This document shows positions 1 to 32,572 of a stretch of DNA of 32,572 nt, piece by piece. Positions within the stretch are counted from its first letter, which is position 1, and each line of letters starts with the position of its first letter. Position numbers and translations under genes: made by a program. This DNA is from Phycisphaera sp. TMED9 (lineage in GTDB: Bacteria > Planctomycetota > Phycisphaerae > Phycisphaerales > SM1A02): assembly GCA_002167845.2 (NCBI GenBank), contig NHBO02000005.1:1-32572 (forward strand), written 5' to 3'. The notes beneath the pieces are model-generated. The model had not been told where the DNA came from. It did no database searches and saw only the letters and a list, made by a program, of their open reading frames with translations.

Positions 1-146
1 AGCAGGACCAGCAGCAACAGGACCAGCAGCAACAGGACCAGCAGCAACAGGACCAGCAGCAACAGGACCAGCAGCAGCAGGACCAGCAGCAGCAGGACCA
101 GCAGCAGCAGGACCAGCAGCAACAGGACCAGCAGCAGCAGGACCAG
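1..146 (+). repeat. 15-bp tandem repeat inside the BatC-type gene
   Basis: The unit CAGGACCAGCAGCAA (QDQQQ) or its synonymous variant ending CAG is repeated nine full times from base 3, with a tenth partial copy ending at 146. Copies 1-4 and 8 end in CAA and the others in CAG; there are no indels, so the frame is kept. The array is cut by the window edge and may be longer. It is coding low-complexity sequence and likely variable in copy number. Confidence 0.9.
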
Positions 147-416
147 GAATCACAAGAGGCACAGGAATCACAAGAGGCACAGGAAGAACCATCCCCCGAG
201 GAGAAAGATGCCTCCAAGTCATCCTCAGCGGATGGCGATCAGACTGCCGATGAATCAAGCGCGGCGGCCACGGAGGAATCCAAGGAACCCCGGATGACCA
301 AGGAAGAAGCGGAGCGACTGCTGCAATCCGTTCGAGACAAGGAACGGCAACGGCGTCAGGAGAAGGCGAAGAAGGAAGCATCCGGCCCGCGAGCGCCGGT
401 GAAGAAGGACTGGTGA
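1..416 (+). CDS. C-terminal part of a BatC/BatB-type TPR protein (partial, 5' end outside window)
   Basis: The frame is open from base 3 to the TGA at 414-416; the start lies upstream of the window. What is visible is a low-complexity Gln/Asp tract of QDQQQ units (to base 146), two ESQEAQ units, a Glu/Ser/Ala-rich acidic linker, then a basic helical end with MTKEEAERLLQSVRDKER, closing in VKKDW. An EEAExLLQxVRDKE-type end after a Q-rich linker is typical, as I recall, of the TPR-bearing member of Bat (Bacteroides aerotolerance) operons, where TPR/VWA and BatD/BatE proteins work at the inner membrane. The stop shares one base with the batD start (TGATG), so translation is probably coupled. The TPR or VWA domain itself is not in the window, so the exact subtype (BatB or BatC) cannot be decided. 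Confidence 0.7.
   Translation, partial: QDQQQQDQQQQDQQQQDQQQQDQQQQDQQQQDQQQQDQQQQDQQQQDQESQEAQESQEAQEEPSPEEKDASKSSSADGDQTADESSAAATEESKEPRMTKEEAERLLQSVRDKERQRRQEKAKKEASGPRAPVKKDW
147..182 (+). repeat. 18-bp direct repeat (two perfect copies, ESQEAQ)
   Basis: Bases 147-164 and 165-182 are identical (GAATCACAAGAGGCACAG twice) and directly follow the 15-bp array in the same reading frame, adding two ESQEAQ units to the acidic linker. Confidence 0.85.
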
Positions 417-2320
417 TGAAGATGCGCAGCGAGCATCCCCTGAACCCAAACACCGATATCAGCCGCCGAATGACGGCCTGGCTCCAGTGGTTGCCCGCGC
501 TGATCGTCGGAGTCTTGCTTGCTTTGACTTCGTCCACCTCTGCCGCGGTCGCGGATGGTGATGCCGAGTTCCGATTCTCCAGCCGCGAAGTCTGGGTGGG
601 CCAGCCCTTTCTGATCGAAGTTGATGTCGTGAACGCCGCGACCTGGGAAGACCCGGTCGTACCGAAGATCGACGGCGTGACGAGCGAAGTGATGCCGAGT
701 GCCAGAGAGAGCACGTTCACCCAGATCATCAACGGCGTCGCCACCACGAGATCAACCCGGACGTTCGTGATTCGAATGATCGCGAACAAGAGCGGGATCA
801 TCGAAATTCCCAGCATCTCCGTCATCGTCGACGGCCGAAGAATCGAAAGCCGGACCTGGCGGGTGATCGCATCGAAGAGCGAAGTCGGCGACCTGCTGAT
901 CGTGGAGATCATCGGCACCCCTGCGAAAGCCTGGGTCGGCCAACCGGTGCAACTGACCCTGCAGATCTGGATCGAGCAGTTCGTCGATCGCGAACGAAAC
1001 GTCCGACTCGATGAAGCGGACATGTGGGGGCTTCTCTCCGCTGCGGATTCTTCGTGGGGCGTCTTCAAGGAGCCGTTGGAGGAATTGAGTCGGAATCGCC
1101 GCCGTCCTTCCGGCCGGCGCGTGGAACGCGGGGACCGAACCTACTTTCTCTACGAGATCAAATACGTCGATCATCCGGTGCGGGCTGGAGCGATCGACCC
1201 CGGCGAAGTTCGCATCCTTCTGAGACAGCCCACCGGGCTCGTGGTTCAACGGGACATCTTCAATCGCCGCCAGGTCGCCGTGGAGGGATTCCGACCGGTC
1301 ATCCAGACCGCCGAGATCCGTCCCATCGAAGTGCGACCGCTTCCCGAAGAAGGAAGACCCGCCACCTTCACCGGCGCCGTCGGACGATTCACGGTGCGAG
1401 CATCGGCCGAGCCGCGTGAAGTCTCGGTCGGCGATCCGATCACGCTCCGCTACGAAGTCATCGAAGATCCTGATGCCATTCCCGGCGATCTCGCCAATCT
1501 CCGACCGCCTCCGCTCCGAGATCTCGAGGCGCTCGCCGACTTCCGCGTGCCTGATGATCCGACCACGGGGGTCGTTGACGGACGAGCGAAGACCTTCACC
1601 GAAACGCTCCGACCCGAACGAGACGACATCACGGCGATACCCGCGATTCCATTCGTGAGCTTCGACCCCGAGACGGGACGCTACGTCACGGCCAGCAGCG
1701 AGCCGATTCGCATCACCGTCAAGGCGAGCGAACGACTCGATCTGGGCGCGGTGGTTCGAAACGAGGGCGAAAATGAAACGCCACTTCGCAGAACGACCTC
1801 ACTGACCGCCACCACCGGTGGCCTGCGGGCGAATCTCCCGGTCACCGACGCCGTCATGGCGCATCACCGCATCGACGGCGATTGGACGACCATCGTGGCG
1901 TTGCTCGGCGGCCCCACCGTGTTTCTCGTGGGACTCGTCGCCATCCGTCGACGTGAATTCCGCGCCGCCAATCCCGAACACGGCCGCGCCACCGGCGCTC
2001 GTCGACGAGCGATCCGAACCCTCGATGAAGAGGGCACGATGGCCGATCGCGTTCATGACGCGATCTGCGGGCTGATCGCCGCCCGGCTCCACCTTCCCGA
2101 CGGCACGCTCACGGCACAGGAAGCGGATCGGGCGGTGGCGGCGGCCGGACTGGCCGAAGACCGGCGAGAAGAACTTCGAACGGTGCTCCGGGCCGCCGAG
2201 GCCGGGCGATATGCGCCGGCGTCGGCGGATCAGGACGAACTTCGAAGCCGAGCCGAAGCCTTGTTACCCGAGCTCGATCGACTCCGGCCGAACTCGAAGA
2301 CGAAGGGAGGAGAAGCATGA
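416..2320 (+). CDS. batD: BatD-like protein (oxygen-tolerance family)
   Basis: A membrane-anchored protein with a large external part, characteristic of BatD. An N-terminal hydrophobic segment (WLPALIVGVLLALTSSTSAA) looks like a signal peptide. It is followed by a long beta-rich region starting FRFSSREVWVGQPFLIEVDV; VGQP recurs at KAWVGQPVQLTLQI and a related VGDPITLRYEV occurs later, consistent with repeated Ig-like BatD modules. A single TM (TIVALLGGPTVFLVGLVAI) lies near residue 500, with an Arg-rich cytoplasmic helical tail after it. Length 634 residues is normal for the family. I chose ATG 416 because it overlaps the upstream stop by 1 nt; GTG 413 would add one residue. The stop overlaps the next ATG by 4 nt (ATGA). 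The molecular role of Bat proteins is not settled; stress resistance is the usual suggestion. Confidence 0.85.
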   Translation: MKMRSEHPLNPNTDISRRMTAWLQWLPALIVGVLLALTSSTSAAVADGDAEFRFSSREVWVGQPFLIEVDVVNAATWEDPVVPKIDGVTSEVMPSARESTFTQIINGVATTRSTRTFVIRMIANKSGIIEIPSISVIVDGRRIESRTWRVIASKSEVGDLLIVEIIGTPAKAWVGQPVQLTLQIWIEQFVDRERNVRLDEADMWGLLSAADSSWGVFKEPLEELSRNRRRPSGRRVERGDRTYFLYEIKYVDHPVRAGAIDPGEVRILLRQPTGLVVQRDIFNRRQVAVEGFRPVIQTAEIRPIEVRPLPEEGRPATFTGAVGRFTVRASAEPREVSVGDPITLRYEVIEDPDAIPGDLANLRPPPLRDLEALADFRVPDDPTTGVVDGRAKTFTETLRPERDDITAIPAIPFVSFDPETGRYVTASSEPIRITVKASERLDLGAVVRNEGENETPLRRTTSLTATTGGLRANLPVTDAVMAHHRIDGDWTTIVALLGGPTVFLVGLVAIRRREFRAANPEHGRATGARRRAIRTLDEEGTMADRVHDAICGLIAARLHLPDGTLTAQEADRAVAAAGLAEDRREELRTVLRAAEAGRYAPASADQDELRSRAEALLPELDRLRPNSKTKGGEA

Positions 2321-3213
2321 CCGGCGAACCCGAACGATCGATCCTGCGATTCTTCCGGAGCGGGTTCCTGCTCCTGCTTCTGCAATGCGTGGTCCTGAAC
2401 TCGGTGACCACGGCCTGGTCCGCCGGCATGGAGGACTCCTCCCCCAGCTCCGCGGACCGACTCGCGATCGCCAGGTCGGCGGAGGAGTCCTACCGTCGAG
2501 GACTTGAACTCGTCGGTGGTTCGACCGAAGCCCTCGCCGCCTTTCGGAGCAGTGCCGAGGGATGGCGACGGCTGATCGCGGCCGGAGGGAACGACTCCGC
2601 GGCATGGTTCAATCTGGGGAACGCCGAATTGCGATCGGGCGAGCTCGGCGAAGCCATCGCCGCGTATCGTCGCGCCGAGAGACTCGATCCGATCGATGAC
2701 GACATCGCTGCGAATCTCGCGGAAGCGAGGCGACGGGTCGCTCGTCCCATCGAGGCCGACGCGACGGATCTCACCTTCGCCAATCTCAATCGTTGGTGGA
2801 ACGCGATCTCCGAGCCGACCCGACTCCGAACCGCCACCATCGCATGGACCGCCTTCTGGCTTCTTCTCCTGTGGCGACGACGTCGTCCGATCGAGGGGCG
2901 AGAATCGGAACGTGAAGCCACGACGGTGATCTGGCGTTCGATCCTGATCGTCTCGATCGCCACGGCCACCCTCTCCGGGGGAACCATCGTCGTCGATCGA
3001 CTCCTCCCGGACGGTGGAACCGCCGGCGTTCTCACCAGCGCGGACGTCGAACTCCGAACCGGAAACGGCCTGAGTTTCGAAACCGCCATCGACGAGCCAC
3101 TCGCCGAGGGCGTTGAATTCGGAATTCTCGAACGTCGCCCCGGATGGTGGCGAATCCGACTTCCAGACGGTACGAGCGGCTGGATCGAATCCACGAATGG
3201 AGCGTCGGTCTGA
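2317..3213 (+). CDS. BatE-like TPR and SH3-domain membrane protein
   Basis: 298 residues. N-terminal hydrophobic segment (FLLLLLQCVVLNSVTTAWSA) as signal or anchor. A TPR region follows, with a clear unit AAWFNLGNAELRSGELGEA and AIAAYRRAERLDPIDDDIA. Two TM segments come next (TIAWTAFWLLLLW and SILIVSIATATLSGG) around residues 170-225. A bacterial SH3-like C-terminus carries ADVELRTGNGLSFETAI and PGWWRIRLPDGTSGWIES, the usual Trp-rich end of SH3b domains. The order TPR, TM, SH3 is typical of BatE. It starts inside the batD stop (ATGA overlap), so it is the last gene of the Bat operon here. A strong hairpin lies 40 bp downstream, although its U-tract favours the opposite strand. Confidence 0.8.
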   Translation: MTGEPERSILRFFRSGFLLLLLQCVVLNSVTTAWSAGMEDSSPSSADRLAIARSAEESYRRGLELVGGSTEALAAFRSSAEGWRRLIAAGGNDSAAWFNLGNAELRSGELGEAIAAYRRAERLDPIDDDIAANLAEARRRVARPIEADATDLTFANLNRWWNAISEPTRLRTATIAWTAFWLLLLWRRRRPIEGRESEREATTVIWRSILIVSIATATLSGGTIVVDRLLPDGGTAGVLTSADVELRTGNGLSFETAIDEPLAEGVEFGILERRPGWWRIRLPDGTSGWIESTNGASV

Positions 3214-3252
3214 TCAGGCCGGAAAGCTCGACCATCGATGACGCGAACAAGA

Positions 3253-3289
3253 AACGACCGCCGGGCCCGAATGGGGCTCGGCGGTCGTT
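3253..3289 (-). terminator. Rho-independent terminator of tRNA-Ser
   Basis: Bases 3253-3268 pair with 3274-3289 (16 pairs including one G-U) around a 5-nt loop. On the minus strand the stem is followed by TTCTTGTTC, and it begins 6 nt past the tRNA 3' end. On the plus strand there is no T-run, but the stem may also slow transcripts leaving batE. Confidence 0.65.
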
Positions 3290-3294
3290 GTCAG

Positions 3295-3381
3295 CGGAGA
3301 GGGTGGGATTCGAACCCACGATGACCCGGAGGCCATACTAGTTTTCGAGACTAGCGCATTCAACCGCTCTGCCACCTCTCC
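3295..3381 (-). tRNA. tRNA-Ser (anticodon CGA)
   Basis: Read on the minus strand, a full type II cloverleaf is present. The acceptor GGAGAGG (3381-3375) pairs with CCTCTCC (3302-3296), and the discriminator is G as expected for serine. The anticodon stem CTAGT/ACTAG encloses the loop CTCGAAA, giving anticodon CGA, which reads UCG. A long variable arm contains GGCCTCCGGGTC, and the T arm is GTGGGTTCGAATCCCAC. The 3' CCA is not encoded (GCT follows), so it must be added by the CCA enzyme, a candidate for which lies at 24630-25868. 87 nt. Confidence 0.95.
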
Positions 3382-3412
3382 AGTCCATCGGAAACGTCGT
3401 CCGTGGGCCGGA

Positions 3413-3441
3413 ATTGTACCGGGATGGACCGATGGATGGAA
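3413..3441 (-). promoter_or_regulatory. Candidate promoter of tRNA-Ser
   Basis: Minus-strand TACAAT (3418-3413) is a 5/6 match to the -10 consensus, 31 nt before the tRNA. With a 17-nt spacer the -35 would be TTCCAT (3441-3436), which is weak. It is the only AT-rich hexamer in the short upstream region. Confidence 0.35.
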
Positions 3442-3504
3442 CCACTTCACGATCTTGAACCAGTCGATCGGGATCAGAGGCAGGCGAACCGGGTCGATGG
3501 CTGA

Positions 3505-4980
3505 TCAGCCGGTCCAGTCGACCAGGAGAATCCCGAGATCGATGCCGTTGGTCGTACCGTCCCCGTTGAAATCAGTCGGGCCGGGTTGGCCCCATCCCAC
3601 GAGGAAGAGGCCCAGATCCTCGCCGTTGACCAACCCGTCACCGTTCAGGTCGCCGGGGAGATCGGCTGCCTCGCAGGCATCCGCGACGCCGTTGCCGTCG
3701 AGGTCTTCACAGGTGGTTCCGATGCCCTTCCAGTCCGCTCCCGCCGCGATGGCATCCGCCTCGGTCAACACCAGGCAGAAGCCATTGCCGAAACACGCCG
3801 CGCCCATCGGCTCTGGACAATCCGTGCTCGCGCAGTCGGTCCCATCACCCTGGAAGACGCCGCCCAACGCCGCGCACTCTTCTGGAGTGATGATCCCCGA
3901 ACACGTTCCATCGGGAAGGCAACACGCCCCTTGCGGGAAGCAGACATGGGAGTCACAAGTCTCACCGGCCGGGCCGGGGATCCCCTGTACCGCCATGCAG
4001 TCCGCGCCCGTGAGCTGAACACAACCTCCGGTGCTGGGGAAGCAGCATGGAACGGTTTCTTCACAATTCACGCTTCCACAATCGACGCCGACGCCTTGAA
4101 AGACACCTCCGGCATCAAGACAGGTCAGTTCGTCGAGGGTCGAGCACGTTCCACCGATACAGCACGCTCCCAGCGAGTCACACCCGCTCGGCGACCAGGT
4201 GAATCGCTGGACCCAGTCGCCGGACGGACGACAGACGACGGGAAGATCCGAAAATCGCTTCCATCCGGCGGGGCATCCGAAGATTCCGCAGTCCTCGACG
4301 TAGATCCAGTTTCCGTTGGAAGACTGCAATCCGTCGACGTCGGTACAGGGGAATGCATTGAACAGCGGGTCGGGTGGCGTGATGCACTGATTCGACGCGG
4401 GCTGGTGGTGCGCCATGATCTCGATTCCCACCGTCACGACATGACTTCCGTTGTCCGGAATCCAGATCTGATCGGGATCATCCGGATCAACGAGAAACTG
4501 CAGATGAAGACCGGTGGTGCCGGGAGGCATCACGATGTGTGGAAGCAGATCACCATCGGATGCGATGCTGAACTCGAGGGTTCCGGTGTCGGGGTAACCG
4601 GACCAGGCGTGGATCGCGTACTCGGTGGTCGTCGAGACGGCGGCATTGCTGGTCGCGAACATCGCCTCAAGGAGGTCGAGACGAATCGGAAAGGCATCGG
4701 CCGGAATCTGAAAGCTGGTCGCGGCGATCTCTCGCTCGATGAATCCGCCCTGGGCCACGTACTGGCCCGCTCCGAAATCACTGGTGGTGTGCGCCACCAC
4801 GACCGGATCGCATCCTCCGGCGATACCACCGCCGGACGCATCGCTCCGATCCAGCACCACTCGTTGTTGATGGACGCCTCGCATCCGAACGTCGAGCGGG
4901 GAAGGTGGCCCGGCCAGAACCGGCGAAGTCATGCCGAGGAGCAGCGTGGAGGAAAGAAGGATCGACAGTCTGCGATGCAT
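3505..4980 (-). CDS. Secreted Cys-rich repeat protein with dockerin-like EF-hand tail
   Basis: 491 residues from ATG 4980, chosen over ATG 5001 because GGAG sits 7 nt upstream and the signal peptide (RRLSILLSSTLLLGMTSPVLA) then starts directly. An unassigned extracellular region (about 50-265) is followed by four Cys-rich repeats near 271-306, 310-347, 350-388 and 392-424, of the type GACCxxGTCS, then GGVFQGxGxDC, then a final Cys; the fourth is degenerate. An EDLDGNGVADACE segment leads to two EF-hand loops, DLNGDGLVNGED (444-455) and DFNGDGTTNGID (470-481), each followed by a hydrophobic LxxFLVxW/LxILLVxW helix. This resembles dockerin type I, but such tails are common in planctomycetes without cohesins, so surface display or calcium-stabilised sorting is an inference. 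Monocistronic by position. Confidence 0.8.
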   Translation of the reverse strand: MHRRLSILLSSTLLLGMTSPVLAGPPSPLDVRMRGVHQQRVVLDRSDASGGGIAGGCDPVVVAHTTSDFGAGQYVAQGGFIEREIAATSFQIPADAFPIRLDLLEAMFATSNAAVSTTTEYAIHAWSGYPDTGTLEFSIASDGDLLPHIVMPPGTTGLHLQFLVDPDDPDQIWIPDNGSHVVTVGIEIMAHHQPASNQCITPPDPLFNAFPCTDVDGLQSSNGNWIYVEDCGIFGCPAGWKRFSDLPVVCRPSGDWVQRFTWSPSGCDSLGACCIGGTCSTLDELTCLDAGGVFQGVGVDCGSVNCEETVPCCFPSTGGCVQLTGADCMAVQGIPGPAGETCDSHVCFPQGACCLPDGTCSGIITPEECAALGGVFQGDGTDCASTDCPEPMGAACFGNGFCLVLTEADAIAAGADWKGIGTTCEDLDGNGVADACEAADLPGDLNGDGLVNGEDLGLFLVGWGQPGPTDFNGDGTTNGIDLGILLVDWTG

Positions 4981-5173
4981 GGCTGATCTCCGCATGAACA
5001 TGCCCGGGACGATTCAACGAATCTCGTTCCAGAGAACGCAGGCCCGTCGGGAGCCGGAAGAAGACCGGTCTCCTGCTGGTGGGACAAGCCGGAACTCCCC
5101 AGAGACTACCCCCGGACTCCAGTGACACCAGTGTTACTTCGTTCTTAGGTCCGAAAACGGGGTTCTTTCGGTT

Positions 5174-5196
5174 CCAAAACGGCTCGAAATCAGCCG
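5174..5196 (-). terminator. Probable terminator overlapping the coaC stop
   Basis: On the minus strand CGGCT, the 7-nt loop GATTTCG and AGCCG (5196-5180) are followed by TTTTGG (5179-5174). The left arm is made of the last coaC codon and the first stop base. The 5-bp stem is short, so efficiency is uncertain. Confidence 0.45.
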
Positions 5197-5795
5197 AGAA
5201 CCTCGGCGATCGCGGCAAGGAGCATCTCGGGCTCGGGAAGTCGCCCTGCTCCGGAACGGCGACATGCCTGCCAGCCGACGCCTGGTTCGATCACCCGATA
5301 TCCGTCGGACTTCACCAGCTCGAGATTTCGCCCGGTCGCCGGTTGCCCCCACATCTCGGTGTTCATGCTCGGAGCCAGTAGAACCGGGGTCACGTTTCGA
5401 TCGATCGCGGAGAGCACCGCAGTCACCGCATCATCCGCGAACCCTCCCGCGATTCGAGCGAGGCTGTTCATCGTGCACGGCGCCACCAGCGCCACATCGA
5501 GATCGGCGGCCAGCCGAACATGCTGTGGGTCCGCGGCCTCGAACTGATCCCATTGACTCGTGAACACCGACCGCCCACTCAAGGCCTGAAAGGTCAGAGG
5601 TGTGACGAATCGCGTCGCCGACTCGGTCATGGCGACCGTGACTTCCGCCCCGGACTGCGCGAGCGCCGAGACGACCGAAGCGACCTTGTAGGCGGCGATT
5701 CCTCCGCAGACTCCGATGAGAATGCGACGTCCCTCGAAGGCCTTGCGGTCCACGAGTGATTCCGAAGTGGGGTTTTCCTGCGATGAATCCGACAC
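5190..5795 (-). CDS. coaC: Phosphopantothenoylcysteine decarboxylase (stand-alone CoaC flavoprotein)
   Basis: 201 residues. It should decarboxylate 4'-phosphopantothenoylcysteine to phosphopantetheine with FMN, in coenzyme A synthesis. The flavoprotein start is ILIGVCGGIAAYKV (25-38). The active-site His is in QHVRLAADLD (His92). The substrate clamp is PSMNTEMW (142-149). The Cys-loop WQACRRSGAGRLPEP contains Cys178 where the family has ACGxxGxGRM, so the glycine after Cys is Arg here. The protein ends where the CoaC domain ends, so the CoaB ligase half is absent and must be encoded elsewhere. Start GTG 5795 has GGAG 6 nt upstream. It follows rpoZ by 42 nt, an arrangement common in bacteria. 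Confidence 0.9.
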   Translation of the reverse strand: MSDSSQENPTSESLVDRKAFEGRRILIGVCGGIAAYKVASVVSALAQSGAEVTVAMTESATRFVTPLTFQALSGRSVFTSQWDQFEAADPQHVRLAADLDVALVAPCTMNSLARIAGGFADDAVTAVLSAIDRNVTPVLLAPSMNTEMWGQPATGRNLELVKSDGYRVIEPGVGWQACRRSGAGRLPEPEMLLAAIAEVLG

Positions 5796-5837
5796 GCATC
5801 GCTCCGAGCCCGAAGCCGATTCGACGACGTCGGACGA

Positions 5838-6047
5838 TCAGGCTTCCGGCTGGTTCGGATCTTCGATCGTGATCTTGTCCTGCATGATCTCTTCGATCAC
5901 CACTTCAAGATCGGACATTCCGTCCCGCTCGACGAGGGGACGGGAACCGTCGATCAACTCAGCGATCCGCTTCTGAATGAGGGCGGTCAGGCGGAACCGG
6001 CCGCCGACCTTGTTGACGATCTCGTCGCTCTTGAGGGCTTCGATCAT
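5838..6047 (-). CDS. rpoZ: RNA polymerase omega subunit
   Basis: 69 residues. The sequence MIEALKSDEIVNKVGGRF followed by RLTALIQKRIAELI matches the conserved omega N-terminus, where an N-terminal helix and the RFxLxxLxxKRxxxL helix hold the beta-prime subunit. SRPLVE and a C-terminal EEIMQDKITI follow as in other omegas. Omega assists folding and assembly of RNA polymerase. The ATG 6047 start is unambiguous in length. It lies directly upstream of coaC and is probably cotranscribed with it. Confidence 0.85.
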   Translation of the reverse strand: MIEALKSDEIVNKVGGRFRLTALIQKRIAELIDGSRPLVERDGMSDLEVVIEEIMQDKITIEDPNQPEA

Positions 6048-6097
6048 GGAAATGGGACCTCTTGGGTGACTGTGGCAGAAACACGGCCGAACCGGTC

Positions 6098-6128
6098 ATG
6101 ATACCCGATCCTGCCCCTCTGAGGCCAA
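6098..6128 (-). promoter_or_regulatory. Candidate promoter for rpoZ-coaC
   Basis: Minus-strand TATCAT (6103-6098) is a fair -10 about 50 nt before the rpoZ ATG. TTGGCC (6128-6123) could serve as -35, but the 19-nt spacing is long. Weak support, by position only. Confidence 0.25.
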
Positions 6129-6155
6129 TCAGAACGCCAGATCCCGCTGCGGGGC

Positions 6156-6183
6156 TTGACCTTGGCTGGGAAATGGTTAGTGT
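6156..6183 (+). promoter_or_regulatory. Candidate promoter for the ClC-rnpA-yidD operon
   Basis: TTGACC (6156-6161, 5/6 to the -35 consensus) is followed after 16 nt by TAGTGT (6178-6183, 3/6). This places a start site near 6190, about 40 nt before the ClC ATG. The -10 is poor. Confidence 0.3.
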
Positions 6184-6231
6184 CGCGGGATTCGGACCGG
6201 ATTCCGGCCCTTGCCAGGAGACCGCGGCCGC

Positions 6232-8079
6232 ATGGCCACCCGACTCTGGAACCTCGTTCTTGGCACCGCCACCCGCCTCGGCTTCAGCCGCGAATGGTGG
6301 ATGTTGGTCGTTGCAGCCGGCGTGGGCCTCTTCATGGGGGTCGCGGGCTACCTGTTCATCAAGCCGATTCAGATGCTGGAGCATCAGGCCGAGGTCTTCG
6401 GCATGGAATCCCCTTCCCTGCTCCTCTGGCTGCTCCCGGTGATTCCCGTGATCGGCGCCATCCTCACCGGCGTGCTCGCCTGGCTGCTTCCCAGCGAATT
6501 CAACGGACATGGTGTCTCCAACGTCATCTTCGGCGTGACCAGACGGCAATCCCGACTTCGACTTCGCCTGCTGGCCCGCCAGTGGATCGGCTCGACGCTC
6601 ACCATCGGAAGTGGCGGATCCGCCGGTCCCGAGGGCCCGATCGTGACCATCGGCGCCGTGGTCGGATCGAATCTCGCACGACTGCTTCGCCTCGATGCCA
6701 AGAGCGGCACGACCCTGCTGGGATGTGGTGCCGCCGCCGGACTGGCATCGGTGTTCAACGCCCCCATCGCCGGCATCTTCTTCGTGCTTGAGGTCCTCCT
6801 TCGTGATTTTTCGCTGCGAACCTTCACGCCGATCGTCGTCGCGTCGGTGCTCGCGGCCGCGACCACACAGACGATCATCGGCTCCAACGAGCCACTCTTC
6901 GGTGTCGGCCCGAGTTTCTTCGCGGACAATCCGATCCCGTTCACCATCGGCATGACGCCCGCCTTCGTGGTCTTCGGCGTGGTGTGCGGACTGGTCGCGG
7001 TCTCCTTCATCCGAACGATGCAGTGGAGCGAACGATGCTTCTCGAAGATCCCGGTCCCGGGGATCATCCGTCCGGGAATCGGCGCCCTCCTGCTTGGCCT
7101 TCTCGGTGTCGGCTACATGCTCATGGTCGCCCCGTGGGCCATGTCCGGCGACGCGGATCCGGTACCCCCGTTCCTCGGGAACGGATACATGGTGATCTTC
7201 CGACTTCTGGAGACCGAGTCGTACTCGGACGTCGCGGGTTCCATGCTCGCCAACGGGCCCTGGATCCTGATCGGCGTGCTCCTGCTCTGGGCCGTCCTGA
7301 AGATCGTGTCCACGAGTCTGACCCTCGGTTCCGGTGGTGCCGGTGGCCTCTTCGCACCGGCACTGGTCGTCGGCGCGATCGTGGGAAGCCTCTTCGGGGT
7401 GCTGGTGGTTCAGACCGGTTGGTTCCCCAACGTCAATCCCGCCCACTTCGCCCTGGTCGGCATGGCCGCGATGGTGGCCGCCACGACCCACGCACCGATG
7501 ACCGGGGTGATGCTCGTCTACGAGATCACCCAGACCTACAGCCTGATCGTGCCATTGATGCTCTGTGCGGTACTCAGCGTCATCGTGGGACGCCTTCTCT
7601 ACCGCGAGAGCGTCTACACCGCGGAGCTCGCCGCGGCGGGGATCCGCGTCGGCAGCACCTCCGACCTGACCCTGCTTCGACAACTCACGGTCCGCGACGT
7701 GCCGCTGATGCCACCGGTCACCGTCCGACCCAATGACAGCGGGCAACGACTCCTGGAACTGAGCGAGCGATTCGCGGTCAGCGACTTCGTGGTCGTCGAC
7801 GAAAAGGACAACTACCTCGGAATGGTCACCGGTACGGATCTGCAGGCGGCCTTGGTCTTCCGTGAAGCGATTCCACTCCTGCAGGTCAACGAGATCGAAC
7901 GAACCGACCTCCCGAGCGTCGTCCTCGACGACACGCTCGATGTGGCGCTTGACCGGTTCAGCGAACACGACGCGGCCTCGCTCGCGGTGCTCAGCAACAC
8001 CGGCGACGGTCGGGTCATCGGAGTTCTGACCCGCACTCGACTGATGCGTGAGTATCAGCATGCACTGGCGGAATCGTGA
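6232..8079 (+). CDS. ClC-family chloride transport protein with C-terminal CBS pair
   Basis: 615 residues with about ten hydrophobic segments, then a cytoplasmic CBS pair. Selectivity motifs are GHGVSNVIFG (92-101, the GSGIP position), GSGGSAGPEGPIVTIG (126-141, with the gating Glu134) and GSGGAGGLFAPAL near residue 365. FNAPIAGIFFVLEV (175-188) matches the helix carrying Glu202/Glu203 of E. coli ClC: Glu187 is kept, but the Glu203 position is Val188. The CBS region covers about 480-610 (VRDVPLMPPVTVRP and the end VIGVLTRTRLM) and probably binds nucleotides. ATG 6232 has AGGAG 11 nt upstream; TTG 6211 would add seven residues. rnpA starts 5 bp after the stop. Transport of chloride or another anion across the inner membrane is expected; channel or antiporter mode is open. 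Confidence 0.9.
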   Translation: MATRLWNLVLGTATRLGFSREWWMLVVAAGVGLFMGVAGYLFIKPIQMLEHQAEVFGMESPSLLLWLLPVIPVIGAILTGVLAWLLPSEFNGHGVSNVIFGVTRRQSRLRLRLLARQWIGSTLTIGSGGSAGPEGPIVTIGAVVGSNLARLLRLDAKSGTTLLGCGAAAGLASVFNAPIAGIFFVLEVLLRDFSLRTFTPIVVASVLAAATTQTIIGSNEPLFGVGPSFFADNPIPFTIGMTPAFVVFGVVCGLVAVSFIRTMQWSERCFSKIPVPGIIRPGIGALLLGLLGVGYMLMVAPWAMSGDADPVPPFLGNGYMVIFRLLETESYSDVAGSMLANGPWILIGVLLLWAVLKIVSTSLTLGSGGAGGLFAPALVVGAIVGSLFGVLVVQTGWFPNVNPAHFALVGMAAMVAATTHAPMTGVMLVYEITQTYSLIVPLMLCAVLSVIVGRLLYRESVYTAELAAAGIRVGSTSDLTLLRQLTVRDVPLMPPVTVRPNDSGQRLLELSERFAVSDFVVVDEKDNYLGMVTGTDLQAALVFREAIPLLQVNEIERTDLPSVVLDDTLDVALDRFSEHDAASLAVLSNTGDGRVIGVLTRTRLMREYQHALAES

Positions 8080-8083
8080 CTCG

Positions 8084-8494
8084 ATGACCCCTCCTCGATT
8101 CACCTTCGGATCGAATGATCGTTTGAAAGGCCGCCGTGCCTTCGCTGCGGTTCATGGAGCCAGGACTCGTCGCGAATCAGGCCCGTTGCTGGTCTACGCG
8201 CTTCCCAATGACGTCGATCACCTCCGCCTTGGAATCTCGATCGGAAAGCGATGCGGCAACGCCGTCCGACGAAACCGGCTCAAGCGGCTGATCCGAGAAG
8301 CATTCCGACTCAATCGGGCGGACTGGCCGGGCGGATACGATCTGATGGTGGTGATCCGTCCCCACGACGAACTCACGGTCACCGACTACGCCAGCCATCT
8401 CGAAGACACCATCGGCCGACTGGACCAGCAATGGCGGAAACGAACCCAGAAGACATCGGAATCAAGCGAAGATCCCCCGCCGCCGGATTCCTGA
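8084..8494 (+). CDS. rnpA: Ribonuclease P protein component
   Basis: 136 residues. It binds the RNase P RNA and helps 5'-end maturation of tRNA precursors. The diagnostic block is LGISIGKRCGNAVRRNR then LKRLIREAFRL (about 45-72), the RNR motif of RnpA. The N-terminus has the family pattern NDRLKGRRAFAAVH followed by SGPLLVYALPN. ATG 8084 is 4 nt after the ClC stop; frames extending upstream would overlap ClC and precede the usual RnpA start. The 3' end overlaps yidD by 64 nt. No rpmH (ribosomal protein L34) lies before it, unlike the common rpmH-rnpA order. Confidence 0.93.
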   Translation: MTPPRFTFGSNDRLKGRRAFAAVHGARTRRESGPLLVYALPNDVDHLRLGISIGKRCGNAVRRNRLKRLIREAFRLNRADWPGGYDLMVVIRPHDELTVTDYASHLEDTIGRLDQQWRKRTQKTSESSEDPPPPDS

Positions 8495-8694
8495 TCTTCC
8501 TTTTCCGGATCTACCAGCGCATCGGCTCACCCTTCGTGGGCGGCCACTGTCGGTTCGAACCAAGTTGTTCGAACTACGCCATCGAGGCGGTGACCCGGCA
8601 TGGGGCGTTCCGCGGCGGCTGGATGGCCACGCGGCGGATCTTCCGTTGCCGCCCCGGCGGCGGAAGCGGGCTCGACGAAGTTCCAGAAGATTGA
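8431..8694 (+). CDS. yidD: Membrane protein insertion efficiency factor YidD
   Basis: 87 residues from ATG 8431. YidD is a small membrane-associated protein linked to YidC-dependent insertion. The family core is intact: FLFRIYQRIGSPFVGGHCRF, then the signature EPSCSNYAIEAVTRHG and the RIFRCRPGGGSGLDEVP end. The ATG gives a 64-nt overlap with rnpA and roughly 15 residues before the usual YidD start; I see no later ATG or GTG before the core. A long rnpA/yidD overlap is known from other bacteria. yidC itself is not in the window. Confidence 0.88.
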   Translation: MAETNPEDIGIKRRSPAAGFLIFLFRIYQRIGSPFVGGHCRFEPSCSNYAIEAVTRHGAFRGGWMATRRIFRCRPGGGSGLDEVPED

Positions 8695-8720
8695 ATCGAC
8701 ACCGAGGATCGCCGTCGGGA

Positions 8721-9395
8721 TCACGCGGGCGGCATGGACTCGACGGGATTGCGAAGGCGACCCAGGCCTTCGATCTCGATCTCCACGACGTCCCCCGCCT
8801 CGAGAAATCGCGGCGGCGACATGCCCGCGCCGACGCCGGCCGGCGTTCCGGTGAGCAACAGCGTCCCCTCCAGCAACGTCGTGCCTCGGGTCAACTCCAC
8901 CAGGAGTTCCGCGATCGTGAAGAGCATGGCCGATGTGTTCGACGACTGGACCACGTCGCCGTTGAGCCGAGTCTCGATGGCCAGGGCGTGAGGGTCGGCG
9001 ACGTCGCTGGCGGGCAACGCCGGACCGACCGGGCAGAAGGTGTCGAAACTCTTTCCGCGACAGAACTGACCGCCGGACCCCTCCTTCTGCCACCATCTGG
9101 CCGTGACGTCGTTGGCGATGCGATAGTGGGACACGCAGTCCATCGCCTCCTCGACCCCGAGGTCGCGGACATCTCTCCCGACCACGACGCCGAGCTCCGC
9201 TTCCCAATCCACTTGCGGACGCGGGAATCGACAGACCTCCGGGATGACGATCGATTCGCCATCCCCGATCACCGATGCGGGATTCTTCATGAAGACCATG
9301 GGGCGTTCCGGACGCTCGTTCCCGAGCTCTGCCGCATGATCAGCGTAGTTTCGCCCGATGCACCAGATCGCTGGAAAGCGGCCCGACGAACTCAT
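8721..9395 (-). CDS. Fumarylacetoacetate hydrolase family protein (FAHD1/YcgM-like acylpyruvate hydrolase)
   Basis: 224 residues, the length of the compact FAHD1/YcgM type. The opening IWCIGRNYADHAAELGN is typical. Metal ligands are visible as Glu66 and Glu68 in WEAELGVVVG and Asp97 in YRIANDVTAR. GKSFDTFCPVGP and LLTGTPAGVGAG complete the fold. It should cleave or decarboxylate small acylpyruvates or oxaloacetate in the cytosol; the exact substrate is not readable. ATG 9395 lies one base after the stop of the upstream gene, so it is probably translated as the last gene of the long minus-strand operon. Its link to the membrane genes before it is unclear and may be only positional. A frame extending to 9527 overlaps that gene and is Arg-rich, so I rejected it. 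Confidence 0.88.
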   Translation of the reverse strand: MSSSGRFPAIWCIGRNYADHAAELGNERPERPMVFMKNPASVIGDGESIVIPEVCRFPRPQVDWEAELGVVVGRDVRDLGVEEAMDCVSHYRIANDVTARWWQKEGSGGQFCRGKSFDTFCPVGPALPASDVADPHALAIETRLNGDVVQSSNTSAMLFTIAELLVELTRGTTLLEGTLLLTGTPAGVGAGMSPPRFLEAGDVVEIEIEGLGRLRNPVESMPPA

Positions 9396-9396
9396 G

Positions 9397-11613
9397 TCAC
9401 TTCCGCTCCGCCGTCGTGCCGGTGGGCCCGCGACGCGCCGCCTCGGCCGCGGCCGCCGTCGCCTGCGCCTGACGATATGCGGCCATTCCGGGAGGTTCGG
9501 GAAGCGCTCGCTCGAAGGGCACGGCACCAGCCAGCCCGCTCTGATCGAACTCCATCTTCAATTCCTCGCGGACTCCGTCGTACGCCATCCGCTTCTGCTC
9601 GTCTCCGGCGCGGGCGTAGATGGTGAGGCGATCGATCAACGGAAGCGCCCGATCGAGCAGGACGATTCGGAAGACGTCTCGAACGCTCGACTGAAGATCG
9701 CCGAGAAGGTCCGCCATCCGGGCTTCACCGAACCTGCTGATGAAGTCGTTGGTGTCGTTCTGCTGGAAGTAGAGGGTGAGATCACCGGCAAAGGTGATCG
9801 CCTCTTCGAGAATCTCGGGGCGATTGAGCAAGAGCCCCTCTCGGAAGCCGCGGCGGAGGGCGGAGTAGACGTCGCTGCGAGCGACCTCGGGCTGCATCTC
9901 GTATTCACCGACCGACTGCTCCTTCACGAAGATGTCGATCGGCGCCTTGTACGCCATGTTGGGGATCACGCCGCCCTCACCGTAGAGTTGATTCAGATAG
10001 GCGTAGATCTCTTCCGCATCTTCGTATTCACCCGCACGCCAGAGCTCGCGGATCGCCTGCTTCATGAAGTTCTCATGGAAGTTCGCGAAGGTGTCACCAC
10101 CTCCACCACGGGAATTGAAGTGCTTCCCATAGACCTCGCGAAAATAGCGATCGATGGACTTGATCCAGCGAGAGTCATTGAGTCGGCCCGGGTTGTCGCC
10201 ACTGAAAGGGTCGACGTTCAACAGACCGGATCGGGCCAGCGCCTGCATGGCCTGGAGCCAGATGCGGTCGTTGTTCATGACCTTGTACATCTCTTCCTGA
10301 TCCTCGAATCGCTTGGATCCCCGCTCCGACCCGAGCTTCGCCCAGTAGAGGGCGTGAGCCTGCGGATGTCTCCAGTCGATGGGCCCGAGATCCCGGATGT
10401 ACTCGTACATGATCTCCGGATCCATGTTGTACGACTCGCGGAGCACCTTCTTGCGAAGGAAGTTCACGAAGGTCCGAGCCTGGTCCTTCCGGGCCGGATC
10501 GCCGAGGATCCGATCGAAGGTCGCGTACACCGGATCATTCTTCGCGAAGGTCGCGTCGAGTCCGAGGATCTTCGCGTACGGAGAACCCTTCACGGCATTC
10601 CATTTTCCGATGTTGAGCATGAACTCCTGGTCGAGGTCGAGCCGGAACGTGGTCCCCGTCTTGTCCAGAGCTTCCGCGAGTTCATCCACCAGCGCCTGGG
10701 TCCCAGGCACCAGCAGGTCCGCTTCCTCGATCGACTCGGGCGCGTCCGCGATCTCCTTCATCCAGGAAGCTCGGTCTTCCGCTTCGAAGGGAGGCTTCCC
10801 AAGGAGGTAATGCCACTCCTTGGCATGCTCACGCTTGTAGTGAAGATGGCCGTCGTCCGAGACGCCATCCATCTTGTGCGCAAACCAGAAGGCCAGTTCC
10901 TTGTGGAGCACCACGTCGTTGGGGTTGTATCGGAGGCCCTCGTTCCGCACGAGGTTGATCCCGGCCTTGACCCAGTCCCACCGTTCCTCCGGGGTGTTCG
11001 TGAGGACCGAGACGTTGTAGGCCATGTTGTGACCGTGGAAACCCCAGACTTCGGCGAAGCGAGGCTGCAACTTGGTGATGAGGTCCGCATCGCTCATCAC
11101 TTCGTAGAACTGCCCCTCCTCCTTCATCATGTTGACCTTGATCCACAGGTAGTCGACGATCAACCCGCGGAGCGCTCCGATCGCCGTACCGAGCGCCACG
11201 ATCGGTGGCGCACCTTCGATGGAAGAATCGGTGTAACGAAGGGCATACCCGTCGATCTCGTCGAGCCGGCCGATCATCGAACGCGTCGAAGCCCCGTCTC
11301 GCCAGGAGATCTCGACCACGTCCTCCATCTCACCGCTCCAGTCGCGGGTTCCTGCGTCGAAAATGATGTCGACGGGACGGTCGCTCCCGGACGGAAGCAC
11401 GGTCTCCATGGTGCGGATCATGCTGGTGAAGATCCGTTCGACCTCCACCTCGGCGCCAGGTGCGGGAAGACCCGTTTCGGGGTCGACCACGGTCACCAGC
11501 AGATGCTCCTGCCCAGCCTTCTCCACGATCGTCGGCAACAACCGTCCCGCGCCGAACACTGCGGCGACGGCGACGAGAAGGGCGATGATCTGGGTGATTC
11601 GGTCTCTGCTCAT
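9397..11613 (-). CDS. Membrane-anchored uncharacterised protein, TPR-like, 738 residues
   Basis: I do not recognise a defined domain family. A single N-terminal TM (IIALLVAVAAVFGAGRLLP, 9-27) should anchor it with the rest outside the cytoplasm. Residues 40-150 look like a beta-rich adaptor. After LRGLIVDYLWIKVNMMKEEG comes a long helical region rich in Trp, Tyr and Arg (PRFAEVWGFHGHNMAYNVSV and the later LVRNEGLRYNPNDVVLHKEL), with spacing like degenerate TPR or Sel1 helices. The end is Ala-rich (QAQATAAAAEAARRG). It lies 79 nt after the ABC permease gene and directly before the FAH-family gene. By position it may serve as a periplasmic scaffold for the ABC/SPFH system, which is inference only. 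Similar proteins beside ABC genes are, as I recall, found in other planctomycetes. Confidence 0.75.
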   Translation of the reverse strand: MSRDRITQIIALLVAVAAVFGAGRLLPTIVEKAGQEHLLVTVVDPETGLPAPGAEVEVERIFTSMIRTMETVLPSGSDRPVDIIFDAGTRDWSGEMEDVVEISWRDGASTRSMIGRLDEIDGYALRYTDSSIEGAPPIVALGTAIGALRGLIVDYLWIKVNMMKEEGQFYEVMSDADLITKLQPRFAEVWGFHGHNMAYNVSVLTNTPEERWDWVKAGINLVRNEGLRYNPNDVVLHKELAFWFAHKMDGVSDDGHLHYKREHAKEWHYLLGKPPFEAEDRASWMKEIADAPESIEEADLLVPGTQALVDELAEALDKTGTTFRLDLDQEFMLNIGKWNAVKGSPYAKILGLDATFAKNDPVYATFDRILGDPARKDQARTFVNFLRKKVLRESYNMDPEIMYEYIRDLGPIDWRHPQAHALYWAKLGSERGSKRFEDQEEMYKVMNNDRIWLQAMQALARSGLLNVDPFSGDNPGRLNDSRWIKSIDRYFREVYGKHFNSRGGGGDTFANFHENFMKQAIRELWRAGEYEDAEEIYAYLNQLYGEGGVIPNMAYKAPIDIFVKEQSVGEYEMQPEVARSDVYSALRRGFREGLLLNRPEILEEAITFAGDLTLYFQQNDTNDFISRFGEARMADLLGDLQSSVRDVFRIVLLDRALPLIDRLTIYARAGDEQKRMAYDGVREELKMEFDQSGLAGAVPFERALPEPPGMAAYRQAQATAAAAEAARRGPTGTTAERK

Positions 11614-11692
11614 GGGACTTCGCGAATGACTGAAGGGAGAAATAGGACCGGAAGAGTACGCACGCCGGGTGGCCCCGGTTCATGACATCGGA

Positions 11693-13816
11693 TCAGCCGT
11701 GACCGCTGTAGGTCGCGAGCTCCCGACGACGGAAGATGGCCCAACCCAGGCCCAGTACCAGACTCGACCAGAGGAATCCGATGACCAGGAGGTCTCTCAA
11801 CACCCCGGACCAGGCGACCAGCCGGCCTTCGATGACCAGGGAGTTCGGACTCGCCCGCCCGAACGGCTCCAGAAGGAAGGCGACGGTCGAAGCGATCCAG
11901 GCGATGCCGACCTGCACGATCTGAATGGGAAGAATCGCATCGGCATCGGGCCGAAACATCGAAACACTGTTGGTGATGAACGAAGTCATCGATCCACCGA
12001 TGAAGACGGTGAACGAAAGCAGCACCGCGATCGGAAAACTCAGGAAGGTGGCGGTCGAGACTCCGAGCATGGCGAGGAAGGCCAGTTTGGTCCAGTTGAC
12101 GATCATCGCTCGGACGAAATTGCCTTCGAAGGTCGCCGCCTGCCAGAGCACTTCGACATCGGTGGGGTCGAAGAAAAGCGTGGCGCCGTTCGCGAAGAAC
12201 CGTTCGGTGGCGTCGCTGGGCGTGAACGAGAATCCTCCGTTGAGAATCTGCAGCCGGAGCGTTCCGTCCTCATCGATCAGTCCCGCTGGAACCAGCAGGC
12301 GATGCCACTGTTCGGGCACGAATTCCTGACTGACCTGTTCGCCGAACGACGGGAAGCGAAAGATGATCGGATACCGATCCGTCGGTTCGGAGCGGCCGAT
12401 GTGGAACTGATAACGAAGCGTGAGGTTCTTCCCTTGCTCCTTGGCCGGCCCGAGACCGCGGAACTCATACACCCTCGCGTCGTATTCCTTGCCCTCGTTG
12501 AAACCCCCGGGTGAGACGGCACGCTGCTTGTCGAGGTGTTCCTTGCGAAGCCTTCGGACGATCGATCGAATGGTGTCGGCGTAGGTTCGCTCCCCCGCAT
12601 CGACCTCGCTGCGAATGATCGCGTCACCGTCGTACTCGGCCAGCGCCTTTTCACGCACTTCGTCTTCGGTGAGCCGGTCGAAGGTGGGCAGGACACCGAC
12701 TCGAGCGGTCAGAACCTCGTCGTGAACCTCGATCGCCTGCTGGGGGTCATCGGCGCGGGTACTGAGATACTGGGTGAAGGTGAAGATCGAGATGCCACCG
12801 ATGACCAGGAGGATCAGATTGAGCGACACCAGACCGACCCATTTTCCAAGCATGTACTCGAGACGCCCCATCGGCTTGGTCACGAGGTGCCAGATCTGAC
12901 GATCCCGGACCTCGAAACTGACGGTGGCGCAGGCGAGCACCAGCGTCATGCAGGCCGCCAGCGTGTAGACGAGGCTCATCGAGTCGCTGAGGAAGTTCTG
13001 CAACTGATACCGCACCGGCTCGCCGGGATCGATCCACAGGGGAATCAACGGGAGCGTGACGAGCATCAACACGATGAACGCGAACGAGATCCGAAGTCGA
13101 ACACTTTCACGAATCAGCGTGTTCGCCACCGCGGCGATGTTGACGATCATCGTGGGCCGACCATGCCGGCCCTGAGACGAGCGAGGAGACGCGATCCCCG
13201 AGAGAAGCAGCAGAAGCAGCCTGATCAAGAGCACGAAGGTGATGATCAGCAGGCCAATCCCAAGGATGGACACCACGACACCGCTGTATCCCTGCCTCCA
13301 GGGAACCGCCGCGATCGCCATGGTGCCCAGGATGGTCATGAACACGGGGACCGTGATCTCCGTCCAGACGACCATGAACAGCCAGACGAGGACCACCAAC
13401 CCGGCCCAGACGATGAAATCCGGCCGATCGATGAGCAGGCTCGGCATCCAGGAAGGGATGGTCTCGGCGATGAAGAGCGCACCGAGCTGGGCGATCTGCA
13501 TGAGACCGCCGGTCTCCTCGTCGAAGAACGCGGAGATGCCGGCCTTCACATCGGGACCACCGTAGACCTCGCCGTCGACTTCGATCTCGCCGGACTCCAG
13601 GAGCCGGTTGGCGATGGCGTTTCCCGCCAGAGCATCGGCCTCCCGAAGCACCGCGACCACGCCATCGAAACGGCTCCGGGCGTCGTTGGCCTGGCTCCAG
13701 ATCGAACCGAAGACGATCGACGTCGCGATCAGCGCCAGTCCCGAGAGGACCAGTTTCGTCAACATCTTCTTCTGGAGGTCTTCCAGAATCCGCCAGATCT
13801 TCTTGATCACGGTCAC
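11693..13816 (-). CDS. ABC-2-type exporter permease with extra N-terminal TM domain and large soluble insert
   Basis: 707 residues. The ABC-2 core starts near residue 225 (NIAAVANTLIRESVRLRISF) and includes EVRDRQIWHLVTKPMGRL and LGKWVG (302-328), typical of NosY-like permeases. It is preceded by about 220 residues with some four TM segments (20-40, 134-151, 155-172, 178-208) that ordinary ABC-2 permeases lack. Between TM segments, residues 352-575 form a soluble, probably periplasmic insert whose second half looks beta-sandwich-like (NLTLRYQFHIG, LRLQILNGGF). GTG 13816 overlaps the ATPase stop by 4 nt (GTGA), so the two are one transporter. Paralogous to the divergent permease at 20016-21053. 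Substrate unknown. Confidence 0.82.
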   Translation of the reverse strand: MTVIKKIWRILEDLQKKMLTKLVLSGLALIATSIVFGSIWSQANDARSRFDGVVAVLREADALAGNAIANRLLESGEIEVDGEVYGGPDVKAGISAFFDEETGGLMQIAQLGALFIAETIPSWMPSLLIDRPDFIVWAGLVVLVWLFMVVWTEITVPVFMTILGTMAIAAVPWRQGYSGVVVSILGIGLLIITFVLLIRLLLLLLSGIASPRSSQGRHGRPTMIVNIAAVANTLIRESVRLRISFAFIVLMLVTLPLIPLWIDPGEPVRYQLQNFLSDSMSLVYTLAACMTLVLACATVSFEVRDRQIWHLVTKPMGRLEYMLGKWVGLVSLNLILLVIGGISIFTFTQYLSTRADDPQQAIEVHDEVLTARVGVLPTFDRLTEDEVREKALAEYDGDAIIRSEVDAGERTYADTIRSIVRRLRKEHLDKQRAVSPGGFNEGKEYDARVYEFRGLGPAKEQGKNLTLRYQFHIGRSEPTDRYPIIFRFPSFGEQVSQEFVPEQWHRLLVPAGLIDEDGTLRLQILNGGFSFTPSDATERFFANGATLFFDPTDVEVLWQAATFEGNFVRAMIVNWTKLAFLAMLGVSTATFLSFPIAVLLSFTVFIGGSMTSFITNSVSMFRPDADAILPIQIVQVGIAWIASTVAFLLEPFGRASPNSLVIEGRLVAWSGVLRDLLVIGFLWSSLVLGLGWAIFRRRELATYSGHG

Positions 13817-15063
13817 CCGTTCGAACTCCGCGAGTTGTCCGAGTCGCCCAGAAGATCATCGATGATCGAATCATCATGCCCTTCAGGCTTCGAGGGGGCT
13901 TCCGTGGCGGGAGCCTTCGACTCGGGGGCTTCAGGTTTCGAGAGAAGGTCGTCGAGGACTTCGGTGTCCTGCTGGTCGTCCGAAGTCGTCTGGGAGCCGG
14001 CGCCCTCGCCGCCCTTCTCGACCGAGCGGACTTCCGCGGCCGGAGACGCTTCCTGAAGCGCATCGATCAGCGAGTCGCCTTCACCAGTGTCCACGACCTC
14101 GTCACGAGTGAGGAACGCCGCCGTCTCACCGCCCTGCAAAGCGCCGGAGGTGTCGGTGGCTTCCGATTGCGCCTGCTCGACGATGCCCATGAAGAGCTCC
14201 TCGAGACGCTGCCGAGGCTGTTCGATCGAATCGATTCCGACGCCTTGCTTCTGAAGCACCCCTTCGATCTGGTGCACGGCCTCGTCGTTCAATCGGGGCG
14301 TTCGGATGACGGTGTGGCTCGAGTCCGCCAGTAGATCTTCCGTCCGCCCTTCCCTTCGAATCTTGCCGCCGTACAGGATGACCATGCGATCACAGACGTC
14401 CTCGACGTCGGACAGCAGATGCGAACTCAGCAGAATGGTGGTTCCACGTCGCCCGAGTTCGAGCAACAGATCCTTCACCTGCCGGGTACCGATCGGATCG
14501 AGGCCCGAGGTCGGTTCATCGAGAATCAGCAACTCGGGATCGTTGATGAGGGCCTGGGCGAGCCCGAGGCGGCGACTCATGCCCTTGGAGTACTCACCGA
14601 CCGCCCGCCGCTTCACCTGTGCGAGCCCGACCATGTCGAGCAGTTCATCGATTCGACGGTTCCGAGTCCGCCGATCGAGCCCGAAGATCCGCCCGTAGTA
14701 GTCGAGGGTCTCCCGAGCGTTGAGATATCGGTACAGATAGGACTCTTCCGGCAGGTACCCGATCCGCCCCTTGATGGCGACGTCCGACGGCTCTCGATTG
14801 AACACGCTCAGACGTCCCGACGACTTGTGAAGAAGCCCGAGGATCATCTTGATGGTCGTGCTCTTGCCGGAGCCGTTGGGCCCCAGAAGACCGAAGATCT
14901 CGTGCCGATGGATCTCGAAATCGACGCCGTCGACCGCTCTGGCCTTCGCACGCTTCCAGAAGTCGGTGAAGATCTTGGTCAGACCCACGGCTTCGACGAT
15001 CGGCTCTCCAATCGACGGCCGCCCGGCCGAGTTCGTGTTCGCTGTCTGAGAATTCACCATCAT
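13813..15063 (-). CDS. ABC transporter ATP-binding protein with acidic C-terminal tail
   Basis: 416 residues. The nucleotide-binding domain has Walker A GPNGSGKST (61-69), Q-loop region YLPEES, signature YSKGMSRRLGLAQAL (158-172, a drug-exporter-type variant of LSGGQ) and Walker B LLILDEPTSGLDP (178-190). A DrrA/CcmA-like regulatory part follows to about 310. The rest, roughly 100 residues, is a low-complexity acidic tail containing three similar hydrophobic/acidic motifs: SLIDAL, VLDDLL and IIDDLL. It should energise the ABC-2 permease encoded next. ATG 15063 overlaps the stop of the HflK-like gene (ATGATG), and its stop overlaps the permease start, so the genes are translationally coupled. 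A second ATG at 15060 is equally possible. Confidence 0.9.
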   Translation of the reverse strand: MMVNSQTANTNSAGRPSIGEPIVEAVGLTKIFTDFWKRAKARAVDGVDFEIHRHEIFGLLGPNGSGKSTTIKMILGLLHKSSGRLSVFNREPSDVAIKGRIGYLPEESYLYRYLNARETLDYYGRIFGLDRRTRNRRIDELLDMVGLAQVKRRAVGEYSKGMSRRLGLAQALINDPELLILDEPTSGLDPIGTRQVKDLLLELGRRGTTILLSSHLLSDVEDVCDRMVILYGGKIRREGRTEDLLADSSHTVIRTPRLNDEAVHQIEGVLQKQGVGIDSIEQPRQRLEELFMGIVEQAQSEATDTSGALQGGETAAFLTRDEVVDTGEGDSLIDALQEASPAAEVRSVEKGGEGAGSQTTSDDQQDTEVLDDLLSKPEAPESKAPATEAPSKPEGHDDSIIDDLLGDSDNSRSSNG

Positions 15064-16529
15064 TCGCCCGCTCCTTCACGGCCGTATCCGCCGGTGGCAT
15101 CCTTGTTCAAGCGACGGCCCGCCTTGTCGATGTTGATCTGGCGGGAGCCGAGCTGCCACACGTTTCCGTCGATCCCGGTCTGCATCGCCTCTCGACGACG
15201 CCGCTCCGCGGACGCATCCCGACGTCTCGTCGTGATGTCCATCGAGCTCTTCATCCGAAGCGCCAAACCTCGGAGACCGGGAGGCGCGGAGATCATCTCC
15301 ACCTCGGGTCCCGCGAGCACATCTCGATACGCATCGAGCCAGAGCTGCCGGACGAGCTGCTGAGGATTCTCTTCATAGGCCGGCACCAGACTCGCAAGCC
15401 TTCGAGCATCGTTCCCGATACCTGCTTCGATCATCGATCGGAAGGCACGTGCTTCGGTCATCGTCTTCGCGGCCTCGCCACCGACATCGTCGGCCTCGAA
15501 CCTCGCTCCGATCCGCGTCAGCACCGCCTCCGCCTCGGTCTCGTTGCCACCGCTCAAGGCGGATTCATAGTCACCGATCAGGGAGATCAGATCCGCGAGG
15601 GCCGACGCACCGGCGGCGTCATCGAGAATGGTCGTGCTCTCACGACGAGCGACTTCCACCGCGATCTTGGCTCGCTCTCGAGCCCCCTGCACGCTCTGCA
15701 CTCCACGGCGAACCGCCAGAGGAGGAATGCGATCGGTCACGGAGACCCCGACGAGTCGGATTCCACTCTCCAACGAGTTCAACGCTTCCTGGGCCCGTCG
15801 CCGAATCTCCAGAATCGCCTCGTCGCCCTCGATGAACTGGGGCAGCGTCATGGTCGCCGCGGTATGAATCGCGGCCTGCTCGAGCACGAGTTTGACGACC
15901 TCATCCCCCTGCTCCGGCGTGAACCGGACGAGGAAGGAGACGGCATCGTCGATGGAATATTCACCGGTCATCCGACAGTGGGCGAGATCCCCGCCCTCCA
16001 GGATGAGGGTTCCGTCACCGAGTCCGACCGGACCGGGACGAAGGGGCGCACTGGTTCGAGCACTGGCCGTCGCTTCTTCGATGGTCAGCGAGCGCGAACC
16101 GAAATTGGGCCAGAAGGACTGCTCGACCGACACCGTTCTCTTGAGCGGAACCGTGATGATCTCACCTACCGGGTAGGGCCAGAAAGGCTGCAGGCCCGCC
16201 GAGATCTGAGCGTCCGCACCATCACCCTGTATCGCCCCGAAGAGCGTTCTGATGCCGGTGCGGTTCTCTCGGACCGTCTCGAAACCACTGAAGATGAAGA
16301 CCACGGCCAGCGCGAGAATCGCGAACTGGAGCACGCGGTAGCTGAGCCGCAGCGCCTCGGTCAGGCTCTGATTGGCGGGATCCATCGCATCGCGAAGATC
16401 GGCCTCGGAAGCGGCGCCGGCGACCACGGTGAACTCCGCGGACTTCTCGCGCCGCGGTGCCTCCTCGATCAAGCCGTCCTCTTCTTCGCGGACCGGCTCG
16501 AATGAATCAGGGGGAGTCTCTTCGCTCAC
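15060..16529 (-). CDS. SPFH/band-7 (HflK-like) membrane protein
   Basis: 489 residues. An acidic cytoplasmic N-terminus (1-65) precedes one TM (VLQFAILALAVVFIFSG, 67-83), then an SPFH-type region beginning FETVRENRTGIRTLFGAI. The middle contains the sort of turn seen in HflK (GEYSIDDAVSFLVRF), and a long helical part (about 280-400) suits SPFH oligomerisation. The C-terminus is basic and polar. HflK/HflC complexes form cage-like assemblies around FtsH; no ftsH is present here. GTG 16529 overlaps the HflC-like stop by 4 nt (GTGA). Divergent from classical HflK, so the assignment rests on the SPFH-like pattern plus the adjacent HflC-like gene. Confidence 0.78.
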   Translation of the reverse strand: MSEETPPDSFEPVREEEDGLIEEAPRREKSAEFTVVAGAASEADLRDAMDPANQSLTEALRLSYRVLQFAILALAVVFIFSGFETVRENRTGIRTLFGAIQGDGADAQISAGLQPFWPYPVGEIITVPLKRTVSVEQSFWPNFGSRSLTIEEATASARTSAPLRPGPVGLGDGTLILEGGDLAHCRMTGEYSIDDAVSFLVRFTPEQGDEVVKLVLEQAAIHTAATMTLPQFIEGDEAILEIRRRAQEALNSLESGIRLVGVSVTDRIPPLAVRRGVQSVQGARERAKIAVEVARRESTTILDDAAGASALADLISLIGDYESALSGGNETEAEAVLTRIGARFEADDVGGEAAKTMTEARAFRSMIEAGIGNDARRLASLVPAYEENPQQLVRQLWLDAYRDVLAGPEVEMISAPPGLRGLALRMKSSMDITTRRRDASAERRRREAMQTGIDGNVWQLGSRQINIDKAGRRLNKDATGGYGREGAGE

Positions 16530-17464
16530 TTTGAATCTCCCGATCCGGTCTCGACGTACTTCGATTCCGGCTGGGGAATGCCGTTCGGACCGGCACTCGA
16601 TTCCAGATCGATGAGATGGAACGGCGCCTTGGTCATGTCGGTGACGAAGGTCGTCGATCCCCGAAGTCCGACTCGAAGCGTGTCCAGCCAGGAAAGGAAG
16701 ATCGCGAGATCCGCATGGTCACGCATCTGCTCGTAGTACCGGGTCGCTTCCTGATTTCCCCTCGCTTCGATCACCGCCGCCCACTGCTCGGCGAAGTCGC
16801 GGATGATCTGCGCCTGAGCCTGAGCCCGCTGCTTGATGGTGCTGGCCTCGGAGTTGCCTCGGGCCTCTTCGAGATTCGCCAGGGTCTCCTGCACCGCCGA
16901 CATCCGGCGCATCACCGCCGTCGTGGTCTTCGGTGGGAAGGCGACTCGGCTGATTCCCACCGAGATGGGGACCACGCCACTCGTCGCGTTGGCCTGAACG
17001 TCCGCCAGGATCGCCTGTTCCGCCTCTGGAAGCTTGCTGTCCGCACCGATCAACTGGTCGAACTCATAGCCGCCGACCTGACCGAGCGAACCCTGCAGAA
17101 GCGTCTCGAGGTCACGCTGGGCTCCGGCCAGAGAGCCGTAACTGTTGTGGAATGATTGCGACTGCTCGTCATCCTCGCCGACCTTCCAGAGCATGAAGGC
17201 CTGCACCATGACCTGCTGACCATCTCGCGTCTGCACGGTCTTGATCGGCGACTTCACGAACTGCTGTCGGGTGTCCAGCTTGGCGACCGAATCGATGAAG
17301 AACGGAAGCTTGAAGTGGAGCCCCGGTTCACGAATGATGCCGGCCGGACGGCCGAGCCTCGTCTTGATCGCCACTTCATGGAAGTTCACCGTGAAGGTCG
17401 TGTTGAAGAGAATCAACACGAACACGAGAAGAAGGGCGATGACGGCGGTGATTGTCTTGCTCAT
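16526..17464 (-). CDS. HflC-like SPFH/band-7 protein
   Basis: 312 residues with HflC architecture: an N-terminal TM (ITAVIALLLVFVLILFNTTF, 5-24), then the band-7 opening TVNFHEVAIKTRLGRPAG and IIREPGLHFKLPFFIDSVAKLDTR, very close to classical HflC. The helical stretch EEARGNSEASTIKQRAQAQ followed by ARGNQEATRYYEQM is the EA-rich coiled-coil of the family. It is likely to sit at the inner membrane in a hetero-oligomer with the two neighbouring SPFH proteins. ATG 17464 follows the previous gene after 67 nt; no clear Shine-Dalgarno sequence is seen. Confidence 0.88.
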   Translation of the reverse strand: MSKTITAVIALLLVFVLILFNTTFTVNFHEVAIKTRLGRPAGIIREPGLHFKLPFFIDSVAKLDTRQQFVKSPIKTVQTRDGQQVMVQAFMLWKVGEDDEQSQSFHNSYGSLAGAQRDLETLLQGSLGQVGGYEFDQLIGADSKLPEAEQAILADVQANATSGVVPISVGISRVAFPPKTTTAVMRRMSAVQETLANLEEARGNSEASTIKQRAQAQAQIIRDFAEQWAAVIEARGNQEATRYYEQMRDHADLAIFLSWLDTLRVGLRGSTTFVTDMTKAPFHLIDLESSAGPNGIPQPESKYVETGSGDSK

Positions 17465-17531
17465 GGTTCAATTTGCTCGGACGCGGGTCGTTGAAAGGAA
17501 TCGGAGGGGCGGAGCTGGATTCGGATCTCCA

Positions 17532-19679
17532 TCAGCCGCCTGGCGCCGGATCCTCGAGATAGTCACGGAGGTTGAGCCCTCCATCTGGTTCCTGCATTTC
17601 GATTTCAAGATCCGTTCGACTCGGGTCGACGGCGAGGATGTACTTCGATCGCACCGACTGGAGCACCTCGCGGAGAATCTCCATCACCCGACGCTCCTCG
17701 TAGAGCTCGGGAGCGGCCTCATAGGCGCTGACCTGACCGAGCACCTCGGCGGCGTTGCGGCGGGCGTCCATGTGGATCTTCCAGCGGAGACTCCGGGCGC
17801 TGGCGATGAACGAGGCGATGAAGCCCTGGCTCTCTCGAACCATCCGCTCGGCTTCCACACGGGCCTCGATCGTGGCCTTCGCATCCGGCCCCTGCGTGCG
17901 TTCGATCTCGCGGTACCGCGTGATCAACGCCACGATTTCCTTGGCTCGCTCGGAATCACCGACCAGCCCCGCCAATGCCGCATTGGCCGTTCGGTCGGCT
18001 TCAATGAGGATCTTTCTGACGTTCTGCGTGTCGATCGCCAGTTCTTCGAACATCGAAACCGAATCGCCGGGAGGTCGAAGCGCGGGGATCGCGACCGAGA
18101 CGACGTCGACTCCGGTGTCGCCGGCATCGAATTCCTTCTGGATTCGCTGACGAAGTTCGGTCGGAAGGACCGAACCCTGCGGCGACAACACCTCTTCGAG
18201 CGGCAACTGCGAGAAGGTCTGAGTGACGACCCGCAAGGCGATTTCCTGAAGCGCCTGCTGACGCATGTTCAGGGAACTTCGCTTCAACTTCACGTCGTTG
18301 CTGAAGTTCAGGTACTCGACCAGCGCTCCGGGCTTCACTCGATATCGAAGGATCACATCCACATCGAGCAGCGCGAACTGATTCGTCACCACCTGAGCGG
18401 GCTCGTCGGATGCGGCGAACCCCGCCGCCTCGTCAAGGCGATCCTGTGCCACTTCCAGCTGGTCGACCGAACGGGTGACCTCCGCCGGAAGCGGATTCGC
18501 GGAAACGAGGAAGAGTTCGTTGATCGGTTCTTCGGCGGGATCCCAGAGATCCGTCACCTTCACCTCACGCGGCGTGCCGTTGAGGCTCAGTTCTCGAATC
18601 CTCGCCGAATCGACGATGGTGACGGTCTCCAGCGGCCAGGGCCACTTGAACATCGTCGAACCTTCGTACACCTCTCCGACGATCCGACCACCTCGAAGAC
18701 GAACCGCCTGTTGCCCAGGCTCGACGATCACCACGGTGCTGAGACCGACGAGCACCACGAAGGCGAACGCGACGAGCCAGGCGAAGCTCCGAAGGAGCAG
18801 CTGGTAACCCCATGAACTCGTGATATCGAAGCCGAACTGATAGTTCACGGCCTCGTTGATCGATCGGACGATCGAATCGGGCGCCGCGAAGAGGCTCAGA
18901 ATCCGCGAATCGAAGGCGGGCCGCGGGATTTCTCCGGGCCGACGAGGGCGGTAGAGGTTCAGGACGAAGTTGAGCACGATCTCCGCCGCCACCAGCAGCA
19001 TGTAGATCGCGAGCCCCCACGTGACGCCTTCCAGCACCGCGGGATTGTCGAAGAATCGGAATGCGATGCCGACCGCGACCGCCAGCAGCACCAACGCGTT
19101 GCCGACCATGTGGCCGGCACCTCCGCGGAGATTGCCCCAGGCCGAACGAGCCGCCATGCCGGCGACGAATCGAGAGAAGATGAATGCGAAGAGGGCCAGA
19201 GCCAGCGTGATGGCCAACTGCCATCCGAGATGATCGCCCACCTGGAACGGCACCACGTTCAACTCGGGATCGTTCTGCCATTCGAACCAGGCCAGCGTCC
19301 GCCAACCAAAGAAGACCAGCAGACCGGCGACCAGAAGACTGGCGACCGGCATGAGCCAGGTATGCATGAGCCGAAGCCGCCGAGCGGCGATGTCGGTCTC
19401 ACCTTCCTCGAAGATCCCCGCGGCTTCTTCGCCCCGCTCGGCCGCGAGGTCATCGCGTTCGAGCGCTTCGAGACGTTCGAGCCGGTGCTGATGGAACACC
19501 ACGATGAGCGCGATCCATACCAGGGTCCCCACCAGGATCGGCTCACTCGCCACCTGGAACGCGGAGTCCTTGAAGATGAACCCGTACACCAGCATGATCA
19601 GGCCGATGGCGGCCTGGAGCAGGAATCCCATGCCGGCGACGCGAGTGGCCTGCTGATAGGCGAGATGGTCGGTTCTCAT
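17532..19679 (-). CDS. SPFH (HflK-like) protein fused to an N-terminal multi-TM domain
   Basis: 715 residues from ATG 19679. The first 310 residues hold about seven TM segments (near 16-34, 46-62, 108-126, 155-172, 190-208, 220-242, 297-317). A charged loop (64-104) and the PRRPGEIPRP linker lie between them. The last TM leads straight into an HflK-type band-7 region (VVIVEPGQQAVRLRGG, FKWPWPLETVTIVDS), with the usual LDVDVILRYRV strand, a C-terminal helical domain and an acidic end (DYLEDPAPGG). HflK proteins normally have one TM, so the polytopic part is extra. The open frame continues far upstream, but that part is Asp/Arg/Gln-rich and antiparallel to the permease gene at 20016-21053, so I start at 19679. 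First well-supported gene of the minus-strand operon. Confidence 0.87.
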   Translation of the reverse strand: MRTDHLAYQQATRVAGMGFLLQAAIGLIMLVYGFIFKDSAFQVASEPILVGTLVWIALIVVFHQHRLERLEALERDDLAAERGEEAAGIFEEGETDIAARRLRLMHTWLMPVASLLVAGLLVFFGWRTLAWFEWQNDPELNVVPFQVGDHLGWQLAITLALALFAFIFSRFVAGMAARSAWGNLRGGAGHMVGNALVLLAVAVGIAFRFFDNPAVLEGVTWGLAIYMLLVAAEIVLNFVLNLYRPRRPGEIPRPAFDSRILSLFAAPDSIVRSINEAVNYQFGFDITSSWGYQLLLRSFAWLVAFAFVVLVGLSTVVIVEPGQQAVRLRGGRIVGEVYEGSTMFKWPWPLETVTIVDSARIRELSLNGTPREVKVTDLWDPAEEPINELFLVSANPLPAEVTRSVDQLEVAQDRLDEAAGFAASDEPAQVVTNQFALLDVDVILRYRVKPGALVEYLNFSNDVKLKRSSLNMRQQALQEIALRVVTQTFSQLPLEEVLSPQGSVLPTELRQRIQKEFDAGDTGVDVVSVAIPALRPPGDSVSMFEELAIDTQNVRKILIEADRTANAALAGLVGDSERAKEIVALITRYREIERTQGPDAKATIEARVEAERMVRESQGFIASFIASARSLRWKIHMDARRNAAEVLGQVSAYEAAPELYEERRVMEILREVLQSVRSKYILAVDPSRTDLEIEMQEPDGGLNLRDYLEDPAPGG

Positions 19680-19888
19680 GAGCCTCGATCCGATGAGATC
19701 GCTGAAAGATCGCAAGTGAGTACGGTCGATGTTCGCATCGACGGTCGAAACAGGCACCGGAACACGAAGTGTGTCCTGGCATTCCCCGCGGGAAACACCC
19801 GGACGGTTCCGGTCAGGCCGATCCCCCGAACCTCGGCTCGTCCCGAGGGTACGATGCCGAGGTCGACGAGTTCGGCCCAGCTGGTCAT
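19676..19888 (-). CDS. Possible small protein upstream of the SPFH operon (70 residues)
   Basis: An open frame starts at ATG 19888, preceded by GAGGGGG at a suitable distance, and ends in a TGA sharing ATGA with the SPFH-fusion start. That coupling is the style of this operon. The peptide begins MTSWAELVDLGIVPSG and has no TM, signal or recognised motif. G/C-ending codons are common in the first half and less so in the second. Against it: the AT-rich spot at its start is also the best promoter island in the divergent region, so this could instead be a 5' leader. No family recognised. Confidence 0.3.
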   Translation of the reverse strand: MTSWAELVDLGIVPSGRAEVRGIGLTGTVRVFPAGNARTHFVFRCLFRPSMRTSTVLTCDLSAISSDRGS

Positions 19889-19895
19889 AATCATA
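19863..19895. promoter_or_regulatory. AT-rich island with candidate divergent promoters
   Basis: On the plus strand TCGACG (19863-19868), a 17-nt spacer and CATAAT (19886-19891, 5/6 to -10) could drive the permease at 20016, giving a leader of about 120 nt. On the minus strand TATGAT (19895-19890) could be a -10 for the SPFH operon, but without a good -35. This is the only AT-rich spot between the divergent genes; the rest of 19680-20015 shows only the possible small ORF and one palindrome. Confidence 0.28.
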
Positions 19896-19917
19896 CCCCC
19901 TCGTGCGGAATCCATCC

Positions 19918-19935
19918 TGACCGACCGATCGGTCA
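19918..19935. promoter_or_regulatory. Palindrome TGACCGA-N4-TCGGTCA, candidate operator
   Basis: Perfect 7-bp arms with the spacer CCGA; the inner GACCGATCGGTC is itself a 12-bp palindrome. It lies about 23 bp from the AT-rich promoter island between the divergent transporter genes, where a dimeric repressor (for example TetR-like) could bind. No regulator gene is nearby. Confidence 0.3.
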
Positions 19936-20015
19936 TCAATCCCCCCGCGTCTCCCCTTCCTCGCCCCGGATCGGCCCCCCGGCCTCGATCCCCCTGAACG
20001 GATCCACCTGCACCC

Positions 20016-21053
20016 ATGGCCGTCTTCGAACAGCTTCTGGCCATCACTCGGAACACCTTCTTCGAGAGCATCCGACAGCCGGTGCTCCTGGTCGTTCTGA
20101 TCGTCTCGACGATCCTCGTGGTCCTGAGCAACCCTTTCAGCGCCTATACGCTCCAGGATGACCAGCGGATGTACGTGGACATCGGCCTGTCCACCATCTT
20201 CATGGGCGGTGCGATCCTCTCGGCGTTCGTGGCCTCCAACGTGCTGACCCGCGAAATCGACAATCGAACGGTGCTCACCGTCGTCTCGAAGCCGGTCTCC
20301 CGACCGGTCTTCGTGATCGGCAAGTATCTCGGCGTGGCCGCCGCACAGTTGCTGGTGATGATCTTTCTCGCCCTGGTCTTCATGCTGGTGGAGATCCACG
20401 GCGTCCAGCAGACGGTGACGACCCCCTATCACCTGCCGGTGATCACCCTCGGATTCGGCGCCATGATCCTCGCGGTCGCGGGCGGCGTCTGGTGCAACTT
20501 CTTCTACGGCTACGTGTTCTCGAGCACCTTCATCTCGATCGGGACGCCTCTCCTGGTCATCGCGTACGGATTGTGCCTCCTGCTCGGAGCCGACTTCACA
20601 CCCGTCCCGATCAGCGAGCAGTTCGAAGGCAACCTCTGGATCGCGATCGCGGTGCTGTTCCTCGGTGAAATGGTGCTGACCGCCATCGCCCTCGCTGCGA
20701 GCACGCGACTGGGCCAGGTCCTCACGCTCGTGACGACGATCGGTTTCTTCATTCTCGGCCTGCTCTCCGACTGGCTCATCGCCCGTCGGATCGCTCGTCT
20801 GGATGAGATTTCGGCGGCCCTGCTCAAGGCGGGCGGCGAAATCGGACTCGACATCCAATCACAGTACTGGGCGCTCAAGACCGCCTACGCGATCGTTCCG
20901 AACTTCCAGGTCTTCTGGCTGGCGGACGCGATCACCCAGGATGCCTCGATCCCGCTGGGATACCTGGCCTGGACCATTCCCTACGGCTTGACGCTGGTCC
21001 TCGTGGCCCTTGCCGTCGCGATCGTGTTGTTCCAGCGTCGCGAGGTGGGATGA
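20016..21053 (+). CDS. ABC-2-type permease (NosY-like), divergent from the SPFH-ABC operon
   Basis: 345 residues with about six TM segments: 22-38, 58-76, 104-125, 140-165, 172-190 and 210-250, plus a final one (YGLTLVLVALAVAIVLFQ) before a short RREVG tail. The N-terminal block LLAITRNTFFESIRQPV and residues 78-106 (TREIDNRTVLTVVSKPVSR, then GKYLG) are the ABC-2 exporter signature. They align with residues 225-328 of the permease at 11693-13816, so the two are paralogues. No ATPase gene lies beside it on the same strand; the ATPase at 13813-15063 is the nearest candidate partner. ATG 20016; the final TGA is 22 bp from the convergent gene's stop. Confidence 0.85.
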   Translation: MAVFEQLLAITRNTFFESIRQPVLLVVLIVSTILVVLSNPFSAYTLQDDQRMYVDIGLSTIFMGGAILSAFVASNVLTREIDNRTVLTVVSKPVSRPVFVIGKYLGVAAAQLLVMIFLALVFMLVEIHGVQQTVTTPYHLPVITLGFGAMILAVAGGVWCNFFYGYVFSSTFISIGTPLLVIAYGLCLLLGADFTPVPISEQFEGNLWIAIAVLFLGEMVLTAIALAASTRLGQVLTLVTTIGFFILGLLSDWLIARRIARLDEISAALLKAGGEIGLDIQSQYWALKTAYAIVPNFQVFWLADAITQDASIPLGYLAWTIPYGLTLVLVALAVAIVLFQRREVG

Positions 21054-21077
21054 TCCCGGCGGGCTCGCCCCCGGATC
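21052..21077. terminator. Hairpin between convergent genes
   Basis: GATCC (21052-21056) pairs with GGATC (21073-21077), with an inner GGCG/CGCC stem and a small asymmetric internal loop. It covers the plus-strand stop and touches the minus-strand stop. No T-run follows on either strand, so it is only a possible bidirectional terminator. Confidence 0.3.
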
Positions 21078-21705
21078 AATCCTCCCACGCCTCGGCATCC
21101 TCGAGCCGGGTTCGGCTCGTGATGAGAAAGCCGACGATGACCGGATAGATGAGCGGCAGCAGGCCGAACAACGGGAGCATCATCTTGCTCTGTGACCGCA
21201 TCTCCTCAGCGGTCTGGGTGGGAACGGCCATGCCCCCGCCGCGTTCCTTGACCAGTTTCTGCGTCGCCTTCTGGATCTCCATCTGCATCTGGACGTTGGG
21301 TTCGATCGCCATGAAACCCAGTCCGAGTCCGACGATCGTCAGCACGACGGTGATCGCGACCCAGGCCTTGAGAACCTTCAACGCACTTCGCCGCCGGCGA
21401 AGCAGCGAGACACCACCGGCGAACAGGACGATCGCCATGATCATCCCGATGCCCCCGGACCCGACGGTCGTCCAAAGAAGCCAGGGCGCCATTTGAAAGC
21501 CGGCGATGTCCAGGCCGCTCAACGTCAGGAAGTACGGCGTCATGAACGGAGACGCAGCGCCGCACCCGTTGGCGAGGAACGCGAAGCCTGCATAGACCAT
21601 CGAAAGCACGCCGAGAACCGTCGGCCACCGCACCGCTTTCGCCTCGAGATCATCCGGAGGAAGAATCGAAGGCGCCGAACCGTCCTGAGCATCGTTGGTA
21701 TTCAT
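21076..21705 (-). CDS. Four-TM membrane protein of unknown function
   Basis: 209 residues from ATG 21705 (a longer frame exists but reads as Arg/Pro-rich noise). A polar N-terminus (NTNDAQDGSAPSILPPDDLE) is followed by TM segments near 30-50 (VLGVLSMVYAGFAFLANGCG), 70-95, 107-128 and 178-198 (LFGLLPLIYPVIVGFLITS). A charged helical loop between TM3 and TM4 contains KERGGGMAVPTQTAEEM. The protein resembles the many small DUF-type membrane proteins of planctomycetes, but I recognise no family. Convergent with the ABC permease and separated from the next minus-strand gene by a terminator, so it is probably transcribed alone. Function not assigned. Confidence 0.7.
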   Translation of the reverse strand: MNTNDAQDGSAPSILPPDDLEAKAVRWPTVLGVLSMVYAGFAFLANGCGAASPFMTPYFLTLSGLDIAGFQMAPWLLWTTVGSGGIGMIMAIVLFAGGVSLLRRRRSALKVLKAWVAITVVLTIVGLGLGFMAIEPNVQMQMEIQKATQKLVKERGGGMAVPTQTAEEMRSQSKMMLPLFGLLPLIYPVIVGFLITSRTRLEDAEAWED

Positions 21706-21794
21706 GCCCGAATGGTACCGCCGCCGATCGGGAGCCGACCCATCCGGCGTCGCCCCTTGGGGACGAGACCCCGGAGGCCACCGGCCGACGAAGG

Positions 21795-21830
21795 CGCAAA
21801 GAAGGGGCTCCGAATCGAATCGGAGCCCCT
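21795..21830 (-). terminator. Rho-independent terminator after the ClpP-fold protein gene
   Basis: A perfect 11-bp stem AGGGGCTCCGA/TCGGAGCCCCT (21803-21813 with 21820-21830) around a 6-nt loop. On the minus strand it is followed by TCTTTGCG, a short T-rich stretch, about 80 nt past the stop of the gene at 21909-23225. Confidence 0.65.
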
Positions 21831-21908
21831 GAAAGACGTGGCATCGTTCTTCTTCGACGCTCATCCTCGGGCGGAAAGCCCGTTCGCCGAGCCTCTCGAA
21901 GAAACCGC

Positions 21909-23225
21909 TCAGTTGCGCTGGCGAGCCCGCTGTCGCCGGAGCTCCTCGATCTGACGTCGGATCGGATCCGGATCGGGCGGAAGACCCATTTCGTAGACCA
22001 GCACCGGGTAGCACCGGTTGTACCAACCGAGAAGTTCCTTCAGCAGGGTGATGGCCTTCTCGGGATTTCTCTGGAGCTCGGCATTGAGCCGGGGGATGCG
22101 TTCACGACACTGCTTGACGTTTCGCTGCCATCGCTCGTGAATCTTGCGGCCGGAGTCGTTCACTTCATGCCATTCCGGAAGGTCCAGGAGAACCGCAAGC
22201 TCGTCGGTGGTGTTGGCGACGCCGTCCGCGTACCCGCAATCGATCGCGTTGTCGACGTTGAGCGTGAGAACGTTCTTGTCGTCGGAGATGTCGAACTCGC
22301 CCTGCATGTCGGGGTAGATCGTGACCTTCCCGGTCTCCGAATCCTTGTCGTAACTGGCCATCGCGGTTCGGGTCACCATGCAGCGGGCGATGATCGGATC
22401 TCGACCGCCGATCTCGGCCACTTCGCTGAACTTCTCAAGCCATGCGTCGAGCTCGGCACCGGAAATCGCGGTCTGCCCCGCGTACATCACCGCGGAACCC
22501 ATCGCACCGACCTGCATGAAGTAGATCTCGTCACAGTGAAGCGAGGTGAAGGCCGCGGCGGAGATCGCTTCCTTGATCCAGGCCACGACGCGGTGCCGCT
22601 GCTTCACATCCTTCAACGTCTCGTGGATCTTGTCGCCTTCGATCACCAGGCCGCCCGGCGAGTTGATCTGAAGCACGATGATCTGACCGGGACCGTACTT
22701 GTCGGCCTCCTCGATGATCGCCTTGATCTCGTCGTGGCGAGCCTCGATGCCGACCGGACCTTCCCACGGCATGAAGAAGACGCCCGGCTTGGAGGACTTG
22801 AGGAAACCGTCCTCTCCAGTGGTCGTGATGGCGGGCTTCGATGTCTTGCCGTCCGATCCAGATCGATCCGCATCGGTGGTCTTGGCGGCGGGAGTCCCGG
22901 CCGACGCTGATGCGTTGCCGTCGCCCGAGGCCTTCATGCTCACGATGTCTGGTGCGAAGATTCCCTTGGTCGCCTCGCGTCCGGCGATCTGGCCGCGGAT
23001 GAAGACGATCTGAAATCCGGGTTTTCCATCGATCTTCTTGATCACGCCGGTCATCGACTGCTCGATGCCCTGCTCGTTGAACACGACGTCGACGAGTGCG
23101 CCATCGTCTCCGCGCCAACTCGAGCCGTTGGAGAAGGCCAACTCGTACTGGTCGGCCGACGCAGTGTGTCCTCCGACCAGAAGGCCGATGAGGAGCGCGA
23201 GGATCGTGGCGATTCGAATCTGCAT
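21909..23225 (-). CDS. Secreted ClpP-fold (NfeD/SppA-like) protein
   Basis: 438 residues. Signal peptide 1-24 (IATILALLIGLLVGGHTASA), then a small beta domain (26-95) and a Ser/Thr/Ala-rich linker (100-145). A ClpP-like protease domain follows: QIIVLQINSPGGLVIEGDKI (181-200) with the oxyanion-loop SPGG, then KEAISAAAFTSLHCDEIYF with candidate nucleophile Ser222, and VGAMGSAVMYAG. These match the NfeD/SppA N-terminal protease region. The Lys of the Ser-Lys dyad cannot be placed with certainty (Lys265 is near). The C-terminal 100 residues are helical and charged, ending RRQRARQRN. There is no NfeD TM/OB-fold part, so it is a soluble, exported form. It follows the gene at 23323 after 97 nt. Confidence 0.8.
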   Translation of the reverse strand: MQIRIATILALLIGLLVGGHTASADQYELAFSNGSSWRGDDGALVDVVFNEQGIEQSMTGVIKKIDGKPGFQIVFIRGQIAGREATKGIFAPDIVSMKASGDGNASASAGTPAAKTTDADRSGSDGKTSKPAITTTGEDGFLKSSKPGVFFMPWEGPVGIEARHDEIKAIIEEADKYGPGQIIVLQINSPGGLVIEGDKIHETLKDVKQRHRVVAWIKEAISAAAFTSLHCDEIYFMQVGAMGSAVMYAGQTAISGAELDAWLEKFSEVAEIGGRDPIIARCMVTRTAMASYDKDSETGKVTIYPDMQGEFDISDDKNVLTLNVDNAIDCGYADGVANTTDELAVLLDLPEWHEVNDSGRKIHERWQRNVKQCRERIPRLNAELQRNPEKAITLLKELLGWYNRCYPVLVYEMGLPPDPDPIRRQIEELRRQRARQRN

Positions 23226-23322
23226 GAGTGCTGTTTCTCAGTCAAAGGTCATTGAAGACCGGAATGAAATCAATACGTGTGACGCCCCGCGGGCGGGCCG
23301 AAGGAGGGTGCCGTGCCGAGGT

Positions 23323-24462
23323 TCAGAGTCCTCGACCACCACCGCCGCCACGCCCGCTGTTCCCGCCCCGGCGACCACTGCCTCGGTTTCCCCGACGCAT
23401 GTCACCGATCTGGTCCTTGATACCCTCGATCTGAAGTTCGAGTTGCAGGATGCTCATTCCGTAGTCCTGCTGCCAGCGAGCAGCGACCGCGGGATACTGC
23501 TTGCAGGCCCGGAGGATTCTCTCGAGGTCGGTCTTGGCCGCACCGAGATAACGAATCGCCTCGTCGCCGCTCGCCCAGCCAAGCTTCTGCTGGGCATCGG
23601 CGTACCACGACTTGCAGCGATCGAAGGTGCGACGCCAGTCTTCGACGTACTTCTCGACCATGTCCTTGCCGCTCTCGACTTCGTCGTACTCGCGATACCC
23701 GAGCAGGAACATCAGGTCGTCGAGATTCTCGACGGTACCCTCCGAAAGACCCATGTCCTCGGCGAGACTCGCGCTGAAGTTGGCGACGCCTTCGTCATTG
23801 GAATCGACGACCCACTGTCCGGCGGTGTCGTTCGTCCAGGTCACCTTGCGTCCCTTGAAGCTCGCGCTCAACGCGTACTCAGGCCGCATCATCGCCCAGC
23901 CGATTTCCAGCGGATAACCGCCGAGTTGGAGAAAACCATTGCCCATGCCGACCCAGGCGTTGAGCATCTTCGATGCCACGTCGGGGTCACTCCATCCCGC
24001 CGCCATGCTGGAGACCCGGGCGAGTCCCCAGAGCCGGGCGCCGTCGGACATGTACATCTCGGGCCATGACAACGCGAGCAGACTTCCCAGACCGACCGAA
24101 TCCTCGACCCACATCACCTGCCGTGCATCAAGCTTCTGATGCAACGCGCGGGCGAGGTCTCGATATTCGCCGATCTTGGCCAGGCCGAACTCGCGGCGAT
24201 CATCGTTGCCGGCGAGATAGAAGTTGTTGTCGATGTCCGCGGACTTGAGTTGATAGACGATCACGTCCGGATTGACCTTCAGCGCGTCTTCAATCACCTC
24301 GTCATAGATCGAGGGGTGGATGTCCGTTCCCATCTGGCCGCTCATCGGCACGACGTAGACGACCGGAACTCGGTTGTCGGAGGCGCTGGCCACCGCTGGA
24401 AAAGAGACTGCAAAGCCTGCGATGGCGATGCCGGCCATGGAAATGGACTTCTTCAAGGACAT
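23323..24462 (-). CDS. Secreted ClpP-fold-like protein, probably without catalytic serine
   Basis: 379 residues, signal peptide 1-28 (ISMAGIAIAGFAVSFPAVAS). The following VPVVYVVPMSGQMGTDIHPS, then VNPDVIVYQLKSADIDNNF and QVMWVEDSVGLGSLLALSW, PEMYMSDGARLWG, run parallel to its neighbour's protease domain. Where the neighbour has NSPGG this protein has KSADI, and the Ser222 position falls on Gly124, so it looks like a pseudo-protease. The C-terminal part (230-355) is helical with many Tyr/Trp/Lys, and the end is a Gly/Arg tail (RGSGRRGGNSGRGGGGGRG). ATG 24462 has GGAG 6 nt upstream. Likely cotranscribed with the downstream active-type paralogue. Homology is inferred by eye. Confidence 0.65.
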   Translation of the reverse strand: MSLKKSISMAGIAIAGFAVSFPAVASASDNRVPVVYVVPMSGQMGTDIHPSIYDEVIEDALKVNPDVIVYQLKSADIDNNFYLAGNDDRREFGLAKIGEYRDLARALHQKLDARQVMWVEDSVGLGSLLALSWPEMYMSDGARLWGLARVSSMAAGWSDPDVASKMLNAWVGMGNGFLQLGGYPLEIGWAMMRPEYALSASFKGRKVTWTNDTAGQWVVDSNDEGVANFSASLAEDMGLSEGTVENLDDLMFLLGYREYDEVESGKDMVEKYVEDWRRTFDRCKSWYADAQQKLGWASGDEAIRYLGAAKTDLERILRACKQYPAVAARWQQDYGMSILQLELQIEGIKDQIGDMRRGNRGSGRRGGNSGRGGGGGRGL

Positions 24463-24629
24463 GCTGGACTCCGGGTAGGACTGCCTCGGGAATGAGAAAG
24501 TCGATTCTTGATTACAGGAGAAGTGAATCCTGCAACGTTGAGGATATCAAGTAGACGATCGTCGGCTTCATTTTGTTCCGCTGAGCACGAATTTATTCGT
24601 AGCCTGCGGTCCTGGCCCATCTGAGTGCC
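24463..24629. other. AT-richer intergenic region, probable promoter of the ClpP-fold gene pair
   Basis: Clearly less GC-rich than the surroundings. Minus-strand TGTAAT (24516-24511) is a 5/6 -10 match about 50 nt before the 24462 ATG, but the -35 at normal spacing is poor. The palindrome ACGAATTTATTCGT (24588-24601) is a small hairpin that could mark the end of the cca transcript; it lacks a T-run. Confidence 0.3.
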
Positions 24630-25868
24630 TCAATCGGCCTTCACGTCTCTCGAACCGAGATCCAGAGTCGCTCGTGCCAGATCCAACGCCTCTTCCAGCG
24701 TGTGCACCCGCCCCTCCAGTTGGGCGTCATACACCGAGAACAAAACTCGTCCGAAGGCGGGCCCGGGCGAGATTCCCGCCTCAATCAGATCATCACCGCG
24801 GAGCAGCGGGGTCGGCGCGAGGCCTGTTTTCCGCAGTTCTTCGACGGAATCCCGGATCTCGACCGCCAGTTCAGGGCGTTCGATCTTCACCAGGCCAAGG
24901 CTGCGATCGAACAGCCGACTGGAGGCAAGCCTCTTGCGGCCGGCCACGGCGAAGCCGCTCCAATCCTCCAGAATCCGCCGCCGCGTCTTCAGCAACTCCG
25001 CGACATCCAAGCGCTCCTCATTGGAGAGAACGAGATGCTCACCGAGTCGCTCGACCATGTGGGTGGGCGATGCCCGATCCAACTCCCACGCCACGAGCGC
25101 ATCAATCCACTCCACCTTCGCGGGGAAGCCCGCCAGAAGATCGAATCTTCGGGCTCCGGTTCGAGAATCACCGAGAATCGTGCGGTCGAGCCCGGTCGAC
25201 TCCGCCAACCGTGCGGCGATGACTCTTCCGGGATCGGCGAGCATTCTCCGCAGTTCGTGACCCACCCGCTCACGACTCACGCCCGCCAGGCGATCCGCCC
25301 GTGCCGTGATCGCGGCTTCGGTCGCCGGGTCGATGGCGAGATCGAATCTCGCCGCGAAACGAATCCCCCGCAACATCCGGAGCCGGTCCTCCTCGAACCG
25401 ATCCTCAGGCTCGCCGATCGCTCGGAGCAGTCGCTGATCGAGATCATCCCGACCACCGACGAAATCAACGACCGCCCCGCTGACCGGATGCTCGAAGATT
25501 CCGTTGATCGTGAAATCCCGTCGAAGTGCATCGGCCTCCGCGGAACCGAAACTGACGCGACCCGGACGACGGCCGTCCTCGTAGGCGAAATCCGAGCGGA
25601 AGGTCGCGACTTCAAGCATGCGGCCGAGACTCGGAACCAGCATCACACCGAAACTCGCGCCGACGCCGCGGGCGGTTGGAAACAGCTCCAGGACTCGTTC
25701 CGGAACCGCCTCGGTCGCGATGTCGAAGTCCACCGGTTCGAGACCGAGCAGACGATCACGGACGCATCCTCCAGCGAAGTAGGTCTCGTGACCGTGCTCG
25801 ATCAGGACCTCCGCCACCGCCCGAGCGGCGGCTTTCGGCGTCACCGATGGGTCGTTCCGCCGGCTCAC
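24630..25868 (-). CDS. cca: CCA tRNA nucleotidyltransferase / poly(A) polymerase family protein
   Basis: 412 residues, class II nucleotidyltransferase. The catalytic head is FAGGCVRDRLLGLEPVDFDI (31-50), with the GGxVRD loop and Asp47/Asp49. RRDFTINGIF and the GGRDDLDQRLLRAIG strand follow, then EDRFEEDRLRMLRGIRFAAR, the family's ribose/base-recognition motif. The helical tail is of normal length. It probably adds CCA to tRNA 3' ends, needed since the tRNA-Ser gene in this window does not encode CCA; poly(A) polymerase activity cannot be excluded. GTG 25868 overlaps the plsC stop by 4 nt (GTGA), so I prefer it to the upstream ATG 25952, which would lie inside plsC. Confidence 0.92.
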   Translation of the reverse strand: MSRRNDPSVTPKAAARAVAEVLIEHGHETYFAGGCVRDRLLGLEPVDFDIATEAVPERVLELFPTARGVGASFGVMLVPSLGRMLEVATFRSDFAYEDGRRPGRVSFGSAEADALRRDFTINGIFEHPVSGAVVDFVGGRDDLDQRLLRAIGEPEDRFEEDRLRMLRGIRFAARFDLAIDPATEAAITARADRLAGVSRERVGHELRRMLADPGRVIAARLAESTGLDRTILGDSRTGARRFDLLAGFPAKVEWIDALVAWELDRASPTHMVERLGEHLVLSNEERLDVAELLKTRRRILEDWSGFAVAGRKRLASSRLFDRSLGLVKIERPELAVEIRDSVEELRKTGLAPTPLLRGDDLIEAGISPGPAFGRVLFSVYDAQLEGRVHTLEEALDLARATLDLGSRDVKAD

Positions 25869-26599
25869 GGCGCGGACTCCGAAATCGCCTGATCCGCGGG
25901 TCCGGGAGCCGGATAGTCCGGGCCGAATCTCGCGCGAAGCCGAGCCCGACATCGGAGACGAAGTTCATCGACCTCTTCCTCCAGCCGTTTCATCGCCGCC
26001 GGCACGCCGTCCGCGAGCAACTCCGCCGAGGTGATCGGTTCACCGGCTTCACATTCGATCGCGCGGCGCCATCGAGGCTTCGACCGATTCCTCGGCCATG
26101 CGTCGAACGCGCCGTCGATGCCGATGGGAATCACGATGGCATCCGCCCGCCTGAGCAAGAGGGCCACGCCGGACTTGAACGTCTTGACGGTTCCATCCGG
26201 CGTCCTGGTTCCTTCGGGATAGATCAACACACAGCGACCCGCCTGCAATTCGGAGATCGCCGCCCGCATCACCGCCTTGTCGCCGCCTCCACCGGAGACC
26301 GGCATGGCTCCCAGCGAGTGGATCAACCATCCGAACGGTCCTCGGAAGAGTGTCTCGCGAGCGAACGGACGAAACGGACGGTCGTTGATCAACGCGCCGT
26401 TGATCGCCGGATCGACGAAGGACTGATGATTCGAGAGATAGAGCAGTGGACCTTCGCGGGGGATTCGATCACGCCCGGTCACCCGAAGCCCGAAGGCCAC
26501 CCGGAGGAACCCTTCGCTGATCGACTGGCAGATGTCCCACCAGAACGTCGCGATCGCTCGTCGCCCCGGGGCACGCCGTGCGAATTGAAACCGCCTCAC
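25865..26599 (-). CDS. plsC: 1-acyl-sn-glycerol-3-phosphate acyltransferase
   Basis: 244 residues. It should transfer an acyl chain to lysophosphatidic acid to give phosphatidic acid at the inner membrane. The catalytic NHQSFVD motif (His58, Asp63) is the HX4D box, FARETLFRGPFGWLIHSLG holds motif II, YPEGTRTPDG (128-136) is the glycerophosphate-binding EGTR motif, and VIPIGIDGAFDAWP is motif IV. A hydrophobic N-terminal helix (ISEGFLRVAFGL) suits membrane attachment. ATG 26599 overlaps the cmk stop by 4 nt. The cmk-plsC pair is a common bacterial arrangement. Confidence 0.92.
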   Translation of the reverse strand: MRRFQFARRAPGRRAIATFWWDICQSISEGFLRVAFGLRVTGRDRIPREGPLLYLSNHQSFVDPAINGALINDRPFRPFARETLFRGPFGWLIHSLGAMPVSGGGGDKAVMRAAISELQAGRCVLIYPEGTRTPDGTVKTFKSGVALLLRRADAIVIPIGIDGAFDAWPRNRSKPRWRRAIECEAGEPITSAELLADGVPAAMKRLEEEVDELRLRCRARLRARFGPDYPAPGPADQAISESAP

Positions 26600-27351
26600 G
26601 ATCCGCCGCCCGAGTCTCGAGTCGCCTCCACGATTTCGACGATGCGATCGACGACCTCATCGAGCGTCAGCGAGTCCGTCTCGATCTCGACCGCGCCGTC
26701 CGGTTGAATCAGCGGGCCGTCGGCCCGCCCCGTATCGATGCGGTCCCGCGCCTCGATGCCGTGAAGCACCGCGTCCGGATCGACGTCGCGACCCATCGCC
26801 CGAAGTTGATCGACGCGTCGTTTCGCGCGGACGCCGCTCGAGGCGGTGAGGAAGAACCTCGCATCCGCGTCCGGGAAGACCACCGACCCCTGATCTCGAC
26901 CTTCGGTGACCAGCCTGGAGTGCAATGACGCGATCTCACGCTGCACGGCCACCAGTCGCGTCCGAACCTCGGGATGCGCGGCCACCACCGAAACGATCGA
27001 CTCGACTTCGCTTCCCCGGATCTCGTCGCCGAGATCACGTCCGTCCAACAAGACGTTCGCCGGCTCGACGTCGAAGTCCATCTCGATGTGATGGACTCCG
27101 ATGGCCGCGGCGATCTCGGCGCCGTCCTTCGGATCGATGCTCAGACGAATGGTGAGCAGCGCGGCGGCCCGGTACATGGCCCCGGTATCGAGCACCGTCA
27201 GGCTCAGTCGGGTGGCGACCATCCGTGCGACGCTTGACTTCCCGGTGCCTGCCGGACCATCGATCGTCACGATCAACCGACTCGAATCGGCGCGATCCGG
27301 ATCACCCGCGGCCTGGACGGAATCGTCTGATGACGCCGACATGACTTTCAT
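26596..27351 (-). CDS. cmk: Cytidylate kinase
   Basis: 251 residues. It phosphorylates (d)CMP with ATP. The P-loop DGPAGTGKSSVAR (31-43) is followed by DTGAMYRAAA. The CMP-specific DGRDLGDEIRGSEV then QGSVVFPDADARFFLTASS blocks are characteristic, and RAKRRVDQL is the lid. Residues 1-24 are a polar extension. The start at ATG 27351 overlaps the upstream stop by 4 nt; ATG 27342 (Met4) is an alternative. Second gene of a four-gene operon ending in cca. Confidence 0.93.
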   Translation of the reverse strand: MKVMSASSDDSVQAAGDPDRADSSRLIVTIDGPAGTGKSSVARMVATRLSLTVLDTGAMYRAAALLTIRLSIDPKDGAEIAAAIGVHHIEMDFDVEPANVLLDGRDLGDEIRGSEVESIVSVVAAHPEVRTRLVAVQREIASLHSRLVTEGRDQGSVVFPDADARFFLTASSGVRAKRRVDQLRAMGRDVDPDAVLHGIEARDRIDTGRADGPLIQPDGAVEIETDSLTLDEVVDRIVEIVEATRDSGGGS

Positions 27352-28172
27352 TCACCCTCCGCGTGGGATTCCAACCCCTTCTCCAACAGTTCTCGAGCCT
27401 CGATGATCGCCTTGGCGGCATGCTTTCCACCGGCATGGTCCAGAGAGATCGCATGCTGGTAGCCGACGGCGAGAACCGCCTGAAGGCCTTCGACCAGGTC
27501 GTACGGGGATTTGTCCTTGGACGGCGTCGCGGGCTTTCCACCAAGCTTGGCACCTCCGACGGTCGCGATGATGGTGCCGGCATACGGCGCCAACCGACGA
27601 AGATTGCCGGCGAAGTCCCCGGAATCGTGTGCGACTCGGAAGTCCGGGAGCGATCCGATCCGGAATCCGCCGATCTTCTTGATCAGCTCGGTCAGTCGAT
27701 CCGGCTTCTCCGTGATCCCGGGTTGAGACTGAATCAACAGATTCACATCCTGCCGATCGATTCGCTGCATGATCTCCCGGAGGCTCGCGGCGGCGAGATC
27801 GAAACAATCCCCCTTGTCGGCCCCGCTGCAGGAAATCCCCAGATTGGCACATCCCAGCATGCTTGCCGCTCTGGCCAATCGACCGATGCGGTCGGACGCC
27901 GCCGCCCGGATCGCTGGATCGGTGCTTCCCAACTCGAAGGGCGCCTCCTCATAGAGGAGCAGAGAGGGGCATCGGGCTCGATCGGCCTCATCCCGAATCC
28001 GCTCGAGGGCGGTGGAATCCCGGCCGGCGAGAAGCGATGCGGGAATCGAAAGCCCCCGAACCCCGAGTTCGCCGACCGCGAACGCCGGCATGTCGACGAG
28101 ATCGAGTGCGTCATCAGACGACTCCAATCTCCCCCGAAAAGCGGCCGCGGAGACCGTCACAAGCAGTTGCAT
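27348..28172 (-). CDS. Sugar phosphate isomerase/epimerase-like TIM-barrel protein
   Basis: About 274 residues. The pattern fits a xylose-isomerase-like (AP endonuclease 2) TIM barrel: a strand with AVGELGVRGLSIPASLL, a CPSLLLYEE strand, MLGCANLGISCSG, DVNLLIQSQPGITEKPDRL and a substrate-side FRVAHDSGDF, then GYQHAISLDHAGG near the end. Metal ligands are not all clear, so enzyme activity is uncertain. The start is ambiguous: ATG 28172 is used; TTG 28181, 8 nt after GGAGG, is attractive; and TTG 28196 is also in frame. First gene of the cmk-plsC-cca operon, to which it is coupled by ATGA. The biological link to that operon is not evident. Confidence 0.72.
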   Translation of the reverse strand: MQLLVTVSAAAFRGRLESSDDALDLVDMPAFAVGELGVRGLSIPASLLAGRDSTALERIRDEADRARCPSLLLYEEAPFELGSTDPAIRAAASDRIGRLARAASMLGCANLGISCSGADKGDCFDLAAASLREIMQRIDRQDVNLLIQSQPGITEKPDRLTELIKKIGGFRIGSLPDFRVAHDSGDFAGNLRRLAPYAGTIIATVGGAKLGGKPATPSKDKSPYDLVEGLQAVLAVGYQHAISLDHAGGKHAAKAIIEARELLEKGLESHAEGE

Positions 28173-28332
28173 CTGGGCCAAGAACCGAACCTCCAAGGGA
28201 CCATCGGGGTCAAACGGAAGTTCGGAGTGTACCGGAGCAGCCCCCTCGGCCCGCAGCCGGGATCAAGGCGACCGGATCGGCGGCGAGGCCCTGAGGGTCC
28301 CCGCCTCCGGAATCCTTCGCCCGACGGGTACT

Positions 28333-28368
28333 GAAAAGAAAGTGCCGGCCTTGAAGACCGACACTTTC
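28333..28368 (-). terminator. Orphan minus-strand terminator hairpin
   Basis: GAAAGTG (28338-28344) pairs with CACTTTC (28362-28368), extended by CGG/CCG after one mismatch, with TTGAA in the loop. On the minus strand the stem runs into CTTTCTTTTC. It resembles the two other minus-strand terminators in the window but has no annotated gene upstream. Confidence 0.5.
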
Positions 28369-28520
28369 CAGAGGGGAGAAAGATCAATGGGAGGGAATGC
28401 CGCTTTCGGCACTCGATTCGAACGATGCGGGAATCTAGCCCGCCATGCGGCCGAGGAACAGGCCCAGTTCCCTTCTTGGACCCTGAATGGGGTATGAACC
28501 TACCCCGCCATCGGCAGGAT
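28338..28520 (-). ncRNA. Candidate structured small RNA ending in a terminator hairpin
   Basis: Reading the minus strand, the hairpins are GGGGTA/TACCCC (28506-28489), GGAAC/GTTCC (28471-28455), GCGGG/CCCGC (28443-28427), TGCCG/CGGCA (28411-28398), then the long stem 28368-28338 followed by TTTTC. No gene on this strand explains the terminator. The pattern does not match SRP RNA, tmRNA, RNase P RNA or a glycine riboswitch that I know. The 5' end is not defined and no clear promoter is visible, so this is only a proposal. Confidence 0.3.
28431..28511. repeat. Imperfect 16-bp direct repeat, 65-bp spacing
   Basis: GAATCTAGCCCGCCAT (28431-28446) and GAACCTACCCCGCCAT (28496-28511) differ at two positions. 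Each copy supplies the loop and 3' arm of one hairpin in the candidate RNA. Confidence 0.6.
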
Positions 28521-28560
28521 CCAGCCACCCCCGATGAAGGACCCGACCGCTCGAGATCGG

Positions 28561-28566
28561 TATGAT
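28561..28566 (+). promoter_or_regulatory. Candidate -10 element for gcvH
   Basis: TATGAT (5/6 to consensus) lies 87 nt before the gcvH ATG. The -35 at 17-nt spacing (AGGACC) is poor. No glycine-riboswitch motif is seen in the resulting leader. Confidence 0.25.
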
Positions 28567-28652
28567 TCGCCGTCGGCCGGTGGGCGACTCGCGCCACCTC
28601 CAGCCGAACCCTGAATCCTCGAATCCACTTCCCAGAGCCCGGATCCAATCCC

Positions 28653-29030
28653 ATGTCCAGCCCCGCCGACCGACGCTACTCCGAGTCCCACGAATGGTTC
28701 CTCGTCGAGGGCGATCAGGTCACGATCGGAATCACGACGCATGCCACCGATGCCTTGACCGACATCACCTACGTCGAGATGAAGGCCGCCGGCGCGACGC
28801 TCGCAGCCGGTGACTCCGCGGGCGAGGTCGAGTCGGTGAAGACGACCAGCGACGTCTACACCGCGGTCGCAGGCGAGGTCTCCGAGGCCAATACCGCCGT
28901 GGTGGACGACCCTTCCCTGGTGAACAGCGACCCGTTCGGCGAAGGCTGGCTGGTCCGCATCAAGACCGCGGACACCGGCCCGCTTGAAAGCCTGATGGAC
29001 GCGGCCGCCTACGACCAGATGAATGGATGA
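28653..29030 (+). CDS. gcvH: Glycine cleavage system H protein
   Basis: 125 residues. The lipoyl carrier of the glycine cleavage complex, shuttling the aminomethyl group between the P, T and L proteins. YSESHEWF (9-16) is the conserved start; TIGITTHATDALTDITYVEM follows, and the lipoylation site is Lys63 in GEVESVKTTSDVYTAVAGEV. The end, DPFGEGWLVRIK, is typical. No gcvT or gcvP lies in the window, so the other components must be elsewhere. ATG 28653 is the natural start by length. Confidence 0.92.
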   Translation: MSSPADRRYSESHEWFLVEGDQVTIGITTHATDALTDITYVEMKAAGATLAAGDSAGEVESVKTTSDVYTAVAGEVSEANTAVVDDPSLVNSDPFGEGWLVRIKTADTGPLESLMDAAAYDQMNG

Positions 29031-29116
29031 ATGATTGATCGAAGCGGGTCACCGACGATCAGTCGTGATGGCGACGTGATCGCATCCAGACCCAGCCTTC
29101 GACGAAAAGAACATCC

Positions 29117-29890
29117 GTGACCCAATCCGCCCCCAAGACGATGAACTCGGAATTCTGCGGGATCGAGATCCGTGGACTCCGCAAGTCCTTCGTGCTCGGA
29201 GAACGCCGGGTGGAGGCCGTGCGGGGGATCGATCTCGATCTCCACGAACCCGGCCTCTGCGCGATCATGGGGCCCAGTGGCAGCGGAAAGTCCACGCTTC
29301 TGCATCTTCTAGGCGGCCTGGATCGACCCGACGAAGGCACGATTCGCGTCGGAGATTCCCAAATCGACTCCATGAACGAAAAGGACCTCACGGCCTTTCG
29401 TCGGCGGGGCCTCGGCATCGTCTTCCAGCAGTTCAACCTGTTGGCGTCGATGACGGCGTTGCAGAACGTCTCGCTCCCCGGTGTGCTCGACGGCGGCAAC
29501 CCGCGGGAGATCGAGGACCGAGCCAAGTCGCTCCTCGACGAACTGGGACTCGGCGACCGAATGAATCATCGCCCGGATGCACTCTCCGGCGGCGAACAAC
29601 AACGAGTGGCGATCGCACGGGCATTGCTCTTCGCTCCACCGGTTCTCCTCGCGGACGAACCGACCGGGGCGCTGGACAGCGCGGCCAGCGATCGCCTCTG
29701 GCGACTGTTGGACGAGCTCGGCACGTCACGCCGGGTCCTGATCGTGATGGTCACGCACGAGCCTTCCGCGGCGACCCATTGTCGCCGGGTCGTCGTGCTC
29801 CAGGATGGAACGATCGCCGACGACTTCCAGACGGAAGGAATGGATGAAGCCCAGCTGGCACATCGCGCAACACGTCCTGTTCGGGCATAG
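29117..29890 (+). CDS. LolD/MacB-type ABC transporter ATP-binding protein
   Basis: 257 residues. Walker A GPSGSGKST (52-60), Q-loop IVFQQFNLL (101-109), signature LSGGEQQRVAIARAL (156-170), Walker B VLLADEPTGALD (176-187) and the H-loop VTHEPS are complete. The subfamily is the one pairing with FtsX/MacB/LolC-type permeases, used in lipoprotein release, macrolide or peptide export or membrane stress signalling. GTG 29117 is the frame start; ATG 29141 (MNSEF) is an alternative, and neither has a good Shine-Dalgarno sequence. The 3' end overlaps the permease gene by 47 nt. Confidence 0.92.
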   Translation: MTQSAPKTMNSEFCGIEIRGLRKSFVLGERRVEAVRGIDLDLHEPGLCAIMGPSGSGKSTLLHLLGGLDRPDEGTIRVGDSQIDSMNEKDLTAFRRRGLGIVFQQFNLLASMTALQNVSLPGVLDGGNPREIEDRAKSLLDELGLGDRMNHRPDALSGGEQQRVAIARALLFAPPVLLADEPTGALDSAASDRLWRLLDELGTSRRVLIVMVTHEPSAATHCRRVVVLQDGTIADDFQTEGMDEAQLAHRATRPVRA

Positions 29891-32450
29891 GGTCCGAACC
29901 GCCCTGCTGGTGATCGCGGTCGCCATGGCCTCGGCACTGGTGGCCGCGGTGGCGACCGGCATGCGCACGGTGCAGGCGAGCATCGAACATCGAATCTCCA
30001 GAGCGATCGGCTCGGTGGATGCCCGTGTGGTGCATCGATACGGATCCCCCTTCGAGGCTGATCTCGCGGACACCGTTCAGACCTGGCCCGACGTCACCGA
30101 AGCCGCCGCCAGAGTCGAGGGGGGCCTCACCCTCGCCCGGACCGACGATCGTCGTGACGAAGACGGTCGCCGGCTCCGACTGACCGTTCAGGCCCGTGGA
30201 ATCGACGTCGATGGAAACGACGCATTCGACCAGTACGATCTCCTGGAAGGCCGATTTCCCGCCGATCCGAGCGAGATCCTGCTTGATCCACTCACCGCCC
30301 GGAAGCTCCAGTCCGGCCTCGGCGACACGGTTCGCGTCGAGCGATTCGGACCAACGATCGAACTCACGGTGGTCGGTATCCGGGATCGCCCGGAACTCGG
30401 CGCCCTCCAGAAACCACGAGTCCAGGTCGATCGCTCCGTGATCGAGGAGGCGACGGGCAGACGTGGCGAAGCCGCGGTGATCTCCATCGTCCTCGCCGAA
30501 GGTACCGACGTCCTCGCATGGGTCGAGCGGTTCAAGGATCAAATTCAGGATCCCTTGCGTCTGGAATCGGCGGAACGGGCTCGAGCGGGGTACGACCGCC
30601 AAGTCCGCGCGAGCCGGGTGGGATTCCGCACCGGCGTCATCGTCGCGTTCCTCGCCTGCGCCTTCATCGTCGCCATCGGGATGACCACCGCGATCGGGGA
30701 ACAGATCCGTCAACTCGCGATGCTCCGGTGCATCGGTGCGAGTCGATCACAACTCGCCGGCTCCCAGGCCTTCGTCGGCCTGATCATCGGCGGCGGCGGC
30801 GGACTCATCGGCCCTCCTCTGGGAATCGGGCTCGCCGCCATCCTCGCCTGGTGGTTTCGCGAACTGCTCCCTGGCGGACTCGCCGTTCCCGCCGAGGGCA
30901 TCCAACTCGCCTTTCTCGGCGCGACCGGCGCCGGACTTCTCGGCGCCGCGTGGCCGGCCTGGCGGGCGGCCTCGACCAGCCCGCTGGAGGCACTCGCGAA
31001 TCGAGCCCGACCGATCCGATCGATCGCGATCGTGGCCTGTGGAGGAATCGGCCTCGCCTTGATCGCCCTCCAACTCGTGCTCCTCGCCGTTCCAGACCCC
31101 GACCTTCGATTCACGCTCTACGCGTTTCTCGGCCTTCCCGCCCTTCACCTCGGGTACTTCCTCCTGGCCGTTCCGGTGTTCGTGATCATCGCGCGTCTCC
31201 TCGGCCCAACGCTGGCCGTGCTCTGGCGACTACCCCGCCCTCTGGTCACCGGCAACCTCCGCAGTGGTTCCTTCCGGCTCGGACTGACCGCGGGCGCGTT
31301 GATGGTCGGACTCTCGGTACTCGTCTCCACCTGGAGCAACGGCCTTGCGATCGTGAACGACTTCCGCGAGCGGGTCCGGTTCGCCGACGCCTTCGTGATG
31401 AAGACCGGTGGCATCGGCGACGAGGAGCAGCTGCTGATCAAAGCGATGCCGGGCGTCGCCTCGGCGAGTCCGATCGGCTATCTCCCCCTTCGCGTCGCGG
31501 ACGACCAGCGATTGGGGACCGGCGACCTCGCCCCACCCAATGTGGTGTGCGTCGGGTTCAATCCACGCGAGTTCCTCAGTTTGAATCGCCTCGACTGGAT
31601 CGAGGGAGATGCCGAGTCCGCCATTCCGAAGCTCGAAGCCGGCGATTCGGTCCTGGTCGCCAAGGAATTCCTCATCGCCCGAGGCCTGGGCCTGGGCGAG
31701 ACGATCGCGCTGGGCGCCGAGGGAGATGAGAGCACGTTCGAGATCGTCGGCGTGGTCGGGGCCGCCGGCCTGGACATGGCCACGGGCATCTTCGGGGTTC
31801 GAAGCGTCTACATGGAACACGCGGTCAGTTGCGTCTTCATGGACTTCGACACCGTCGCGGAGAAGTACGGCACCCGCGAAGCGTTCATCATGCAGATGGA
31901 CCTGGATCTTCCCGCCGACCCCGCCGCCGCCGATGCGGCGGAGGAACTGCTCGCCGAAGAACTCCGGGCGAAGATTCCGGGCGCCGTCTTCGCCAGTGGC
32001 CGCAACATCAAACTGCTCGTCGAGGACATCGGCGGCCGGATTCTGACCGTGACGGCGTCGGTCGCGATCGCGGCCCTCCTGCTCGCGTGTCTGGGCGTCG
32101 GCAACGTGGTCGCGGCGGGAATCACCGCACGAGGCTTTGAATTCGGGGTGATCCGATCCGTCGGCGGCGCGCCGAGCGTGGCCCCCCGTCTGGTTCTGGC
32201 GGAGATCACCGCGGCGGGACTCGCGGCGGTCGTGGTCGGCATCGCCCTCGGCGTCCACCTCGCCTGGATGGGCGTCGGGCTCTACCACGATCTCGCCGGA
32301 CTCCAACTGGCACTGGACGTCCCGATCCTTCCGACGCTCGTGGGCAGCGGCGGCGTGGTGATCGCCGCGCTGCTGGCCTCGATCCCCGCCAGCATGTCCT
32401 TGCGGCGGCGGGCTCCCCGGGTTCTCCTCGCGAGCGGTCGCGGCGGTTGA
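29844..32450 (+). CDS. FtsX/MacB-family ABC permease (duplicated FtsX domains)
   Basis: 868 residues from ATG 29844, which has GGAAGGA 4 nt upstream and lies inside the ATPase gene. The first TM is TALLVIAVAMASALVAAVATG (19-39), followed by a periplasmic core (40-255). FtsX domain 1 spans 258-385 (EQIRQLAMLRCIGASRSQL is the typical cytoplasmic loop). Two more TM segments lie in the middle (about 392-455), and a TM near 480-500 opens a second periplasmic part. FtsX domain 2 covers 732-865 (GFEFGVIRSVGGAPSVAP is its equivalent loop). The layout of about ten TM segments matches large lipoprotein- or peptide-handling permeases rather than four-TM MacB. No membrane-fusion partner gene is present. 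Confidence 0.88.
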   Translation: MKPSWHIAQHVLFGHRVRTALLVIAVAMASALVAAVATGMRTVQASIEHRISRAIGSVDARVVHRYGSPFEADLADTVQTWPDVTEAAARVEGGLTLARTDDRRDEDGRRLRLTVQARGIDVDGNDAFDQYDLLEGRFPADPSEILLDPLTARKLQSGLGDTVRVERFGPTIELTVVGIRDRPELGALQKPRVQVDRSVIEEATGRRGEAAVISIVLAEGTDVLAWVERFKDQIQDPLRLESAERARAGYDRQVRASRVGFRTGVIVAFLACAFIVAIGMTTAIGEQIRQLAMLRCIGASRSQLAGSQAFVGLIIGGGGGLIGPPLGIGLAAILAWWFRELLPGGLAVPAEGIQLAFLGATGAGLLGAAWPAWRAASTSPLEALANRARPIRSIAIVACGGIGLALIALQLVLLAVPDPDLRFTLYAFLGLPALHLGYFLLAVPVFVIIARLLGPTLAVLWRLPRPLVTGNLRSGSFRLGLTAGALMVGLSVLVSTWSNGLAIVNDFRERVRFADAFVMKTGGIGDEEQLLIKAMPGVASASPIGYLPLRVADDQRLGTGDLAPPNVVCVGFNPREFLSLNRLDWIEGDAESAIPKLEAGDSVLVAKEFLIARGLGLGETIALGAEGDESTFEIVGVVGAAGLDMATGIFGVRSVYMEHAVSCVFMDFDTVAEKYGTREAFIMQMDLDLPADPAAADAAEELLAEELRAKIPGAVFASGRNIKLLVEDIGGRILTVTASVAIAALLLACLGVGNVVAAGITARGFEFGVIRSVGGAPSVAPRLVLAEITAAGLAAVVVGIALGVHLAWMGVGLYHDLAGLQLALDVPILPTLVGSGGVVIAALLASIPASMSLRRRAPRVLLASGRGG

Positions 32451-32525
32451 TCCGCCTCCGAGACCGGCCGGGTGACGCCGAATGTCGGCGACCAGCCCAC
32501 GCTCCGGAGCCGCCGAGGGTCTAGC

Positions 32526-32572
32526 ATGCCGGTCGTGTCCAATCCCTTCCGAATCGACAGCGAGTTCTCCCC
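32526..32572 (+). CDS. uvrB: Probable UvrB, first codons only (partial)
   Basis: ATG 32526 is preceded by GAGG at 7 nt. The 15 complete codons read MPVVSNPFRIDSEFS, and the next begins CC, as for Pro. The sequence NPFRIDSEFSP is like the start of excinuclease subunit B, where F-x-L/I-x-S-x-F/Y-x-P is followed by AGDQPxAI; that diagnostic part is outside the window. GTG 32535 is an in-frame alternative start. Confidence 0.4.
   Translation, partial: MPVVSNPFRIDSEFS

Follow-up and report, generated by a model that had tools for sequence, protein, structure and literature searches.

The 32,572-nucleotide stretch of Phycisphaera sp. TMED9 DNA analysed here (the window; contig C69, from a 3.3 Mb genome in 94 contigs that is 94.5% complete) carries two tandem genes for protease-like proteins with signal peptides, one of which has a serine at the expected active-site position and the other a glycine, and thus raises the question of whether the second protein is a dead copy or a functional part of the enzyme. 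A sequence-only reading of the locus had called the former plausible, with an enzyme accompanied by a pseudoprotease acting as its regulator or adaptor. Both open reading frames are present on the minus strand as that reading described them: the gene for the protein referred to here as PSE lies upstream (23323–24462, 379 residues) and that for ACT downstream (21909–23225, 438 residues), with 97 nt between them. ACT comprises a signal peptide, an N-terminal β-domain, a protease-like domain and C-terminal helices, and PSE a signal peptide, C-terminal helices and a glycine-rich tail (residues 363–379, 23326–23376), the last being common in the family, with Gly374 found in 72 of 77 rows. The motifs singled out earlier are likewise all in place, namely SPGG (residues 189–192, 22650–22661) and SAAAF with Ser222 in ACT, and KSADI and VGLGS in PSE, where Gly124 occupies the serine position. 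In line with the proposed signal peptides, hydropathy analysis detects a single N-terminal hydrophobic stretch per protein (best 19-residue means of 1.94 and 1.91 for the two proteins), whereas a further membrane segment is not expected in either, as the highest 19-residue means beginning past residue 40 are 1.14 and 0.94. Furthermore, a Pfam search of the two proteins returned neither an NfeD OB nor a membrane domain, which bears out the earlier remark that the NfeD membrane/OB part is missing from both.

To place the two proteins structurally, we turned to AlphaFold monomer models, computed from 45 aligned sequences for ACT and 44 for PSE and reaching mean pLDDT values of 86.7 and 85.7, respectively. 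The best structural match of both is 1510-N (6m4b), with a Z score of 23.0 for ACT (1.9 Å over 181 residues) and of 17.1 for PSE (2.6 Å over 179 residues), so that, as judged from the predicted models, both proteins are of the ClpP fold proposed for them and closest to the 1510-N structures. The sequence-only reading had named a different fold of the 379-residue protein, or a serine in its active site, as findings that would speak against it; the window's protein is modelled as a ClpP fold with Gly124 at that site. In both models a short helix directly follows the residue at the serine position (PSE 125–130 after Gly124; ACT 223–229 after Ser222), PSE Lys165 and ACT Ala257 sit early in a long helix (PSE 160–181; ACT 256–272), and long helices make up the C-terminal part. 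Sequence profiles recognize the two proteins unequally: Pfam NfeD1b_N scores 81.6 bits on ACT against a cut-off of 40 but just 15.4 bits on PSE, which reaches no Pfam cut-off, and the same profile is matched at E ≤ 0.01 by 45/45 aligned ACT members versus 7/44 for PSE. A direct profile–profile comparison with hhalign nevertheless aligns ACT with PSE over 306 columns at 99.9% probability (E 2.4e-33), pairing ACT Ser222 with PSE Gly124 and ACT Ala257 with PSE Lys165, and because the profiles match at this level and the pair recurs in the same order, the likeness is not due to chance. We do not offer the N-terminal β-domain of ACT as general evidence for duplication, since it is found in only 7/95 PSE rows at E < 1e-3. 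A search of the PSE profile against PDB sequences gave 32 matches, with no ClpP-fold entry by name among them and with the alignments shown covering the helical and glycine-rich end.

The closest characterized relative provides the key to the catalytic residues. 1510-N, the NfeD1b or STOPP protein of Pyrococcus horikoshii (PH1510), is described as a serine protease with a Ser97–Lys138 dyad, the S97A and K138A variants of which show no activity (PMC3795559). An NfeD protein from the same phylum as the window (L133) bridges our alignments to this structure: its serine falls on the position mutated in the S97A entry, and its lysine on the one mutated in the K138A entry, where wild-type 1510-N has a lysine. 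By this comparison of wild type and mutant, the lysine column is a catalytic position of the family, and PSE Lys165 (codon 23968–23970), the equivalent of 1510-N Lys138, falls into it. The spacing between the serine and lysine positions is also the same, 41 residues in PSE (124 to 165) and in 1510-N (97 to 138).

We then asked how the two residues are distributed between the chains, bearing in mind that all residue counts depend on the alignment and that the sequences of close relatives are not independent. In separate alignments, from which the duplicate loci L011 and L056 were dropped before counting, ACT position 222 (22560–22562), the presumed nucleophile, is serine in 99 of 101 rows, and Gly191 and Gly192 of the SPGG motif, the presumed oxyanion-hole loop, are each kept in 101/101. 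Position 124 of PSE (24091–24093), which occupies the place of the nucleophilic serine, is glycine in 90 of 92 rows, with Gln and Ala in the other two, and Lys165 is a lysine in every one of 94 aligned rows. A joint MAFFT alignment, which leaves out fragmentary or weak domains (L145 d2, L148 d2, L149 d2, L055 d1) and rows covering <80% of the domain, gives the same picture for PSE (Lys 92/92, Gly at the serine position 90/92). ACT, from which L055 and a third copy at L042 were removed while L048 and L054 were retained, has serine in 97/98 rows (the single glycine being L054) but lysine in the family-lysine column in just 11/98, eight of which resemble each other in sequence; allowing for a shift of ±1 position raises this to 12/98. 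The window's own ACT has Ala257 (22455–22457) at the expected site of the family lysine, aligned with PSE Lys165 by hhalign and MAFFT alike. By comparison, the NfeD-type relatives carry both residues in one chain (Ser 20/21, Lys 21/21 domains); these 21 domains derive from the 19 best-scoring loci and L055, were picked by the PSE or ACT profile without representing the whole phylum, and lie in loci that mostly extend ~1.5 kb to each side, so that single-chain here means one matching open frame in that stretch. When columns are ordered by weighted entropy, that of the lysine comes first of 235 in PSE and third of 235 in the relatives but only 203rd of 221 in ACT. For the serine column the ranks are 8th of 221 (ACT) and 5th of 235 (relatives); in PSE the glycine found there stands 4th of 235 and thus itself looks constrained. 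From these column counts and ranks, and at the level of aligned residues, neither ACT nor PSE alone has a complete dyad, which is instead divided between the two chains.

This pattern holds in loci gathered after it had been seen. Out of 40 further loci, 9 were already in the set and were dropped, and among the 31 new ones PSE precedes ACT on one strand in 29. The new ACT rows have serine in 29/29 and lysine in the column in 0/29, with one row carrying a lysine one place off; the new PSE rows have lysine in 31/31 (29 in the column, 2 one place off) and, at the serine position, Gly in 28 and Ser in 3 (L164, L193 and L194). A pseudoprotease is expected to have catalytic residues that are no longer conserved, whereas in PSE the lysine is kept throughout both the original and the new rows. 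The label "dead" had rested on the serine only and overlooked the second catalytic residue, and since Lys165 is invariant and ACT is without a conserved lysine at that place, a complete enzyme with a dead regulator is no longer the leading view and is probably wrong.

The two genes also travel together, as the sequence-only reading had suggested one should check. In an ACT-based scan of named genome contigs, PSE lies directly upstream of ACT in 63 of 65 loci, a count made up of 62 as listed and L113, whose stop-to-stop open frame sorts before PSE though its ACT match follows PSE; the remaining two loci begin at a contig end. The PSE profile finds matches in 138 of 201 genomes from this order, which sets an upper bound for PSE itself because the weak matches include single-chain relatives, and across 294 genomes of the phylum all PSE matches with E below 1e-20 fall in this order. 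Within it, strong or paired matches occur in four (f1–f4) of the six families sampled; f5 has none and f6 a single weak match, the lone L048. A tree computed without the serine and lysine columns, from a random 22 ACT and 22 PSE rows plus those of the window, L048 and L054, joins ACT and PSE (support 100/97) and leaves the relatives with both Ser and Lys outside; the ACT rows and the PSE rows each fall into one group, supported by 96/93 for ACT and a modest 89/52 for PSE, with L041, L054 and others forming long branches. Because the tree joins the two lineages to the exclusion of the dyad-bearing relatives, it suggests, from sequence, one duplication followed by complementary loss of the dyad residues. 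Furthermore, the ACT and PSE tree distances retain partial correlations of 0.63 and 0.73 after neighboring genes are accounted for (29 and 33 loci), the highest of the pairs tested.

We propose that ACT and PSE, the products of this split duplication, probably form a heteromer whose two chains together restore a single Ser(ACT)–Lys(PSE) site in trans, in a manner similar to SppA. In this model, a single NfeD1b/1510-N-type Ser–Lys protease gene would have been duplicated in the ancestor of four of the six sampled families, after which the ACT copy would have retained the serine together with the glycines of the oxyanion hole while losing the lysine, and the PSE copy would have retained the lysine and fixed a glycine in the serine's place. 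Both proteins would be exported, presumably to the periplasm, where PSE Lys165 may reach over the interface between the subunits to activate ACT Ser222, so that each heterodimer would have a single working site and neither protein could cut alone. In 1510-N, one peptide is reported to bind per dimer and the two residue-138 positions to lie very close together (PMC3795559), and for this reason an ACT–PSE heterodimer could be expected to hold a single Ser–Lys site free of lysine–lysine repulsion. B. subtilis SppA, the active sites of which are described as built by two adjacent monomers (PMC7568657), offers a precedent for a site formed in trans, and the residue pattern of the pair is consistent with a dyad assembled in this way. 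We are more tentative about a stricter version, to which we give somewhat less than an even chance, in which the pair would be an obligate two-gene protease with its dyad formed only across the ACT–PSE interface and the dyad of the NfeD1b homodimer would itself act in trans, enabling its division between two genes. The two 1510-N dyads are described as facing each other (PMC10153343), which reads as one dyad per protomer and counts against a trans geometry in the NfeD1b/1510-N family.

If the proposed assembly is correct, an apparent dead paralogue would supply half of an active site, a warning that judging a protein to be a pseudoenzyme by its nucleophile alone can mislead. The pair would then represent a natural experiment in which envelope proteases of the ClpP fold are seen to operate a Ser–Lys dyad across subunits, and since activity would need both gene products, a protease acting outside the cytoplasm would come with a safety lock of its own. 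The question can be tested by mixing the two purified proteins. Our searches, which covered open-licence PubMed Central papers, found no description of such a split-dyad gene pair.

Other readings account for parts of the same data. That ACT is a full protease by itself, with some other base doing the work of the family lysine and PSE as a regulating or adapting pseudoenzyme, agrees with the serine and glycine loop kept in ACT, the replacement of the PSE serine by glycine in 90/92 rows and the conserved pairing, but we regard it as unlikely, given that no ACT Lys or His column is conserved at a plausible place and that a purely regulatory role would leave it unexplained why no column of PSE is more conserved than that of Lys165. 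The only ACT histidine columns above 55% are 164, 211 and 230, and the only lysine columns above 55% are 176 (63/102) and 361 (67/100), none of them plausibly placed. Nor, by these columns, is a ClpP-type (S14) catalytic histidine conserved after the serine of ACT; position 247, at Ser+25 as for the histidine of ClpP, is a nearly invariant Met in a ten-row ACT alignment.

Less probable still is that neither protein is a protease and that the heteromer serves as a scaffold or peptide-binding device, with Ser222 and Lys165 kept for binding or structure. Catalytic activity of the pair is a prediction, both models end in long helices, and one relative copy (at L042) has lost both residues, all of which would suit a scaffold; yet the residues retained are precisely the two catalytic ones, in complementary chains, together with both glycines of the ACT SPGG loop. 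The fixed order and adjacency of the genes in 63/65 and 29/31 loci, although a neighbor such as SPFH1 was not found in 13/48, and the top-ranking distance correlation make it very improbable that ACT and PSE are independent neighbors by history, each acting with other partners or as a homomer, even though unlinked or orphan copies such as L041, L054, L193 and L197 are what such independence would produce.

Returning to the shared Ser–Lys site, the pair can be set against known proteases of the fold. It has in common with 1510-N the fold, the Ser and Lys positions, nearby SPFH genes and, for ACT, the NfeD1b_N match; in 1510-N, however, one chain is described as carrying both residues and then continuing into membrane helices and an OB domain (PMC10153343), whereas here they reside on two exported chains without a membrane/OB part. 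SppA is a single gene product and is described as membrane-anchored (PMC9360617), unlike ACT–PSE. The Peptidase_S49 domain is absent from the Pfam hits of ACT and PSE, and TIGR00706 (SppA) scores 40.5 bits against a cut-off of 155.45. In E. coli SppA (67K), the catalytic Lys209 belongs to the first half of the sequence and the catalytic Ser409 to the second, the Lys-then-Ser order being that of the PSE and ACT genes. A direct equation of PSE with the N-terminal half of SppA was nevertheless dropped, as the structural alignment superposed PSE on the C-terminal half of the E. coli protein, and assignments of ACT to SppA, ClpP or SDH proteases gave weak or partial hits only, CLP_protease exceeding its Pfam cut-off on ACT by 1.7 bits over 49 residues. 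Among genomes of the genus, the 8 searched, that of the window (G000) included, are without a Peptidase_S49 match, and the domain is present in 38/61 relatives, which in some cases (e.g., G010, G015 and G019) carry the pair too, so that the pair is not a simple, mutually exclusive replacement for SppA. ClpP/ClpR heteromers share the fold and likewise mix complete with incomplete subunits; they are Ser-His-Asp enzymes working with ATP-driven unfoldases, in the cytosol or in plastids, and their inactive subunits are not known to supply a missing catalytic residue.

Several copies depart from the common arrangement, and L164, L193, L194, L048, the third copy at L042 and the orphans L041 and L054, together with the 11/98 ACT rows with Lys and the modest tree support for PSE, count against the split-site reading. 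L164 has a PSE with both Ser and Lys although it is paired with ACT, and in L193 and L194 (genus g251) a PSE-lineage chain with Ser and Lys has no ACT in its stretch; where PSE is not beside ACT, as in these two, the serine-carrying lysine chain could, judging by its residues, work alone. A rule that PSE regains its serine whenever apart from ACT fits L193 and L194 but is contradicted by L164 and by the orphan L041, which has Gly; moreover, an ACT gene is found on another contig of the genome of L193 (G440) and likewise in G491 of the same genus, and we therefore keep this idea only as a lead. In the genome of L194 (G473), no ACT was found at E ≤ 0.001. L048, the only relative in its 10.5 kb stretch, has the serine but Arg in the lysine column, and lone members thus do not always keep the dyad; L054 is an orphan with Gly and with its Lys one place off. 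Three lone members from genus g282 (L203, L204 and L209), the printed stretches of which were inspected by eye only, appear to keep both residues, and no clear ACT–PSE pair was found in their genomes. Separately, L210 encodes a protein of the PSE lineage that combines Ser and Lys in one chain and does not adjoin ACT, and the PSE paralogue at L041 (3445–4689, minus strand, G034), which carries Lys and Gly, comes from a genome that encodes a full pair as well. The third tandem ACT-type copy at L042 (4024–5220, minus strand, G038) has Gly at the serine position and no Lys in the column, which makes it, by these residues, a candidate true pseudoenzyme next to a split pair. At L135 (709–2889, minus strand), a 726-residue NfeD-type open frame contains two ClpP-fold domains, the first with Ala for Ser and the Lys kept and the second with both residues, an intermediate-looking arrangement.

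The surroundings of the pair point to possible clients. SPFH/Band_7 protein 1 (SPFH1; 17532–19700, start codon approximate, minus strand), a possible client or partner, is encoded downstream, in the orientation of the pair, in 35 of the 48 loci long enough to show it, and SPFH/Band_7 protein 2 (16526–17464, minus strand) downstream in 28 of 40. In the window, a third SPFH/Band_7 gene (15060–16529, minus strand) follows, and the region 13813–19700 as a whole consists of the three consecutive SPFH/Band_7 genes and then an ABC ATPase gene, all on the minus strand. An opposite-strand ABC-2 gene, found downstream of the pair in 38/53 loci, sits between the pair and the SPFH genes in the window, and we therefore do not regard them as one operon. 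As NfeD1b–SPFH1b operons are known (PMC2636767), the SPFH proteins are the first candidate clients, by gene association only and by analogy with 1510-N and stomatin. On the other side of the pair, a gene for a CCA tRNA nucleotidyltransferase (24630–25952, minus strand) lies upstream on the same strand in 47 of the 53 loci with room for it, a conserved neighbor that is not part of the enzyme.
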